Source of the DNA: Calothrix sp. FI2-JRJ7
Lineage (GTDB): Bacteria > Cyanobacteriota > Cyanobacteriia > Cyanobacteriales > Nostocaceae
DNA length: 64,000 bases
Direction of reading: 5' to 3'
NCBI GenBank assembly: GCA_019359675.1
Contig: JAHHGX010000084.1
Coordinates: 62,001-126,000 of the forward strand
Part shown: positions 1-64,000 of the stretch, piece by piece
Position numbering within the stretch: position 1 is the stretch's first letter
Layout: each line of letters opens with the position of its first letter
Notes under the pieces: generated by a model
Told to the model about the DNA's origin: nothing
Databases searched by the model: none
Seen by the model: the letters and a program-made list of their open reading frames with translations, nothing else
Translations under genes and position numbers: made by a program

Positions 1-1083
1 GGGACTAGTTAGCGCTAAGTCGGCGAAGCACGAAAAGTCAACGTCGGCAGAATATAATAAGTTATCGATTCCGGCTGCTTGTTCGAGTGAAGTACGCTGT
101 TTCGCATCTTCTAGTTCTGTAACCCAACCGTCAAACCGTAATTGTACAGTCGCAACAGGTACAGCATCTAACTTGTAAATGTTATCAAACTCTGACCATT
201 TACGCCAATCAGAGGGTAGTAATCGCTTAATTCCTGGTACATCACAAGCTGCTACATAAACATCAGCAATAATACTTTCTTCGCTATCACCGTTTGCTAC
301 TTTTATTTCGGTGATGCGTGTTTGTCCTTCTAGTTCTGTATATACAATATCTCTTACTTGCCGACGAGTGTAAATTTTGGCACCTCTCTCTTCCAGATAA
401 TTCAAAATCGGCTTATGCATGAAATCGTAGGGCGAACCTTTCAGCATTCTTAGTTTTGATGCTTCTGTACGAACGGCGAATAGCTGAAAAATTGTCAACA
501 TACACCGTGCGGAAATATTCTCTGTATCAATAAATCCTAATGCTAAGGCAATTGGATCCCACAGCTTTCGCAAACTGTTGTTGTTACCACCGTGACTGCG
601 GAACCAATCAGCAAAACTGATTTTGTCTAGGTCACGAATAGTTCGCATGGCGCCATCAAAATCTACTAGTCCCTGTACTACTGGACTTGTGCCTAATGCC
701 ATCGCGTTGCGGAATTTGTCATATGCCGAAAGTTGCGATGTTGTAAAAAATGCTTTTAATCCATTTACAGGGGCGCCAGTAAAGAAGCGGAAATCAAGCG
801 CGCCAACACGTCCACCTTCGTTAATAAAGGTATGAGTATGTTGCTTGGCTAAAAAATTATCCAAAGCACCGACTTTCTGCATCAAATCAAACAGTTGATA
901 ATAGCAGCCAAAAAAGACATGCAAACCCATCTCAATGTGGTTGCCATCCGAATCAACCCAACTGCCCACTTTTCCGCCCACAAATGGACGCGATTCAAAA
1001 ATTTGGACTTCACAGCCCGCATCAGCTAAATCTACAGCGGTTGCTAGCCCAGCTAAACCAGCACCTACGATTGCAACGCGCAT
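1..1083 (-). CDS. zds: zeta-carotene desaturase, 5' part (runs off left edge)
   Basis: This enzyme (CrtQ/Zds) desaturates 9,9'-di-cis-zeta-carotene toward lycopene in the plant-type carotenoid pathway, at the membrane with FAD. The ATG is at 1081-1083. The N-terminus reads [20 protein letters not shown], the GxGxxG FAD-binding fold, followed by [14 protein letters not shown] and then [19 protein letters not shown], a signature of the Zds/Pds family. About 361 residues are visible of a family length near 480, so the C-terminus lies beyond base 1. Zds rather than phytoene desaturase is chosen because of the [13 protein letters not shown] wording and the absence of an N-terminal extension. No operon partner is visible. 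The upstream 220 bases hold no gene. Confidence 0.92.
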
Positions 1084-1306
1084 TCCGTACTTCCTTTTCC
1101 AGTTATCTTTACAAATTTTAACAGGGGAAGGTGTCAGAAATGGCAATTCGTCGCTATAAGTTCTTACCGCATCGTTGGCTACGTGCGCGTAGAAGGGTGA
1201 AATAGATATAAAAATTTTAGAAGTTTAAGTGTGTGAGGAGGCGCTAACTGGAGTTACTCAAAAATTAGTAAATATTTAGAACGAAATTTGAACGTTCCAA
1301 AGCTTG

Positions 1307-1486
1307 TTATCGATTCGCGCTGACGTTGTTCGTCGCTTCCTCGCTAACTGGTAAGCCTCGAATCAGTTCTCGGATGACATCGGTTGCAGGTCTACCAGTC
1401 TGCTGACAGTACAGCTCTAGTCTTTCTGCTTCCTGTGCCGCTAAATTAACAGTTATGCGTTTGACAGCCCATTTCTTATTAGTCAT
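1307..1486 (-). CDS. small ribbon-helix-helix-like protein
   Basis: The protein has 59 residues, starting MTNKKWAVKRITVNLAAQEA from the ATG at 1484-1486. A further TTG start would add eight residues but has no ribosome site. The pattern of a basic beta-strand-like start (KRITVNL) followed by two helices, with RPATDVIRELIRGLP, is typical of CopG/Arc-type ribbon-helix-helix DNA-binding proteins. It could therefore be a small regulator or an antitoxin-like protein, but no toxin gene is adjacent. It stands alone between zds and a 280-base gap. The fold assignment is inferred from pattern only. Confidence 0.6.
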   Translation of the reverse strand: MTNKKWAVKRITVNLAAQEAERLELYCQQTGRPATDVIRELIRGLPVSEEATNNVSANR

Positions 1487-1789
1487 TTTTGTTATGCTTC
1501 TTTGAACCAAATTCAGTTGTAGTTTGTAATCACGCGAGTGAAGAATATATCATGTTTGTGTGTTTATGTGCAGTGGAGCATCTTATATTACTAGTTTCAT
1601 CAATAAAATAAATTTGGGGTTATCAGAATACTTATCATATCCTAATAAAGTATAAAATTTGAGATTCATTGTAGGCGATTGTGACAAAAAAATTATTGCA
1701 CACTGACTATTACGACAGGAGAAACTATCAACAGGATAAAACAATCCTGCTTGAACAAAATTTTATAAATTAACTTCATATTGTTACTG

Positions 1790-3067
1790 TTAAGCAAATA
1801 ACGAATTTACAAAATCCTCATGCAACTCATGCCAACCTGAACGTAAATCAAATTCTCCAAAAACTTCGGGAGAAAACATTTGCCATAAGACTTGATAGTA
1901 TGGCATCAGTGTATTGACTTGTTGGGTGGTTAAGCGCTGACGTATTTCTTGACCTAATAAGTGTAACATTTGTCGTATTAACTCCCATTGGACATTAAAT
2001 GTGGGATACAACATTACACATAAAGGAAATAACTCTTGCTGAAGTGCTGCAACACTTCCCTCTAAGGTTGATAACCATAAGTAAACTTGAAACATTTCAA
2101 TGTCACGTATACTCGAAATCATCACTGCTGCATCGCTTAAGCGACCTGAAGAACAGCGGTAGTTGGGATAAATGTCAATATTTTTTTTTGATATATTTTT
2201 AGCAATTTCAGTACTTACTGGTAATAACCTTTGCACTGCCGATAATTCTTTTGAATCGTAATCGTGTTCTGCTGCTGCTTCATAAACTCTTTGAAGTGGC
2301 ATGTATAAGTGGTCATCAATGACTTTGAAGTACGCACTTATTATTGAACATTCTAAAAGTGATAAAGTATCTAGCAGCATTTGGCTTGTGTAGTGAAATT
2401 GCATACTTACAAACCCAATCACACGTGGGTCTTGTTCAGTATACTTTTTTCGTATTCCCCCAACGCTATAACCTATTACTGTTGCTAACTGGCTCGGCGC
2501 CACTTGTTTAGTATAAATACTCAATGCTTTTTCAGATAAAGGTTCACCACCAGTGCGTGCTAACCGCATTAACGTAGACAATTGCCGTAGCGGCGCCTGT
2601 TGAGTGTAAACTTTCAAAGTTTTTTCGTAAATCTTAAATGATTCTGCGCTTATCTCCCACGGGTTGATGAGTTCGGGGTCAATCTTATGACGTTTTGCTG
2701 ACTTTGCTAATAATATCTCAACACGGTTCCAGGCTTGGTGGCTAACCCTCCGTAAAGAACCTAAGAGCGACTGCGCGGTTTTCTTACGCCCATCTTGAGA
2801 TACAACATTGTTTAGGGTTTCTCTCTCCGGTTCGGATTGCTGATACAACCTGTTATCGAGATTTTGTAAATAATTTTTTGTCCATTGCAATGCTAAAGAT
2901 GGGGTGGCACCTTTAAGAGTGACACCCAACCTACAGCACTTCCGGCAGCTATGAGGTACATCTTTAAAGCTAAAAGCTTTGACAGGAAAGGGACAAGGAG
3001 AAAACCTGTATTGCGTAACAGATGGAAGTGCTGTATGCTTGTTTGACTCTTCCAATATTTTTTTCAT
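1790..3067 (-). CDS. unknown protein, paralogue of the gene at 3626-4621, with internal duplication
   Basis: The protein has 425 residues and its family was not recognised. From about residue 60 it aligns along its length with the next gene upstream. Shared blocks include INPWEIS/IDPWQIS, RVIGFVSMQ-HYT-Q, SYFKV-DD-LYMPLQR-YEA, SIRDIEMFQVYLW and ELFPLCVMLYP. It differs in two ways. Residues roughly 11-45 are encoded by a MITE-like inverted-repeat element (2932-3035), giving an odd Cys-rich stretch with HSCRKCCRLG. A segment of about 33 residues is duplicated in tandem: EKTLKVYTQQAP...LARTGG, then EKALSIYTKQVAP...YSVGG. No signal peptide or membrane segment is obvious. It is soluble-looking, helix-rich and probably cytoplasmic. 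The true start may be later than the ATG used here. Confidence 0.65.
   Translation of the reverse strand: MKKILEESNKHTALPSVTQYRFSPCPFPVKAFSFKDVPHSCRKCCRLGVTLKGATPSLALQWTKNYLQNLDNRLYQQSEPERETLNNVVSQDGRKKTAQSLLGSLRRVSHQAWNRVEILLAKSAKRHKIDPELINPWEISAESFKIYEKTLKVYTQQAPLRQLSTLMRLARTGGEPLSEKALSIYTKQVAPSQLATVIGYSVGGIRKKYTEQDPRVIGFVSMQFHYTSQMLLDTLSLLECSIISAYFKVIDDHLYMPLQRVYEAAAEHDYDSKELSAVQRLLPVSTEIAKNISKKNIDIYPNYRCSSGRLSDAAVMISSIRDIEMFQVYLWLSTLEGSVAALQQELFPLCVMLYPTFNVQWELIRQMLHLLGQEIRQRLTTQQVNTLMPYYQVLWQMFSPEVFGEFDLRSGWHELHEDFVNSLFA
2932..3035. repeat. MITE-like element with 12-bp perfect inverted ends
   Basis: The left end TACAGCACTTCC (2932-2943) and right end GGAAGTGCTGTA (3024-3035) are perfect reverse complements 104 bp apart. 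No transposase lies inside. The element sits in the 5' end of the 1790-3067 gene and is open in that frame, so it encodes about 35 residues that the neighbouring paralogue lacks. Confidence 0.6.
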
Positions 3068-3625
3068 TATTACCCTGGTATTTCTGGATATTACAAGCTA
3101 AAAATGATTCTTAACCTGATTATTCAATTGTATATCTTGTCTCTTATTCACCTATATTCTTTAAGTAATCTTGATTTATTGTGTAAACTCTTCTAATAGT
3201 TTTACTTCATGAAATATTTGTAAAGAATATAGTTGTTTAGTTAAATTTTTAATCATATCTCTTGACAGTAGACATAGTGCATAATATGTAATATGTGTTA
3301 CAATTATTTTACAATTCTACTAACACTCTTAATAAAGAGTAACTATCTTTGGTTACTGTTTAGGGTAAAGATTAATCAATTCGAGTGGCAGTTATTTGGT
3401 ATCATATGTATAATCATAATCGTTTGATAGTGACTAGTGAATAAGTATTTTTAGCCAAAATTTATGAGTTTATAAGCTTGAATGTTAAAAAATATACGAC
3501 ATCAAGTCGAACTTAGTTTTATGAAAAAGTCTATAGCACTTAGTAACATACGCCAATAGCTTGTTAAAAGCTTTGTCGAAAGTCTCAGTGAATGTATAAA
3601 AATTTAGTCAAAATTTAATCAAAAT
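3068..3625. other. gene-free AT-rich gap
   Basis: No open frame with a ribosome site was seen on either strand. The only notable signal is a plus-strand TTGACA at 3262-3267, with TATGTA 17 bases downstream at 3285-3290, which resembles a sigma-70 promoter but has no gene after it. The gap also contains the upstream region of the 1790-3067 gene. Confidence 0.4.
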
Positions 3626-4621
3626 TTAGAAACTATCTGGAAAAATATCTGGGCTGAACATTTCCCATAAAATTTCAAGGTAAGGTTTAAACAGGGTTTT
3701 CTCTCTATCTCCCAATCTGGCGCCAACTTCTTGACGTAGCAGGTGAATCATCGTTCGTATCAGTTCCCACTGAACCCTAAGTGCAGGATAAAGCATTACA
3801 CACAATGGAAACAGTTCGTGTTGAATTGAGCCAATACTATCTTCTAGTACACACACCCATAAATAAACTTGAAACATTTCGACATCGCGGATGCTGGCAA
3901 TTTTTACAACTGGGTTGGAAAGTAAGCCGCTGTGCGTATGGTATCTTGGGTAAAGCATAATAACGCGCTCGCATATCGACCGTGCGATGTCACTACTGAT
4001 GGGTAATAATTGTTGAACTACTTGTAAAGTTGGTGAACTTGCGTCATGTTTGGCAGATGCTTCATATGCTCTTTGTAAAGGCATATACAAAAAATCATCA
4101 ACTACCTTAAAGTAACTATTGACTATCTGCTGCTCTGAGTTAGGAATTTGTTTGAGCAAGATTTGCCCTGTGTAATGTATCTGCATCGATACAAACCCAA
4201 TCACTCGTGCGTCGGTCTCTGTGTAATTCGAGCGTATTTTACCTAAATATCTACCTATTGTTCTAGCTAAGTTTTCAGGTGGTAACTTTTGAGCATAAGA
4301 CTCGATAGCTTTGTTGTATATCGCAAAAGAATCTTGGGAAATTTGCCACGGGTCAATTAACGTGCGGTCGATTTCGTGACGATGTACTTCTCTACCAATT
4401 AGCTTCTCTGTTTGTGACCAAGCATCAATACTAGCTTGGCGTAGCAAATTATGCATTTTTTTAGTAGTACTTTCACGTATATTTACACCCTCGTTTATAT
4501 CATCCGCTCTATCCAAACGCTGGACATATTTTTTAGCCCACATTTTGGCTAAATGAATTACTGGCGAAACTCCTGGCTTACGCTCCCCTTGCGAACCAGA
4601 AACCGATACTGTATTAAACAT
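3626..4621 (-). CDS. unknown protein, paralogue of the gene at 1790-3067
   Basis: The protein has 331 residues and is the shorter and probably more ancestral copy of the pair. It contains one copy of the segment that is duplicated in the downstream paralogue (YNKAIESYAQKLPPENLART) and has an ordinary N-terminus, MFNTVSVSGSQGERKPGVSP. Its many evenly spaced hydrophobic and charged residues suggest an all-helical soluble protein. No catalytic motif was recognised. The two genes lie in the same direction, separated by 558 bases, so they are a tandem duplication rather than a tight operon. I do not know the function. Confidence 0.75.
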   Translation of the reverse strand: MFNTVSVSGSQGERKPGVSPVIHLAKMWAKKYVQRLDRADDINEGVNIRESTTKKMHNLLRQASIDAWSQTEKLIGREVHRHEIDRTLIDPWQISQDSFAIYNKAIESYAQKLPPENLARTIGRYLGKIRSNYTETDARVIGFVSMQIHYTGQILLKQIPNSEQQIVNSYFKVVDDFLYMPLQRAYEASAKHDASSPTLQVVQQLLPISSDIARSICERVIMLYPRYHTHSGLLSNPVVKIASIRDVEMFQVYLWVCVLEDSIGSIQHELFPLCVMLYPALRVQWELIRTMIHLLRQEVGARLGDREKTLFKPYLEILWEMFSPDIFPDSF

Positions 4622-4705
4622 AACTGAATTCAGAAGTTATACTACCCATGCTAAAAGTAATTTATATTACTTATACAGGTGTTGCAACAGTGATTTCTCT
4701 GAACT

Positions 4706-6340
4706 CTATTCATATTGAAGTTCGGGCATTAATTGTAAAGTTCCGATGCCTAATTGCTGAGGTGAGAGGGATACGCCTTCAAATAATGCCATCATGTCAC
4801 GCAGTTGAGGGTTGCCGCGACTGGCGCCTGTTAGTCCTTTGGCAATTATTAGTCCGCAGTAGCCTTTAGTATTTTTGCACCTTTGGTTCCACTTCCTACG
4901 AGCTTCGACATGGGTAGGGTCGTCGTCTTCAAATTCTCCAAATAAAAATAATTCACCGTTCTTGGTTTGTAGCAAACCTAGGTCGTATACTTCTGTTCCC
5001 ATAGGGTCGGCGCCGGGGTTAAAACAAATTGCTTTCAGTCCACCTGCTTTTTCAATACTCTCGATGACAGTTTTTGCTTTGGGACGTGAGGTTTGTATTA
5101 ATATCACAGGTAAACCATCACCAACTGGCTTTATATCACCTGCTTTTTGGTATTTAACGCCTTTTTGAAGATAATCTAACATTTCCCACGATACGACCCC
5201 TAAACTTAAAAACGAATCGTCTGGTATCAAATCATCGCGAAGCGAACGAAACATTGGTGTGTCATATATATCTTCTTCGTCTTGTGTATCAAAACCAGCC
5301 ATTTCTTCCAATTCGGCTGCTAATTCTGGCATTGTCGCAACATTGACGCTAATAGATTTTGTTTCTTCTGACTCTGGTAATGCTATTCGGTAACGACGAC
5401 TCAAAGATGGAAAAATCTCTTCGCTAAGTTGGCGCCGATGGTCACGAACAAATTTAATTAAGCTTTCAAGTGCTATATGTACTACTAACGCTTCTTCATC
5501 ATAAAGTACAGAGCGTAACCCCTCTAAAGGATGAATATTACCAAAAGTCGGGCTGATTTCTGAAATTGGTAACTCCCCAAGGTCTTTGTACTCGTCGTCG
5601 TCATCATCCTCATCCTCGAAGTCAGAGTTGCGCTCAAAAGTCAAAAATAAACAATCTTGCTTTAAAAATGCTTCTTCTAAATTTTGCGTATCGTCATCCT
5701 TTAAAACAGCGGCACGAAAGCGTTTAAGTGATTCACTTGACCTATATAGTAAAATTCCATACTCCATCCCCAACATGCCCATTACCGAGGCATATAGAGT
5801 TCCAATATCCCATTGGTTAATTTCAATGGATATAATTTGCTGCTCTTGTAGAAAGTCCCACGGGCAAGCTTCCCACATTGCGTAAGCTTTCGAGTGCAAA
5901 AGTTCTGCATACTGCGGTGGTAAATCAGGAATTTGATTGTCAATAATTTCGGAAAACCCACGAAATAGCTCATCTATTAAAGGAAGTTCGGGTGTGTAAT
6001 CTATTGCAATTTCTAAATCTTGTAAAACACCACGCAGGTAAAATTGTATTTCGCGGTCGCGCACTACAATCCGCAACGGACGCGATGGTTTAGCTGGACT
6101 GTGAGGATTTTCCATCGCGCGCATTAGCGTCCGAACGATTGCCTCTGGTCCAGCGTCACATGCTACCACATCCATGCCCCGCACAATTCCTTGTGAACCA
6201 TCAACCCAGAGAATACAGTCGCCTTTATCATCCTCGGACTTTTGGTGCGATGACAATGGACGACGATCGCCCTCCCATACAGAAGGAATTTGGGGTAACT
6301 TCTTCAGCCGACGACTGGTAGAGCGATTAAAACTTGTCAT
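4706..6340 (-). CDS. large unknown cyanobacterial protein with acidic linker
   Basis: From the ATG at 6338-6340 the protein has 544 residues and starts MTSFNRSTSRRLKKLPQIPS. The frame is open 21 codons further upstream, but that stretch looks untranslated. The N-terminal half carries ILWVDGSQGIVRGMDVV and ALLHSK/AYAMWEACPWDFL-like text. The centre has an acidic run near residues 245-260 (EDEDDDDDEYKD). The C-terminal part (LPVILIQTSRPKAKTVIESI, then LRDMMALFEGVSLSPQQLG) looks like a second folded domain. No signal peptide or membrane helix is present. It resembles a conserved cyanobacterial protein of unknown function, and I cannot assign a reaction. It is transcribed divergently from the Fe-S carrier at 6651. 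Confidence 0.75.
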   Translation of the reverse strand: MTSFNRSTSRRLKKLPQIPSVWEGDRRPLSSHQKSEDDKGDCILWVDGSQGIVRGMDVVACDAGPEAIVRTLMRAMENPHSPAKPSRPLRIVVRDREIQFYLRGVLQDLEIAIDYTPELPLIDELFRGFSEIIDNQIPDLPPQYAELLHSKAYAMWEACPWDFLQEQQIISIEINQWDIGTLYASVMGMLGMEYGILLYRSSESLKRFRAAVLKDDDTQNLEEAFLKQDCLFLTFERNSDFEDEDDDDDEYKDLGELPISEISPTFGNIHPLEGLRSVLYDEEALVVHIALESLIKFVRDHRRQLSEEIFPSLSRRYRIALPESEETKSISVNVATMPELAAELEEMAGFDTQDEEDIYDTPMFRSLRDDLIPDDSFLSLGVVSWEMLDYLQKGVKYQKAGDIKPVGDGLPVILIQTSRPKAKTVIESIEKAGGLKAICFNPGADPMGTEVYDLGLLQTKNGELFLFGEFEDDDPTHVEARRKWNQRCKNTKGYCGLIIAKGLTGASRGNPQLRDMMALFEGVSLSPQQLGIGTLQLMPELQYE

Positions 6341-6650
6341 ATACAACCGTGAATCAAAACAAGCGATTTGTAACGAGAGCAATTTTGGGAATGGAGAAGC
6401 CAAACCTGTATAAACTCAGTAATGGTGCTGAGTATAAGCTGTTATAAGGGCAATTTAACTCAAATGCCAGACTTTGAACATACTGAATCTCTCAATTCTA
6501 GAATAAAAATATAAGGAACGATGGACGACCAGTATTTACAATTCGGCTGCCTGTAACCCAATAGAAAGCTAGAATAAAGATAAAAACTACGCTTTCTTGC
6601 GCTCTAACCCATAAACTCAGTAGCTTAAATTTAAGGAGTTCAATCATCAT

Positions 6651-7007
6651 ATGACACAAGCAACCCAATCCCAACAACGAGGAATCCAATTAAGCGAATC
6701 TGCACTGCGTCAAGTCAAAGCTTTACGCGACAAACAAGATAAGGACTTGTGTTTGAGGGTGGGAGTACGTCAAGGTGGCTGCTCCGGAATGTCCTATATG
6801 ATGGACTTTGAAGATGCAAGTCAAATTACACCACATGATGACGTTTTTGACTATGAGGGCTTCAAAATAGTTTGCGACCGTAAAAGCTTATTATATCTTT
6901 ACGGCTTAATGCTCGATTACAGCGATGCTATGATTGGTGGTGGTTTTCAATTCACCAACCCCAATGCCGCACAAACCTGTGGTTGTGGTAAGTCATTTGG
7001 CGTATAA
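6651..7007 (+). CDS. A-type iron-sulfur carrier (IscA/SufA/HesB family)
   Basis: The protein has 118 residues, the normal size of this family. It carries the three invariant cysteines: Cys44 in GGCSGMSY and Cys110/Cys112 in TCGCGKSF near the C-terminus. These bind iron or a 2Fe-2S cluster that is passed to apoproteins in the cytoplasm. A strong ribosome site AAGGAG (6633-6638) precedes the ATG by 12 bases. The Cys spacing and the C-terminal CGCG assign the family with confidence. Whether it is the SufA-like or IscA-like paralogue cannot be decided here. An inverted repeat follows the stop, so it may be a single-gene unit. Confidence 0.92.
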
Positions 7008-7032
7008 TCCTCCAATGGATTTAACAATTCGT

Positions 7033-7077
7033 AATTACCTTCAGTAATTGCGTTCACGCAGTGTACCGAAGGTAATT
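7033..7077. repeat. inverted repeat after the Fe-S carrier gene
   Basis: AATTACCTTC (7033-7042) and GAAGGTAATT (7068-7077) are perfect 10-bp arms around a 25-base loop. The loop carries CGTTCACGCAGTGTACCG, a motif of common cyanobacterial dispersed repeats. It could act as a terminator for the gene ending at 7007, but no long T-run follows. Confidence 0.55.
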
Positions 7078-7115
7078 GAATGGCTGTGTTTTTGTGACTA
7101 TTTGACCAATTTTGT

Positions 7116-7535
7116 ATGACTCAAACTTTAGAATCACTATTTGATTCAGGATTAGAACGTTATAAAGCTGGAGAAAGTCCAGCTACTTTAATTCCTGTTT
7201 TCAAAGACATATGCGACCGCTCCCCTAAAAGCAGTGCTGCATGGACTTGTTTATCTTGGCTGTATCTTCTTGACGATAAGGGTTCATTGGCATGTAAGGC
7301 TGCTCAAAAAGCTGTAAAAATTAATCCCCAAGACCCACAAGCGAGGGTTAACCTAGCTGTAGCTATGTTAGAAACCGGACAAAAAGGACTTCGGCAGCAC
7401 GTCGAGTTTGCACAGCAACTAATTTTTGTCAATGAAGAATGGCGCTCTGAACTTGAAGAAAGCATTAAAGATGGTCTTTCTAGAAAGCCTGATTGGAAAA
7501 GCTTAACAAAAGTTAAAGATTGGATATTTGAATAG
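7116..7535 (+). CDS. small TPR-repeat protein
   Basis: The protein has 139 residues. Helix pairs matching the tetratricopeptide pattern run from about residue 15 to 90: AWTCLSWLYLLDDKGSLACK, then AAQKAVKINPQDPQARVNLA and AVAMLETGQ. TPR proteins act as protein-binding scaffolds. The N-terminus (MTQTLESLFDSGLERYKAGE) is non-secretory, so the protein is cytoplasmic. It follows the Fe-S carrier in the same direction after a 108-base gap that holds an inverted repeat. A functional link is possible but not shown. The partner is unknown. Confidence 0.8.
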   Translation: MTQTLESLFDSGLERYKAGESPATLIPVFKDICDRSPKSSAAWTCLSWLYLLDDKGSLACKAAQKAVKINPQDPQARVNLAVAMLETGQKGLRQHVEFAQQLIFVNEEWRSELEESIKDGLSRKPDWKSLTKVKDWIFE

Positions 7536-7627
7536 AAGATATTTTGGATAAAAGTGACGTATAGGGTAAGGGCGCCCACATTCCCATTACCCTGTACCTC
7601 ATTAACCTTGATTCTCATATACCTTTT

Positions 7628-7876
7628 ATGAAAGAAAAATTTTTAAACGGGTTAAATTTTATACTTGTAGCTGATGTCTTTTTAGTATTTTTTGGATTTG
7701 CTTGGTTTGCGGTTGCCGTCATTGGTGATGCAACTGGAGTTCCACTGGGTCTTGATTTGTGGCATCAACTTTGGCAACCTGTATTCAACCCCGCTATTGG
7801 TATTTTGATGGGTGGCGCCATTCTGAGTGGGGTTATTAGTTGGGTGTCTAAGAATGTTTTTGTTAAGAAAGCTTAG
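7628..7876 (+). CDS. small two-helix membrane protein
   Basis: The protein has 82 residues with two predicted transmembrane segments, about 10-32 (LNFILVADVFLVFFGFAWFA) and about 52-72 (NPAIGILMGGAILSGVISWV). It ends in lysines (KNVFVKKA), which suggests the C-terminus faces the cytoplasm or stroma side. It resembles small conserved cyanobacterial membrane proteins of unknown function. It is third in a same-direction series after the Fe-S carrier and the TPR protein, and is convergent with the epimerase-like gene at 7916. Confidence 0.7.
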   Translation: MKEKFLNGLNFILVADVFLVFFGFAWFAVAVIGDATGVPLGLDLWHQLWQPVFNPAIGILMGGAILSGVISWVSKNVFVKKA

Positions 7877-7886
7877 GATAGTAGGA

Positions 7887-7914
7887 CAGGCAGGGATGCC
7901 TGTTCCACAAGAGG
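7887..7914. terminator. hairpin between convergent genes
   Basis: GACAGGCAGGGATGCCTGTTC forms a short GC-rich hairpin (ACAGGCA / TGCCTGT) in the 39-base space between two genes that end toward each other. It belongs to the dispersed repeat family reading as CTTGTGGAACAGGCATC in the other orientation. It is probably a bidirectional terminator. Confidence 0.5.
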
Positions 7915-7915
7915 T

Positions 7916-8836
7916 TTATTTGAGTATTTCTACTAAGGCTGGTTCTAGGTTTGGATACTGGTAGTTAAAGCCAGATGATAATGTCCGTTTTGGTATTACC
8001 TGTTGCCCTTCTAAAACTACTATTGCTCCATCTCCTAATAATGCTTCTAGTGCAAAAGATGGTACAGGTAGCCATGAAGGGCGCCCCATTACTTTTCCCA
8101 TTGTTTCGCATAACTGTGACATTCTAACGGGGTTAGGCGCGGTCGCATTATATACTCCTTCCATTTCGAGTTTTGTCAGTGCCTGAATTATTAAATTCAC
8201 CACGTCATCAAGGTGAATCCATGAAAACCACTGCTTGCCGCTTCCAAGTGGCCCACCCGCAAACAGCTTGAACGGTGTAATCATTTTACCCAAGGCGCCG
8301 CCGTTACCTAAAACAATTCCCAAACGTAAAATAACTAATCTGACACCAGCGTTTTTGACAAGTTGCGCTTCAGATTCCCACGCTTGACACACGGATGCTA
8401 AAAAATCGTTGCCTGGGGAACTTGTCTCATCAAAGCTTGCTGTCTCGTTAGTGCCATAGAAACCAATTGCCGAAGCATTTACTAGGACATTTGGTTTAGG
8501 ATTTGCATTTGTAATTGCCTCAACAATTTTTGCAGTCCCAAGCTTACGACTATTGAGAATTTCTTGTTTACGGGCAGGAGACCAACGTCCTTCTGCTATT
8601 GGTTCACCAGATAAATTCACAACTGCATCGCACCCAGATATAGCATTTTGCCATTCTCCTGATATCGTTAAATTTGCCGTTACTACCTCCACATTCGGGA
8701 ATGAACTCTTAGGAAACACTCTTTGAGCATGAGTAGCATTCCGGGTCAGTACTACTACACTATTATTTTCTTTGGTAAGTCGTTCTACCAAACGACTACC
8801 TACAAATCCTGTTGCTCCAGCAATCGCGACTTTCAT
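7916..8836 (-). CDS. TIGR01777-family NAD(P)-dependent epimerase-like protein
   Basis: The protein has 306 residues. The N-terminal MKVAIAGATGFVGSRLVERL contains the GxxGxxG nucleotide-binding motif of atypical short-chain dehydrogenases. VNLSGEPIAEGRW and ASAIGFYG are characteristic of the TIGR01777 (YfcH/SulA-like) family, and the C-terminal part (SWLPVPSFALEALLGDGA) matches its DUF1731 region. It is cytosolic and its substrate is unknown. Older annotations call such proteins cell-division inhibitor SulA, which is not supported by the sequence. It is divergent from the 8965 gene. Confidence 0.88.
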   Translation of the reverse strand: MKVAIAGATGFVGSRLVERLTKENNSVVVLTRNATHAQRVFPKSSFPNVEVVTANLTISGEWQNAISGCDAVVNLSGEPIAEGRWSPARKQEILNSRKLGTAKIVEAITNANPKPNVLVNASAIGFYGTNETASFDETSSPGNDFLASVCQAWESEAQLVKNAGVRLVILRLGIVLGNGGALGKMITPFKLFAGGPLGSGKQWFSWIHLDDVVNLIIQALTKLEMEGVYNATAPNPVRMSQLCETMGKVMGRPSWLPVPSFALEALLGDGAIVVLEGQQVIPKRTLSSGFNYQYPNLEPALVEILK

Positions 8837-8964
8837 TATTACAACCTAACCTTACCAAATCATTATTTTAGAGGAGGTTTTTTTGAATTGATATAAAAAT
8901 TACTTACTTTGAGCAGGTGTTAGTTATTATAAGAGGACGGAGTGTTGCGAGGTTTGCGGCTATT

Positions 8965-9312
8965 ATGGCTCGCTATACATGTTCATTTGTTCTTTCTGTT
9001 TCTATAGACCACCTTCTACCTACACTTATAGACCTTCTACAAAGTACGGGTTTGAATGTGCAATATCACAATGCTGATTACATTATGGCGCGCGAATTTC
9101 CTGGAAGTGTTCCGTTTTCTAAGTTAGTCACAGTAGAATTACTCATCGATAAGACTACTGCCACCGAAACGGAAACTCGGATGAATTTAGTGACTAAGAA
9201 CGAAGAACTTCCACTTCAACTCGAAAATCACTGCCGACAAGTGTTTCAATATATTAAGCAAGAAATCGAAACTAGCCGTCATTGGAATTTGATTGATAGT
9301 ATTGCTGGCTAA
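8965..9312 (+). CDS. conserved hypothetical protein
   Basis: From the ATG at 8965 the protein has 115 residues and starts MARYTCSFVLSVSIDHLLPT. The frame is open 16 codons upstream, but those codons look like untranslated leader, and a GAGG precedes this ATG by about a dozen bases. There is no signal peptide. Alternating strands and helices (VTVELLIDKTTATETETRMN) suggest a small alpha/beta domain. The function is not recognised. The gene is convergent with the FHA gene across a large palindromic repeat. Confidence 0.7.
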   Translation: MARYTCSFVLSVSIDHLLPTLIDLLQSTGLNVQYHNADYIMAREFPGSVPFSKLVTVELLIDKTTATETETRMNLVTKNEELPLQLENHCRQVFQYIKQEIETSRHWNLIDSIAG

Positions 9313-9316
9313 AATT

Positions 9317-9439
9317 GTAGGTTGGGGAGGCACCGCGTTGCCGGGGTTCCCCCGGTTGTAGCGAGTGCCGTTGGAGCGAACAGCGGAACCCAACAAACAT
9401 ACATCAAAATGTTGGGTTCCGTTCCGTAACCCAACCTAC
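9317..9439. repeat. palindromic repeat GTAGGTTGGG...CCCAACCTAC
   Basis: The outer arms GTAGGTTGGG (9317-9326) and CCCAACCTAC (9430-9439) are a perfect 10-bp inverted pair. An inner hairpin pairs GGAACCCAAC with GTTGGGTTCC around 9386-9422. It fills the whole space between two convergent genes. Related copies lie near 40799-40835, 41725-41757 and 56981-57006. It may double as a bidirectional terminator. Confidence 0.75.
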
Positions 9440-9939
9440 TAATCGTCAAAGTCATCGGTCATGCCGGGATTGATGAGAGTAATATCATACTCGCTGGAAT
9501 CGGTTTGTCCTGTCCGCATTGAATCTTTGAGTAAATAGTATATTGCTCGCACCTGGGGTCCAAAAATCACTTCGTCTTCGTTTTTCAAATCGTGTGCAGG
9601 TAGCTTGCGTCCATTTATCACCAACCCGTTTGCACTCGGTTTCCCTTTGCTGTCTCCATCTACTATTCGATAATAATAACTTTGACTATTATCGTCGCGT
9701 GGTAATCTTACCAATACGGCATGGCGCCGCGACACAAATTGTGAGTTAAGACAAATATCACAATCTCTGTCCCTGCCAATCGAATACACAGGACGCTCAA
9801 GTGTGACTTCTTTGCGTCCTTGGTCATCTTCGATAATTAATAAGTGGCTTTCGTTTATTTCTGCTGCCATCGAAAAATCGTTGCCAAAATCGGTTGAACT
9901 TTGATGAGTAAAAATTGGTTGAGTATTATTTACTGCCAT
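9439..9939 (-). CDS. FHA-domain protein
   Basis: The protein has 166 residues. A forkhead-associated domain spans about residues 45-135. YSIGRDRDCDICLNSQFVSR includes the conserved Gly-Arg and the Ser-Arg-Arg-His (SRRHAVL) that contact phosphothreonine, followed by SANGLVINGRKL, the second conserved turn. The flanking tails are low in hydrophobic residues and the C-terminus is acidic (MTDDFDD). FHA proteins read Ser/Thr-kinase phosphorylation. No kinase gene is adjacent, so the partner is unknown. The in-frame stop is immediately followed by the palindromic repeat. Confidence 0.88.
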   Translation of the reverse strand: MAVNNTQPIFTHQSSTDFGNDFSMAAEINESHLLIIEDDQGRKEVTLERPVYSIGRDRDCDICLNSQFVSRRHAVLVRLPRDDNSQSYYYRIVDGDSKGKPSANGLVINGRKLPAHDLKNEDEVIFGPQVRAIYYLLKDSMRTGQTDSSEYDITLINPGMTDDFDD

Positions 9940-10125
9940 GCTCTCTGCTTCTAGCTACTGTATAATTTAGTATTTAAAAAACTTATTTGCTATTGGGTAC
10001 TGCAAATAAAAGTAGCGCACTTAATTTGTTGTATATATTGGACAAAAAACTGCACATTGACCTAGTTTAACCTCACATTAGTCAAACTAGGTAATACGTT
10101 TTGTAATATGGATTGTTACAGACGT

Positions 10126-12525
10126 TTAACTGCGGGAATGTCGTAATAACAGAGAATTTGACACAACACTAACAGAACTGAAAGCCATTAAAGCGGCAGC
10201 ACCAGCTGGGTTTAAAACGAAACCTAGCTTTGGAAGTAAAACACCCGCAGCAAGTGGTATCCCTATCGTATTATACGCAAAAGCCCAGAATAAATTTTGG
10301 CGAATTTTGTTAAAAGTGGCACGACTTAATTTTATTGACTCTACCACATCGGTTAAACAATTACGCATTAGTACAATTGATGCAGTCTCTATTGCTACAT
10401 CTGTACCAGAGTGGAGTGCAATTCCGACATCTGCTTGTGATAAAGCTGGTGCGTCATTAATGCCATCACCTACCATTGCGACTTGGTTTGATTGCTGTAA
10501 CATTTGAATTGCCTCAGCTTTTTTGGCTGGGGGTATTCCTGCAACAATGTTGATGGCGCCTATACCAAGTTCGGCAGCTATAGTGTTAACAGCTTCAATA
10601 CGGTCACCGCTTAAAATCATTACCCGCAAACCCAAAGAGCGAAGTTTTTCTACGGTGGTTTTTGCTTCAGGTCTAAGGGTATCGGCAACTGCGATAATTC
10701 CAGCTATTTTATTGTTGTAAGCTAAATACACTACCGTTTTCCCAGCATTGGCTAGTACACGCGCTTTATCCTGCGTACTTTTATCAACTGTAATACCCTG
10801 CCAAGTGACCCATTCATAGTTACCCAAGAATACTATTTTATTTTCTACTACCGCCGAAATTCCAAAACCTGGTTCGGTACGAAAATCTACTGCATCGGGA
10901 ATAGTTAACTGTTTTTCTATTGCTGCGGTTTGAATTGCTATTGCAAGAGGATGACAAGTACCGCTTTCTACTGCTGCGGCTAATTTCAGAAGATTGTCTG
11001 CTTCTATTTCTTCTAATACAATACAGTCTGTTACCGTGGGTTTTCCACTAGTTAGCGTACCTGTTTTATCGAAAACTACGGTATCAAGCTTGTGAACTTT
11101 TTCTAAAACATCTCCCCCTTTTATCAATAAACCTTTTTCGGCGCCCATTGCTGTACCAACTAAAATAGCTGTTGGAGTTGCAAGTCCTAACGCACAAGGA
11201 CAAGCAACTACCATCACGGCAATCGCAAGTTTTAGGCTTAATAGTAAGGGAGAATGTAGAGACGCGTTCACGTAGTGTCCCGTAGGGAATAATCGCGTCT
11301 CTACGTGTGGCCCCGAATGGTGAGCCATTGATGTAGTTACGGCAGCAATATCTGGCCAAATATGGGCACCGAAAAAGTACCAAAATAGAAAAGTTAATAG
11401 TGCGGCAGTTAGAACAAAGTAAGTAAAGTAACCAGCAACAGTGTCAGCGAGTTTTTGTATGGGAGCTTTACGAGTTTGTGCGGCTTCTACTAAAGCTATG
11501 ATTTGGGCTATTGTAGTGTCGGCACCAGTACGAGTTGCACAAATTACGATTGCACCTGATTGGTTAAACGTAGCTGCTGTAACGTTATCTCCTGGTTGCT
11601 TAATTACAGGCACAGATTCCCCTGTTAACATCGACTCATCAACAGTCGTCTGTCCTTGTACCACTTCACCATCGACTGGTATCTTCTCTCCTGGTAAAAC
11701 CTGTAACCATTCTCCAATTTTTACCTGTTCGGCAGGAATTTCTACCACATTGTTAGAAACAACAAAGTTAGACGACGAATTTCCATCTTTCGGTTTTCCA
11801 ATCAAACGTGCAACTTGTGGCTGAAGTTCCAATAAATTTGTAAAAGCAGCAGCAGCTTTATGGCGCGCACGTTGTTCTAAAGTCCTTCCTAATAAAATAA
11901 ACGCCAGCATCATTACTGGTTCGTCAAAAAAGCATTCCCATCCCATCTGTGGAAATAATAATGCTATCAAACTCGCTGTGTAAGCTGTAACACTTCCCAA
12001 ACTAATAAGGGTGTTCATGTTAGGCGCGCCTCGACGTACACCCAACCAGCCATCGATTAAAATTGAACGACCAGGAATAAGAAGCGTCAGTGTAGCTAGT
12101 CCACAGTGAAACCAAATATTATCCAATCCTGGTATAAATGAATCAAATATGTTGCTGAAATGGCCCAAACTTGAAACTACGAGCAAAAACCCAGCTATAA
12201 ATAAATTTAAGTCGGCAGAACGTACTTCTTGATTTTGGTTTTGTTTACTTGGAGCAGTATGCGAGTAACGCGGTTGGGATGGAAAACCTGCTGCTGTCAA
12301 ATGAGAAGCTAATGCCGAAGCATCAATACCACTAGACTCAACCACAGCAACCGAAGTTGCCAAGTTCACACTACTATTAACAACTCCTGGATATTGACTT
12401 AGTGTGCGCTCGACATTACGAACACACCCAGCACACTTCATCCCTGTGATATCAAGAGTTATTTTTTTTAATGGTTCGTTTTGGGTATTATATGAAGGTA
12501 AATCAGTTTTTGAAACAAGTTGCAT
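10126..12525 (-). CDS. ctaA: copper-importing P-type ATPase CtaA
   Basis: The protein has 799 residues with a full P1B ATPase layout. It has an N-terminal metal-binding domain with GMKCAGC (Cys31 and Cys34), paired membrane helices, the TGES actuator motif, the CPC ion-binding motif in VVACPCALG near residue 443, [11 protein letters not shown] with the phosphorylated Asp near residue 485, the HP motif in CHPLA and the hinge GDGINDAP. The N-terminal domain resembles cyanobacterial CtaA (plasma-membrane import feeding plastocyanin and cytochrome oxidase) more than PacS. Residues about 407-423, in the loop before the CPC helix, are encoded by a palindromic dispersed repeat read in frame ([18 protein letters not shown]). 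This loop is normally variable, so the protein is probably still functional. Confidence 0.88.
11256..11304. repeat. palindromic repeat inside ctaA
   Basis: GTAGAGACGCG (11256-11266) and CGCGTCTCTAC (11294-11304) form perfect 11-bp arms. The loop contains the TTCACGTAGTGTCCCGTAGGG type of sequence found in dispersed cyanobacterial repeats. The same arm family recurs at 17637-17664 and 29586-29613 in intergenic positions. Here it lies within an open reading frame without breaking it. Confidence 0.85.
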
Positions 12526-12645
12526 GGAAAATGGGTGGATTTGCTACAAATTTTGACGCTATTTAAATAGCATCTCTTATTTGAGGGTAAGCTATATCCA
12601 CGCCTTTGACATATTGTCAAACTAATTAACTTTTCTTTAAATTAT

Positions 12646-12861
12646 TTAGACTCTTGTGGGATGGGCATCTTGCCCGTCCTTGACTATATCCCGGCGCCGC
12701 CAAAAAGTTACATAAATCAAAGCTAAAGCTTGTAGCGGGATCAAAATGAACTCACCCCGCAAAAAACTATTTACTTCTAAATTGGATACAGTACCGAAGT
12801 AACCCATGCTACACAACACAAAAATACTTAATATTAGCTTTTTGTTCTTAAGTAACATCAT
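12646..12861 (-). CDS. small membrane protein with repeat-derived tail
   Basis: The protein has 71 residues. A hydrophobic N-terminal segment (LILSIFVLCSMGYFGTV) and a second one (FILIPLQALALIYVTFW) predict two membrane helices. The last ten residues DGQDAHPTRV come from the dispersed repeat GGACGGGCAAGATGCCCATC, so the natural C-terminus has probably been replaced or extended. It lies in the same direction as, and downstream of, the TM2 gene, which ends in a hairpin terminator. The function is not recognised. It could be spurious, but the two clear hydrophobic segments argue for a real gene. Confidence 0.5.
   Translation of the reverse strand: MMLLKNKKLILSIFVLCSMGYFGTVSNLEVNSFLRGEFILIPLQALALIYVTFWRRRDIVKDGQDAHPTRV
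12651..12683. repeat. dispersed repeat TGTGGGATGGGCATCTTGCC
   Basis: TGTGGGATGGGCATCTTGCC followed by CGTCC is a short hairpin-forming repeat (GGGCA / TGCCC). Relatives occur at about 63848-63877, 40762-40786, 28740-28762 and 7887-7914. This copy encodes the end of the small membrane protein. Confidence 0.6.
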
Positions 12862-12903
12862 ATTTAATAACCTATATATAAAATCAATATTTTAGTAAAG
12901 AAG

Positions 12904-12930
12904 ACTCCCGACCGTTTTAAGAAGCCGGGA
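12904..12930 (-). terminator. terminator of the TM2-protein gene
   Basis: On the minus strand TCCCGGCTTCTTAAAACGG followed by TCGGGA forms a stem of about 6 bp around an AT-rich loop, followed by a pyrimidine-rich TCTTCTTT. It lies nine bases after the stop of the gene at 12939-13214. Confidence 0.55.
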
Positions 12931-12938
12931 ATTTGACT

Positions 12939-13214
12939 TTAAAACCAACCTTGTTTGTTTGCGAAATAAGTGTCAACAAACTCTTCATGACTTTTGTTGA
13001 GATAAATCATACCTTCGACTAATCCGACGAGTTGCATAACTATAAAGGGAATGCCATAAGCAAAAATGGCGCCGAGTATAGAAACAACTAACATTATCGA
13101 GCCTTCGGCAGAGTAACCCAAAACAAATTTATGAATACCTAATCCACCAAAAATAATACCGCAGTAGCCAGATAACAGTTGTTTTGTGGCGTGGCTAGGG
13201 GTGAGATTTGCCAT
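12939..13214 (-). CDS. TM2-domain membrane protein
   Basis: The protein has 91 residues. It contains a TM2 domain: LSGYCGIIFGGLGIHKFVLG forms the first helix with the conserved Gly-x-His-(K/R)-F-Y/V-x-G turn, and the second helix is MLVVSILGAIFAYGIPFIV. An acidic/aromatic cytoplasmic tail follows (HEEFVDTYFANKQGWF). TM2 proteins are small membrane proteins of uncertain role in bacteria. The gene is followed by a hairpin terminator. Confidence 0.88.
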   Translation of the reverse strand: MANLTPSHATKQLLSGYCGIIFGGLGIHKFVLGYSAEGSIMLVVSILGAIFAYGIPFIVMQLVGLVEGMIYLNKSHEEFVDTYFANKQGWF

Positions 13215-13742
13215 ATTAAGTACTGCTCCTTAGTGTTTATATATAATTGACGAAAGTTAGACAATGCGATGCCAATTTACGACTAAAAAGGACTAGAAAA
13301 TAAACCATAAAGTTTATGTGAACGTAGCTTAAAAATTACGCTCTATATGTAGTCAATGTAGTCAACTTTTAGTCGATATTTAATTTGTTTTATTTGATGA
13401 CAAGATAAGAGCAGATTCCTGCTACTAATAAATATGAACGTAAGTAGAAACACATGTTCGTGAACTATATAGCCGAATTTAGGGCGCCTAAATATAAACA
13501 AAAACGCTCTAAACATATTTATAGGGAACCACGCTGCACTACTCGAAAGCTTGCAACTATCAGGTTTTTATGTAACTACAATTTAATTTGATAATAAATC
13601 AAGCTATAGCATGTTCATGAAGAATGTGAACAAGATTAATCTTGCTCAAAACAAGCCAGGACGCAGAATCTTCAAAACTACTACTGTATATTACTTTCTA
13701 CAACTCATTTGCTTTATTTCCGGACTGTTCTAACTTGTTTGC
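13215..13742. other. gene-free AT-rich gap
   Basis: No convincing gene was seen. The stretch near 13345-13375 has a short direct repeat (ATGTAGTCAA, then TGTAGTCAAC), and several A/T runs occur. It separates the TM2 gene from a doubtful 80-codon frame. Confidence 0.35.
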
Positions 13743-13985
13743 GTGAATACTAATAATCAGACGTTATCGCTATCAAATTTGTTTCGGAAAACCCCAACAA
13801 AATCAACATCGATTTCACCACGCGCTTATTACCAGTACAAAAACTGCAATCGAAGCTCAATTATATTTATTAGCTCGGAATATCAGCCGAATTTTAGTGA
13901 AGCAGACAATCAGGTATTTCTGAAGCAAATAGCTCGACACTACCATTATAGTAGATGCTTTGCTAAATTCGGTCTAGATTTTTAA
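13743..13985 (+). CDS. doubtful small protein
   Basis: The frame has 80 codons from a GTG at 13743, with no clear ribosome site. The product is rich in Asn, Ser and Tyr (SIIFISSEYQPNFSEADNQV) and has no recognised motif. It lies alone between two minus-strand genes. Its codon usage is AT-rich like the surrounding non-coding DNA. It may be a chance frame, and is recorded because the region otherwise holds nothing. Confidence 0.22.
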   Translation: MNTNNQTLSLSNLFRKTPTKSTSISPRAYYQYKNCNRSSIIFISSEYQPNFSEADNQVFLKQIARHYHYSRCFAKFGLDF

Positions 13986-14120
13986 CGTATTTTTAGGGAT
14001 TCAATAGTAATTAACTTAACAATGGTTATCGCTTACATACATAATTTACTTGTGTTTTTTCTTGTTGAAATATATTAATGCAAATGTTTTTGCTTTTGTC
14101 AAGGGTCTTAGGACATACAT

Positions 14121-15680
14121 TTAGCTGTTACTGCTACCTAGTACAAATAAAGTCAGCAGTGTACCACTGTTCCAAAGGCTATGCAGCATCATTGGCGCCA
14201 GTAGATTTCGAGAACGAGTATAGACTATCCCCAATATGATCCCCAAAGAGGTTAGAGGTAAAATTTCTGACAAGCTGAGGTGAGCAGCAGCAAAAATAAA
14301 ACTGCTAACTATAATAGATGCCCATACAGGCATATAGCGAGTTAGTGATGGCAACAGAAAACCACGAAATAAAAATTCCTCGAACAATGGAGCAGCAATA
14401 GCAGCAGTTGTGAAAAATATACCTAGGGCAACAGAATCTTTTGCTTCGAGAGCGAGTTGCAGCAAAGGATTACTTCCACCCTGTCCTTGCCAAATTTGTT
14501 GATTAACCAACGAGACGAAAAGCACGATGGGTATAGCAACGCAGTAACCACCTAATCCCCACAATATCCACTTACCACCGAAGCGAAACCGAAACCAATC
14601 GTCATTGAGTGGTAAAAAGGGTTTGATAGAGAAATATAAAACTGATATTGAACCCGCAGCAAGAAGAATATAGCTAATTAGTACATACACAGCCTGAAAA
14701 CGGATATTACCAGCAGGACGAGGAAGAGGTAATAGAGAAAAAGCGAGAGGAACTAAAACTTGCCCCATAAAGAAGAAGCCACCGACGAAAACTTGTAAAA
14801 TCGTCTCAGCATTCCAAGGTGTTGTCCAAGCTAGTGTGCTGTTGGTTGCTAGTATTGAGTCTTTCCCTTTTAACAAGCGTTGAACCAAAAGGAAAATCAG
14901 CGTTACGAAACCAATTAGTCCAGCTAAGTTAGGAACTACCCCAACAATGCTTAACTGGAGTAAGGCTTTTTCTGCCTGTTGTTGCTGTAATACTTCGACA
15001 GTTTTGAGTGCGTCGCTACGTTCTTGAAGTGTATATAGTTGGGTTAGTGCGCGAATTTTGAACCAGCCATTGAGTTGACTTTGAATCGATTCTTCTGCAT
15101 TGGGTAGTAATTGCTTTGAATTACCCCATAATCCTGATAATACCCGCGCTGTTTGACTCATGTCTGAAAAAATTAGCTTGCGTTGCTCGACTTGTTCCCA
15201 GGTTGCGAGTGCTAAATCTGTTTTAGAAAGTTCTGCTTGCAGTACTCCTAAACGTAGTTCGAGTTCTGTTAGTATTTTTTGTTGTTCGTCAAGTGACTTT
15301 AATAAAACTTTTAAGTCTAATTCGTTTTGAGGAGCTAGTTTTGAGTTTACTTGGTTTGGCTGCTGTACAATGGGTTGACGCAGTTTCTCAATTCGCTGTT
15401 TAGTTGTTTCTATAGCTGTTTTAGCTTTTTGACGCGCTTTTTCGTATTGTTCTGCTGCGCTTTCTGCGGGGTTGGCACCTAATATAGCATTTTGCGCTCC
15501 TTGGTAGTTTTTGTCATTTTTTTCTGGTTTCCAAGCTGCTGCTTCTAAAACTATATCTGTTTGGTAAAGTTCTAAGCGACTTTGATACTGAGGTTCTTGT
15601 AAAGTTTCATATAGTCTTGACCCTGACGTCAAAATTGCCAATACCGTTAATAAAATTAATATTATTCGCTTGATTGTCAT
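14121..15680 (-). CDS. CPBP-family intramembrane metalloprotease with coiled-coil N-terminal region
   Basis: The protein has 519 residues. After an N-terminal anchor (IILILLTVLAILTSGSRLY), residues about 80-250 are charged and helical, probably a periplasmic or lumenal coiled coil (AAEQYEKARQKAKTAIETTK). The C-terminal half has about eight membrane helices and carries the CPBP/Rce1-type motifs: EEFLFRG near residue 430 (the paired Glu and Arg), AAHLSLSE near 457 and LHSLWNSG near 500. The family cleaves or processes prenylated or other membrane substrates, or is involved in immunity and bacteriocin handling. The specific substrate is unknown. It is divergent from cobJ. Confidence 0.85.
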   Translation of the reverse strand: MTIKRIILILLTVLAILTSGSRLYETLQEPQYQSRLELYQTDIVLEAAAWKPEKNDKNYQGAQNAILGANPAESAAEQYEKARQKAKTAIETTKQRIEKLRQPIVQQPNQVNSKLAPQNELDLKVLLKSLDEQQKILTELELRLGVLQAELSKTDLALATWEQVEQRKLIFSDMSQTARVLSGLWGNSKQLLPNAEESIQSQLNGWFKIRALTQLYTLQERSDALKTVEVLQQQQAEKALLQLSIVGVVPNLAGLIGFVTLIFLLVQRLLKGKDSILATNSTLAWTTPWNAETILQVFVGGFFFMGQVLVPLAFSLLPLPRPAGNIRFQAVYVLISYILLAAGSISVLYFSIKPFLPLNDDWFRFRFGGKWILWGLGGYCVAIPIVLFVSLVNQQIWQGQGGSNPLLQLALEAKDSVALGIFFTTAAIAAPLFEEFLFRGFLLPSLTRYMPVWASIIVSSFIFAAAHLSLSEILPLTSLGIILGIVYTRSRNLLAPMMLHSLWNSGTLLTLFVLGSSNS

Positions 15681-15787
15681 TACTCTTTCTCACTCCAACA
15701 TCATACTCAACCGCATTATCGCCTATATAGTGCGGTTGGTGCCTATAGAAAAAGTTAGGGCTTGTTAAGTGAAGGGTATGAAATGAT

Positions 15788-15805
15788 GTAAAAGGCGCCT
15801 TTTAC
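15788..15805. promoter_or_regulatory. 18-bp perfect palindrome upstream of cobJ
   Basis: GTAAAAGGCGCCTTTTAC is a perfect palindrome centred on GGCGCC, 40 bases before the cobJ start and about 107 bases before the divergent protease start. Its place between divergent genes suits an operator. The alternative is that a GGCGCC iterated palindrome landed in a symmetric context. Confidence 0.35.
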
Positions 15806-15845
15806 CTTGGTAATATGATTCAGGGAATGAGATTTACCACCAAGA

Positions 15846-17615
15846 ATGCTTCCACCTGCTGCGATTATTGTACTTAACCAAAATAGTGTTGCACTTGGGC
15901 GCCAAATCGCAAGTGCTTTACCTAGTGCTACCGTTTACGGTTTACTTAAGCGCACTACAGGAGTTGATAGGGGTTTTGATAATTTTGGTGATACGCTACG
16001 TGAGTTGTTCGCTAGTGGAACCCCGATAGTCGGTGTTTGTGCTGCGGGAATTTTAATTCGTTCGCTTGCTCCTATTATCTCTGACAAACGCCAAGAGCCA
16101 CCTGTTTTAGCTGTTGCTGAAGATGGTAGTGCTGTTGTACCTCTGTTGGGTGGACTTCAGGGGGTTAATGATATGGCAAGACTGATTGCAGCAGTGCTTA
16201 AAGTTCCACCAGCAATTACCACAACAGGAGACATTCGCTTCCGTACTGCACTACTCGCTCCCCCAAAAGGATATTACTTAGCAAATCCTGAAACTGCAAA
16301 GGGTTTTATTTCAGATTTGCTCGCTGGTGCAAAAGTCAAGTTGGAAGGAAATGCGCTCTTAAACCTAAATTGGTTAGTTAACAGTAAACTACCTTTCGAT
16401 GCGAATGGAGATTTAGAGATTCGCGTAACTGAATATAAGACAGATTATGCTCCTGACTGTTTAGTGTATCATCCTGCTACCTTGGCTATTGGCACCAGTG
16501 TAAGCGATGTACACGATATAGAAGATGCGGTAGTGTTAGTTAAGGAATTGCTTCTAAATGCTGGACTTAGTGAAAAATCGGTAGCAGGTGTGTTTGCTTT
16601 AAACAAAGATGCTGCTCAACCTGCGATTAATCAAATTGCGCGCGTTTTAGATGTACCGCTTCGGCTGTTGGAGTTAGAAAGTATACAGGGGGTTCAAGGA
16701 AAAGATATAGAGTCTCAAGCTAAAATGGCTGAGTTACTAGCGCTGACTGCAACGGGTTCATCTGGTAAGTTATTAACGCAAGTATCAAATGATTCTATTG
16801 AGATATCTATAGCTTTGTCTTCTTCTATTATTGATGCTGATACAATTGGCAAGTATAGAGGAAAATTATTTATTGTTGGGACTGGGCCTGGTGCTAGTGG
16901 GTGGATGTCTCCTGAAGTTAAACGTATACTCAATGAGGCAACTGATTTAGTTGGTTACAGTTTTTACTTGGATTTGGCAGGCGCCTTACGTCCTGGACAA
17001 CGGCGCCATGATTCTGATAATCGCGAAGAATTGGCGCGGGCAAAGATGGCTTTAGACTTGGCAGCAGAGGGACGCAATGTTGCTGTTGTTTCTTCTGGAG
17101 ACCCCGGTATTTACGCAATGGCTGCGGCTATATTTGAGGTGCTGGAGTCAAATGCTGTTCCAGAATGGCAGCATGTACAAGTTCAGGTGGCTCCGGGTAT
17201 TTCGGCTTTACAAGCTGCTGCTGCTAAAATTGGGGCGCCGATAGGGCATGATTTTTGTGTTATCTCTTTATCTGATATTCTTAAGCCTTGGTCGATTATT
17301 GAAAGTCGTATTATTGCTGCTGCTAGTTCTGATATGGTTATCGCTTTTTATAACCCTGCATCGAAACAACGCACTTGGCAGTTAGCTTCTGCACGCGACA
17401 TTTTACTAAAATATCGTTTGCCGGAAACTCCTGTGGTTCTTGCTCGTAATCTTGGTAGGGTGGGAGAGTCGATATTGGTTAGGAGTCTTGGAGATTTATC
17501 TGTTTCGGAAGTTGATATGCGTACTTTGGTTTTGGTGGGGTCGAGTAAAACACGTGTGGTTAAACATTCTGAGGGAGTTTGGGTTTATACACCTCGTGAG
17601 TACATTGAGGATTAG
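15846..17615 (+). CDS. cobJ: CbiG-CobJ fusion, cobalamin (vitamin B12) corrin-ring synthesis
   Basis: The protein has 589 residues and two enzymes in one chain. Residues about 1-330 are CbiG-like, the cobalt-precorrin-5A hydrolase module that opens the delta-lactone (VGVCAAGILIRSLAPIISDK, LLGGLQGVNDMARLIA). From about residue 339, GKLFIVGTGPGASGWMSPEV begins a tetrapyrrole methylase of the CobJ/CbiH type (precorrin-3B C17-methyltransferase), with SSGDPGIYAMAAAIFEVLE and VAPGISALQAAAAKIGAPIG as SAM-binding motifs. Such fusions are common in cyanobacteria. No other cob gene is adjacent and no cobalamin riboswitch was seen upstream. A palindromic repeat follows the gene. Confidence 0.93.
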   Translation: MLPPAAIIVLNQNSVALGRQIASALPSATVYGLLKRTTGVDRGFDNFGDTLRELFASGTPIVGVCAAGILIRSLAPIISDKRQEPPVLAVAEDGSAVVPLLGGLQGVNDMARLIAAVLKVPPAITTTGDIRFRTALLAPPKGYYLANPETAKGFISDLLAGAKVKLEGNALLNLNWLVNSKLPFDANGDLEIRVTEYKTDYAPDCLVYHPATLAIGTSVSDVHDIEDAVVLVKELLLNAGLSEKSVAGVFALNKDAAQPAINQIARVLDVPLRLLELESIQGVQGKDIESQAKMAELLALTATGSSGKLLTQVSNDSIEISIALSSSIIDADTIGKYRGKLFIVGTGPGASGWMSPEVKRILNEATDLVGYSFYLDLAGALRPGQRRHDSDNREELARAKMALDLAAEGRNVAVVSSGDPGIYAMAAAIFEVLESNAVPEWQHVQVQVAPGISALQAAAAKIGAPIGHDFCVISLSDILKPWSIIESRIIAAASSDMVIAFYNPASKQRTWQLASARDILLKYRLPETPVVLARNLGRVGESILVRSLGDLSVSEVDMRTLVLVGSSKTRVVKHSEGVWVYTPREYIED

Positions 17616-17636
17616 TTTATGTAACCACAGAGACAC

Positions 17637-17664
17637 GTAGAGACGCGATTAATTGCGTCTCTAC
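17637..17664. repeat. palindromic repeat GTAGAGACGC...GCGTCTCTAC
   Basis: Perfect 10-bp arms (17637-17646 and 17655-17664) surround a short GATTAATT loop. The repeat is flanked by the frequent phrase CCACAGAGACAC, also seen near 25712. It is the same family as the copy inside ctaA. It may terminate cobJ. Confidence 0.75.
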
Positions 17665-17705
17665 ACAGAGGAAGAGAAGAAAGAGAAGAAAGGTAATAAA
17701 TATAT

Positions 17706-18179
17706 ATGAATGATGCTATATCTGAGAATCACATCCAAGCGTTAAAGTTTATTATTCCGATTTTTGAGGAACATAATATTACATATCGTATTACAGGTGG
17801 GTTAGCTGGCAATCTTTACGGTTCGCACTGGGAGTTACATGATATTGATATTGAGGTGGCACGGAAAGATATTGAGCTAGTTGCTGAATTGTTTAAGGAG
17901 TATATAGCTATTGATTTAATGCGAATTGTTGATGATGAGTTTGATTTATTTATGATGACGTTGGTTATTTTTGGAGTGGACGTTGAAATCAATCAAGCTG
18001 AGGAAGCATTTATTTATCACAATGACACACCTGTTAAATTAAATGATGATTTATCTATATTTAATACTTTTTATTATGAAGGGTTAAGATTGAAAGTTAA
18101 GCCTTTAAAACAAATTATTGAATATAAAGAGTTGCTCGGTCGTCACCAAGATGTAATTGATTTGATTACATTAAGTTAA
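17706..18179 (+). CDS. nucleotidyltransferase-fold protein
   Basis: The protein has 157 residues. RITGGLAGNLYGSHWELHDI followed by DIEV has the GG...DxD arrangement of polymerase-beta-like nucleotidyltransferases (minimal or LinA/AbiEii-like type), with a possible third acidic residue in VDVEI. The C-terminal LLGRHQDVIDLI resembles the end of aminoglycoside- or lincosamide-type enzymes. Such proteins may be antitoxin-like AMP transferases, resistance enzymes or tRNA modifiers. No HEPN toxin gene is adjacent. The substrate is unknown. Confidence 0.6.
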   Translation: MNDAISENHIQALKFIIPIFEEHNITYRITGGLAGNLYGSHWELHDIDIEVARKDIELVAELFKEYIAIDLMRIVDDEFDLFMMTLVIFGVDVEINQAEEAFIYHNDTPVKLNDDLSIFNTFYYEGLRLKVKPLKQIIEYKELLGRHQDVIDLITLS

Positions 18180-18194
18180 TTAACTTAATTTTTA

Positions 18195-18923
18195 ATGTTG
18201 CCAATGAGAGTATTTATCGTTCACGCTCATCCCGAAAACCAAAGTTTTAATGCTGGATTAACTCAACATGCAAAAGCTGTTCTTGAACAAACAGGTAATG
18301 AAGTAATTATTTCTGATTTGTATGCTATGAACTTTAATCCTGTGTCTGACCCTCGTAACTTTACTTCACAAAAAGACTCTGATTATTTTAAACAGCAAAT
18401 TGAAGATAATTATGCAACCGAAAACGATGGTTTTTCTCAAGATATCAAAGCGGAAATGGAAAAGTTATTTTGGTGCGATGTACTTATTTTTCAATTCCCG
18501 CTTTGGTGGTTTAGTTTACCAGCAATATTAAAAGGATGGGTGGATAAAGTATTTGCAGCAGGTAAGATTTATGGTGGTGGCAAATGGTATGATAATGGTG
18601 TTTTTAAAGGTAAAAAAGCGATGTTATCGCTAACTACAGGTGGAAAATTACCCATGTATACTGAAGTTGGTTTACACGGTGATATTCATACTATTCTTTA
18701 CCCCATCAATCACGGAATTTTGCGATATGTTGGTTTTGATGTATTACCACCTTTTGTTGTATTTGGCGCCACTAAAATTAACGACGAACGACGTAAGGGT
18801 TATTTAAGAGAATATGAGAAAAGATTAGTCAGTATTAATGATACGTATCCAATTATTTACCCAGCATTAGCTGATTTTGATGAAAATTACCAATTAAAGA
18901 GCTTGGACTCACAATCTATTTAA
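18195..18923 (+). CDS. NAD(P)H:quinone oxidoreductase, flavodoxin-like fold
   Basis: The protein has 242 residues, or 239 if the second ATG at 18204 is used (MRVFIVHAHPENQSFNAGLT). The opening VHAHPENQSFNAGL, QFPLWWFSLPAILKGWVDKV and TTGGKLPMY blocks match the NQO1/MdaB/KefF-type family, which binds FAD or FMN and carries out two-electron quinone reduction in the cytosol. It starts 15 bases after the previous gene and 5 bases before tmk, so cotranscription with tmk-holB is likely. A link in function is not evident. Confidence 0.85.
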   Translation: MLPMRVFIVHAHPENQSFNAGLTQHAKAVLEQTGNEVIISDLYAMNFNPVSDPRNFTSQKDSDYFKQQIEDNYATENDGFSQDIKAEMEKLFWCDVLIFQFPLWWFSLPAILKGWVDKVFAAGKIYGGGKWYDNGVFKGKKAMLSLTTGGKLPMYTEVGLHGDIHTILYPINHGILRYVGFDVLPPFVVFGATKINDERRKGYLREYEKRLVSINDTYPIIYPALADFDENYQLKSLDSQSI

Positions 18924-18928
18924 ATATT

Positions 18929-19567
18929 ATGCGTGGCAAATTAATCGTTTTTGAAGGGGTAGAAGGATGTGGCAAAACTACCCAAATTCAATTAACTAGC
19001 GAATGGTTGCAAAGTATAGGTGTGCCAGTTATGGTTACACGCGAACCTGGGGGTACTAATTTAGGAATACATCTGCGAAGATTATTACTCGAAGCTAATA
19101 ATAACGCGATTGATCCCCGTACTGAACTTTTATTATATGCTGCTGACCGCGCCCAACATGTCGAGCAAGAACTCAAACCAAATTTGGCAGCAGGAAAATA
19201 TGTATTATGCGACCGTTTTATTTATTCCACCATCGCATATCAAGGTTATGGTCGCAACTTAGATATGAATCTAATTGACCAATTAAATACAATTGCTACT
19301 GCTGGTTTGGAAACTGATTTAGTGTTGTGGTTTGATATTGACGTTGAAATTGGACTGGCACGTAAACGTAAAAGCCCAGAAGCAGCAGACAGAATCGAGC
19401 TTGAAAAAATTGACTTTCACCATCGTGTGCAACAAGGATACACAACTCTATCTAGCATGTACCCTGAAAAAATTGTTAGAATCAATGCAAATCAGGACAA
19501 AAATACTATACAAACTCAAATTCAGCAAATTTGCACTCAACGTCTTCGTGACCTATCTATAAAATGA
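18929..19567 (+). CDS. tmk: thymidylate kinase
   Basis: The protein has 212 residues. It converts dTMP to dTDP in the cytosol. The P-loop FEGVEGCGKTTQ (about residues 8-19), TREPGGT substrate loop, CDRFIYSTIAYQGYGR (the DR(Y/F) motif) and the C-terminal DRIELEKIDFHHRV LID region are all present. The length is normal. Its stop overlaps the start of holB by four bases (ATGA), which indicates translational coupling. The tmk-holB pair is widely conserved. Confidence 0.96.
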   Translation: MRGKLIVFEGVEGCGKTTQIQLTSEWLQSIGVPVMVTREPGGTNLGIHLRRLLLEANNNAIDPRTELLLYAADRAQHVEQELKPNLAAGKYVLCDRFIYSTIAYQGYGRNLDMNLIDQLNTIATAGLETDLVLWFDIDVEIGLARKRKSPEAADRIELEKIDFHHRVQQGYTTLSSMYPEKIVRINANQDKNTIQTQIQQICTQRLRDLSIK

Positions 19568-20511
19568 CAGATTTTTTTGCGCCTCTAATTGGACAACAAC
19601 AGGCAGTAGAGTTACTGAAACAAGCTGTAGCAAAACATAGAATTGCAAGCGCGTACTTATTTGCAGGCGCCGATGGAGTTGGGCGAAGTTTGGCGGCGCG
19701 TTGCTTTATTGAATTATTATTTTCACACTCGACTAATAATATATCGAGTGACTCGACGACTAAACGTTTACAGCAAGGTAATCATCCTGATGTACTCTGG
19801 GTGCAACCAACATACCAGCACCAAGGACAACGCTATACTCCACAAGAAGCAGCAGAAAAAAAAATTAAACGCAAGGCGCCACCAGTTATTCGGCTTGAAC
19901 AAGTCCGTGAAATTACAACATTTCTAAGTCGTCCCCCAATGCTGGCGCCTAGAAGTGCCGTAGTAATAGAACAAACCGAAACAATGGCAGAGTCTGCCGC
20001 AAATGCTTTACTCAAAACTCTTGAAGAACCGGGAAAAGCAACATTAATTTTAACGGCGCCTAACTTAGATGCCATACTACCAACTATTGTGTCGCGATGC
20101 CAACGCATACCATTTCATCGCTTAGACACAGCAGGTATGACACAAGTACTAACAAAAACAGGACATCAAGAAATATTGCAGCATCAAGCAGTTATGAATA
20201 TAGCTGCTGGAAGTCCCGGAGAAGCAATAGAATCATACCAACAAATGCAAGCTATAAATTCTGACTTATTAAAATCTGTTACTAAGGCGCCAGCAAACCT
20301 TCGCCACTGTTTAGAATTAGCCAAACAAATCGACAAAGAATTAGAAACCGAAGCTCAATTATGGTTGGTTGACTATTTACAACAAATGTACTGGCAACAG
20401 CGACGTCAACCAAATATTATTAAGCTACTCGAACAAACTAGAAAAAATCTACTTTGCTACGCTCAACCGCGTTTAGTTTGGGAATGCACGTTTTTGAAGA
20501 TGCTTGGTTAA
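19564..20511 (+). CDS. holB: DNA polymerase III delta-prime subunit
   Basis: The protein has 315 residues. It is a AAA+-fold clamp-loader subunit: LIGQQQAVELLKQAVAKHRI followed by SAYLFAGADGVGRS (a degenerate Walker A lacking the Lys, as expected for delta-prime), TMAESAANALLKTLEEPGKA and the sensor-1 region PTIVSRCQRIPF with the SRC motif. It loads the sliding clamp with DnaX and delta. It is translationally coupled to tmk. Its TAA stop shares bases with the stop codon of the convergent gene at 20508 (TTAA). Confidence 0.93.
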   Translation: MTDFFAPLIGQQQAVELLKQAVAKHRIASAYLFAGADGVGRSLAARCFIELLFSHSTNNISSDSTTKRLQQGNHPDVLWVQPTYQHQGQRYTPQEAAEKKIKRKAPPVIRLEQVREITTFLSRPPMLAPRSAVVIEQTETMAESAANALLKTLEEPGKATLILTAPNLDAILPTIVSRCQRIPFHRLDTAGMTQVLTKTGHQEILQHQAVMNIAAGSPGEAIESYQQMQAINSDLLKSVTKAPANLRHCLELAKQIDKELETEAQLWLVDYLQQMYWQQRRQPNIIKLLEQTRKNLLCYAQPRLVWECTFLKMLG

Positions 20512-21011
20512 AAATTATCTATATATATTTTGCGTTTTCTTTTTTTAGGTTTTTGCACTGGACGCATTGCTTCGCGTCCCAGTACAAACATACCTGCTAC
20601 ACCAAGATTAACAAACCAAATATATTGGTACCAATATCTTGCGATTTGTTCGATGGGGCTTAATTCTGGATGGAGTGTATTTAAGTACAGCAACAAAATC
20701 ATTACCATCAGCGCACTGAACCCAACAAAACCTAAACCAACTTGAATCCTTGCGGGTCGCAGTTCCCAGTCTGATATTTGCTCTACATCTATTTCTGCTA
20801 GCTGATTCAATGTATTATCTGCTACAGTATTCACCTCTTCGAGGCGCCTGCTAAGGGGTGCAGGTAAAATTGGAGTAATGGCAGCAACAGTTGGACGACG
20901 TATTAATGCTTCAACATCTCGTAATATCTCTAAAGATTTACGAGGTGTGGGTTCAGCAAATTCAATACTGGGTGTAGCGGTTTCCGTAGTGTTTTGGGGT
21001 TCAAAGTCCAT
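20508..21011 (-). CDS. membrane protein with long cytoplasmic N-terminus
   Basis: The protein has 167 residues. About 90 hydrophilic residues (LRDVEALIRRPTVAAITPIL, then ADNTLNQLAEIDVEQISDWE) precede two membrane helices near 92-110 (VGLGFVGFSALMVMILLLYL) and 128-145 (YIWFVNLGVAGMFVLG), and a very basic tail PVQKPKKRKRKIYIDNF follows. It looks like a conserved cyanobacterial membrane protein of unknown role. It lies 4 bases after the peroxiredoxin gene in the same direction, so the two probably share a transcript. Confidence 0.78.
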   Translation of the reverse strand: MDFEPQNTTETATPSIEFAEPTPRKSLEILRDVEALIRRPTVAAITPILPAPLSRRLEEVNTVADNTLNQLAEIDVEQISDWELRPARIQVGLGFVGFSALMVMILLLYLNTLHPELSPIEQIARYWYQYIWFVNLGVAGMFVLGREAMRPVQKPKKRKRKIYIDNF

Positions 21012-21015
21012 TTAT

Positions 21016-21573
21016 TTAGGATGCTGTTTGTTGCAGTTCGTTTAATCGTGCTAGAACTTCTTTACTATGAATATTTGGATTGACCTTAACAAAAGTTTCG
21101 CGTAATGTTCCTTGTGGGTCAATAATAAAACTGTGACGCATTGAGAAAAAGTTCATCCATGAACCGTAAGCTTTACTTACTGTACCTGTGGTATCAGCGA
21201 GTAGGGGAAATTTTAATCCTTCTGAGTCGCAAAACTCAGCGTGTGAGTCTATGTCGTCTGCACTTACCCCAATAAGAAAGGCATTTTTTTGGATGTACTT
21301 GGGTAAATCTTCTTGAAACCGACGCGCTTCAATGGTGCATCCTGATGTAAAGTCTTTTGGGTAAAAGTAAAGTACTACCCATTTCCCACGCAAATCTCTT
21401 AGTGCTATTTTTCCATTACCTGTGTTAGTCGGTAATGTAAAATCGGGTGCGGGTTGATTAATTTCGGGCAATTTACCACCTAGTGCGTGGGCAACTGGCG
21501 CCCCTCTGAACCAAGATAAAAAAGTGAAACAGCCAACCAGAAGTATATTTAGAAAATTGCGACGAGAAATCAT
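21016..21573 (-). CDS. exported peroxiredoxin Q / BCP
   Basis: The protein has 185 residues. The N-terminus MISRRNFLNILLVGCFTFLS carries a twin-arginine-type motif (SRRNFL) before a hydrophobic stretch, with likely cleavage after AHA near residue 30, so the protein would act in the thylakoid lumen or periplasm. PAPDFTLPTNTG and YFYPKDFTSGCTIEARRF (peroxidatic Cys79) identify a thioredoxin-fold peroxiredoxin of the BCP/PrxQ group. The resolving Cys five residues later, present in many PrxQ, is absent. A Cys in AEFCDSEG further on could substitute. The enzyme reduces peroxides using thioredoxin. It is followed 4 bases later by a membrane-protein gene. Confidence 0.9.
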   Translation of the reverse strand: MISRRNFLNILLVGCFTFLSWFRGAPVAHALGGKLPEINQPAPDFTLPTNTGNGKIALRDLRGKWVVLYFYPKDFTSGCTIEARRFQEDLPKYIQKNAFLIGVSADDIDSHAEFCDSEGLKFPLLADTTGTVSKAYGSWMNFFSMRHSFIIDPQGTLRETFVKVNPNIHSKEVLARLNELQQTAS

Positions 21574-21626
21574 TTATACATTACCACATTCACATCTTCA
21601 TATAAGTTTACAATCCTGGCGACATA

Positions 21627-21692
21627 GTAGGGTGCGTGACGCTATAACAATTATTAAACGAAGCAATCATCTAGTAGCGTCACGCACCCTAC
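21627..21692. repeat. palindromic repeat GTAGGGTGCGTGACGCT
   Basis: Perfect 17-bp arms (21627-21643 and 21676-21692) flank a 32-base AT-rich loop. It lies between two genes, and its end supplies the TAG stop of sipA. Relatives occur at 43991-44054, 50731-50803 and 50819-50881. Confidence 0.85.
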
Positions 21693-21907
21693 CTAATTTC
21701 TTCAACATATTGACTTTCGAGAAGGAATGTTCCGCGTGTGAAGCGTATACCCCAGTATCCACCTGGACGACGGTCAACTATAATACCTTCCTCACCGATT
21801 TGAATGACATCAGGAGGACGTAGCATTGGCATTGTGTCAGCAGTTTTAACATATTGTGGTAGTGCGACAACGCGAACTTTACTACCAACCGTAAATTCTT
21901 CAGACAT
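21689..21907 (-). CDS. sipA: SipA-like regulatory protein (DUF3148)
   Basis: The protein has 72 residues from the ATG at 21905-21907 (MSEEFTVGSKVRVVALPQYV), an SH3-like beta barrel. The wording KTADTMPMLRPPDV, then GEEGIIVDRRPGGYWGIRF and FLLESQYVE, matches cyanobacterial SipA, a small protein that binds the histidine kinase NblS and tunes high-light and nutrient-stress signalling. An upstream in-frame start would add 16 residues not seen in the family as I know it. The TAG stop is contributed by the palindromic repeat downstream. Confidence 0.8.
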   Translation of the reverse strand: MSEEFTVGSKVRVVALPQYVKTADTMPMLRPPDVIQIGEEGIIVDRRPGGYWGIRFTRGTFLLESQYVEEIR

Positions 21908-21985
21908 TTCTAATATATAAGGGCGCCTTTCCCTAAAATTACGAATATCTACCAAAATAGCAGGTTATACCAACAATTAGACAAA

Positions 21986-22010
21986 ACCCGCTCCTGTATT
22001 AAGAGCGGGT
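21986..22010 (-). terminator. terminator of the Spy-like gene at 22039
   Basis: On the minus strand ACCCGCTC, a 9-base loop and GAGCGGGT form an 8-bp GC-rich stem followed directly by TTTTG. This is a typical Rho-independent shape, 28 bases after the stop. Confidence 0.75.
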
Positions 22011-22038
22011 AATTTGATAGTAATTTTGCACTATTGAT

Positions 22039-22482
22039 TTATCTAGGTCTCGTACCAGAATTTTGTTGACGACTTTGATAGTACTGTCTGATTTGATTCT
22101 GTTGTTGTGGTGTTAAAACAGTTTCAAAAATTTTCTTTTGCGAACCAGCGACAATTTGCTGAAGTCTTCTGCCTTGGTCTGGGGTTAATTTCAAGTCTTG
22201 GGTAATTCCCTGTGGGTCGCGACGTGCTTCCAGTGATTTTTTAAGCTGTTCACGTTGCGGTTTTGTTAATACACCCTCAATTTGCTTGCGAACTTCAGCG
22301 TTGATTACTCGAACTTGGTCTTGTTGTTTTTTGTTGAGTTGGATTTGTGGTGGAGGAGCAATCGCTGGCTGCTGTTGAGCTTGAGCTAATTGCTGTACTG
22401 GTTTTGCGTTCGCACTAAAAGGGATTGCTGTTAAACTCAGGGCAATCGCTCCGGCTAAGATTGATAAGCTTTTTAATTTCAT
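22039..22482 (-). CDS. Spy/CpxP-like periplasmic protein
   Basis: The protein has 147 residues. A Sec signal peptide (LSILAGAIALSLTAIPFSAN ending ANA) precedes a Gln-rich linker and two helical repeats of the LTxxQ type (LTKPQREQLKKSLEARR; LTPDQGRRLQQIVAGSQKKI; LTPQQQNQIRQYYQ). Proteins of this pattern are small periplasmic chaperones or stress sensors. It lies in tandem with the related gene at 22688, each with its own terminator-like hairpin. Confidence 0.75.
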   Translation of the reverse strand: MKLKSLSILAGAIALSLTAIPFSANAKPVQQLAQAQQQPAIAPPPQIQLNKKQQDQVRVINAEVRKQIEGVLTKPQREQLKKSLEARRDPQGITQDLKLTPDQGRRLQQIVAGSQKKIFETVLTPQQQNQIRQYYQSRQQNSGTRPR

Positions 22483-22641
22483 TTATTGCCTCGTGGATTT
22501 CTCCTATTGCTTTCACTATTATAGAAAGCTATTGCAAAAAGCATGTCAGGGAAAACCACAAATCTACGTAATCTTGTAACAATTTTCATGAATAGCTTAA
22601 ACTTTTAGAAATTTATTTGAGTAAAATTAATGTTAACAATA

Positions 22642-22692
22642 AAACTTCCGGCTTCCAGGAAATTACTTAGAAACCGGGTTTGAAGTTTTAAC
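22642..22692 (-). terminator. hairpin downstream of the second Spy-like gene
   Basis: On the minus strand AAAACTTC pairs with GAAGTTTT across about 35 bases that contain AAACCCGGTTTC and a CCGGAAG arm, followed by an AT-rich tract. It overlaps the last codon and stop of the gene at 22688 and includes one copy of the AAACCCGGTTTC repeat family. Confidence 0.5.
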
Positions 22693-23143
22693 GATTTTGT
22701 TGTTGACGACGTGTACGCCAATTTTGACGCATTTCTTGTATCTTTTGTTTCTGTTCGTCGGTAAACACAGCTTGCATTTGACTTTTAGAGGTTTCTCTAA
22801 TTTTCTTAATTTGCGCGCGTTGGTCTTCGGTGAGATTTAAAGCTTTAAATCCTCCGCGACGAGCTTGACGGTTTTGCTTTGCTGCTTGCCATTGAGTACG
22901 CTGTTCAGGGGTAAGAACTTTTTCAATTGCTGCACGTGTATCTTGACGAATCTTTGTCAGGTCTGCTTTCTGTGCATCCGTCAATCCCAATTCTTCTGCG
23001 AACTTTCCACGGTTGGGTTTCGCATCTGTTGCTTGAGCTACAATTTGCGATTGAGAGGTTAGTGTGTTAGCTTTCGCGACAAAAGGGATAGCGGTTATGC
23101 TCAGAGCAACGATTCCAGCGAGGACTGACAATTTGGATTTCAT
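22688..23143 (-). CDS. Spy/CpxP-like periplasmic protein, second copy
   Basis: The protein has 151 residues. A signal peptide (LSVLAGIVALSITAIPFVAK, cleavage near KAN) is followed by helical LTxxQ-type repeats: LGLTDAQKADLTKIRQDTRA, LTPEQRTQWQAAKQNRQARR, LNLTEDQRAQIKKIRET and FTDEQKQKIQEMRQNW. It is rich in Arg, Gln and Lys. It is a paralogue of the next gene downstream, with nearly identical signal peptides. A role in envelope stress or metal protection is known for the family, but the ligand here is unknown. Confidence 0.75.
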   Translation of the reverse strand: MKSKLSVLAGIVALSITAIPFVAKANTLTSQSQIVAQATDAKPNRGKFAEELGLTDAQKADLTKIRQDTRAAIEKVLTPEQRTQWQAAKQNRQARRGGFKALNLTEDQRAQIKKIRETSKSQMQAVFTDEQKQKIQEMRQNWRTRRQQQNR

Positions 23144-23373
23144 GTGGTTGTTTTTGAGGTTATCTGGTTTGATACTGCCATCATAAGTAATTTTGTAAAG
23201 ATACTGTATTTGAAAAAGGTCATGATTCTAACCATGACTTACGTCATGGGTGAAGGTGTGACTAATTTAACTAGATTTTGTTGCCGATGATAAGTTATTA
23301 ATTTCAGTGCATAAGCTTATTATTTAAATTTTTAATATTTGGTTAATTTTATTTCGATATGTGGAAGAACCAG

Positions 23374-24570
23374 ATGAGTAACTCGATTCAATTTAAAAAT
23401 CACCCGTTTCGATTTCTGCTTTATCTAGAGTGGACGCTGTTGACTGTTGCTATCTTCAGTTCACTGGCGCCGACTCCGTGGATAAGACGCTCACAGGATT
23501 TTCCTGAGTTGACAATTTGCAGCTTAATAATTTTTGGTTTGATGGGGTTACGATTACCAAAAGGAACTCAATCAAGTAAAATAATTTATACTGCTTGCGA
23601 AGTATGTTTAATATTAATTACAATATTGTTTGGCGGTCGTGCTTCGCGATTATTTCCATTTATATATTTAATTTTAGTAACTCGTAGCTGTTTAATTTTT
23701 CAACTACCCGGTCGATTAGTTGTAACTTCATTGTCGTTTAGTTTATTTTTGTTCACAATTTTTCGTAAATTTAATAAATTTCCTGTATCACCTGTAGGGC
23801 AAGAGCGATTCAAATTTTTCACTTTAAGTTTTGTCATATTATTTGCACTAGCGCTGATTTTTGTACTATTATTAATGAATACAATTGTGTCAGAACGGCA
23901 AAGTCGTGAAAAACTAGCAGCAGCAAACCAAAAATTAAAGCAATATGCAATGAAAGTTGAATATCAAGCAACTTTAGAAGAACGTAACCGCATCGCACAA
24001 GAAATTCACGATTCTTTAGGACATTCATTAACAGCACTTAATTTACAACTAGAAGCTGCATTAAAGCTTTCGCACACAAATCCAGTTAAAGCACACGATT
24101 TTTTAGCACGAGCAAAAGAATTAGGTTCTAAAGCATTACAAGATGTGCGACAATCGGTATCAGCATTACGCTTACACCCTTGGCAAGGTGATTCATTAGA
24201 ATCGGCTATTATATTACTTCTCGAAGATATGGAACGCACAACTAACGTTAAACCAGAATATATAATGAATTTAAATAGTCCACTATCAGGCGAATTGAGT
24301 ATTACTGTGTACAGAATTATTCAAGAATCGGTGACAAATATTTGTAAATATGCTAATGCCACAAAAATAAATTTAGAACTATTAAATATTCATTCAGAAC
24401 TACATGTAAAAATTCAAGATAATGGAATTGGGTTTGATTTAAATCAAACGACCAAAGGATTTGGGTTGCATAGTATGCGTCAGCGCACTGAAGCTTTGGG
24501 AGGCAACTTTAATATTGAAACTTCTCCAGGTAATGGTTGTCAAATTCAAGTAATAATCGAATTGATGTGA
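23374..24570 (+). CDS. orphan sensor histidine kinase, NarL-type (HisKA_3)
   Basis: The protein has 398 residues from the ATG at 23374, chosen because GGAAG (23363-23367) lies six bases before it. An ATG 15 bases earlier has no such site. The N-terminal half has about five or six membrane helices (residues 15-175). A short coiled coil leads to EERNRIAQEIHDSLGHSL, the HisKA_3 phospho-acceptor box, then the ATPase domain with ESVTNICKYANATKI (N box), DNGIGFDL (G1) and KGFGLHSMRQRTEALGG (G2). All catalytic boxes are intact. No response regulator gene is adjacent. Loss of the usual NarL-type partner from the neighbourhood makes the output unknown. Confidence 0.9.
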   Translation: MSNSIQFKNHPFRFLLYLEWTLLTVAIFSSLAPTPWIRRSQDFPELTICSLIIFGLMGLRLPKGTQSSKIIYTACEVCLILITILFGGRASRLFPFIYLILVTRSCLIFQLPGRLVVTSLSFSLFLFTIFRKFNKFPVSPVGQERFKFFTLSFVILFALALIFVLLLMNTIVSERQSREKLAAANQKLKQYAMKVEYQATLEERNRIAQEIHDSLGHSLTALNLQLEAALKLSHTNPVKAHDFLARAKELGSKALQDVRQSVSALRLHPWQGDSLESAIILLLEDMERTTNVKPEYIMNLNSPLSGELSITVYRIIQESVTNICKYANATKINLELLNIHSELHVKIQDNGIGFDLNQTTKGFGLHSMRQRTEALGGNFNIETSPGNGCQIQVIIELM

Positions 24571-24597
24571 TATATTAATGCAAGAAAATTTACTTTG

Positions 24598-25335
24598 ATG
24601 TTTTGCATGAATGAATTAGAGCGTTATCTATTTGATTTACAAGGATTCCTAGTTATTGAAAACGCTTTATCTAGCTCCCAAATTGCTGAATTAAATTCGT
24701 ACCTAGACAAGCAAAAGGAGTTACATAAATCACCAAATGCGACGAGATATAGATTTGATTGCTTACTAAGTTGGGGTAAACCATTTCGCGATATTATTGA
24801 TAACCCACGTGTTACTCCTTATCTTTCTGAACTATTGGGTCACGAGTTTCGTTTAGACCATGACTACGTTCATATTATCGGTCAAGGAGTCGGGCCAATT
24901 GGTTCATCGCTTCACGGTGGTGGAAATCCTTATGACCCTTGCCAGTATTATGAGTTTAAACATGGAAAAATGTACAATGGTCTAACTGCTGTTGCTTATG
25001 AGTTAAGCGATGTAAATCAAGGTGATGGTGGATTTGGCTGTGTTCCTGGTAGTCACAAAAGTAATTACCCATTCCCCCAAGCATGGCAAAATTTAGAAAC
25101 TCCACATAGCTGTGTTAAAACAGTAACGGCAAAAGCTGGAAGCGCAATTATTTTTACCGAAGCTTTGACTCACGGTACACTACCGTGGCAAGGTAAAAAC
25201 GAACGTCGCACCCTATTTTACAAATATTCACCTCAATCTACAGCCTGGGCGAGATACTATTACAATGCTGATAACTTGCCTGATTTAAACGCTTCACAGC
25301 GTCGTATTCTTAGAATACCGGGTATTTCCACTTAA
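24598..25335 (+). CDS. phytanoyl-CoA dioxygenase (PhyH) family protein
   Basis: The protein has 245 residues from the ATG at 24598. A second ATG at 24607 is equally plausible and gives MNELERYLFDLQGFLVIENA. The opening matches the PhyH pattern in which a region before the jelly roll reads LDLQGFLVIENAL. Probable iron ligands are the His in SSLHGGG and the late His in LTHGTLPW, with GDGGFGCVPGSHKSN as the conserved loop and the Arg of ERRTLFYKY as 2-oxoglutarate ligand. Members hydroxylate lipids or secondary metabolites. The substrate is unknown. It follows the kinase gene closely, in the same direction. Confidence 0.78.
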   Translation: MFCMNELERYLFDLQGFLVIENALSSSQIAELNSYLDKQKELHKSPNATRYRFDCLLSWGKPFRDIIDNPRVTPYLSELLGHEFRLDHDYVHIIGQGVGPIGSSLHGGGNPYDPCQYYEFKHGKMYNGLTAVAYELSDVNQGDGGFGCVPGSHKSNYPFPQAWQNLETPHSCVKTVTAKAGSAIIFTEALTHGTLPWQGKNERRTLFYKYSPQSTAWARYYYNADNLPDLNASQRRILRIPGIST

Positions 25336-25421
25336 TTGAGTATTATCAGCTTTGCATAAACGGCGCCAAAATCACCCTATTAGTAATTGGATAAATCAAA
25401 ATTACTACGAGGGGTAATCAA

Positions 25422-25649
25422 ATGCAATCTTTCCCAACTAAATCACACACAAACATACAAATTTACTATCAAAACGCCTCTTATGCTAATTTGTACGTAA
25501 ATACTAGTTTGATAATAGCAATTATAGGAATATTGTTAACACTAAGAATATTTATAAATAAAGAACGACGTACTCAAAAAACACAGCAGCAAATTAAAAA
25601 ACTTGAAAAAATATATTTACTTGAATGTAAAGATAATAATCTTAGGTAG
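25422..25649 (+). CDS. small single-span membrane protein
   Basis: The protein has 75 residues. The ribosome site GAGGGG lies six bases before the ATG. One membrane helix (SLIIAIIGILLTLRIFI, about 29-46) is followed by a basic, helical tail (KTQQQIKKLEKIYLLE). No family was recognised. The good ribosome site supports a real gene. Confidence 0.5.
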   Translation: MQSFPTKSHTNIQIYYQNASYANLYVNTSLIIAIIGILLTLRIFINKERRTQKTQQQIKKLEKIYLLECKDNNLR

Positions 25650-25762
25650 GTAATTGATGTAACGGATTGATTATAGTCAGCACATTGTCCTGTGGATATA
25701 GTTATTTTCTACCACAGAGACACAAAGTACACAGAGAAAGGGTCATTAATTTTGGTGTGTTG

Positions 25763-25792
25763 TATGGTGGGCTTCGGCCCACCTTACTATCA
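25763..25792. repeat. hairpin GGTGGGCTTCGGCCCACC
   Basis: GGTGGGC and GCCCACC pair around a TTCG-like tetraloop, near 25767-25784. A CCACAGAGACAC phrase precedes it (25712). It lies between the convergent genes ending at 25649 and 25826 and could terminate both. Confidence 0.55.
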
Positions 25793-25825
25793 GTGCTTAC
25801 CTTCCAAATTTAATTACATGCAGTA

Positions 25826-26641
25826 TTAGGGATATACGGCATCTGCTATTAGGACGGGTCTATTTTTGTATTGTGCTTCCAACTGTTGCTTGACGCTTGA
25901 GTTCCAAGAAAAGTTATATTCTTGCTCTATTTCGTTCGCAATAAATGGACGTACTTCACCAACTACTGCGACTTTCTGACCCTTGTTAATCGCAACTTTG
26001 GGAGATGTTGTCATCAAAACAGGTAGGTCTTTACCTTTAATAAGTTGGTCTGCTTGTAATGTCATTACAGAGTTTTTAAGTTCAGAGACCTGACCTGTAA
26101 CTGATATGGTTTTGCCGTAGAATTGTTTTGGTGTTTGGGATACTTGATTTGGCTGAGGCGCCAAAGTAATGTTTTCGGCAACCAATACAGGGTCTCCGAC
26201 GTAATCACTGTACAAGTCCTCATTTAAGCTCACCTTGAACTCACGTTCAATATCTGAAATCACGAAGTCTCTGACCTGACCTGTAATTTGTACATTTACA
26301 TTATTCGCAGGTAAATTAAACGGTGTTCCTGATGCATTCACAACCAAAAGCGGTTCTTGTTGCGAAAACAGTCCATCTTTGAGTTTGAAAGAGTTTACTC
26401 CCAACTTTTCAATTGGTCTACTTCTTACCGTTACTGTTTTATTTATGAAGTCTCTAGGACTCCTAACTACTTCAGCAGCGTTAACTGGTCGAGCAGGTGA
26501 GTAAGTACTTTCTTGACCATAGTTACCAGCTTGTGCGCTAAACGCAAGAATGACCAGAGACGAGATTACACCTATATCCCATATACTCTGAACAAAACCA
26601 CGTCGTTTTGGACTTCTATCTGTTTCAATTTGGGTAGTCAT
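25826..26641 (-). CDS. periplasmic protein with two OB-like repeats
   Basis: The protein has 271 residues from the ATG at 26639-26641 (MTTQIETDRSPKRRGFVQSI). The 27 codons before it look non-coding. A hydrophobic anchor (IGVISSLVILAFSAQA) near residues 25-40 suggests membrane attachment or export. Two repeats then follow. Each has a TVTVRSRPIEKL/ISVTGQVSELK strand, a middle part with LLVVNASGT/LPVLMTTSP, a VQITGQVRDF/VAVVGEVRPF strand and a conserved end with D(P)VLVAENI/RPVLIADAV. This OB-fold-like duplication is seen in cyanobacterial proteins of unknown function. Confidence 0.68.
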   Translation of the reverse strand: MTTQIETDRSPKRRGFVQSIWDIGVISSLVILAFSAQAGNYGQESTYSPARPVNAAEVVRSPRDFINKTVTVRSRPIEKLGVNSFKLKDGLFSQQEPLLVVNASGTPFNLPANNVNVQITGQVRDFVISDIEREFKVSLNEDLYSDYVGDPVLVAENITLAPQPNQVSQTPKQFYGKTISVTGQVSELKNSVMTLQADQLIKGKDLPVLMTTSPKVAINKGQKVAVVGEVRPFIANEIEQEYNFSWNSSVKQQLEAQYKNRPVLIADAVYP

Positions 26642-26734
26642 AGTCTCAAAAATTATTGGGTAGTTAAGAATTGACGACAACGATATACAGTAAGTTTGTA
26701 AAGTCTTACTGCAATAGGTCACGTCAACCCCTGG

Positions 26735-26934
26735 TTAACTTGTTAGACACTGTCCTATGAATAGTGAGGCAACTATTGAGTACGGTATGAAGAAAAAGAT
26801 TGCACCCGCTGCGTCTGTACTCAATTTTCTTAAACTTTCACTATGTTCATTTAATAGGGCTACTAATTCTATTTTTTTAAGTAACTGCTCACACCAGGCG
26901 ATATGCTTCGCTCCGGTTTCAGCGCAAAAGCTTC
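26735..26934 (-). pseudogene. possible coding remnant without a start codon
   Basis: On the minus strand a frame of about 65 codons ends at TAA (26735-26737). It reads in part GAKHIAWCEQLLKKIELVAL, then LNEHSESLRKLSTDAAGAIF and FFIPYSIVASLFIGQC, which looks like a helical domain plus a membrane segment. It is closed upstream by a stop and has no ATG, GTG or TTG in its first 30 codons. It may be the 3' end of a gene whose front has been lost or frameshifted. The assignment rests only on protein-like composition. Confidence 0.3.
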
Positions 26935-27281
26935 ATATTCCTTGAACTTGAGTTTATTAAAGTGTTACCATCCCCTTCGGTTCAGGCTCCTAATATTCAA
27001 GATACAGGATGGAATCAAACCCGCACTCTTCCAACAGAATGGAAAGGGCTTCTATCCTAAGTATGAACATAATAATGTAAATTCATGAAATATTTTATAA
27101 AAAAAATTAAACTTTTTTGCCTGACTTTAATCTGAGCTTATTTACTTTGTACAGAGAAAAATACACAATCTAGTTCATAGTTTATACCTTCAGCAGAAAC
27201 CGGGCTTCTTTCAACTAGCGATAAATATGTTAAATAATGTAAAGAGTTATTTAATGCTTATATACAAGTACACGTAAAGCT
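26935..27281. other. intergenic region before the Rieske gene
   Basis: No gene was seen. A minus-strand stretch near 27010-27045 contains GGGTTTGATTCC, reminiscent of a tRNA T-loop, but flanking arms do not pair. One AGAAACCGGGCTTCT-like repeat copy occurs near 27196. Confidence 0.4.
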
Positions 27282-28730
27282 ATGACCGCGACCTCACCAC
27301 GGATAGATACTAATGTATCAAATACATCCACATTAGAAAATTCAAATAACGCATCTGTCGCAAGTATGAATGCAGGTGGTAGTAGCGCAAATTACTTTGA
27401 TGTTTTAGAAGCGTGGTATCCGGTACATTACGTTCGCGACTTAGATAAACTGGCGCCGACTAAGTTTACTTTGTTAGGGCAAGATATAGTGATTTGGTGG
27501 GATAATGTTACGCAAAGCTGGAGTGTATTAGAAGATAAATGTCCACATAGATTGGCGTCGCTTTCAGAGGGTCGAATTAATCAAGATGGACTTTTAGAGT
27601 GTCCATATCATGGTTGGACTTTTGCCCCAAGTGGAGAATGTCAAACTATTCCACAGCAACCAGCATCTGGACAAGCACACACCTCAAAGCGTGCGTGTGT
27701 AAAATTATTACCTACAAGCGTTTATCAAGGACTTTTATTTGTCTACCCAGGCAAACCAGAAAATGCACCTATTACTAAAGTTCCCATCGTTGAACCATTA
27801 GACGAAACACTAGACGACTGGGTTTGTATTGATACATTTCGGGATTTACCCTACGATGCACTAACCCTTATGGAAAACGTGCTAGATGCTAGTCATGTAC
27901 CATATACGCATCACCGTTCAGTAGGAAATAGAGCCAACGCGGCGCCAGTAGAACTCGAAGTTGTGGAAGCAGGTAAGCATGGATTTACAGGTAAATGGGA
28001 AGAAGGACCACGACGAGGTACATTAGGGCGCCAAGATACAACTTTTGTGGCGCCGGGTTTAATGTGGCATGATATAACTTCCAAACAATTCGGGCGAACG
28101 ATGACTGTTGTTTATGCCACCCCAATTCGTAAAGGTGAGTGTAGATTATTCGCACGCTTCCCATTCAAATTTTCTTCACCAATACCGCGCTTAATTTTCA
28201 AGGTAACACCACGTTGGTATTCACACATTGGACAAAATAGCGTTTTGGAAGATGACCAAATTTTCCTACATTTTCAAGAACGCTATCTTGAACAAGCAGG
28301 AGGAAGTGCAAATTATACCAAAGCTTTTTACTTACCTACTGCCGCTGATGCTTTTGTGACTCAATTGCGCCAATGGGTAAACGAGTATAAAGTCGAATTT
28401 TTTCCAGGACAAACACTGGCGCCTTCCAATAAAACGCGCGAACAGTTCATGGAGAGGTATCATTCACATACAGTACATTGCGGTAGTTGTAGTAAAGCAT
28501 TGGCGAATATTAAAAAAATTCGGACTGCAATTGGATTTATAGGCGCCATCTCATGGGCATTAATACCAGTACTAAACCAATTTACCTCCACCACAGCAGC
28601 TACAAGCATTACATCACTAACTTTTTTGGTTATTGGTTTCACATGGTACCGACTTGGTAAACTCGAACAACAATTATACCAAGGGCGCCTGATTCCTCCC
28701 CGCAACCTACCCGAAAAACCCAAAAAGTAA
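27282..28730 (+). CDS. Rieske/PaO-type oxygenase
   Basis: The protein has 482 residues. After a disordered N-terminus of about 35 residues, the Rieske cluster motifs CPHR (Cys87, His89) and CPYHGW (Cys107, His110) appear, spaced as in the PaO/CAO/Tic55 group. ENVLDASHVPYTHH supplies the mononuclear iron ligands (Asp, His, His). The C-terminal domain matches the PaO region and ends with a conserved HCGSC cysteine pair and two membrane helices (about 420-465). Plant relatives act on chlorophyll breakdown and import. The cyanobacterial substrate is unknown. The enzyme is likely bound to the thylakoid or plasma membrane. Confidence 0.9.
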   Translation: MTATSPRIDTNVSNTSTLENSNNASVASMNAGGSSANYFDVLEAWYPVHYVRDLDKLAPTKFTLLGQDIVIWWDNVTQSWSVLEDKCPHRLASLSEGRINQDGLLECPYHGWTFAPSGECQTIPQQPASGQAHTSKRACVKLLPTSVYQGLLFVYPGKPENAPITKVPIVEPLDETLDDWVCIDTFRDLPYDALTLMENVLDASHVPYTHHRSVGNRANAAPVELEVVEAGKHGFTGKWEEGPRRGTLGRQDTTFVAPGLMWHDITSKQFGRTMTVVYATPIRKGECRLFARFPFKFSSPIPRLIFKVTPRWYSHIGQNSVLEDDQIFLHFQERYLEQAGGSANYTKAFYLPTAADAFVTQLRQWVNEYKVEFFPGQTLAPSNKTREQFMERYHSHTVHCGSCSKALANIKKIRTAIGFIGAISWALIPVLNQFTSTTAATSITSLTFLVIGFTWYRLGKLEQQLYQGRLIPPRNLPEKPKK

Positions 28731-28739
28731 AATTTTATG

Positions 28740-28762
28740 GAACAGGCCGGAAAGCCTGTTCT
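28740..28762. terminator. hairpin after the Rieske gene
   Basis: GGAACAGGCCGGAAAGCCTGTTC forms a hairpin (GAACAGGC / GCCTGTTC) ten bases after the Rieske stop, followed by TAACTACTTCTT. It is part of the AACAGGC repeat family and sits between that gene and the convergent small peptide gene. Confidence 0.6.
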
Positions 28763-28764
28763 AA

Positions 28765-28872
28765 CTACTTCTTCCAAGGCAGTTTCGTTCCCATCTCTGT
28801 GTACGCAGAAAAAACAAGATAAACGATAAACACAAAAACACTAGCTACAAATATAACAACGTCGTTATCCAT
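28765..28872 (-). CDS. 35-residue single-span membrane peptide
   Basis: This is a short frame below usual gene-finding limits. It begins MDNDVVIFVASVFVFIVYLV and ends SAYTEMGTKLPWKK. It has an acidic N-terminus, one strong membrane helix (residues 5-22) and a basic C-terminus, the architecture of small photosystem, cytochrome b6f or NDH subunits. It does not match PsbM, PsbN, PsbT, PetN, PetL or PsaM as I remember them. No strong ribosome site precedes it. It is called from composition and topology alone. Confidence 0.45.
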   Translation of the reverse strand: MDNDVVIFVASVFVFIVYLVFSAYTEMGTKLPWKK

Positions 28873-29077
28873 ATGAATTAAGTACTAACAGATACAATAA
28901 AACTTTACCATCAACAGAACTCAAGAAATATATAAAACCCTATCCTTTGATAGATTAAGCATATAGCAATCATGCGTTGAATAAGAAGTAATACTTGTTG
29001 TATTTTCAAACCCTGATTAAATTTGAAAATGCAATTAGATAGATAAAATTTTACAGCAATAAAGGGTAATTTTTCAC

Positions 29078-29557
29078 ATGATTAACACACATGCATTGCG
29101 CGAAGCTGAACGCTATTGTGCTTTAGGTATCGGAATTTTATTTTTGGTTCTTGGTATAGCCGGATTTATTCCAGCTTTTGTTTCTATACCTGGAACTGAC
29201 GTTTCTTTTGTTCCAGCGCAGGATGCACACAATGCTTATGCTGCTGGTTTTGGATATATCTTTGGACTATTTCCTACTAACTTTTTGCACAACCTTGTTC
29301 GTTGTACTGTTGGTTTATTGGGAATTACCTCTTATTTAACTCACCACGGTGCCAGACAATTTAATCGTATCTTCTTTGTTGCTTATGTCGTAATTGCGAT
29401 AATGGGTTTACTGCCATTTGCAAAGACATCCTTTGGTTTGATGCCATTATTTGGTTATAACGTATTTTTAAATGCAGCTAGCGCGTTTGCAGCAGCTTAT
29501 TACGGAGTTGTTATTCCAGCAAAAGTTGCAGGTGAACCTGTATCTGACAATATTTAA
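29078..29557 (+). CDS. DUF4383-like four-helix membrane protein
   Basis: The protein has 159 residues. Four hydrophobic segments occur near 15-35 (LGIGILFLVLGIAGFIPAFV), 65-85 (LHNLVRCTVGLLGITSYLTH), 96-116 (FFVAYVVIAIMGLLPF) and 125-147 (YNVFLNAASAFAAAYYGVV). The first carries a LGIAGFIP-type motif, and the NFLHN/LVRCTVGLLG block matches the DUF4383 family of bacterial membrane proteins. The function is unknown. The start is supported by AAAGGGTAA shortly upstream. It is followed by a perfect 28-base palindrome. Confidence 0.75.
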   Translation: MINTHALREAERYCALGIGILFLVLGIAGFIPAFVSIPGTDVSFVPAQDAHNAYAAGFGYIFGLFPTNFLHNLVRCTVGLLGITSYLTHHGARQFNRIFFVAYVVIAIMGLLPFAKTSFGLMPLFGYNVFLNAASAFAAAYYGVVIPAKVAGEPVSDNI

Positions 29558-29585
29558 TATTATCTCAGGTTGATTGCCCATTCCT

Positions 29586-29613
29586 GTAGAGACGTTACAT
29601 GTAACGTCTCTAC
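29586..29613. repeat. palindromic repeat GTAGAGACGTTAC
   Basis: This is a perfect 28-base palindrome with 13-bp arms around an AT centre, followed by AACATTTTTTT. It lies between convergent genes (29557 and 29623) and is well placed to terminate the upstream plus-strand gene. It is the same family as 17637-17664 and the ctaA copy. Confidence 0.8.
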
Positions 29614-29622
29614 AACATTTTT

Positions 29623-30450
29623 TTAACCAGGATTGGAACCCATGACTTGTTGTAGGAGTGCAACTACATCGCTACGGCTAAGTTTTTGTTTACCATGTGC
29701 AATGGCTTCTAGGGTGCCGTAAGCTAATGTTAGGGGTATTTGGCAAAAGTCTAGTGCTGGACTGTCGGGGGGAAGGGAAGCGTTGTAAGCCGAAGCTAAA
29801 GCTAAATTTTTACGTGCGTATGCTTGCAATTTGTTTGCATCCCAACCTTTGGGCGTAAAGGTGACACCACGAAGTGAGTCCTCGCTATAATTGCGAATGA
29901 TATTCACGGCTTGCAATCCTCTACCAAACCCAATTGCTAAAGTTCTGTTGGTTTGCGTCCCATCGTACCAAGCCCATAAATCTGATAGCAATAACCCAAC
30001 GGCGCCTGCAACCCCAAATGTGTAACGGTCTAAGTCTGACTCGTCGTCTATTTTCCAGTTTCGTTCTGCCCAATATGCCATGCGGTCAGACATGGCAGCA
30101 GTGGCATCCCATATTCTAGGTGCAATACTTTCTGGCGCCAATATCAACCATTCGCGCAGTCGAAGAGTAACTTCAGGTAATTTATTCTCGTATCCAACAA
30201 ATCCCTCTGTAAAAGCGTCAACTGCAAAACCATCAACTCCTGCCTGTAAAGTCAAACTAATATTTCGCAGCAGTTCAGATTTTGTTTGGTTATCAAGCTC
30301 TGAATCATCTTCGATTTGGTCAATAGCACGCATACACAAATAAGCCGAAGCAACTGCTTCCTGCAACCCTCGTGGTAAACGAACTATGGGGATGTAAAAA
30401 GTCCGGCTAGTTTCCTTTAATAACTCTAAAGCGTCTGTACGTAAATCCAT
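29623..30450 (-). CDS. squalene/phytoene synthase family, probably squalene synthase
   Basis: The protein has 275 residues. It carries the all-helical trans-isoprenyl head-to-head synthase fold: TSRTFYIPIVRLP, the first Asp-rich motif AIDQIEDD, DLDRYTFGVAGAVGLLLSDL and the second region GLQAVNIIRNYSEDSLRGV. The second motif reads RNYSED rather than RDxxED, a change also common in bacterial squalene-type enzymes. The expected reaction joins two farnesyl diphosphates to squalene via presqualene diphosphate. Squalene rather than phytoene synthase is favoured by its short length and its place next to the hopene cyclase gene. It is 785 bases from shc in the same direction. Confidence 0.78.
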   Translation of the reverse strand: MDLRTDALELLKETSRTFYIPIVRLPRGLQEAVASAYLCMRAIDQIEDDSELDNQTKSELLRNISLTLQAGVDGFAVDAFTEGFVGYENKLPEVTLRLREWLILAPESIAPRIWDATAAMSDRMAYWAERNWKIDDESDLDRYTFGVAGAVGLLLSDLWAWYDGTQTNRTLAIGFGRGLQAVNIIRNYSEDSLRGVTFTPKGWDANKLQAYARKNLALASAYNASLPPDSPALDFCQIPLTLAYGTLEAIAHGKQKLSRSDVVALLQQVMGSNPG

Positions 30451-31151
30451 TCGTTACACTCCTCTGGTTATTTCCCCCACTTGCAGTTTCCTGCCTTCTG
30501 AATATTATTTATACATATTTAAGTAAAAATTAAGCATTATTAGTTAATTATAAAGTTTAGTTATCTTTGTCTTCTAGGTTACAGTTTATATGATTTTTGA
30601 TGTCAGTACCAATTATGATTACTCGGCAGCAACCTATAAACTTTACTGTTTTTTAACAAAAGCAAGATACTAAAAAATTAAACTTTAGCTTTTTTACTGT
30701 ATAAAATAATATCCAGAAACCCGGTTTCTACCCGAAATCGTTGTTTGATTACAAGATATCAATAAAGAAACCGGGTTTCTTAGGTTTCTTGCTATGAAGT
30801 AAATGCATGTTATATTTAAAAATGCAACCACATTTACAATAGCTTTATAGAATTATTTTATACAACAATCGTTTACTAAAGTTGTGATAAGTTTTGAGTC
30901 AGATGTCAACATGTCAAGTAATTGGTTATTTAATCTGTTTCTAAACTATGTGCATGAACTCCTTTATCGATAACATTAACTTTATAAAAGTTTCCCAGAG
31001 CATATCATGGTTTTCCATACTTGGGAATATTTTTAATGTATTGTACTGTAATGGAAGTGTGGTATGATTACTCGACTTGTAAGTAACTAGTGATTCTCGT
31101 CATATGTAATCAACACGTAAAAATAGTATTATATTTTACATAATAAAAAAT
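30451..31151. other. 700-base gene-free region upstream of the squalene-synthase-like gene
   Basis: No gene was seen. A pair of AAACCCGGTTT-type palindromes lies at about 30715-30729 and 30764-30780 in mirrored arrangement, with an AT-rich 35-base spacer. The remainder is AT-rich. The 30720-30780 pair could form a long hairpin. No sigma-70 consensus was convincing. Confidence 0.4.
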
Positions 31152-31211
31152 CTTTTGTAGCTAGCTAAAGCTGTATATATGTTAATAATTTATACAAGCT
31201 AGCCACAAAAG
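31152..31211 (-). terminator. long-stem terminator of shc
   Basis: On the minus strand CTTTTGTGGCTAGCT (31197-31211) pairs with AGCTAGCTACAAAAG (31152-31166) over 15 bp with one G-U pair, followed immediately by ATTTTTTATT. It starts 23 bases after the shc stop and has the form of a Rho-independent terminator with an unusually long AT-rich stem. Confidence 0.75.
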
Positions 31212-31234
31212 AAGTAACGGTATGATGTATTTGA

Positions 31235-33142
31235 TTAAGCCATAAGTGCTTGATAGCGACCAAGAGCTAGTAAAGGAAAGTACTGTTGGTACAGGTGATA
31301 TTTTAGATAAAAGTGACAGGGGAAACCCGTTCCTGTAAAATCATCTTCGTTCCAAGTGCCATCTGGAAGCTGAGTTGCGACTAAGTAATCTACACCACGC
31401 TTAATAGCATCTGTAGAATATTTGCCAGTTGCTTGACCTGCTGCCATTAAACCTAGTAATGCCCAAGCAGTTTGCGATGCTGTACTGCGTCCTTTACCTT
31501 TTAAAGTTGGGTCGTTATAGCTGCGGCAAGTTTCACCCCAACCACCATCTGTGTTTTGACAACTTATCAACCAAGCGGCGCCACGTTGAATACTTGTTCT
31601 TTTAGACGGCGCCATACTAGCTAAAGCACAAAGAGCGCTGCTAGTACCATAAATGTAATTAACTCCCCAACGACCAAACCAACAACCTTCGGCTTCTTGT
31701 TCTTTGAGTAAATAATCAAGCGCACGGTCAAAGTCATGTTGATTGATTGACAAATCGCAGCAACCAAGCATTTCTAAAACGCGCGCGGTTACATCTGCTG
31801 TGTTGGGGTCTATCATGGCTTTGAGGTCGCCATAAGGAATCATATTGAGCCAATCAGCATCATTATTAAGATCAAATGCCGCCCAACCACCTTGTTTACA
31901 CTGCATTGTTGTCACCCAATCAATAGCCCGCATCATTGCTGCTGTTTTTTGTTTCTCATTGGGGAGCTTTGCTAGTGCTAATGACATGACAACGACTGCT
32001 GTGTCATCTACATCAGGATAGAACTTATTATCGAATTCAAATGCCCAGGCGCCTGGTTTACCTTGGCGATTTTTAACTGCCCAATCACCATATTCCAAAA
32101 TTTGCTTAGAAAGTAACCATTCACCTGCACTTACAATATCTGGATGGTCTGGCTCTAAACCTGACTCAATCAGCGCGCGTATTACCCAAGCAGTATCCCA
32201 AACTGGCGAAACACAAGGTTGTACACGATAACTATCGGCAGTTTCTATTGCAAAATTATCAAGCGCTTTGAAACCACGCACGACTATTGGGTCGTTAACA
32301 TCATAATTCAACGCACGCAACGCCAAAAGTGAATTGAGCATTGCTGGAATAATTCCACCCCAGTCACCTGTAACTTCCTGACGTTCTAAAACCCACCTTT
32401 CCGCAGCTTGAATACCCTCTTCGCGGAACGGTACTAAACCCAAACTTTCGCCAAGTTTAAAAGCTTCATCCGCCACTAAAAAGATATCAGTCCAATCATT
32501 GCTACGCGGTAACTCATACTTAACATTATCTATACCTTCTGTATATAGCTCATTAAGGCTAATACCAGGATTGGTAACGTACACAGGTTTTTTGTCTGTC
32601 ACAATCAGTAAAGGCACTGTACTAGAGCGTGCCCAACTTGACATTTCATAGATATTAAATATGAAATTATTTGGGAGTAACATTACCCAAGGAGGTAGCG
32701 AAGGAATACCACGCCAGCTATAACAGCCAATTAATGCTAGATGTAGCTTGGTAAAAACTCGCGTTTTGCTGATGCCGCCTAACCTTAAAATAAAATCGCG
32801 CGCTAACTTTAATACTGGGTCAGTTTCTGGAACCCCCAATAATTTCAGCGCCATATAAGCTTCTACGGAGGTGCTTAAATCTCCACCATCACCATAAAAA
32901 AGTTCCCAGCTACCATTAGGACGTTGTTGGGAACGGAGATATTTTTCAATTTTATGTAGGGGTCGATAGTTATCGGTACCCCAAATCTTATGAAGGAGGA
33001 CGACCTCCGCAGTTATAGTGACATTAGATTCTAATTCAGCCCACCAGTAGCCATCTGGGTATTGAATCGATAAAAGATAATTTTGACTCGCTGCAATTGA
33101 GTAAGGGACTTTTGATAAAGTAACCCGATTTTGAATTTGCAT
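31235..33142 (-). CDS. shc: squalene-hopene cyclase
   Basis: The protein has 635 residues, the normal length. It cyclises squalene to hopene or hopanol in a monotopic membrane-bound reaction. The catalytic acid motif DVDDTA is near residue 377. QW repeats punctuate the chain: QQRPNGSW, QEVTGDWGG, QCKQGGWAAF, QNTDGGWGE and QLPDGTWNED. It is the core gene of the hopanoid cluster, divergent from hpnB with about 117 bases between starts, so both promoters lie in that space. It ends at a long hairpin terminator. Confidence 0.96.
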   Translation of the reverse strand: MQIQNRVTLSKVPYSIAASQNYLLSIQYPDGYWWAELESNVTITAEVVLLHKIWGTDNYRPLHKIEKYLRSQQRPNGSWELFYGDGGDLSTSVEAYMALKLLGVPETDPVLKLARDFILRLGGISKTRVFTKLHLALIGCYSWRGIPSLPPWVMLLPNNFIFNIYEMSSWARSSTVPLLIVTDKKPVYVTNPGISLNELYTEGIDNVKYELPRSNDWTDIFLVADEAFKLGESLGLVPFREEGIQAAERWVLERQEVTGDWGGIIPAMLNSLLALRALNYDVNDPIVVRGFKALDNFAIETADSYRVQPCVSPVWDTAWVIRALIESGLEPDHPDIVSAGEWLLSKQILEYGDWAVKNRQGKPGAWAFEFDNKFYPDVDDTAVVVMSLALAKLPNEKQKTAAMMRAIDWVTTMQCKQGGWAAFDLNNDADWLNMIPYGDLKAMIDPNTADVTARVLEMLGCCDLSINQHDFDRALDYLLKEQEAEGCWFGRWGVNYIYGTSSALCALASMAPSKRTSIQRGAAWLISCQNTDGGWGETCRSYNDPTLKGKGRSTASQTAWALLGLMAAGQATGKYSTDAIKRGVDYLVATQLPDGTWNEDDFTGTGFPCHFYLKYHLYQQYFPLLALGRYQALMA

Positions 33143-33259
33143 GAAGTACTACTCAGACTTAACAATAGTATGGATGCGGCAATGAAAGATGCAAGTGCTA
33201 TCTCTAACCAGAGAGAAAACGTATTCTCCCATGTAAAAGCAGTGATAAGCAAGGGTACT

Positions 33260-34420
33260 ATGACACTTATTGAATTGGTTGTTACATTTTTACCAGTTTT
33301 GATTTGGATAGGATTACTGATTTTTCGAGGCGCCTTCTGGCAGGTGTCAGAAGTCATAGAGGATATGAGCATAGGGGATTGTCACCCTACAGTTTGCGCT
33401 GTAATTCCCGCGCGTAATGAAGCTGATTTATTAGGGAAAACCTTAAAATCTATACTTTGTCAAGACTACTCAGGCACATTTAATATTGTTTTAGTCGATG
33501 ACAACAGCTGCGATGGTACAGCATCCGTAGCGTTGAAAACTGCTCAAAATCTTAATAAAACTCAACATTTACATATAATTAATGCTTTGCCACTGGCGCC
33601 GGGTTGGTCAGGTAAACTCTGGGCAGTTGAACAGGGAATTCGCAAAGCTAGCACATTTAACCCAGATTACTATCTTTTGGCAGATGCAGATATTGAGCAT
33701 GATTTCAGCAATCTCAACAGACTTGTTACAAAAGCAGTTCAACAAAACTTAGACCTTGCTTCTGTAATGGTACGATTACGATGCGAAAGCTTTTGGGAAA
33801 GATTATTAATACCAGCGTTTGTATTCTTTTTCCAAAAACTTTATCCTTTCCGTTGGGTAAACGACCCTAATAAATCTACTGCTGCCGCTGCTGGTGGTTG
33901 TATATTAATTCGTCGTGACGCACTAGAACGCATTGGTGGAATTCAAGCTGTCAAACAAGCTCTAATTGATGATTGTGCATTAGCAGGCGCCGTAAAATCA
34001 GCACAAAACCATCCTATTTGGTTAGGGTTAAGTTCTTTAATGCACAGCTTACGCGAGTATAATTCCTTAGATACAATTTGGGATATGGTAGCGAGGACTG
34101 CTTATACTCAACTTAATTACTCGCCAATATTACTAACTGGTACTTTATTGGGAATGACTTTAGTGTATTTAATTTCACCAATAGCGTTAATATTTGGTTT
34201 AGTAACGAATAACTGGTTAATTGCAGGATTGGGTTTACTAGGGTGGTTACTAATGGCTCTAGCCTACTACCCAACAATTCGCTTCTACGAATGCTCACCT
34301 ATTTATGCTTTTTGCTTACCCCTAATAGCATTTTTATACACTCTAATGACTATAGATTCAGCCTTGCGCCATTGGCAAGGACGGGGAGGCGCCTGGAAAG
34401 GCAGAGTTTATGAAATATAA
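33260..34420 (+). CDS. hpnB: hopanoid-associated glycosyltransferase HpnB
   Basis: The protein has 386 residues from the ATG at 33260 (MTLIELVVTFLPVLIWIGLL), chosen because AAGGG lies five bases before it and HpnB proteins start with such a membrane helix. The frame extends 43 codons further upstream with implausible sequence. It is a GT2-type enzyme: CAVIPARNEADLLGKTLKSI, NIVLVDDNSCDGT and LLADADIEHD provide the nucleotide-sugar and metal-binding Asp residues. Three or four C-terminal helices follow. It is convergent with hpnG, overlapping its 3' end by 13 bases. The acceptor is not proven in this family. Confidence 0.88.
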   Translation: MTLIELVVTFLPVLIWIGLLIFRGAFWQVSEVIEDMSIGDCHPTVCAVIPARNEADLLGKTLKSILCQDYSGTFNIVLVDDNSCDGTASVALKTAQNLNKTQHLHIINALPLAPGWSGKLWAVEQGIRKASTFNPDYYLLADADIEHDFSNLNRLVTKAVQQNLDLASVMVRLRCESFWERLLIPAFVFFFQKLYPFRWVNDPNKSTAAAAGGCILIRRDALERIGGIQAVKQALIDDCALAGAVKSAQNHPIWLGLSSLMHSLREYNSLDTIWDMVARTAYTQLNYSPILLTGTLLGMTLVYLISPIALIFGLVTNNWLIAGLGLLGWLLMALAYYPTIRFYECSPIYAFCLPLIAFLYTLMTIDSALRHWQGRGGAWKGRVYEI

Positions 34421-35088
34421 AAATCTAAATCTCTTGTCACATTCTCTAAAACCTTTAATCCTTGTAAAGAGCCATATATTAAACGACTAGCAGCGATGGG
34501 TTGACGTAACATCCCTAAAGCCAATGGTAAAGGTAAAAGGGCGCCTTCCGGACTAAAAGCCGAATTTAAATTAGGCAAATTATGTTTACACCCATCGCTG
34601 ACTACCCTTAACATTCCCACTTTGAAACCAACCGAACTCAAAAATTCCAGCGCACTAAAACCTTCCATGTCAACGACAGAGGCGCCTGATTTTCCCAATG
34701 AAATCTTCTCATCCTTGGAAAAAACAACACTATCACTAGTTAACGCCTTAACTATCGATACTTTCTGTTTCAAGCATAATTTTAATTGATTTCTATAATC
34801 ATTATCACAGTATAAAACTTGATCTTGATAAATACAAGATTCATAAAGCACAACATCCCCCACATCGTAATCAGGCTTTAAACTTCCACATAAACCCATT
34901 ACCAATGCATATGGCTGAGAATCTTTAAGTAAATTTACAGAGTTATACCATTCTTGTAAATATTTAGTTACAGCTTTACCGCCTACTGGAATAGATATAA
35001 CCTGTGAACTTGTCTTATTAACACGCTTTAAACCGTTACACACAGCTTTATATTCGGCGCCTTGTGGAACAAAAACGAAAACCCCCAT
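34408..35088 (-). CDS. hpnG: hopanoid phosphorylase-like protein HpnG
   Basis: The protein has 226 residues from the ATG at 35086-35088 (MGVFVFVPQGAEYKAVCNGL), which matches the family start. The frame opens 17 codons earlier at 35139, but those codons come from the inverted end of a mobile element (GGSTEVLITSC) and are unlikely to be native. It is a purine-nucleosidase-fold protein of the MTA/SAH type. PYALVMGLCGSL and ASVVDMEGFSALEFL contain the conserved active-site segments. HpnG releases adenine from adenosylhopane to give ribosylhopane, the step after HpnH. It is convergent with hpnB. Confidence 0.85.
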   Translation of the reverse strand: MGVFVFVPQGAEYKAVCNGLKRVNKTSSQVISIPVGGKAVTKYLQEWYNSVNLLKDSQPYALVMGLCGSLKPDYDVGDVVLYESCIYQDQVLYCDNDYRNQLKLCLKQKVSIVKALTSDSVVFSKDEKISLGKSGASVVDMEGFSALEFLSSVGFKVGMLRVVSDGCKHNLPNLNSAFSPEGALLPLPLALGMLRQPIAASRLIYGSLQGLKVLENVTRDLDFYIS

Positions 35089-35090
35089 GC

Positions 35091-35870
35091 AGCTCGTAAT
35101 AAGCACTTCAGTGCTTCCACCCATAACAAACACCATCATCTAATCATTCCAACCCGCACCAAAATTTTCCACATAATACTTAACACAACAATCTAACAGC
35201 CATTCCTTCCCATACTCCTGCAAATACCAATTGATGCTGCTTTGATTCCAATCAAAATTAGATTCAGCCCAACCATGCTTAACAAGATTGTTATGGATAT
35301 AATTAATTGTCGCATAGTATTGACGTTCAGAACGAATCGCGGTCAAAGTAAGAGTACCAAACTTTTCGTCCAGTAGTATTATCCGCAAGATTCCAAAAAC
35401 GAGAAGTTCTACCATGAACAATGCGTAACGACTTGCCTACTACATCAAAGTTTTCTACATGGACTAAAATATGGTAGTGATTTGGCAATACAACCCAAGC
35501 CAAAATTTCTACGCCATTATTTATAAGTTCCTCAAATAGTAAATCAGTAAATCAAGTAGTTCCTGGCGCCTTGCTTCTGTGGACATATGATGTTTATGTT
35601 CGTAGCAAGCTGCTGTAATAAAGTATAGTTCTTGGTCGCGTATGGTGTGTGGTGGGGAGTGAGGAGGGTAACCGCGACTTAAGCGCTGTTGAACTAGTTC
35701 GGCTTTTTGCTCTGGTGTAAGTGTACGATATATATACATTTTGGAAATGTATTGCTAGGTGTTACTATTAGTAGTCTTCCCAAAATTTTTGCGGCTGTTT
35801 ATGTGTTTAGGGTTGAGAATTGTTAAGTAGTATTAAGTTGTGTTAAGCACTGAAGTGCTTATTACGAGCT
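35091..35870. mobile_element. decayed REP-associated transposase (RAYT) element with 26-bp inverted ends
   Basis: A 26-base sequence beginning AAGCACTGAAGTGCTT and ending ATTACGAGCT is present at 35845-35870, and as its exact reverse complement at 35091-35116. Each copy holds the palindrome AGCACT-GA-AGTGCT, a REP-like hairpin. Between them is a frameshifted RAYT gene. The whole unit is about 780 bp. It sits between hpnG and the RND gene, and its left end touches the hpnG start. Confidence 0.8.
35140..35739 (-). pseudogene. RAYT (REP-associated tyrosine transposase) pseudogene, two frameshifts
   Basis: Read on the minus strand, the start MYIYRTLTPEQKAELVQQRL includes YFITAACYEH. After a frameshift near 35530 it continues NNGVEILAWVVLPNHYHILV, with the HxH (HUH) motif intact. 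After a second shift near 35345 it ends AIRSERQYYATINYIHNNLV, with the probable catalytic Tyr, and EYGKEWLLDCCVKYY. The domain order and motifs match IS200/IS605-like Y1 transposases of the RAYT group. The gene cannot make a full protein. Related RAYTs mobilise REP palindromes, which fits the flanking repeats. Confidence 0.85.
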
Positions 35871-35944
35871 GTTTTGGCGTTGCTTGTATACCGAAGTTAG
35901 AAATTAGTTTTAAAATCAAGAATTAGTGGCAACTCCAGTCAACG

Positions 35945-38641
35945 ATGGTAAAAGTGAAGCATCCGAAATCGGCGCGCGACCATTTTAATATATCTAGGGT
36001 GGCGATTCAGAATTCTTGGTTAACGTTATCGTTTTGGCTTGCTGTGATGGTAGCTGGAATTTTGGCGTTTAGTTCGCTGAAGTACGCTTTATTCCCAGAT
36101 ATTACTTTTCCTGTGGTGGTGGTGAATGCTAATGCACCCCTAACTACCGCAGAAGATACGGAAGCTAAGTTAACTAAGATTATTGAGCAGCGTATAACGT
36201 CACTGGAAAATATAGATGATATCCGTTCGTCAACTTATCCAGGACAAGCAGTTGTTAGTGTTGCGTTTGCGGTGGGAACAGATTTAGAGGGGTCTAGACT
36301 CGCTGTTGATAATGCTGTAAAGCAGGTTAAGCTGATTCATGGTTCTCAATATCAGGTAATTCCGTTTAATCTTAATGAATCAGCTGCAATTAGTTATGCT
36401 GTAGAGAGTTCAAAGCTTTCTTTAAATGATTTAGCAAAACAAACCAAAGATAAAATAGTTCCATCTGTATCTAAACTGCCAGGGGTTCTCAAAGTTGTTT
36501 TGTTAGGAGAAGCTACTCCAGATTTACCCCAACCTGTAACTCAACCAAGTAGCGGCGCCACTAAGATAAGATTCAATGGTAAAGATGCGCTTGCGTTCCA
36601 AGTTATTAAACGTGGTGATGCCAATACGCTAGAGGTCGTTAGTAGAGTTGAGCAAGAAGTCTCAAGACTGCGAACAAATTTACCAGATGTCAAACTTAAT
36701 TTAGCATCAACGCAAGCAGAGTTTATTCGCAGAGCGACTCATGCGACAATTGAGTCGTTGATTGAAGCAATTGTTCTATCGGTAGTTGTAATTTATCCTT
36801 TTTTGAGAAGTTGGTCAGCAACGTTAATTTCTGCACTTGCAATTCCAATGTCATTGCTGGGAACGTTTATTGTAATGAAATTGTTTGGCTTTAACTTAGA
36901 AACAATTACGCTGCTCGCACTTGCACTGGTAATTGGTAGTATCATTGACGACGCAATTGTTGATGTGGAAAATATTATGCGCCACATTGATAAAGGTGAA
37001 ACTCCTCGCCAAGCAGCATTTACAGCCACTTCTGAAATTGGAGTGACTGTTACCGCAGCGACGCTAACCGCTGTAGCAGTTTTTCTGCCCATTGGTTTGA
37101 TGGGTGGAGTTGTCGGTCAATTTTTTAAACCGTTTGGAATTACAGTATCAGCAGCAATGCTAACTTCGTTGTTGGTCGCACGTACACTTTCACCTGTATT
37201 AGCAATTTACTGGATTAAAGCAAACTCTAGGCGCCGTGCTGCACATAATGAGAATAAAAGCTGGGGTTATTTTGCCCAGCGCTATCAAGATTTATTGCGG
37301 TGGTCACTCAATCATCGCAAAATAGTAATGGGGTTGGCGGTGTTGAGTTTTGTAATTGGAATAGCAATCATTCCTATTATTCCTAAAGGATTTATTCCCA
37401 AACTTGACAGAGGGGAATTTAATGTTACGTATACAGTATCGTTAACTAAACTAATAGAGCAAAGTAAACAAGCGGCACAAGATGCTTTGGGAAGTTTTTT
37501 AACTCCAGGAGATACGTCATCATTAGCAATATCAAGCGCAAATACATCTATTGACCCCTTGACTTATTCGTTGGAAATAGCCAAGAAACTCGAAGCAGCT
37601 GTAAAAACACCCGATGTTGAAACTATATTTACTACCGTAGGTTCGCGTGAAGGTGAACCAAACAAAGGTACACTTTATGTCAAACTCAAAGAAAATCGAC
37701 AAATTAAAACTGCCGACATTCAAGAACAGGTGCGCGCGCGCTTACCAAAACTTGCCGATGTTACGATTAGCGTTGAGGACATTCAATTTGTTGATACGGG
37801 TTCGCAAAAACCCCTGACTGTCGCACTACAAGGTCAAAACCTTAAAAGTCTTTATTCTTCAGCAGCATCTATCGCACAGCGTCTTAAAAAAATACCAGGA
37901 TTTGTGGATGTAACTTATACAGGTGAAGGTAATACTGATGATACTGCTGACATTTTTCAAATAGAACGACTTAATAACCAACGTGTAGCTTATATTAGCG
38001 CTAATTTAGGTAAAGATTTATCACTAGGTGATGCCACTGATAAACTAGTCGAGTCGGCCAAAACTATAATACCAAAAGACATCAAATTAGATTTAGGAGG
38101 AGACTCGGCGCGTCAGAACGAAGTTCTCGGCAGTTTTACTTCAACACTACTTCTATCAGCACTATGTATTATTATCGTGCTGGTTTGCTTGTTTGGAGGT
38201 TGGCAAGACCCATTAGTAATTGGTATTTCATTACCCCTAGCGCTTGTTGGAGCCGTAATTGCGCTACTTATTACTAAAAGCGACTTTGGTATGATTTCGC
38301 TGATTGGCTTTGTTTTCTTATTGGGTATTAGCAACAAGAACGCTATTTTACTCGTTGATTATATTAACCAACTGCGACGTGAGGGCGCCGAAAGAACATC
38401 TGCCATTCTTGAAGCTGGACCAGTTAGATTTCGACCGATTATCATGACTACCGTTGCTACTATTTTAGGTATGGTACCAATTGCACTGGGTATTGGCGCC
38501 GGTTCCGAATTACGTTCACCAATGGCAGTCGCTATTGCTGGTGGTTTAATTAGTTCTACGCTACTAAGCTTAATTGTTGTCCCCGTTCTATACGCAATTC
38601 TTGACGACTGGTTTAAGCGCAAACAATTTAATCAAAATTAA
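35945..38641 (+). CDS. RND-family (AcrB/HAE1-like) transporter in the hopanoid cluster
   Basis: The protein has 898 residues, shorter than AcrB (about 1,040). The first membrane helix is SFWLAVMVAGILAFSSLKYA. Its periplasmic porter loops are compact, with PDITFPVVVVNANAP and the TAEDTEAKLTKIIEQ start. Membrane helix 4 carries the proton-relay acids in GSIIDDAIVDVENI. The second half repeats the pattern, ending PVRFRPIIMTTVATILGMVP. It exports hydrophobic substrates using the proton gradient. No adaptor or outer-membrane partner is adjacent. Only 14 bases separate it from hpnA, so it looks like the first gene of the hpnA-hpnH transcript. Confidence 0.88.
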   Translation: MVKVKHPKSARDHFNISRVAIQNSWLTLSFWLAVMVAGILAFSSLKYALFPDITFPVVVVNANAPLTTAEDTEAKLTKIIEQRITSLENIDDIRSSTYPGQAVVSVAFAVGTDLEGSRLAVDNAVKQVKLIHGSQYQVIPFNLNESAAISYAVESSKLSLNDLAKQTKDKIVPSVSKLPGVLKVVLLGEATPDLPQPVTQPSSGATKIRFNGKDALAFQVIKRGDANTLEVVSRVEQEVSRLRTNLPDVKLNLASTQAEFIRRATHATIESLIEAIVLSVVVIYPFLRSWSATLISALAIPMSLLGTFIVMKLFGFNLETITLLALALVIGSIIDDAIVDVENIMRHIDKGETPRQAAFTATSEIGVTVTAATLTAVAVFLPIGLMGGVVGQFFKPFGITVSAAMLTSLLVARTLSPVLAIYWIKANSRRRAAHNENKSWGYFAQRYQDLLRWSLNHRKIVMGLAVLSFVIGIAIIPIIPKGFIPKLDRGEFNVTYTVSLTKLIEQSKQAAQDALGSFLTPGDTSSLAISSANTSIDPLTYSLEIAKKLEAAVKTPDVETIFTTVGSREGEPNKGTLYVKLKENRQIKTADIQEQVRARLPKLADVTISVEDIQFVDTGSQKPLTVALQGQNLKSLYSSAASIAQRLKKIPGFVDVTYTGEGNTDDTADIFQIERLNNQRVAYISANLGKDLSLGDATDKLVESAKTIIPKDIKLDLGGDSARQNEVLGSFTSTLLLSALCIIIVLVCLFGGWQDPLVIGISLPLALVGAVIALLITKSDFGMISLIGFVFLLGISNKNAILLVDYINQLRREGAERTSAILEAGPVRFRPIIMTTVATILGMVPIALGIGAGSELRSPMAVAIAGGLISSTLLSLIVVPVLYAILDDWFKRKQFNQN

Positions 38642-38655
38642 TCATTGACTAAACA

Positions 38656-39648
38656 ATGCATAAAGTTTTCGTCACGGGTGGTACAGGTTTTGTTGGCGCC
38701 AACTTAGTGCGCTTGCTAGTTCAGCAAGGGTATTTTGTTTATGCGCTAGCACGTGCTAACAGTAACCTGAGTAATTTAAAAAATATTCACAACCTTGAAA
38801 TAATCAAAGGTGATTTAAATAGTCCTGACCTTTGGCAGCGAATGGTGGGTTGTCAGTATTTGTTTCATGTAGCTGCTCATTATTCGCTGTGGCAAAAAGA
38901 TAAAGAGTTACTGTATCAAAATAATGTGCTGGGGACGCGCAATATTTTAGCTGCTGCAAATCGAGCAGGTGTCAAACGGACAATATATACAAGTTCGGTT
39001 GCAGCAATTGGTACAGGAGAAACTGCTGTAGATGAAACTCACCAAAGTCCAGTTGAAGACCTTGTTGGTGAATATAAAAAGTCTAAATACTGGTCGGAAC
39101 AAGAAGCTGTTAGCGCTGCTGCTGCGGGTCAAGATGTGGTAATCGTGAATCCTAGCACTCCTATTGGTCCAATGGATATAAAACCAACTCCAACTGGACA
39201 CGATATTATATTGCGGTTTTTGCGTCGAAAAATGCCTGCTTACATTAACACAGGTTTAAATCTTATTGACGTGCGTGATGTTGCTTGGGGACATTTACTT
39301 GCACTTCACAAAGGAAAATCAGGAGAGCGTTATATTCTGGGAAACGAAAATCTTACACTCAAGCAAATTCTTGACCACCTGGCACAAATTACAAATTTAC
39401 CCGCACCAAATCGTACTATACCAGCCTGGATTCCTTATAGTGTGGCTTGGGTGGATGAAAAGATTCTCACACGCTTAGGCAAAACACCATCAATACCTGT
39501 AGATGGAGTCAAGATGGCACAACACACGATGTACTACGATGCATCAAAAGCTGTGCGTGAACTTGGTTTGCCTCAAACTCCTGTATACATTGCCCTCAAA
39601 GATGCAGTCGAATGGTTTGTATCTCATGGATATGTAGAAAAAAATTAA
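38656..39648 (+). CDS. hpnA: HpnA, NAD-dependent epimerase/dihydroflavonol-reductase-like protein
   Basis: The protein has 330 residues. The extended short-chain dehydrogenase fold is shown by VTGGTGFVGANLVRLL (residues 6-21, Rossmann GxxGxxG), the YTSSVAAIG block and the YKKSKYWSE region with the catalytic Tyr and Lys. VNPSTPIGPMDIKPTPTG is characteristic of the hopanoid-associated HpnA group. Its precise reaction is uncertain, and it is proposed to modify a hopanoid side chain or sugar. It lies 14 bases after the RND gene and 71 before hpnH. Confidence 0.9.
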   Translation: MHKVFVTGGTGFVGANLVRLLVQQGYFVYALARANSNLSNLKNIHNLEIIKGDLNSPDLWQRMVGCQYLFHVAAHYSLWQKDKELLYQNNVLGTRNILAAANRAGVKRTIYTSSVAAIGTGETAVDETHQSPVEDLVGEYKKSKYWSEQEAVSAAAAGQDVVIVNPSTPIGPMDIKPTPTGHDIILRFLRRKMPAYINTGLNLIDVRDVAWGHLLALHKGKSGERYILGNENLTLKQILDHLAQITNLPAPNRTIPAWIPYSVAWVDEKILTRLGKTPSIPVDGVKMAQHTMYYDASKAVRELGLPQTPVYIALKDAVEWFVSHGYVEKN

Positions 39649-39719
39649 AACAAATACTGTTTTCTTTACTTACATTGCTTAGTAATGCTTTGATATATAA
39701 ACTTACCGAGGAGTGAAAA

Positions 39720-40736
39720 ATGTCAATTAACTTAATGCAAGCGATAGAAATCGGTAAATATCTAGTCGCGCAACGTATCAAAGGACGCAAACGTTTTCCA
39801 CTTGTGTTGATGCTCGAGCCGCTATTTAGGTGCAACTTAGCGTGTTCTGGATGCGGTAAAATCCAGCATCCTGCTGAAATACTCAAGCAAAATTTAACAC
39901 CAGAACAATGCTTTGCGGCTGTTGAAGAATGCGGCGCCCCTGTTGTCTCAATACCAGGTGGGGAACCTTTGTTACATCCGCAAATTGATGAAATTGTGCG
40001 GGGACTAGTAGCACGCAAGAAATTTATTTATCTATGTACAAATGGAATATTACTAGAAAAAAGCCTAGATAAATTTACACCTTCACCATATCTAACATTT
40101 TCTGTTCACCTCGATGGAATGCGCGATTTACACGATAAATGTGTTGACCGTAAAGGCGTATTTGATACTGCGGTGAAAGCAATTCGTGCAGCAAAAGCAA
40201 GAGGATTTCAAGTAGCAATAAATACAACAATATTTGAAGGTACTGAACCATCAGAAATGCAGGAATTCTTCGATTTCGTTACATCTTTGGGTGTAGATGG
40301 AATGACTATTTCCCCAGGATATGGGTATGAATGGGCGCCCGACCAAGACCATTTTCTCAAACGCGAACAAACACGCGCATTATTCCGTAAAATATTGGCG
40401 CCTTGGAAAGCAGGTCAAAAGAACTGGAGTTTTAATAACAACCCACTGTTCCTAGATTTTCTCACAGGTGACAAAGACTATGAATGTACACCTTGGGGAA
40501 TGCCATGTTACAGCGTACTAGGATGGCAAAAACCTTGTTACCTACTCAACGAAGGACATTACCAAACCTTCAAAGAACTCCTTGATGAAACCGACTGGAG
40601 TAAATACGGTCGTGCGAGCGGCAATCCCAAATGCGCCGACTGTATGGTGCATTGCGGTTACGAGCCAACAGCAGCAATGGACTCCATGCAGCCAACTAAT
40701 ATCGCGCGGTCAATGAAAGTCCTATGGGGTGGTTAA
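39720..40736 (+). CDS. hpnH: radical SAM adenosylhopane synthase HpnH
   Basis: The protein has 338 residues. The radical SAM cluster motif is C38-x3-C42-x2-C45 ([11 protein letters not shown]), followed by the [12 protein letters not shown] motif and a C-terminal Cys cluster ([15 protein letters not shown]). HpnH adds the 5'-deoxyadenosyl group of SAM to hopene or diplopterol, giving adenosylhopane, the first step of extended bacteriohopanepolyol synthesis. The ribosome site GAGGAG lies five or six bases before the ATG. HpnG would act next. A hairpin follows the gene. Confidence 0.95.
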
Positions 40737-40764
40737 TAAACTAACCTTTTTATAAACTCTTGTG

Positions 40765-40785
40765 GAACAGGCATCCTGCCTGTTC
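40765..40785 (+). terminator. hairpin after hpnH
   Basis: GAACAGGC and GCCTGTTC form an 8-bp stem around five bases, followed by TTCTCT. It lies 29 bases after the hpnH stop and is a member of the AACAGGC repeat family. A partial GTAGGTTGGG repeat follows at about 40799-40835. Confidence 0.6.
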
Positions 40786-40798
40786 TTCTCTATGCCCA

Positions 40799-40835
40799 GT
40801 AGGTTGGGTGTCAGCGAGTGCGGAACCCAACATAT
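40799..40835. repeat. GTAGGTTGGG-type repeat
   Basis: GTAGGTTGGGTGTCAGCGAG runs into GAACCCAAC, giving a short hairpin GTTGGGT / ACCCAAC-like pair. It is the same family as 9317-9439 and 41725-41757. Confidence 0.6.
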
Positions 40836-40917
40836 TATATTAATTTACAGTAAAGGAATAATAAATTAAAGTCAAGTTATAACAGACATAAACAGTCAGA
40901 TATTTTCTCAGATTGAA

Positions 40918-41097
40918 ATGCTTTCTACCGCAGAAAAATTATTGATTGTTGATTTTATTTTAAATAATTTAGTCCAGCCAGACCTTGCAATTGACAAACT
41001 TTGGTCAATTGAAGCAGAGAATAGATTTAGCGCCTACGAAAAAGGGCAAATCAAAACAGTTCATTTGGAAACAGTACTGCATAAGCATAGGAAATGA
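40918..41097 (+). CDS. orphan RelB/StbD-like addiction-module antitoxin
   Basis: The protein has 59 residues (MLSTAEKLLIVDFILNNLVQ, then LAIDKLWSIEAENRFSAYEK and GQIKTVHLETVLHKHRK), just under common length limits. The pattern EAENRxxAYxxGxxKxxxxExV is that of the putative addiction-module component family (TIGR02574), small antitoxins usually followed by a ParE/RelE-type toxin. Here the next plus-strand gene is a secreted protein, so no toxin is present and this copy is orphan. Upstream in-frame codons (INSQIFSQIE) resemble family N-termini but no ATG precedes them, so an alternative start or loss of the start is possible. Confidence 0.72.
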   Translation: MLSTAEKLLIVDFILNNLVQPDLAIDKLWSIEAENRFSAYEKGQIKTVHLETVLHKHRK

Positions 41098-41147
41098 AAA
41101 ATGCTAAGGTAAAAGCACAACTTTAAATTTAATAATGGAGGATTACC

Positions 41148-41462
41148 ATGCGTAAAACACCAGTAGGAGTTTTATTACTTGTAGTATTTAGTACCTTCTT
41201 TGCATCTGCAACGCGCGCGGATGATAAAAACGAAGCAGTAGTCACAAAGTTGCAAATGCGAGACAAAATAGTTCTAATCAAGAATCAAGTTTCGGGACTC
41301 AAGTACTCTGTAAAGTCAGAAGATGGTACAGTACTGAGTGCAAATTTAACCGAAGCGGAACTCGCAAGTAAGTATCCTGATTTATACGAAAAAGTTCGTC
41401 CATCTGTGGCATTCCCTGATGGGTCGTCTTTTGATGGTGCTTGGGCTGGTGTACATCTGTAA
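41148..41462 (+). CDS. secreted small protein
   Basis: The protein has 104 residues. A strong ribosome site GGAGG precedes the ATG by seven bases. A Sec signal peptide (PVGVLLLVVFSTFFASATRA) with cleavage near residue 24 leads to a soluble domain rich in charged residues (LQMRDKIVLIKNQVSGLKYS, then EDGTVLSANLTEAELASKYP). It resembles small periplasmic cyanobacterial proteins of unknown function. Its 3' end overlaps a minus-strand frame by 81 bases. Confidence 0.75.
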   Translation: MRKTPVGVLLLVVFSTFFASATRADDKNEAVVTKLQMRDKIVLIKNQVSGLKYSVKSEDGTVLSANLTEAELASKYPDLYEKVRPSVAFPDGSSFDGAWAGVHL

Positions 41463-41678
41463 GGGTGGGTTAAGTGGCGCCCACCTATCTTTATTTTGAA
41501 AATTTTCATCTTCATACATACTTTCCCTGCTTACCGCATAATCTGAAAGCGGAGGAGCGTTATGACGGTGACTTGCTGCCCATTCCTGAAAAGCTGTTAC
41601 CCATTCAGAAGCAGTTGCGGTTTCGTGGAAAGGACGTTTTTCTTGTCGGTTTACTAGTTGCCGTAATAAGGTATCCAT
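41382..41678 (-). CDS. small protein overlapping the secreted-protein gene
   Basis: The frame has 98 codons. Residues 1-60 (MDTLLRQLVNRQEKRPFHET, then ATASEWVTAFQEWAASHRHN and APPLSDYAVSRESMYED) look like a real conserved small protein with the pattern (E)WVxAFxEWAxSHR...LSDYAVSRES(I/M)Y seen in cyanobacterial small proteins. A GAGAAGG lies about ten bases before the ATG. The last 35 codons run antisense through the neighbour and look non-native, so the real end may have been lost. No toxin or antitoxin role is proved. Confidence is moderate for the N-terminal part and low for the tail. Confidence 0.5.
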   Translation of the reverse strand: MDTLLRQLVNRQEKRPFHETATASEWVTAFQEWAASHRHNAPPLSDYAVSRESMYEDENFQNKDRWAPLNPPLQMYTSPSTIKRRPIRECHRWTNFFV

Positions 41679-41724
41679 ATATGGTTTAACCTTCTCAATC
41701 CTGCTTGGTTAGGAAGTTTATATT

Positions 41725-41757
41725 ATGTTGGGTTACGCTGTCGCTACACCCAACCTA
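41725..41757. repeat. GTTGGGTTACGC...ACCCAACCTAC repeat
   Basis: GTTGGGT pairs with ACCCAAC around a short loop. It ends four bases before the ispH stop codon (41762-41764) and may serve as the ispH terminator. Confidence 0.65.
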
Positions 41758-41761
41758 CGTA

Positions 41762-42967
41762 TTAAACTACAGCAGCTGCTTTAAGTTCAAAGATTTTTTT
41801 AATTACATCTTCAACTACTTTATCAGGAGTTGAGGCACCGCTGGTTACACCAACGACAATTTTTCCATCGGGCAACCAATTTTCTGTAATTTTCAATTGC
41901 CCGTTTAACTCACGGTGTTCGATGGCATTACGTGATTTAATACGTTCGACACAATCAATATGGTATGAAGGAATTGTGCGTTCAACGGCAATTTCTTGAA
42001 GGTGAGTTGTATTCGATGAATTAAATCCACCAATTACTATCATTAAATCAAGTTTTTCATCAACTAACTCGAACATCGCATCTTGACGTTCTTGAGTTGC
42101 GTCACAAATTGTATTAAAACTTTGGAAATGGTCGTTTAATTCTTGCGGCCCGTATTTTTGCATCATCGTCCGCTCGAATAATTTGCCTATTTGCTCGGTT
42201 TCTCCTTTAAGCATGGTAGTTTGATTGGCAATACCAACTCGTTCTAAATCTACCTCTGGGTCAAATCCTGCTGAACAAGCTTTGCTGAATTTTGCCATAA
42301 ACTCATTTCTATCACCACCATTTAATATATAGTTGGTGACATATTCAGCTTGCTGTAAATTTAATACAATCAAATATTTGCCTGCAAATGAACTTGTGGC
42401 TACAGTTTCTTCGTGATTGTATTTGCCGTGAATGATTGATGTAAAGTCACCTTTTTTATGCTTTTCTACGGTGTTCCATACTTTAGAAACCCACGGACAG
42501 GTTGTGTCAACTATTTTACAACCTTTCTCGTTAAGTAACTGCATTTCTTGAACACTGGCGCCGAATGCAGGCAATATTACAACATCACCACTTTCTACGA
42601 CCGAAAAGTCTTTTTGCCCAGCTTCTAAGGTAATAAATTTAACTTGCATTTCGCGCAAACGTTGGTTTACCGAAGGGTTATGAATAATTTCATTGGTAAT
42701 CCAAATTTGCTCTGTCGGAAAATGCTTGCGTGTTTCATATGCCATCGCAACTGCACGCTCTACTCCCCAACAAAACCCAAATGCTTGAGCTAAACGAATT
42801 GTTACATCCGCCCGCTTCAAATTGTAATTGTTATTGCGAATTTCTTGTATTAAATCGCTTTGGTACTCCGATTGTAACTCGGCGGCAACCTCTTCTTGAT
42901 GACCGAAGCTACGACGGTGATAGTTTTCAGAATGTTGTAGTGAACGTTTAAATGCTTTAGTATCCAT
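41762..42967 (-). CDS. ispH: 4-hydroxy-3-methylbut-2-enyl diphosphate reductase
   Basis: The protein has 401 residues, the long cyanobacterial/plant-type form. It is the last MEP-pathway enzyme, making IPP and DMAPP with a 4Fe-4S cluster. The three cluster cysteines are in GFCWGVERA (Cys66), VDTTCPWV and [10 protein letters not shown]. The [12 protein letters not shown] motif near the C-terminus and the [11 protein letters not shown] substrate region are intact. It lies a kilobase from the hopanoid genes but on the opposite strand, so a shared transcript is excluded. Its products feed squalene, carotenoids and chlorophyll. Confidence 0.96.
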
Positions 42968-43039
42968 TGATATTTACTTCAAAAATCTTCAAAATTTACT
43001 ATATATATTGTCGCGCTTAGTTGACGACATGAGGAATTG

Positions 43040-43885
43040 CTATTGAGCAGATGGTTGTTGCTTTAATTCTATTTCGCTGTATAACTGTAATGCTGAACGC
43101 CATACTAAGTAGCCTTGTGGACTTAAATGTAACCCGTCTGTGCTGAAGTCGGAACGTAGATTTCCTTGACTATCAGCAAATAACGGTTGCAAATCCAAAT
43201 ATTTTATACCTTCTTTTGTGGCAATATTCTGTAATTGCTGATTAAGTTCGCTAATTCTATTGTTGGGAATTGCTAACAGCTTTTGTTTTCCCTCCCAAGT
43301 TGCTTCTTCTCCACCATGCGGCAATATTGACTGAATAACGATTTGTGACTTGGGGTGTGATGCACGCAAGGTAGTTACTATTCGACGGTAATTATCTAAT
43401 ATTTTGCTATCTTCAACTCCTCGAATTAAGTCGTTGATGCCAATCATTACAAAAATTGTTTCTGGCTTGGTCTGGTTGAATAAATTTAAACGCTTTAGTA
43501 GTCCAGTACTAGTTTCGCCAGAAATACCTTGATTGAGCCAAGTGCGTTCTTCTGGTAATAATTCTTGTGGGAACCATAAAGACAAAGAGTCACCAGCTAA
43601 TACTGTTAAACGCTGTGGACGCTTATTTGCTGCTACTTCGGCTTCACGTTTTAAAATATCTACCCACTGAGTATAACTAAGTTGATGACGCTCACCCAGT
43701 TTTGGCGCCGTATTTGGTAATGCTTCGATGTTTTGTGTGACAGGAGTCGCTCTACGAAAAAGGGCGGTCATACCCTGCTGTCGTAAAAACAACAAGATAA
43801 CCGCCAAGGCTAGTACGCCATTGGTTAACAGCGAGAAGAAAGCCCAAATTGGAAAGGATTTAGCGGAGGTGGACACGTGCTGCAT
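43040..43885 (-). CDS. membrane-anchored SGNH/GDSL hydrolase
   Basis: The protein has 281 residues. A membrane anchor occupies residues about 14-34 (FFSLLTNGVLALAVILLFLR). The hydrolase follows: LAGDSLSLWF (block I, Ser near residue 97), the Gly block NQGISGETSTG, the Asn block MIGINDLIRG and the DGLHLSPQGY block with the Asp-His pair. It is an extracytoplasmic esterase, lipase or acyl-transfer enzyme. The substrate is unknown. It lies between ispH and amt, all on the minus strand, with repeats separating them. Confidence 0.85.
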   Translation of the reverse strand: MQHVSTSAKSFPIWAFFSLLTNGVLALAVILLFLRQQGMTALFRRATPVTQNIEALPNTAPKLGERHQLSYTQWVDILKREAEVAANKRPQRLTVLAGDSLSLWFPQELLPEERTWLNQGISGETSTGLLKRLNLFNQTKPETIFVMIGINDLIRGVEDSKILDNYRRIVTTLRASHPKSQIVIQSILPHGGEEATWEGKQKLLAIPNNRISELNQQLQNIATKEGIKYLDLQPLFADSQGNLRSDFSTDGLHLSPQGYLVWRSALQLYSEIELKQQPSAQ

Positions 43886-43990
43886 TGACCGAGTGAGTTA
43901 CAGATGGTATGCATTGTAATCGCCTATGTCCACTTTTGGCGCCTGTATTTATAAGAAAACCTAGAGATTCGGTTGAAAGCCTACTGGGTA

Positions 43991-44054
43991 AGGTGCGTGA
44001 AAGCAGATCAATTTTTCGTTTTATTGAAGATTTTAATCGCTTTCACGCACCCTA
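43991..44054. repeat. palindromic repeat GGTGCGTGAAAGC...GCTTTCACGCACC
   Basis: Perfect 13-bp arms (43992-44004 and 44039-44051) surround 34 AT-rich bases, and the repeat ends CCCTAC. On the minus strand that end provides the TAG stop of amt, so the repeat lies exactly at the gene end. Confidence 0.85.
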
Positions 44055-45506
44055 CTTATTTCCAATCGATACCCGTTCTCCAAATTCTTCGTTGTAACCT
44101 TCTTCTCCGTGTTCGTTGATATCAATACCTTGGTATTCTGCTTCTTCTTTGACTCGCAGACCAACGGTAGCTTCAACAATTTTGAGAATAACCCAAGTAC
44201 CAGCGCCTGCGACTACATAAGCTATGGCGACTGCGACAATTTGAATTAGTAATTGTTTGGGGTTTCCGTACAATAAACCATCAGCGCCTGCTGCGTTCAC
44301 AGCTTTAGTGGCAAATATACCAGTTAAAATTGCCCCAACTGTACCACCAACACCATGCACTGGATATGTATCTAAAGCGTCATCGATTTCGACTTTGTGC
44401 TTATAACTAACTGCGTAGAAGCAGACGAAGGATGTAATGCCACCAATTAATATCGATGCTAGTGGGGTTACAAATCCTGCGGCTGGTGTAATACCAACTA
44501 AACCAGCAACGGCACCTGTTGCTGTACCTACTGCTGTTGGTTTACCACGTAGCACTTTTTCTAAAATTAACCACATTAACGCCCCTGCTGCTGCACCCGT
44601 ATTAGTCGCAACAAAAGCGGCAGTTGCTAAAGAACCGGAAGTTAATGCACTACCAGCGTTAAAACCGAACCAACCAAACCACAATAAACCAGCACCTAAT
44701 AAAATAAATGGGACGTTATGCGGAGGGCTAAGACGCTGTGGATATGTTTTACGCGAACCTAGCATTATTGCTGCAACTAACGCCGAAACTCCAGAACTAA
44801 TGTGTACTACTGTACCACCTGCAAAGTCAAGGGCGCCCATTCCACCATATACACCTAACATTCCACCTTTTGCCCAAACCATGTGAGCTAGTGGAGAATA
44901 AATAAATGTAGACCACAACAGCACAAATAGCGAGTAAGCAGTAAAGCTCATCCGTTCGGCAATGGCGCCAGAAATCAACGCTGGAGTAATAATGGCAAAC
45001 ATGGCTTGATAAATCATGAATGCTTGATGAGGAATTGTGCCCGCATACGACACAACGTCACTGTATTTAGGGTCAGCGGCTTTCAGAGCATCTTCATAAC
45101 CCATATGGGGCAAATATCCAGCGATATCAAGTCCCACATTGCCAAACATCCACTTAACTCCACCGATAATCGCATTACCTGGTGCAAACGCAAAACTATA
45201 GCCCCATAAAATCCAGGTAACTCCCACTATCGCCATGAGTACAAAACTCATCATCAGCGTGTTTAGCACGTTGCGCGATCGCACGAAGCCACCGTAAAAG
45301 AAAGCCAACCCAGGTGTCATTAACAACACCAACGCAGATGATAAAAGCATAAATGCTGTATCTCCTGCTGTTTGAGCGGTTGCGGCGGCGTCCGCCACCT
45401 TTTTTAAATCTTCAGCGGTTACTGTTTGAGCAAAGGCATTGCCCGTCAGCGGCCCACCAAGGAGCAGTAGGGCAATTGCCCCTATCATTATTACTTTCTT
45501 CAACAC
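44052..45506 (-). CDS. amt: ammonium transporter Amt
   Basis: The protein has 484 residues with 11-12 membrane helices. A signal-peptide-like start (MIGAIALLLLGGPLTGNAFA) precedes the Amt core with FFYGGFVRSRNVLNTLMMSF, VHISSGVSALVAAIMLGSRK (first pore His), WFGWFGFNAGSALTSG and DTYPVHGVGGTVGAILTGIF (second pore His). It imports ammonium or ammonia across the plasma membrane. It is a single gene without a neighbouring glnB. A perfect-consensus NtcA site lies 51-64 bases upstream, as expected for nitrogen-stress control. Confidence 0.95.
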   Translation of the reverse strand: MLKKVIMIGAIALLLLGGPLTGNAFAQTVTAEDLKKVADAAATAQTAGDTAFMLLSSALVLLMTPGLAFFYGGFVRSRNVLNTLMMSFVLMAIVGVTWILWGYSFAFAPGNAIIGGVKWMFGNVGLDIAGYLPHMGYEDALKAADPKYSDVVSYAGTIPHQAFMIYQAMFAIITPALISGAIAERMSFTAYSLFVLLWSTFIYSPLAHMVWAKGGMLGVYGGMGALDFAGGTVVHISSGVSALVAAIMLGSRKTYPQRLSPPHNVPFILLGAGLLWFGWFGFNAGSALTSGSLATAAFVATNTGAAAGALMWLILEKVLRGKPTAVGTATGAVAGLVGITPAAGFVTPLASILIGGITSFVCFYAVSYKHKVEIDDALDTYPVHGVGGTVGAILTGIFATKAVNAAGADGLLYGNPKQLLIQIVAVAIAYVVAGAGTWVILKIVEATVGLRVKEEAEYQGIDINEHGEEGYNEEFGERVSIGNK

Positions 45507-45556
45507 TTTTTAAAGTTCCCAAGGTCGAACGATTTGTGTCACTTACATAAATATGA

Positions 45557-45570
45557 GTAATTTTTGATAC
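45557..45570. promoter_or_regulatory. NtcA-type site upstream of amt
   Basis: GTA-N8-TAC (GTAATTTTTGATAC) is a perfect match to the NtcA consensus and lies 51-64 bases before the amt ATG, the position and gene type expected of NtcA activation. About 20 such matches would arise by chance in a window this size, so the case rests on position and gene identity rather than on the match alone. The matching TAN3T -10 box was not clear. Confidence 0.55.
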
Positions 45571-46133
45571 TTGCGTCTGTATTAAAAGTTACTTAAACAA
45601 AAGATTAACAGAAGATTAATAAAAAATATACGCCCTATTGCAGTTGCAGCTTGTTAAGAAAATGTGTAATTGTATTTAGCTTTGCGTACACAAATCAATA
45701 ACATGCGGCGCTTGTACGTAAACTGAGTTGAAGTGCTGAATCCACGTATTTTCAATTAATTTGACTCAAAATTTTTTTCCTAATTGACAAGCGCAATTTG
45801 CTACGGTAGATAGCTTAATCATCTGTAAAATCTATATTAATTCCAGTTAATTATTTTCTAGGTATTTAAATCATTTATTAATATATTGTTCGTAAAAATT
45901 AATACTATCACTTTATAATTAAAGGATGATGTCTTTAGCTAACTATTATGTTTTAAACACATGTAAGCAATGGACTAGTTGCATTAAAATTCATAGATAG
46001 CAATAAAAAGCTTCTATCTTAGGACTTATTTATAATCTTAGCTGCTTTCATTTGATTACGAATAGTAGTTATGCATGAAATGCATCATTGATATGAGTTA
46101 TTATCATGAAGAAACCCGGTTTCTAGGATTTTG
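45571..46133. other. gene-free gap between amt and kdpC
   Basis: AT-rich, no gene was seen on either strand. It contains the amt upstream region and one AGAAACCCGGTTTCT palindrome at about 46111-46125. No kdpD-like sequence is present downstream of kdpC. Confidence 0.5.
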
Positions 46134-46739
46134 CTATTGATTTCGGCGCTGGTTAGAAACTCGTTCATTTAAATCGAGCGTATAGTTGAGTCTTAGAACA
46201 TTTACACCAGGTTCGCCAAAAATACCCAGAAATCGATTGTCGGTTGAGCGATTTATTAGTGGTATCACTTCTTCTGGTCGTATACCACGCGCTTTTGCTA
46301 CCCGATCTAGTTGTGCGCTTGCTGCTCGTAAAGAGATATGAGGGTCTAAACCAGAAGCAGAAGTGTAAATAAAGTCTCCTAGGGGTAATATGCTTTCATC
46401 ACGTAGTTGATTTGCTGTATCGACGACACGCTTGAGTAAATCAGGATTGCTTGGAGCTAAGTTGCTGGCGCCTGATACTCCTGTTGGTCTACCTTGTTTG
46501 CCTTGGCTATAGCGAACTGCGCTAGGACGAGTATGAAAGTAACGCTCGGATGTAAATACTTGACCAATTAAAGACGAACCATATGCTTTGTTCTCTAAAT
46601 TGTAAACAATACTACCGTTCGCTTTTTCACGCAGCGTTGGTAATTGTCCAACGCCAAAAATTAGTAAGGGATATACAATACCTGTTATTAGCCATAAAAT
46701 TACGCTAATGCGAATGGCTTTAAGAATATTTTGTAACAT
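46134..46739 (-). CDS. kdpC: potassium-transporting ATPase subunit KdpC
   Basis: The protein has 201 residues. An N-terminal membrane helix (IRISVILWLITGIVYPLLIF) is followed by the periplasmic domain containing RYFHTRPSAVRYSQ, GVSGASNLAPSNPDLL and SASGLDPHISLRAASAQLDR, all standard KdpC motifs. It stabilises the KdpFABC potassium pump and is the last gene of the operon here. Six bases separate it from kdpG. Confidence 0.95.
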   Translation of the reverse strand: MLQNILKAIRISVILWLITGIVYPLLIFGVGQLPTLREKANGSIVYNLENKAYGSSLIGQVFTSERYFHTRPSAVRYSQGKQGRPTGVSGASNLAPSNPDLLKRVVDTANQLRDESILPLGDFIYTSASGLDPHISLRAASAQLDRVAKARGIRPEEVIPLINRSTDNRFLGIFGEPGVNVLRLNYTLDLNERVSNQRRNQ

Positions 46740-46745
46740 AATTAT

Positions 46746-46946
46746 TTAATATCTATCGGGACGAAATATTACATCAAATAAATAAATTACTAACCCAAGG
46801 GTAATAATGCCAAGTCCAGCAAGTGCATAAGTATGACGTGGTTCTAACTTACCTGTTGTGGCATAAACTACAGGCACAATCACTATATTAAAGCACGTTA
46901 TAAAGAAAATTATAATCGGTAATTTTTTTCGACTGAAGTAGCTCAT
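46746..46946 (-). CDS. kdpG: cyanobacterial KdpF-like subunit (KdpG)
   Basis: The protein has 66 residues, longer than the about 29-residue KdpF of enterobacteria. It has two hydrophobic segments (LPIIIFFITCFNIVIVPVVY and ALAGLGIITLGLVIYLF) and ends with DVIFRPDRY, matching the KdpF terminal (L)xRPE/D-K/R-(Y/F). Cyanobacterial kdp operons carry such a gene between kdpB and kdpC, named kdpG. It overlaps kdpB by four bases, so translation is coupled. Confidence 0.85.
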   Translation of the reverse strand: MSYFSRKKLPIIIFFITCFNIVIVPVVYATTGKLEPRHTYALAGLGIITLGLVIYLFDVIFRPDRY

Positions 46947-49018
46947 GCTAATCCTATGATAGTAATAATAACGTCAAGAAACTTAATGACAATAAATGGT
47001 GCAATCACTCCTCCTAATCCATAAATCAATATATTTTGTTGTAATAATTCATTTGCTGTTAATGGTTTAAATTTCACTCCTTTTAATGCTAAAGGAATTA
47101 ATGCCGGAATAATCAACGCATTATAAATCAATGCTGATAGTACTGCCGAATTTGTACTGGTTAAACGCATAACATTTAAACCCTGTAAGTTTGTACTGGC
47201 AAATAATACAGGTATAATGGCAAAATACTTGGCGATATCATTCGCAATTGAAAAGGTTGTTAAGGCACCACGTGTTATTAATAACTGTTTCCCAATTCCT
47301 ACTATATCAATAAGCTTGGTAGGGTCTGAGTCTAAGTCCACCATATTAGCTGCTTCTTTAGCAGCTTGAGTCCCGGTATTCATTGCGACACCAACGTTTG
47401 CTTGTGCAAGTGCTGGTGCGTCGTTCGTCCCGTCTCCCGTCATTGCGACAAGCTTACCTTGCGCTTGTTCTTGTTGAATAACTTCAATTTTGTCTTCGGG
47501 TGTTGCTTCCGCAATAAAATCATCAACTCCAGCTTCACGCGCAATTACCGAAGCAGTTATTCTATTATCTCCAGTTAACATTACAGTACGCACACCCATA
47601 CGTCGCAATTGTTCAAAACGCTCGCGAATACCTGGTTTAACAATATCTTTGAGATAAATTACTCCATAAATTTCGCCGTCAACAGCTACAGCAAGCGGAG
47701 TTCCTCCTTGAGATGAAACTCGTTGATAAGCTGTATCTAGTTCGGGTGAGTCATAACCTCCACGAGAGCGTACAAATCCTTTTATTGCTCCTACTGCTCC
47801 TTTTCGTATTTGACTACCATCGGGTAAATTTGTACCGCTCATGCGAGTTTTGGCAGAAAATTCTACTCCTTGTGAATAACTAGTGTCAAAATCAATGATG
47901 GCGCCTAAACGTTCGGCTAATCGAACTATTGATTTCCCTTCCGGCGTATCATCAAATATACTTGCCCATAATGCAACTTGAGCTATTTCTTGAATAGTAT
48001 GATTGTTAATAGGGATAAATTCTTCTGCCAGTCGGTTGCCAAGTGTAATAGTACCTGTTTTATCTAATACTAAAGTATTAACATCGCCACAAGCTTCAAC
48101 TGCACGTCCAGAAGTAGCAATAACATTGAACTGAGCAACTCTATCCATACCAGCAATACCAATAGCACTGAGCAATCCACCAATCGTGGTAGGAATTAAA
48201 GCTACAAGTAAGGCTATCAATACAGGAACACTAACGGGACTATTAACGTAATAAGCCAACGCAGGCAGTGTTACTATCACAAAGACAAACACTAGTGTTA
48301 GAACAGCAAGTAGTACAGTTAGTGCAATTTCGTTAGGTGTTTTGCTACGTTCGGCGCCTTCTACTAAAGCAATCATTCTGTCAATAAAACCTTTACCAGG
48401 TTCGGCAGTAATACGAATAATTAACTCGTCAGAAATAATTCGCGTCCCTCCAGTTACAGAACTGGCAATATCTGAGCCAGATTCCTTTAAAACTGGCGCC
48501 GATTCACCAGTAATTGCCGACTCATCAACGCTCGCAACCCCCATCGTCACTTCTCCGTCAGCGGGAATAATATCACCTGCTGTGACATAAACGGTATCAC
48601 CACGTTTCAAAGTTCTAGAAGAAACTTCTGTAATACTGCCATCAGGTGCGAGTTGTTTTGCAATTGTTTCAGATTTGCTAGAACGCAGTGCTGAAGCTTG
48701 TGCTTTACCGCGTCCTTCTGCAAAAGCTTCGGCAAAGTTAGCAAATAACACCGTTAAAAATAGAATTACAGTAACTAGTCCATTAAAAAGCTGCAAATTT
48801 TTACCCGTGACTGACCCGAATAAATTTGGGTCAATAGTTACGGCTAAAGTAATTAATGTTGCAATCCATACCAGAAACATTACTGGGTTACGGATAGCTA
48901 CTTTAGGATTCAGCTTGACAAAAGCATCTTTAACCGCGCGCACGTAAAGCCCTTTATCATTGACTTTCGATTGCTTACGCGGGTTTTTACGGTCACTCGA
49001 ACGATTACGTTGACGCAT
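46943..49018 (-). CDS. kdpB: potassium-transporting ATPase ATP-binding subunit KdpB
   Basis: The protein has 691 residues. It is the catalytic P-type subunit: ITGESAPVLKES actuator motif, LVLDKTGTITLGN with the phosphorylated Asp near residue 316, and MTGDGTNDAPALAQANVGVA hinge. It drives K+ through KdpA under potassium limitation at the plasma membrane. It starts three bases after kdpA ends, consistent with the operon order kdpA-kdpB-kdpG-kdpC. Confidence 0.97.
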   Translation of the reverse strand: MRQRNRSSDRKNPRKQSKVNDKGLYVRAVKDAFVKLNPKVAIRNPVMFLVWIATLITLAVTIDPNLFGSVTGKNLQLFNGLVTVILFLTVLFANFAEAFAEGRGKAQASALRSSKSETIAKQLAPDGSITEVSSRTLKRGDTVYVTAGDIIPADGEVTMGVASVDESAITGESAPVLKESGSDIASSVTGGTRIISDELIIRITAEPGKGFIDRMIALVEGAERSKTPNEIALTVLLAVLTLVFVFVIVTLPALAYYVNSPVSVPVLIALLVALIPTTIGGLLSAIGIAGMDRVAQFNVIATSGRAVEACGDVNTLVLDKTGTITLGNRLAEEFIPINNHTIQEIAQVALWASIFDDTPEGKSIVRLAERLGAIIDFDTSYSQGVEFSAKTRMSGTNLPDGSQIRKGAVGAIKGFVRSRGGYDSPELDTAYQRVSSQGGTPLAVAVDGEIYGVIYLKDIVKPGIRERFEQLRRMGVRTVMLTGDNRITASVIAREAGVDDFIAEATPEDKIEVIQQEQAQGKLVAMTGDGTNDAPALAQANVGVAMNTGTQAAKEAANMVDLDSDPTKLIDIVGIGKQLLITRGALTTFSIANDIAKYFAIIPVLFASTNLQGLNVMRLTSTNSAVLSALIYNALIIPALIPLALKGVKFKPLTANELLQQNILIYGLGGVIAPFIVIKFLDVIITIIGLA

Positions 49019-49021
49019 AAT

Positions 49022-50704
49022 TTATCTGGCAATTTTAAAGCCTTCGGCGATTGGACCTAGGGCGAGAACGGGGAAAAATGTTAAAACTCCGAGTATGAGA
49101 ATAACACCTGCGGTTACAGTTACAAACAGTGAAGTATCAGTTCGCAAGGTTCCTGGGGTTTCGGGAACGGGTTGTTTTTTCCCCATACTTTCGGCGAGTA
49201 ATAAAATTGCAATAATTGGAATATACCGTCCAATTATCATGCTTACTGCTGCGCTTAAATTCCACCACAACGTATTATCATTCAAGCCTTCCAGCCCTGA
49301 ACCATTATTAGCACTCGCTGATGCGTATTCATATACTACTTGTGAAATACCGTGAAATCCTGGGTTACTAATTCCTGCCAATGTCTTGGGAAAAGCAAGG
49401 GTAATAGCACTGGGGATCAAGACGGCAATTGGATGAATTAATAGTATGAGACTTGCAAGTACAATTTCACGCTGTTCTATTTTACGTCCCAAAAATTCTG
49501 GGGTACGTCCCACCATCAACCCTGTAACAAACACTGTCAAGATTAAAAATATAAATAAATATGCTGTTCCTGTACCTTGTCCACCCCAGACAATTTGTAA
49601 GAACATATTTAGTAAAGTTGAAAAGCCACCTGCTGGCATAAGTGAGTCATGCATTCCATTGACGGCGCCGCACATTGTGGCAGTAGTCAGCACCGCCCAT
49701 AATGCCGTTTGTGCCCAACCAAAACGTATTTCTTTACCTTCTAAATTTGGTTGTTCTAGTCCAACACTACTATTTATAAGTGGATTTCCTTGATATTCGC
49801 CAATTGCACTTACTCCCACTAACACAACAAAGATGACAAGTACCATCCAGTACAGTAGCCAAGCTTGTTTAATATTATTGGCAAACACTCCATAGGTATA
49901 AATCAGCGCACTGGGAATGCATACCATTGCTATGATTTCGATTAAATTTGATATAGTATTGGGATTTTCAAATGGATGTGCGGAGTTAATACCAAAGAAA
50001 CCACCACCGTTTTCACCCAACTGTTTAATCATCTCGAACGATGCTACTGGTCCTCTAGCAATATACTGTCTGGCGCCTTCAAGAGTTATTACTTCTTGGG
50101 TTGGTGCAAATGTTTGTGGTACACCTTGAGTTAGCAGTACTATTGCTCCGACCAGCGAAAGTGGCAGCAATATTCGTGTAATTGCACGAGTTATATCTAT
50201 ATAAAAATTTCCTAGCTTTTTCCCAGTTAAACCACGAATAAAAGCAATGCCAACAGCTAAACCAGTTGCAGCAGAAGTGAACATCAAAAATGTTAGAGCT
50301 GCTGTTTGACTGAAATAACTTAAACTTGTTTCACCTGCATAATGCTGCTGGTCAGTATTGGTGAGAAATGAAATCGTTGTATGCAGTGCAGTATCCCACC
50401 GCATGGCGCCAAATTTATTCGGATTTAGTGGTAGCGCCCGCTGACTCATTAATAATATATATACAAAGGCGCCCATAAATACATTGGTGTAAAGCACAGC
50501 GCGCGCATACTGCCAACCTGTCATATCGTCACGACGCGCAATACCTCCTAGGACATATATAATTCGTTCTAACGAATTCATAATTGGGTCGAGAAGCGTT
50601 CGCTGACCCATAAACACCTTTGCTATGTACTTACCAAGAAACGGCGTTATTGCAACAACAATACACAGCGTTAAACCGATTTGCAAAAATCCTTGTAATA
50701 GCAT
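49022..50704 (-). CDS. kdpA: potassium-transporting ATPase potassium-binding subunit KdpA
   Basis: The protein has 560 residues with ten membrane helices. [32 protein letters not shown] and [19 protein letters not shown] are selectivity-filter and pore motifs of KdpA. It is the first gene of the kdp operon. A palindromic repeat (50731-50803) ends 27 bases before the start, so the promoter must lie within or upstream of it. No KdpD or KdpE gene is adjacent. Confidence 0.97.
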
Positions 50705-50730
50705 TATATGTATCTACAATTTAATAAGAC

Positions 50731-50803
50731 GTAGGGTGCGTAACGCTTCCACAATCCTACAACGCAAGCGAAGAATCATGTAGCGTTACGCACCATAATC
50801 TAC
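50731..50803. repeat. palindromic repeat GTAGGGTGCGTAACGCT
   Basis: GGTGCGTAACGCT (50734-50746) and AGCGTTACGCACC (50782-50794) are perfect 13-bp arms. Between them lies AACGCAAGCGAAGAATCATG, a phrase common in dispersed repeats. It lies just upstream of kdpA and downstream of priA. Confidence 0.8.
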
Positions 50804-50818
50804 AACACAAACGTTGAT

Positions 50819-50881
50819 GGTGCGTGAAAGCACTTAAATATTTGATCTAGTTGTAAATTGTAATAGCTTTCACGCACCCTA
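50819..50881. repeat. palindromic repeat ending at the priA stop
   Basis: GGTGCGTGAAAGC (50819-50831) and GCTTTCACGCACC (50866-50878) are 13-bp perfect arms around a 34-base AT-rich loop, nearly the same unit as 43991-44054. Its terminal CCCTAC supplies the priA TAG stop. Confidence 0.85.
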
Positions 50882-53572
50882 CATAATATTTAATGGGTCA
50901 ACATCAATCGTTAAACTCACTCCTTCAGGACATATTTCACGCACTTCATCCCAGTTCGGTAACTGTGGCAAAGCATTAGGTGGAAATTTTACCATAATTT
51001 GCCAGCGGTACCGATTTGCTACACGCATAATACTAGCAGGCGCCGGACCAAGTATCTCATAACCTTCCCCACCACGCAAAAATGCCGCGATAATTTCGGA
51101 AGCATTCGCAACTTGTACCGCATCTACACTACTCAAACGTAACAAAATTAACCGCCCAAACGGAGGATAATTAAGTGCTTGCCGTTGCTCTAATTCAATG
51201 GCAGTAAAGGCTTTATAATCATGCCCACGTACAGCTTCAATAACCGGATGTTCTGGTGTATACGTTTGTAAAATTACACGTCCAGGTTCTTCACCCCGTC
51301 CTGCACGTCCTGCTACCTGTGTTAAAGTTTGAAACGCGCGTTCGCTAGCACGATAATCAGATAAATGTAACAGTCCATCAGCAGCGACAACTCCTACTAA
51401 AGTTACCTGTGGCAAGTCTAAACCTTTAGTAAGCATTTGTGTGCCTAACAAAATATCCGCTTCACCATTAATAAATTGCGTCAACAAATTACGATGGGCG
51501 CCTTTATTACTTGTAGTATCACTATCAAACCGAATTACACGTAGCTCTGGAAACTCCCTTGCTAGTTCCTGTGCGACTTTTTGCGTACCACTACCAAAAA
51601 ATTTAAACTTCGGTGAATCACATTGTGGACAGCTTCGCCCATGTGGCGTTACATAATTACAATAATGACACCTTAATAACTGCGGCGCCCCATACTCTGT
51701 TTGATGGTACGACAACGATACATCGCAATGCGGACACTCTATTACATACCCACAACTACGACACGAAACAAAAGTACTATGTCCCCGTCGGTGGATGAAT
51801 AAAATACCTTGTTGTTTTTTTTCTTGAAGTTGTATTAATGCGTCGGACAGCGTTCTGCTGAACATTGATTTATTGCCCTGCTGTAACTCAGAGCGCATAT
51901 CAATAATTTCTACAGGTGGAAGTGGACGTGAGTTCACACGTTCGGGCAAAGATAAATAAAGAGTTTTTTGCTGTTGCGAAGCTATTAATGTTTCTAACGC
52001 AGGAGTTGCAGAACCTAGAACCAAGACACAATTTTCGAGTTCTGCACGCCAAGTAGCAACTGTACGCGCGTGGTATGTAGGAATGGGAAAATCTTGTTTA
52101 AATGATGAATCGTGTTCTTCATCGAGGATAATTAAACCCAAGTTAGATAAAGGAGCAAATATAGCACTACGAGTACCAATTACTACTTGTGGTTCTTTGT
52201 TCAACATTTGGCGCCATGTATCGTAACGTTCACCATCACTGAGTCCACTATGATAAACGCTAACTTTGCGACCAAAACGGGCGCGAAATCTATCAGTAAG
52301 TTGAGGTGTTAGCCCGATTTCAGGAACTAATACAAGAGCAGATTTTCCATTTTCGAGCAAAGGTGCTATCGCTTGCAGGTAAACTTCGGTTTTTCCTGAA
52401 CCTGTTACTCCGTGTAGCAAAATAGTTCCAGTAAGGCTGGCTCGAATTTGTGACAGCGCTTGAGTTTGGTCGTGTGTGAGGGTTTTTGCTGTGTCTGTTC
52501 CTGTTAAGCTGCCTGCATTTTCATCGCTTTCGCTTCGTAACTGTTCCCTTTCTTCAATAACTATATAGCCTTTATTCGATAAAGATTTTATGGTCGTTGC
52601 AGCGGCGCCGGTTATTTGTAACAATTCAGCCAACCATATTTCACCACCACGTCGTCGTAACACTTCCAAAACTTCGCGCTGACGAGTGGTAATATCACCC
52701 GTAAAGGAGTAAGCAGTTAAAATGACAGCTTTTTGTAATTTAGGACGAACGGTTCTTGCTTGTTCTATGTATTTTTCGACTAAACCTAACTTGGCAAGTT
52801 CGCGAACAGCACGAGTTGCTCCCTGAACTTGTCGTTGCAAGAAAACTAAGCTGTAATCTCCTTCCGTTTGCTCTTGCAGAATTCTTAAAATTTTATTGAA
52901 TGTGACATTATGCACTTGCTTCGTTGAGTTCCGGAATATCAATAAGCAAAAAATCGATATTAAATATTCACTGTCAATTAAGTTTTGTAAATAAAATAAG
53001 AGTAATACAATATAAGATTCTAAAGAAAAACCCTTTTTTTTAGCTTGACTAAATTTCTGAAATAATAGCTGAGATTGTTCTTCGACGGAATTTGTTAAAG
53101 TTGAAACTGCGGCGCCTGCAACGGTTAAACGGACACGACGCTGTGATTTAGCAAGCAGTTTAGGTGGGAGTGCAGCCCGAATCACCTGAATTAAGGGTGT
53201 GTAATAATATTGTGATACCCGCTCCATCAGCTTCCAATAACTTTCTTGGAAGAAATCTTTATGAACAACATCTTCAACTTGCTTGATTTTGTTAACTTCT
53301 AACTGTAATGGAGGTGTATTAATTAAACGTATTGCGATGCCACCTACAACAGAGGCGCCGAATGGTACGCTCAAAATATCACCGGGTTTAATATCCAACT
53401 CGGTTGGTATGAAATATGGGTAGAGTTTGTGTCCGTCCTTCGTTGCAAATTGAACCAACTCCGGTGGAATATCTACCAAAACTTCTACCAAACGTTGCGT
53501 AACGGTATGGTATCTTCCCCCGACTTCGGCAACCTTCAACATGGTTGGACTAGCAATGCTTGTGGTGTACAT
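50879..53572 (-). CDS. priA: primosomal protein N' (PriA helicase)
   Basis: The protein has 897 residues, about 50 more than I expect for cyanobacterial PriA. It restarts stalled replication forks: N-terminal DNA-binding domain, then helicase motifs LLHGVTGSGKTEVYLQA (Walker A), LIILDEEHDSSFKQ (DEEH box), VLGSATPALE and AGRAGRGEEPGRVILQT, with zinc-binding cysteines CRSCGYVIECPHC and CHYCNYVTPHGRSCPQC. Residues about 176-226 (FSLESYIVLLLFYLQNLIDS, then EYLISIFCLLIFRNSTK) form a very hydrophobic AT-rich insert just before the EQTEGDYSLVFLQ linker. An alternative start at 53542 is possible. The 3' end meets a palindromic repeat. Confidence 0.93.
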   Translation of the reverse strand: MYTTSIASPTMLKVAEVGGRYHTVTQRLVEVLVDIPPELVQFATKDGHKLYPYFIPTELDIKPGDILSVPFGASVVGGIAIRLINTPPLQLEVNKIKQVEDVVHKDFFQESYWKLMERVSQYYYTPLIQVIRAALPPKLLAKSQRRVRLTVAGAAVSTLTNSVEEQSQLLFQKFSQAKKKGFSLESYIVLLLFYLQNLIDSEYLISIFCLLIFRNSTKQVHNVTFNKILRILQEQTEGDYSLVFLQRQVQGATRAVRELAKLGLVEKYIEQARTVRPKLQKAVILTAYSFTGDITTRQREVLEVLRRRGGEIWLAELLQITGAAATTIKSLSNKGYIVIEEREQLRSESDENAGSLTGTDTAKTLTHDQTQALSQIRASLTGTILLHGVTGSGKTEVYLQAIAPLLENGKSALVLVPEIGLTPQLTDRFRARFGRKVSVYHSGLSDGERYDTWRQMLNKEPQVVIGTRSAIFAPLSNLGLIILDEEHDSSFKQDFPIPTYHARTVATWRAELENCVLVLGSATPALETLIASQQQKTLYLSLPERVNSRPLPPVEIIDMRSELQQGNKSMFSRTLSDALIQLQEKKQQGILFIHRRGHSTFVSCRSCGYVIECPHCDVSLSYHQTEYGAPQLLRCHYCNYVTPHGRSCPQCDSPKFKFFGSGTQKVAQELAREFPELRVIRFDSDTTSNKGAHRNLLTQFINGEADILLGTQMLTKGLDLPQVTLVGVVAADGLLHLSDYRASERAFQTLTQVAGRAGRGEEPGRVILQTYTPEHPVIEAVRGHDYKAFTAIELEQRQALNYPPFGRLILLRLSSVDAVQVANASEIIAAFLRGGEGYEILGPAPASIMRVANRYRWQIMVKFPPNALPQLPNWDEVREICPEGVSLTIDVDPLNIM

Positions 53573-54149
53573 ATATATTATCTATTTATCAATGAATTAT
53601 AATCCCAAATCTCATATCCTTCTAGATGATTCCCCCTTGCCCCTCTCCCCTTTCCGCTTTTCGCTTTTTTGACCTGACCGTTAACCATTAACTAAATCAT
53701 TAAAAATTGTAGTTATCAATACTTTCGCTTGTCATATTACTTGATAAGTTTCCTATACAAGTGAATTGCTTAAGCTCTCCGTTATTAATTGCATCGCCGC
53801 CATTACTTATTCATACTTATTTAGACGCAGATAAAATAACACAATAATGCTCGTAATTGCTTAGATTATTTTTTCTCCATATACTAAATAAGTAATAGCA
53901 TCTTTTCCCTCCATCGGTAGATATTCAACCTTATTACGATATGAGAAGCTTTTATCTAGTCACTCTGAATGCCAAAGTTTAAACTGTCACATGGCAGCAA
54001 GTTAAAAATCATCAGAGAAGCACAGGATACAAAACTGTGTATCTTTGGAGCCACAAAGCATAAACTCATAGTTATTCAAATAATTATAGAAAAATTTAAG
54101 CATTGAGGAGTGGCAAGGTATTTTTGTGTTAAGTGTATGCAATTTAGAT
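53573..54149. other. gene-free region upstream of priA
   Basis: AT-rich, no gene was seen. A pyrimidine-rich run of the TTGCCCCTCTCCCC type lies near 53636-53655. Nothing else stands out. Confidence 0.4.
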
Positions 54150-54150
54150 T

Positions 54151-54316
54151 GAGGAGGATTTAACGTATTTGATGAATTAGAAGCAAAATTGAAAAAAAAC
54201 TACAAATAAATTTGGATACACCACAACGTTTACAACCTGCAAGCGTTGATTTAAAAAAATTAACAGTTCGCGTTCAAATCACCCAAAGCGTAAGCTCTGA
54301 ATACAACTTGACCTAA
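54151..54316 (+). pseudogene. broken small gene with strong ribosome site upstream of sigC
   Basis: A strong GAGGAGG (54151-54157) is followed after seven bases by GTATTTGATGAATTAGAAGC, where GTA stands at the place of an ATG. The frame reads FDELEAKLKKN and then stops at TAA. Beyond an A8 tract (54191-54198) a second frame continues LQINLDTPQRLQPASVDLKK and LTVRVQITQSVSSEYNLT to a stop at 54314-54316. Adding one base in the A-tract would join them. It looks like a small gene inactivated by start loss and a slip in a homopolymer. The family is not recognised. Confidence 0.35.
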
Positions 54317-54564
54317 GTCAAAACAACTTACGTAGTAAATTGACTAGTTATAGTGTAAAATCTAGAACTAGTGCCTAAAAGGACGCTAATAATTAACTTT
54401 TAGCCAAAGCATCTGTTTGAGAAAATAAACCAGGCGCACTTACTACTACTAAGTTTTTTTAGCGAGATAGCAATACCTGGATACTCCAATCTACGTATTG
54501 CATAAATGCAGTAAAGCGCAAAAGTTATGTACCAATCGGAAGCAACCATTCCTCACATAAACCT

Positions 54565-55686
54565 ATGAATATTGCAGAATTGGAAACAATCGAGATTATC
54601 GAAAGTGCTACTGATATTGAAGAACCAACGCTCGATATTTTAGAACAAGTAGCCGACGAAGCTTTGATTGCCGACAATGATGAACGTGACGGTGACCAGA
54701 TGGGAGCAGCTCGTCCTTCTGGATATAACAAAACCGAACATGATGATGCAGTCGGAGCTTTCTTTAAAGAAATGGCACGTTACCCGTTGCTAAAACCGGA
54801 TGAAGAGGTCGAGTTAGCAAGACGAGTCAGATTTTTAGAAGAAGTTCGAGAAATACAAGCATCATTACAAGAGAAGTCAGAGCAACCTGTAACTAAGGCA
54901 CAAGTTGCAGCGCAGTTAGATTTGACAGAAAGACAATTAGAAAGTCGCTTATATCAAGGTAGAGTTGCTAAACGCAAAATGATTCGCTCGAATTTGCGTT
55001 TAGTAGTATCAATAGCAAAACGATATTTAAATCGTGGAGTTCCTTTTCTGGATTTGATACAGGAAGGAGCAATGGGTTTGAACCGTGCGACAGAAAAGTT
55101 TGACCCAGATAAAGGATATAAATTTTCAACTTACGCGTATTGGTGGATACGTCAAGCTATTACTCGTGCTATAGCAAATGACGCGCGCACAATTCGTTTG
55201 CCAATTCACATTGTCGAAAAGCTGAACAAGCTCAAAAAAGCGCAACGCGAACTCAAACAGCAGCTTGGACGTAACCCCAACGAAGTAGAACTTGCTGCCA
55301 TATTAGAAATACCTCCATCTCAGCTGCGTCAGCTTCAACAATTACGTCGTCAAGCGCTTTCCCTCAACCATCGTGTCGGTAAAGAAGAAGATACCGAATT
55401 GATGGATTTATTAGAAGATGAAGATAATCAGTCTCCTGAAGCAAAAATGAACGAAAGCATGATGCGTCAGGAGATATGGGAAGTTTTGGCTGATGTATTG
55501 ACACCGCGTGAAAAAGATGTAATCTCATTGCGCTATGGTTTAACAACGAGTGAGCCATGTACTTTAGAAGAAGTTGGCAATATGTTCAATCTTTCTCGCG
55601 AACGTGTTCGTCAAATTCAAAGTAAAGCAATGCGAAAACTTCGGCGCCCACATATCGCTAAACGCTTAAAAGGTTGGCTGATATAA
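54565..55686 (+). CDS. sigC: group 2 sigma factor, SigC-type
   Basis: The protein has 373 residues. After an acidic N-terminus comes region 1.2 (AVGAFFKEMARYPLLKPDEE), which by its AFFKEMARYPLL wording is SigC-like rather than SigA or the SigB/D/E group (VRTYLQEIGRVPLL). Region 2 (NLRLVVSIAKRYLNRGVPFL, DLIQEGAMGLNRATEKFD and YKFSTYAYWWIRQAI), region 3 and region 4 (CTLEEVGNMFNLSRERVRQI) follow intact. It directs RNA polymerase, in relatives mostly at stationary phase or stress. It follows a broken small gene and a long upstream region. The group assignment is by motif memory. Confidence 0.82.
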   Translation: MNIAELETIEIIESATDIEEPTLDILEQVADEALIADNDERDGDQMGAARPSGYNKTEHDDAVGAFFKEMARYPLLKPDEEVELARRVRFLEEVREIQASLQEKSEQPVTKAQVAAQLDLTERQLESRLYQGRVAKRKMIRSNLRLVVSIAKRYLNRGVPFLDLIQEGAMGLNRATEKFDPDKGYKFSTYAYWWIRQAITRAIANDARTIRLPIHIVEKLNKLKKAQRELKQQLGRNPNEVELAAILEIPPSQLRQLQQLRRQALSLNHRVGKEEDTELMDLLEDEDNQSPEAKMNESMMRQEIWEVLADVLTPREKDVISLRYGLTTSEPCTLEEVGNMFNLSRERVRQIQSKAMRKLRRPHIAKRLKGWLI

Positions 55687-55750
55687 TATATGTCGCTTTT
55701 CGTTTATGATTTTGGATTGAACTAAGTTGGAATCCAAAATCTAAAATACT

Positions 55751-56266
55751 ATGACTTTACATAGCGATGTAACTATACGTTCTGCACAACCCGAAGATTG
55801 CGAAGCAATTTTTTCTCTTATCCAAGCTTTAGCGGAATACGAAAAACTAACATACGCTGTAACTGGAGATGCTCTTGCACTAAAAGAGCATCTTTTTGGT
55901 ATGCATAAATTTGCTGAAACCATTTTAGCGGAATGTGATGGCAAAGCTGTCGGCTATGCTTTATTTCTTTATAACTATTCAACGTTTCTTACTAAACCTG
56001 GTATTTATCTCGAAGACCTTTTTGTTCTTCCCGAATATCGGCGCCAAGGTATTGGTAAATCACTTATAAGTAAACTTGCACAAATCGCTTTAGAACGTAA
56101 TTATGGGCGCCTGGAATGGAGCGTTTTAGATTGGAACGAACCTGCGATTCAATTTTACCGTCGCATCGGCGCCGAAATTTTGGGCGAATGGCGAATTTGT
56201 CGAGTCACAGGTGCCGCTATTAACCACCTTGCCACCCTATCAAACGAAGGCACCTCAACTTGTTAA
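55751..56266 (+). CDS. GNAT N-acetyltransferase, SSAT-like
   Basis: The protein has 171 residues. The GNAT fold shows as VTIRSAQPEDCEAIFSLIQA at the start, LEDLFVLPEYRRQGIGKSLI (the acetyl-CoA-binding Q/RxxGxG/A motif near residues 100-110) and WSVLDWNEPAIQFYRRIGAE (the typical NxxAxxFYxxxGA end). It resembles diamine or spermidine acetyltransferases. The acceptor is not proven. It lies about 60 bases after sigC in the same direction. Confidence 0.88.
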   Translation: MTLHSDVTIRSAQPEDCEAIFSLIQALAEYEKLTYAVTGDALALKEHLFGMHKFAETILAECDGKAVGYALFLYNYSTFLTKPGIYLEDLFVLPEYRRQGIGKSLISKLAQIALERNYGRLEWSVLDWNEPAIQFYRRIGAEILGEWRICRVTGAAINHLATLSNEGTSTC

Positions 56267-56394
56267 CCTGTGTATTTTATTTTACACTTCTTAATCTTTC
56301 TTGTTCAATCTTTATTTTAGATGTCAAGAGATTCAAAAACAAAGTAATAAAATTTTACTGAAAATCAAGAATTGTAAAGGTTTTTGCGAAGTAT

Positions 56395-56405
56395 GACAGG
56401 CTGTC
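56395..56405. promoter_or_regulatory. inverted repeat GACAG-G-CTGTC upstream of petJ
   Basis: GACAGGCTGTC is an 11-base palindrome about 80-90 bases before the petJ start. It is followed by TATAAA at 56413-56418, which could be a -10 box. BlaI-type repressors such as the copper-responsive PetR of petJ bind short ACA/TGT inverted repeats, so a regulatory role is plausible. It is inference only. Confidence 0.3.
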
Positions 56406-56485
56406 GTTTGACTATAAAAGCCGTGAACAAGAGAATATTATGAGGATATAGCACTTACCCATCATTGTTACAGAGGGAACACTTA

Positions 56486-56824
56486 ATGAAAAGAATTGTA
56501 TCAGTATTGCTGCTAAGTGTAGCACTTTTCACCTTTGCCTTCAGTCGCCCTGCATTAGCTGATGGTGATGCTGTGGCTGGAGGAAAAATTTTCAGTGCGA
56601 ACTGCGCTTCTTGTCACGCAGGTGGTAAAAACTTGGTTAACGCGCAAAAAACTCTACAAAAAGATGCTTTAGAAAAGTACAATATGTACTCAGAAGAAGC
56701 AATCATCACCCAAGTTACAAAGGGAAAAAATGCGATGCCTGCCTTTGGGGGTCGCTTGAAACCAGAGCAAATTGCTAACGTCGCAAGTTATGTGTTGTCG
56801 CAAGCAGATAAAGCCTGGAAATAG
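56486..56824 (+). CDS. petJ: cytochrome c6
   Basis: The protein has 112 residues from the ATG at 56486, preceded by GAGGG. A Sec signal peptide ([20 protein letters not shown], cleaved after ALA at residue 25) delivers it to the thylakoid lumen. The heme c motif CASCH uses Cys40, Cys43 and His44. The Met ligand is in [11 protein letters not shown]. It carries electrons from cytochrome b6f to photosystem I or oxidase, replacing plastocyanin when copper is short. The mature part is the normal length. Confidence 0.95.
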
Positions 56825-57033
56825 TTAATAGTGCTGAGTGTTGAGTGAGTTGTGCGCTTGTATTAAATACGAATATTAATACTTGCTTATAAATTAGGCT
56901 CATTGTCATTCAGTTTTAATAAAACATTAGTAGGGGTGCAGCATTGCTGTGCCCCTACAACAATATATATAAGTGTAAGTTGGGTGGAGGAACGGAACCC
57001 AACAAACCATTAACTGTAGCTGATGGCTTTAGT
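56825..57033. other. intergenic region after petJ with repeat fragments
   Basis: No gene. A GTAGGGGTGCAGCATTGCTG phrase with a hairpin GGGGTGCAGCATTGCTGTGCCCC lies near 56931-56957, and a GTTGGGTGGAGGAACGGAAC repeat copy at about 56979-57006. These are dispersed repeats that may terminate petJ. Confidence 0.45.
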
Positions 57034-57192
57034 ATGAATTGCTCATTTAACTTTATTCATTCGTTACGATTCATTTTAATAAGCATTCTGGTTATTAGCT
57101 TGGTATTTTTTCATATCAGTCCAGCAGGCGCCAGTACTAACTTTTCGGTTACCGCATCTAATATATTTCGTTCAGGAGAAAATAAACAATAA
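57034..57192 (+). CDS. possible small exported peptide
   Basis: The frame has 52 codons from the ATG at 57034. A strongly hydrophobic segment (LRFILISILVISLVFFHISP) ending AGA looks like a signal peptide, with a mature part of about 20 residues (STNFSVTASNIFRSGENKQ). No clear ribosome site was seen. The frame extends upstream through a repeat. It may be a real secreted peptide or the decayed front of a lost secreted protein. Confidence 0.35.
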   Translation: MNCSFNFIHSLRFILISILVISLVFFHISPAGASTNFSVTASNIFRSGENKQ

Positions 57193-57228
57193 TCTTACCC
57201 TTTTACTATCATACGCGAACTAATCTTA

Positions 57229-57255
57229 GCCCCCCTTATTAAGGGGGTTGGGGGG
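57229..57255. terminator. hairpin CCCCCCTT...AAGGGGGTTGGGGGG
   Basis: CCCCCCTTATTAAGGGGG forms a compact GC stem in an AT-rich context, followed by TTGGGGGGATC. It is a well-known type of dispersed cyanobacterial repeat and could be a terminator. It lies 40 bases after the small exported peptide frame. Confidence 0.5.
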
Positions 57256-57360
57256 ATCAAAACGCTTCACAAAGTATTATTAATAGTAGCCATATCTATA
57301 GATAATACCTATGAATATTTTAAGTATTGATACTTAGAATATATTTGAGAAGTCAAAAAT

Positions 57361-57482
57361 TGTCATTCTGAGTGCAGCGTAATGCGTAAACGCAGTTTTC
57401 CCGTAGGGTAGCATTTGCCGAAGGCTAGAATCTATGTTTTACACCTATACACCAAATGCTTCACTACGTTCAGCATGACAAT
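57361..57482. repeat. dispersed repeat TGTCATTCTGAGTGCAGC...CAGCATGACAATTG
   Basis: The left end GTCATTCTGAGTGC and the right end TCAGCATGACAA are complementary-like, a unit of about 120 bp containing the CGTAGGGTAGCATTTGCCGA phrase. Elements with this wording are common in filamentous cyanobacteria. It ends 26 bases before serC ends. Confidence 0.5.
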
Positions 57483-57507
57483 TGTTGGATACTTTTAAAA
57501 CATTTTA

Positions 57508-58677
57508 TTACTTCATTTCATTTTTGACTGTTGCAAAACCCCAGTCTAACCAAGGAAGTAGTGCTTCTATATCACTAGTTTCAACAGTGGCGCCTCCCCA
57601 AATGCGTAAGCCTGGAGGCGCCGAGCGGTATGCAGCGATATCGAAAGCAACGTTTTGTTTTTCGAGTAATTTTGCGAGTTTCTTCGCACATTCGGCTTGT
57701 TGTTCTGGAGTTAAGCCAGTAAACCATTCGTCTGAAATCTTTAAACAAATCGATGTACAAGAGCGAATTTCTGGTGTTTCTGCCAAAAATGCAGCCCAGT
57801 TACTTTGCTCAACCCATTTTGTAATTGCTGCAAGGTTTGCTTCGCTACGATTAATTAATCCTGAAAGACCACCAATACTTTCTGCCCACCTTAAACCGTC
57901 GAGTGCATCTTCTACGCACAACATAGAGGGAGTATTAATAGTATCACCTTTAAAAATACCTTCAATTAACTTACCTTTTTCGGTCATGCGGAATAACTTT
58001 GGTAAAGGTCGAGGTGGTTGGTAAGTCTCTAAACGTTCAACAGCACGTGGTGATAGTACAATAACACCATGTTGTGCTTCTCCACCAAGTACCTTTTGCC
58101 ACGAGTAAGTAACAACATCAAGTTTCGACCAGTCTACATCCATTGCGAATACTGCTGAGGTGGCATCGCAAATTGTTAAACCTTCGCGGTCGTCTGGTAT
58201 CCAGTCGGCATTTGGTACGCGCGCTCCTGATGTGGTACCGTTCCATAAAAATACTACGTCGTGACTAAAATCAACTTGGCTAAAGTCGGGTAAGCTACCG
58301 TAAGGTGCCTTCATTAAGCGCACATCAGATAATTTCAACTCGTCGGTAACATCTTTTACCCATTCCTGACCAAAACTTTCCCATGCAAGAATATCAAGTG
58401 GCAACTTACCTAAAAGCGACCACATCGCCATTTCTACGGCGCCTGTATCAGAAGCTGGTACAATTCCCAGACGGTAATTTGCTGGGACACCAAGAATTTT
58501 TTTCGATAGTTCGATAACTTCAGCTAATTTGGCTTTACCATCTGCTGAACGGTGCGAACGTCCCACGCAAGCGCCAGCAAGATTTGAAACAGACCAGCCG
58601 GGACGCTTTGCACATGGGCCTGAAGAGAAATGAGGGACGCTAGGTTTAACGGTTGGAAGAGATAGCATTTCTAGCAT
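57508..58677 (-). CDS. serC: phosphoserine aminotransferase
   Basis: The protein has 389 residues. It converts 3-phosphohydroxypyruvate to phosphoserine in serine synthesis. Class V aminotransferase features are [12 protein letters not shown], the catalytic Lys in [17 protein letters not shown] (near residue 195), and [20 protein letters not shown] at the C-terminus. The form is the long alphaproteobacterial/cyanobacterial type. The start could be at codon 4 ([14 protein letters not shown]). A dispersed repeat lies just downstream. Confidence 0.93.
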
Positions 58678-59108
58678 TGGTCTGATATGTAAGCGAAAAG
58701 AGTGCAGGATTACATCATAATCTGTATTCGGGTTATTTTTCCTATCGTCGAAAATACTGTCAAAAATTGCAACAAGTTTTATAAGCCCAATCTCATAACA
58801 GTATTAGGTCTTATCAGTTCTCATTTATGTAAATTATTTTACTTATATCCCAAGCTGCTACAACAATTTTATGCCTAGATTATTTATGATGATTATATTT
58901 TCATACTAGATAATGTTGCTAAATTGCTCTCATGTTATATATACTGTTAGCTGCCGATACACAGCATATATTCTGTCTATTGATATATAGCTTAACCAAT
59001 AGATAAATTTATGATGTTGACTTTATAACATACATGTCACAAAGACGTTGAACTCAACATATATAACTGTAATAAACATGATTCTCCAGTTAGATTGTGG
59101 AGATAATT
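58678..59108. other. gene-free divergent region between serC and the 59109 gene
   Basis: AT-rich with no gene seen. TTGACTTTATAACATAC (about 59018) is a possible promoter element for the downstream plus-strand gene. Nothing else was found. Confidence 0.35.
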
Positions 59109-59507
59109 ATGCAAGAAAAATTGAATCGATATATTGCAAGTTGCTCACCCAGAGCTAAAAGCACATTTCCATATTTACATCGGGCTGTATCTGAAAATGA
59201 AAGCGAAAAATATATCAATTGCTCTGAGTATCACAAAAAGATGGCGAAAACGCTACAGGCAATTGTAACTAAAACAAAATTTGATACATCTGATGAAGCT
59301 TTAGTTGCTCTTGCTTACGAATACTATCGATTAGCTTCTCTAGCAGAATTGAATGAGTCTAATTCTCAAAGAATGCTAATGATTTTGAGTTTCGCCGAAA
59401 TTGATATCACCCTTAGTAATTTGATTAATGCTATTGATGCATTTTTAGCTACTAAGGCAACGTTAAACGATTCTACACTTTTCAGTTCTAATGTGATAGT
59501 ACTTTAG
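59109..59507 (+). CDS. small helical protein sharing a module with the gene at 60134
   Basis: The protein has 132 residues from the ATG at 59109, with GGAG six bases before it (a GTG at 59097 is less likely). The C-terminal half (LAYEYYRLASLAELNESNSQ, then RMLMILSFAEIDITLSNLIN and AIDAFLA) is clearly similar to residues about 90-140 of the protein at 60134. No signal peptide or catalytic motif is present. It looks all-helical. The family is unknown to me. It lies upstream of a sigma-like gene, so it may be part of one regulatory group. Confidence 0.7.
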   Translation: MQEKLNRYIASCSPRAKSTFPYLHRAVSENESEKYINCSEYHKKMAKTLQAIVTKTKFDTSDEALVALAYEYYRLASLAELNESNSQRMLMILSFAEIDITLSNLINAIDAFLATKATLNDSTLFSSNVIVL

Positions 59508-59730
59508 TTTAAGCAAACACAAATACTATATCTATTACAAACGCATTATAAACGCGCCTAAATAGTTCTGAAATAACCAGCTTTGTTGCAAAGCTGGATT
59601 TTTGGCTTATCACCTAAGTTCAGTTTGTCACGAATTATCGAATATCTTCATTTTTAAATAGACACTATCACGAGAGATATGTGTGGGTATTTTTTTCCCA
59701 TAAAAATTTATTTTTGAGAGGGAAATCCCG

Positions 59731-60153
59731 ATGCTTGGATTCACACCGAACCGCTCTTTACATAAACCACCAAAACAAATGTACGCAAGATTAGTTGTAT
59801 TCTTTCGTTTGCGCTTGGCTCAAGTTGGATTAAAGGGTCGTTATCAACCAGAAGAAATTCTTTCAGAAGCTGTACTTCGTCTTGAATACGCGTTCAAAAT
59901 GGGTAAAAATATTTATAACCGAGAAGGATGGTTAAAAACAACTGGCTTTTTTTATATCTTAGAGCTACGGCGCCAGGAAAGCAAGTTTACAACCATTAAT
60001 ATAGATGTGAATGAAACATCGTTCAAATCAGTTTATATTTTAACTTCGCCTAATATCAGCGTTGACCAACTCGAAATTGAAGAAACTTATCAATTACTTG
60101 GTAAAAGCATACTAGAGTTAGAAGCTAACGAACGTGAACTTTACGTTCAGTAG
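59731..60153 (+). CDS. sigma-70 region-2-like protein
   Basis: The protein has 140 residues, with GAGAGGG eight bases before the ATG. Residues 15-85 (YARLVVFFRLRLAQVGLKGR, YQPEEILSEAVLRLEYAFKM, then REGWLKTTGFFYILELRRQE) follow the sigma region-2 pattern of a family in which the last part normally reads WLRRTxFNxIRELSR. After this it carries an acidic tail and a start of what could be region 4 (LGKSILELEANERELYVQ), and then it stops. It overlaps the next frame by 20 bases. Without region 4 it could not bind a -35 box alone, so it is either a truncated sigma or a partner protein. Confidence 0.6.
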   Translation: MLGFTPNRSLHKPPKQMYARLVVFFRLRLAQVGLKGRYQPEEILSEAVLRLEYAFKMGKNIYNREGWLKTTGFFYILELRRQESKFTTINIDVNETSFKSVYILTSPNISVDQLEIEETYQLLGKSILELEANERELYVQ

Positions 60154-60616
60154 ATTGTGCCGTCAAATCAAAAATAATGATTGCAGTGTAGATTTAAAAA
60201 GGCTGTTATTTGAACCAATAGATAATGATAATCCTTTTTTAACTGAATTGGAGAATGGTGTCAAAGAAAGAAGACAGATTAAAAATTTACTTGCAAAAAT
60301 GATTAATAACTGTAATTTAAACCTCAATAGTATAAACGATTTGGAATTGCAAGAAATAGATGAAGAACTTTTATGGTTGATGCAAGAGTACTACCGAATT
60401 TCTTTATTACCATTGCTTACAGAAAATGATACAAATCGTATGCTATTAATTTTAGAGCTTGCTCAATTTGACCTGGATTTAGATAATTTTATCAATAAAA
60501 TTGATGCGGCAATAGCAGAAGAATCAGGATTAATAGAGACTACAGAAACGTTGCGAAAAAGAGGGTCACGTGCGCTTGGTAAGCTGCAAAATATTTTTAA
60601 AAATAAGTATTTATGA
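60134..60616 (+). CDS. helical protein overlapping the sigma-like gene
   Basis: The frame has 160 codons from a GTG at 60134 inside the end of the sigma-like gene. The first ten residues (MNFTFSRLCRQ) are the sigma gene end read in another frame. The next part (LTELENGVKERRQIKNLLAK) and the module LMQEYYRISLLPLLTENDTN, RMLLILELAQFDLDLDNFIN, KIDAAIAEES is shared with the gene at 59109. A basic tail (TLRKRGSRALGKLQNIFKNK) ends it. Either it is translationally coupled, or a single base change has split one longer sigma-plus-module protein. Confidence 0.6.
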   Translation: MNFTFSRLCRQIKNNDCSVDLKRLLFEPIDNDNPFLTELENGVKERRQIKNLLAKMINNCNLNLNSINDLELQEIDEELLWLMQEYYRISLLPLLTENDTNRMLLILELAQFDLDLDNFINKIDAAIAEESGLIETTETLRKRGSRALGKLQNIFKNKYL

Positions 60617-60876
60617 GACTATGATTGTTAATGCATTAAAATGCACAACGGACTTACCCCATACTTGAAGCAGCGGGTTGCATTTTAGGACTTTCGGCCA
60701 AACTCAAGCAGGTTATTAGTTACCTGTATCGTAATTGCTTGCGTAAATCTAGGGAAACAAGCTTTAATAGTACGTCGTCACATGGGTAAGTGAATACTTA
60801 GACGAATGTTGGGTATTACATCATACCCCCTTATTCAATGATAATCTTGCATAAGTAAGATGCATTTACTTGATTT
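60617..60876. other. gene-free region with a less AT-rich block
   Basis: No gene was seen. The segment about 60655-60790 is richer in G+C than its surroundings and carries no frame above 40 codons. It may be the end of a lost element, but no inverted repeat or transposase remnant was found. Confidence 0.3.
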
Positions 60877-60921
60877 ATGGGGATTTCAAGCAAAACGTAC
60901 TGTAGCTTGTATCAACAATTT

Positions 60922-61422
60922 ATGAATAATTGGCATAAAATATTACTATTGAGTTCTCTATCAATATCTATATCTACATATTTATTTGGATGCTCAACAA
61001 ATTCAGGCGCCGCTGACTCGAATTTTGCTCAAAACCCGCAATCGCTTAAACCTGTGAGGATAGAGCCACATGGTGGTTTTTTTGCTTGCAAGGTATACTC
61101 CAAAGATAAAAACGCAGCATCAAATACTTATTACTACTTTCCAGCTAGTACAGAGTCTAAGCTTACAGACCAAGATTACACTGAAATTATTAAGTCAAAT
61201 AAAGATAAAAGTAAAATTGACTACTTTTCTCTAGATAAAAATAATAACTACGAAAAAGTCGCCGTAAAAGCATGTGAAGGTTTGCCCGCATCCTTAGAAA
61301 AGAATAGAACTGAGATTGTTTACGTAAAAGGCAATGAAGAGTATCAAGTTACAGGATGGACTATTCGGAAATCTGATAATACATGGACTTTTATTAGTCC
61401 GCTTCAGCAAATTTCCAATTAA
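60922..61422 (+). CDS. lipoprotein-like exported protein
   Basis: The protein has 166 residues from the ATG at 60922. The frame is open 15 codons earlier, but this start places a lipobox (YLFGC) after the hydrophobic stretch ILLLSSLSISISTYLFGCST. The exported part (GFFACKVYSKDKNAASNTYY and VAVKACEGLPASLEKNRTEI) is polar and contains two Cys. No family was recognised. It is followed by a hairpin-forming repeat pair and a convergent gene. Confidence 0.6.
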   Translation: MNNWHKILLLSSLSISISTYLFGCSTNSGAADSNFAQNPQSLKPVRIEPHGGFFACKVYSKDKNAASNTYYYFPASTESKLTDQDYTEIIKSNKDKSKIDYFSLDKNNNYEKVAVKACEGLPASLEKNRTEIVYVKGNEEYQVTGWTIRKSDNTWTFISPLQQISN

Positions 61423-61433
61423 CTTTAGAAACT

Positions 61434-61470
61434 AGAAACCCGGTTTCTACCGAAGAAACCAGGTTTCTTT
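61434..61470. terminator. bidirectional terminator from paired AAACCNGGTTTC repeats
   Basis: AGAAACCCGGTTTCT, then ACCGA, then AGAAACCAGGTTTCTTT. GGTTTCT and AGAAACC pair as a 7-bp hairpin around five bases. It lies between the convergent genes ending at 61422 and 61480. The same 15-mer occurs near 30715 and 46111, and mirrored near 30764. Confidence 0.6.
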
Positions 61471-61479
61471 GTACAACCC

Positions 61480-63036
61480 TTATGCGGCAGCTACTTCGTA
61501 AGTGATGCCGTATATTTGGGAAAGTTGTCCAGTGCTTTGCAATACATCATGCACTTCTTTGTTTGAAACTTCATTTAGTTCACGCTCTTGTGCTAATGCA
61601 ATACCTGCGGCAATACCTACACCCTGCCCAACTCCACAGTTAAACTCAACAATTCGACCTGCAAAGCAAGCGTAACCTTCAAACCCTGAACACGGACTCA
61701 CTACAGCTAAATTTGGCACCTGCTTAAGTAATGCGTGTTGAATGCCAATGTTAAATAAAGGAGTTGTTAACAAAGCCAAATTACCAAAACCTTTATTTAC
61801 AGGGTGTTCGCCAAAACTACCAATACCACCACGAACATCGAAGTCATAGCCAAAAGTGCCTATAGCTTCGTGTGTTGGAACACCACCTGACAGCATTTCG
61901 GCGCCTGTAAGTGGTTGAATTACATCGGTAATATTACCTGCGTGACGAATATAAACCTCTTTGGCTGGTTTGACTTCACTGGCGCCAAGCAATTGAAACC
62001 ACCTGGTAATAAATAAAATTTCATCGAGCATTTTTCGCGTTGGTTGTGCTTTCGCGCGGGCAAGTTTTTCAACTTCGTTGGCAGATAAGCCGAACAGCAA
62101 AGCATTCCACGACATCCGTACACGTGACAACAAAGCAATATTACCGTTATCAAGAATTCCTGGACTCGCATTAATATCTAACTTAGTACCGCGAAACGCA
62201 TGATAAGCAATAGAAAGCGCTTTGCTACGAATATCTATATAATCTTTGCCTACAGCCATCGTCTTGAGATAGCCTTTTTTGTCAACCAAGTCTGCTCTCA
62301 ACTGGTTCGCAAAATTCGCATCTCCTCCCGCAGCAAGATTGATTAAATCTTGTGCTTCCTTATCTTGAAGGTTCGTAAAACGTTGTAGGTATTGATACTC
62401 GATATTTTGTAATCGTTCAACACTTAAACCTTGGGTTTCAAAGACAAGTGTTACAGCAAGCTCAGAATCTGGTAAACCAATAGTTTCAAATCCTTTGAAT
62501 TTTCTCACACCAGCAGAAAGTGCTAGCTCCCCATTCACAGTGCTATCAATAAAATGTTTAGCAAAATAAGTTTCATCCTTAGTTAACTCGATACCAAGTA
62601 TCTTTTGCCGTTCTTTAATAACCGATTTAATTTCAACACTACTCAAAATATCAGCGTGTATCTCCCGCAACATCTCGCGCAATACCCAATCTGTCTTGCT
62701 TGGGTCGAGTGCTACTTGGTGTACCCCCGTGCGTTGTAAAAGTTCTTTGTAAATAGCACATGGGTCACCAAATATATCAAGCTTCCGCTCTTGCCGAATT
62801 GTATTAGGAACCGAAGAACGGTCTAGATATGCCAAACCAGAACGAACAACATGCCCACCAACTCCTAATTTAGAATTACCTTTAAACAACAACAAGCTAC
62901 GGGGATAGCTATTAGTGTGACGATAATACTCTCGTGCAGCACAAATAAGCGTTAATATCCCTGGAACTTCATCGCCAAAACAGATAATGTCATAATTACG
63001 ATTCCCTGACGGTGCAGATGCCTCTACTCCATACAT
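61480..63036 (-). CDS. FAD-dependent oxidoreductase, tandem paralogue
   Basis: The protein has 518 residues. NRNYDIICFGDEVPGILTLI at the start is a Rossmann fold in which the canonical GxGxxG is altered to GDEVPG. LFKGNSKLGVGGHVVRSGL and YFAKHFIDSTVNGELALSAG resemble the FAD-dependent oxidoreductase (PF12831-type) family. The C-terminal GFEGYACFAGRIVEFNCGVG block closes the FAD pocket. The substrate is unknown. A paralogue lies 850 bases away in the same direction (63889-64000, cut). It is not secreted. Confidence 0.8.
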   Translation of the reverse strand: MYGVEASAPSGNRNYDIICFGDEVPGILTLICAAREYYRHTNSYPRSLLLFKGNSKLGVGGHVVRSGLAYLDRSSVPNTIRQERKLDIFGDPCAIYKELLQRTGVHQVALDPSKTDWVLREMLREIHADILSSVEIKSVIKERQKILGIELTKDETYFAKHFIDSTVNGELALSAGVRKFKGFETIGLPDSELAVTLVFETQGLSVERLQNIEYQYLQRFTNLQDKEAQDLINLAAGGDANFANQLRADLVDKKGYLKTMAVGKDYIDIRSKALSIAYHAFRGTKLDINASPGILDNGNIALLSRVRMSWNALLFGLSANEVEKLARAKAQPTRKMLDEILFITRWFQLLGASEVKPAKEVYIRHAGNITDVIQPLTGAEMLSGGVPTHEAIGTFGYDFDVRGGIGSFGEHPVNKGFGNLALLTTPLFNIGIQHALLKQVPNLAVVSPCSGFEGYACFAGRIVEFNCGVGQGVGIAAGIALAQERELNEVSNKEVHDVLQSTGQLSQIYGITYEVAAA

Positions 63037-63457
63037 AGTGATTCCCTCATGAACTTATACCCTCTGTACACAATTAACAACGTGTTGTTAATTTTTCAGT
63101 ACGAAATGGGTACCCTTCTAGGGTGATTTTTTACGGCGCCTTTCTTCTGTACTTAGACAATATTTTGCCCACGTATTAACGATTACTCAACACATAAATG
63201 CTATCTTCTTCGTACTGTATCGCTTGGTACCTTGCTATTTCAATTGAATTGCAATTAATTAGTGTAAATTATTACTTTTGATGATAATATCATTAATTTA
63301 AATCTTTACAAATCTTAATAATTAATGCTCTTGTGGGATTGTTCTGTGAGTCTGAATATCACAATCTTCATAAAATATTCAGAGAAAGTACGAATATCCA
63401 TCGTTTGTGACTATGGTTAGCATTGTGAGCAACAGAGTTGTAAACGAGGTATAAAAA
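63037..63457. other. divergent region with one GTAN8TAC match
   Basis: No gene. GTATTAACGATTAC at 63174-63187 fits the NtcA pattern, but such matches are common by chance in AT-rich DNA and no -10 box was clear. The upstream regions of the FAD oxidoreductase and the SH3-like gene both lie here. Confidence 0.3.
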
Positions 63458-63799
63458 ATGGCATTTACCAAGTTGTTAAGAATCGCTTTAGCTTTGCTCA
63501 TTATTAATATCTGTTCATCTTTCTCTTCCACTGCACGCACTGAAGCTAAACAATCTGGAACTTGTTCGTTTATTACGGGCAACGACGTGATGATTCGTAC
63601 TGGCCCTGGAAAAAGCTATAAAGTTGTGACTAAAATGAATCGTGGAGATGGGGTAATTGCTTCACATCGTAGAGGTGGTTGGGTGAAAATTTCTGCACGG
63701 GTTATTGGAGAGGATAACACTAAACCTTTAGATGGTTGGGTGAATAATCAGTTTATTAACGGTTGTTCTGAAGATAAGTTTGAGATGTGGCGCCGTTAA
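63458..63799 (+). CDS. secreted SH3-like domain protein
   Basis: The protein has 113 residues, with GAGG about 11 bases before the ATG. A Sec signal peptide (LLRIALALLIINICSSFSST, cleavage near residue 27) is followed by one bacterial SH3 domain (TGNDVMIRTGPGKSYKVVTK with the conserved RTGPGxxYxVV, and RGGWVKISARV) and a C-terminal extension. SH3-like domains bind peptidoglycan or other envelope targets. It lies between the two FAD oxidoreductase paralogues on the opposite strand. Confidence 0.8.
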   Translation: MAFTKLLRIALALLIINICSSFSSTARTEAKQSGTCSFITGNDVMIRTGPGKSYKVVTKMNRGDGVIASHRRGGWVKISARVIGEDNTKPLDGWVNNQFINGCSEDKFEMWRR

Positions 63800-63847
63800 T
63801 TTTTTGAGAATCTATAATTTATCTGTAAATTAAATTAACCTACAATT

Positions 63848-63878
63848 GTGGGATGGGCATCGCAAGCCCCGTCCCATA
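63848..63878. repeat. dispersed repeat GTGGGATGGGCATCGCAAGC
   Basis: GGGATGGGC and GCCCCGTCCC form an imperfect hairpin. It is the same family as 12651-12683. It lies between convergent genes and may terminate the SH3-like gene. Confidence 0.5.
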
Positions 63879-63888
63879 TAGTACTCAA

Positions 63889-64000
63889 TTACGCAGCTAA
63901 GGCATTCTCAAAATTGTCTAAGCTAGCAATATCTTGCTGTGCATCGGGTTGACCGTAGATTTTTGAAAGTTTGCCTGTGTTGGCTAGGATATCATGCACT
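63889..64000 (-). CDS. FAD-dependent oxidoreductase paralogue, 3' end (runs off right edge)
   Basis: Only 37 codons and a stop are visible, reading VHDILANTGKLSKIYGQPDA and then QQDIASLDNFENALAA. The first 15 align with the C-terminus of the gene at 61480 (VHDVLQSTGQLSQIYG), so this is a second copy of that family, in the same direction. Its tail is longer by about 13 residues. The rest lies beyond base 64000. Confidence 0.75.
   Translation of the reverse strand, partial: VHDILANTGKLSKIYGQPDAQQDIASLDNFENALAA

Follow-up and report, generated by a model that had tools for sequence, protein, structure and literature searches.

A RAYT pseudogene between inverted REPs at the hopanoid locus of Calothrix, probably the remnant of a host-resident REPtron

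Background

RAYTs are described as single-copy former transposases that have long been kept by their hosts without a recognised benefit (PMC8049555, in the excerpts available). The cyanobacterial REPtrons of TnpA-Y1 subclass 2.8 are characterised, in the available portion of PMC6006769, by NHYH, W[YH] and YIHYNP motifs, a length of about 199 amino acids, a proline-rich N-terminus, REP hairpins beside the gene and GT[AG]G guides, and eight proteins stand in the table of the subclass. The RAYT/REPIN systems of Pseudomonas and E. coli combine a single-copy, vertically inherited RAYT, flanked by its own REPs, with inverted REP doublets throughout the genome (PMC3116915 and PMC8049555, in part). 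Tagged short palindromes also make up the REP families GTAG-12, -15 and -16 of filamentous cyanobacteria (PMC3733652, excerpts). A RAYT in a hopanoid locus or a GTAA guide is not reported in the titles, abstract openings and best matches of the open-licence literature, supplements excluded.

The locus studied here lies in a stretch of 64,000 nucleotides from Calothrix sp. FI2-JRJ7, hereafter the window. It very probably represents a REPtron, in which a single-copy, host-resident RAYT and the inverted pair of REPs around it, of the family that it presumably recognised, were inherited at the hpnG/RND site in the genus, the gene having recently become a pseudogene in the lineage of the window. 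The system is of a known kind and was rightly recognised in the sequence-only reading of this DNA; it is older and more fixed in place than that reading had assumed, and its guide departs from the description of the subclass. That guide, GTAA or GTTA against GTAG, is its least expected feature.

Results and discussion

The RAYT gene and its class

The element is placed between hpnG on the minus strand and the RND, hpnA and hpnH genes on the plus strand and carries a Y1 transposase gene that keeps its HYH motif while the frame is broken twice, all as had been read from the letters (Table 1). HpnA, HpnH, HpnB and the squalene-hopene cyclase pass their NCBIfam cut-offs. The product of the RND gene is a permease of the AcrB type; with 24 bits where the cut-off is 752, it does not qualify as HpnN.

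Table 1. Features of the locus in window coordinates
Feature	Position	Strand	Remark
hpnG-like phosphorylase	34408..35088	-	HpnG model TIGR03468 73 bits against a cut-off of 187; named by context
hpnG-side REP	35090..35116	+	5' flank and guide CTCGTAAT, then 16-nt hairpin AAGCACTTCAGTGCTT
RAYT pseudogene, TnpA-Y1 subclass 2.8 type	35140..35739	-	ATG 35739-35737, stop 35142-35140
Y-motif tyrosine codon	35299..35301	-	present
2-bp loss in CG run of RAYT frame	near 35336..35344		position read from sequence
HYH motif codons	35471..35479	-	present
8-bp tandem duplication breaking RAYT frame	35539..35554		
RND-side REP	35845..35871	-	exact inverted copy of hpnG-side REP
RND permease, divergent neighbour	35945..38641	+	

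The features of the RAYT class were found together at this locus: a HuH-Y1 core related to TnpA-REP, flanking multicopy REPs and a single full-length copy. A profile of 14 open RAYTs had E. coli TnpA-REP (4er8, E 2.1e-14) as its top match among solved structures. All three orthologs tested, from Calothrix sp. PCC 7716, the genus member G003 and G052 of another genus, exceed the cut-off of 80 of the NCBIfam model NF047646 REP_Tyr_transpos with 90.7, 94.8 and 95.2 bits, and the IS200 model NF033573 reaches 20 against a cut-off of 55 in the sole protein where it appears. NHYH, W125 and YIH..N are invariant in the 14 RAYTs aligned, which have a proline-rich N-terminus and about 199 amino acids; the residue after W125 is Y, except for H in L040 and C in L043. 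The Y motif reads YIHNNP in the genus and YIHNNL in the window copy, where the NP after the tyrosine has been replaced by NL.

These proteins therefore resemble subclass 2.8 in NHYH, W[YH], YIH, length, N-terminus and gene-side hairpins. They differ from the subclass as given in the excerpts of PMC6006769 in that the guide is GTAA in four species and GTTA in one instead of GT[AG]G, and the eight proteins of its table compare with 45 of 217 family genomes that match the window RAYT at E 1e-30, a count by E value in which the motifs were not checked in each. The likeness to the Pseudomonas and E. coli systems extends to the single copy, vertical inheritance, flanking REPs and inverted doublets, whereas here the REPs are mostly singlets with tens of strict copies, the RAYT is of another subclass and it has recently died (compared with the available parts of PMC3116915 and PMC8049555). 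The tag, GTAA or GTTA, sets these REPs apart from GTAG-12, -15 and -16 as excerpted from PMC3733652, a distinction made by tag with the palindromes not compared. With IS200/IS605 the locus has the HuH-Y1 enzyme and terminal hairpins in common; it differs in being a single copy at one conserved place in lieu of full-length copies at varying sites.

Other full-length copies of the RAYT gene, for which the sequence-only reading had proposed a search, were not found in the window genome, and at more than 70% identity each of the five carriers in the genus has one RAYT locus. Dulcicalothrix desertica and G003 hold a second, more distant RAYT relative (58-59%) elsewhere in the genome.

A 19-nt hairpin, ATACATTTccaAAATGTAT on the minus strand, spans the RAYT start codon at 35734-35752 and is the same in four of the five genus carriers. 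It could act as a damper of RAYT translation.

The inverted ends

The ends of the element are an inverted repeat, CAGCTCGTAATAAGCACTTCAGTGCTT, which occurs once on the plus strand and once as its reverse complement in the window. It had been described as a perfect 26-base repeat; the match is indeed exact, and its length is 27 nt. The hairpin claimed for each copy is present in both as a 16-nt palindrome, AAGCACT-TC-AGTGCTT, with single-strand DNA folds of -4.3 and -4.2 kcal/mol (z -2.50 and -2.16). The 24-nt part AAGCACTGAAGTGCTTATTACGAG had no further match in the window at up to three mismatches, nor in any of 100 shuffles.

The earlier reading had left a choice between recent decay and constrained ends. 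Both hold, on different time scales. All ten end copies in the five species share the sequence of the 16-nt hairpin, and all eight copies in four of these species share the guide as well, at a synonymous divergence of the gene of up to about 0.5. The window gene differs from its nearest ortholog at dS 0.12, so perfect ends after the death of the gene need no special cause there. In the window, the perfect ends probably reflect the short time since gene death, and the constraint over longer time is visible only when the sequences are compared across species.

A different source of constraint would be the host. The hpnG-side REP starts 2 bp upstream of the hpnG start codon (ATG at 35088-35086), and the ends might be kept as leader or coding sequence of hpnG on one side and as the upstream region of RND on the other, and so remain perfect whatever the fate of the RAYT. 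In each of the four GTAA species the hpnG frame runs open through the stretch holding the hpnG-side REP (35090-35139 in the window) and reads STEVLIT there. In D. desertica (L019, just upstream of position 4001) the only in-frame ATGs are upstream of the hairpin (MESTEVLITTGG...), and its HpnG may start in or before the REP and begin with REP-encoded residues; a GTG start further in is also possible. The unchanged hairpins in ten of ten copies agree with such a role as well. However, both ends of G003 share the altered guide GTTA, which is unexpected from a coding constraint on one end, Calothrix sp. HK-06 and G001 keep the gene pair without a REP at that place, and the RND-side REP lies in no gene found. 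Maintenance for the host instead of the RAYT is unlikely, and translation of the REP in the hpnG frame is a possible second constraint on the hpnG-side end alone.

Under the REPtron reading, the window RAYT would have been the maker of these REPs. By analogy with other TnpA-REP proteins, the intact HuH-Y1 enzyme would recognise the 5' guide and the palindrome of a REP hairpin, bind the hairpin in single-stranded form and cleave beside it. It would help to copy REPs and REPINs elsewhere while the RAYT gene itself stayed where it was.

Selection and decay

Seven orthologs, among them the stop-carrying gene of Calothrix sp. PCC 7103, gave dN/dS values of 0.14-0.39 in 21 of 21 pairs, which indicates purifying selection on the RAYT. 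The window gene differs from the nearest ortholog, in PCC 7716, with a dN of 0.027. At codons where PCC 7716 and PCC 7103 agree, it has changed at ten synonymous and six nonsynonymous positions; three of the latter match at least one outgroup and three remain, including the P of the Y motif. Since these substitutions still look constrained, the gene has died recently, which is one of the two alternatives that had been proposed from the window.

The same pattern bears on whether the gene is dead at all. The genome is a Calothrix-type draft of 8.66 Mb in 91 contigs and the rest of the gene looks constrained, as it would if both lesions were sequencing or assembly errors and the strain itself still carried an intact RAYT. 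Errors seldom take the form of an 8-bp tandem duplication or a 2-bp loss, which counts against this explanation, and the window has L in the Y motif where the two nearest and two outgroup sequences have P. Errors at both places are distinctly improbable.

The damage takes a different form in each of three relatives, the window with its two lesions being one of them. The RAYT of PCC 7103 is cut short by a stop codon about 20 codons before its normal end. In HK-06 the gene is absent, with 295 bp between the flanking matches compared with 842-874 bp in the four carriers measured, and no convincing RAYT remnant was found in that intergenic stretch. A phylogenetic tree of hpnG places HK-06, the window and PCC 7103 in one group (90/95) and PCC 7716 and D. 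desertica, both with an open RAYT, in another (97/78). By our reading of this tree the damage would have arisen three times within the first group.

Location and inheritance

The order hpnG-RAYT-RND is found in five of seven genus genomes (Table 2) and also outside the genus, in G146 and G147 of one genus and G052 of another. Matches to hpnG are found in 181 of the 217 family genomes. The RAYT adjoins hpnG in at least eight of the 45 RAYT-matching genomes, the window included and G171, G234 and G245 not judged, and so it does in all of the seven highest-ranking RAYT matches that the family has besides the window. Seven of 37 RAYT loci from other genomes have hpnG and RND on their two sides (four genus members, G146, G147 and G052).

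Table 2. RAYT, end guides and REP counts in the seven genus genomes (exact GTAA 21-mers include RAYT ends; doublets are REPs within 150 bp, G002 left out)
Genome	RAYT	End guides	Strict hits	Exact GTAA 21-mers	Exact per Mb	Doublets
G000, window genome	two frameshifts	GTAA	43 (41 sites)	9	1.04	6
G001	absent		2	0	0	
G002, Calothrix sp. PCC 7716	open	GTAA	79	37	2.98	
G003	open	GTTA	4	0	0	
G004, Dulcicalothrix desertica PCC 7102	open	GTAA	71	29	2.54	10
G005, Calothrix sp. PCC 7103	premature stop	GTAA	48	13	1.12	3
G006, Calothrix sp. HK-06	absent		18	3	0.30	3

A phylogenetic tree of 38 RAYTs, from which the broken or partial loci L044 and L045 and RAYT matches without an assigned locus are absent, joins the five genus members in one clade (100/99) and G146, G147 and G052 in another (99/92). 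Another 21 RAYTs form a third, sister group (99/97) with its own genomic location. The hpnG-site and GT41-site groups are each found at a fixed place, which suggests that RAYTs of this kind tend to stay put.

In all 21 RAYTs of the third group (L034, L035, L037-L039, L125-L128, L131-L142) the downstream neighbour is a gene for a GT41-type glycosyltransferase, and in 16 a more distant relative of that gene lies upstream.

The trees neither show nor exclude that the hpnG-adjacent RAYTs of the different genera go back to one ancestor at this site. The RAYT tree needs two changes, and the eight can be held as one clade at p-AU 0.289. The hpnG tree of 33 rows needs five changes, at least four of them forced by starred branches, and separates G052 from G146 and G147, with which it groups on the RAYT tree.

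The sequence-only reading had expected a discrete insertion whose empty site would be seen in close relatives. No clean empty site was found in HK-06 or G001, the genus members without the RAYT; their intergenic stretch is shared with G003 and shows no clean pre-insertion site when read by eye. A recent insertion with an empty site was rejected, given the RAYT at the same place in five of seven genus genomes and two other genera. The hpnG tree joins HK-06 to the window (89/85), which points to loss of the RAYT in HK-06. That a mobile IS200/IS605-type element landed recently between hpnG and RND, its hairpins being transposon ends, and then decayed would suit a broken Y1-family gene with terminal hairpins that two of seven genus genomes lack, but it is largely refuted and highly improbable in view of the single locus above 70% identity in each genome, its unchanged position in five species and two other genera, the scores for NF047646 and NF033573 and the ends found alone across the genome.

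The guide and residue 129

The end copies carry GTAA in eight of eight cases in four species and GTTA in both cases in G003. Outside the genus, one or more GTAG hairpins lie between 400 bp upstream and 300 bp downstream of the RAYT at 28 of 33 loci, and none was found within these distances at the other five. In the table of guides for the same 38 RAYTs the palindromes were read on both strands, so that 'None', GTGG, GTGT and isolated GTAT or GTTA entries mostly stem from the inner half of a hairpin; the guide of the window was entered by hand from its sequence.

Residue 129 (PCC 7716 numbering) is F in the four GTAA genomes and Y in G003, and in the 33 other RAYTs it is S (29), T (2), A (1) or N (1). 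In a phmmer alignment with 4er8 it stands immediately before an EH pair, which by our reading would correspond to E100 and H101, named as guide-contacting in the excerpts of PMC6006769. Changes of the last two guide positions abolished cleavage in one system and moved the cleavage site in another, according to the available part of PMC8266576. These guide effects and an aromatic residue beside the guide-contacting pair make it plausible that a switch of the guide went with a matching residue.

Tentatively, then, the guide may have changed in the genus from GTAG to GTAA (GTTA in G003) and the RAYT may have followed with an aromatic residue 129, so that enzyme and repeats were matched again, probably with a changed cleavage dinucleotide; the damaged or lost RAYTs of three relatives would then be a natural test of REP fading. 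The proposal is plausible and draws on one clade, with two steps at most. With a naturally altered guide and a candidate residue to match it, this lineage opens guide recognition to a direct test. The RAYT can also be followed at a single site in five species, and because close relatives show it open, truncated, frameshifted or absent, what becomes of REPs once the enzyme is gone can be measured.

REPs in the genomes

The view that the ends are REPs with many genomic copies proved right. A search of the window genome gave 12 places within three mismatches of the 27-mer and 41 strict sites, the own two included in both. The reversed pattern, used as control, had no strict hit in any genome. A looser pattern gave 52 matches with three in the control, and the strict pattern was used for counts.

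The strict sites are mostly singlets, with six doublets among the 41 sites of the window genome. All 22 doublets (Table 2) have the same orientation with tails outward, as in REPINs, and the start-to-start spacing is 28-33 nt in 19 of them.

The number of exact GTAA 21-mers tracks the state of the RAYT in five genomes, with 37 and 29 where it is open and 13, 9 and 3 where it is damaged or absent. The exception is G003, in which the frame is open, the tag is different and exact GTAA copies are lacking. Relative to GTTG, the GTAA REPs number 39:22 in D. desertica with its open RAYT and 39:38 in three genomes with a damaged RAYT or none, a difference that is not significant (Fisher p 0.12) in a comparison of related genomes with PCC 7716 left out. 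Depletion of REPs after loss of the RAYT was therefore rejected as a test: the exact counts fit five genomes, but the p value, kinship and G003 speak against it.

G003 (L029) combines an open RAYT and GTTA ends with four strict hits, three of which are reads of its own two ends, and thus has an enzyme without a repeat population.

Among the 43 strict hits of the window genome there are other guide classes with the same palindrome, GTTG (16), GTAC (7) and GTAT (4), none of which has been linked to a RAYT. This genome has five further Y1_Tnp matches, two of them with the open frame interrupted by stops; they were rejected as a source of the REPs, no REP-like hairpin being among those listed beside them. 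A GTAT-type match lies about 870 bp from the Y1_Tnp match on contig C52.
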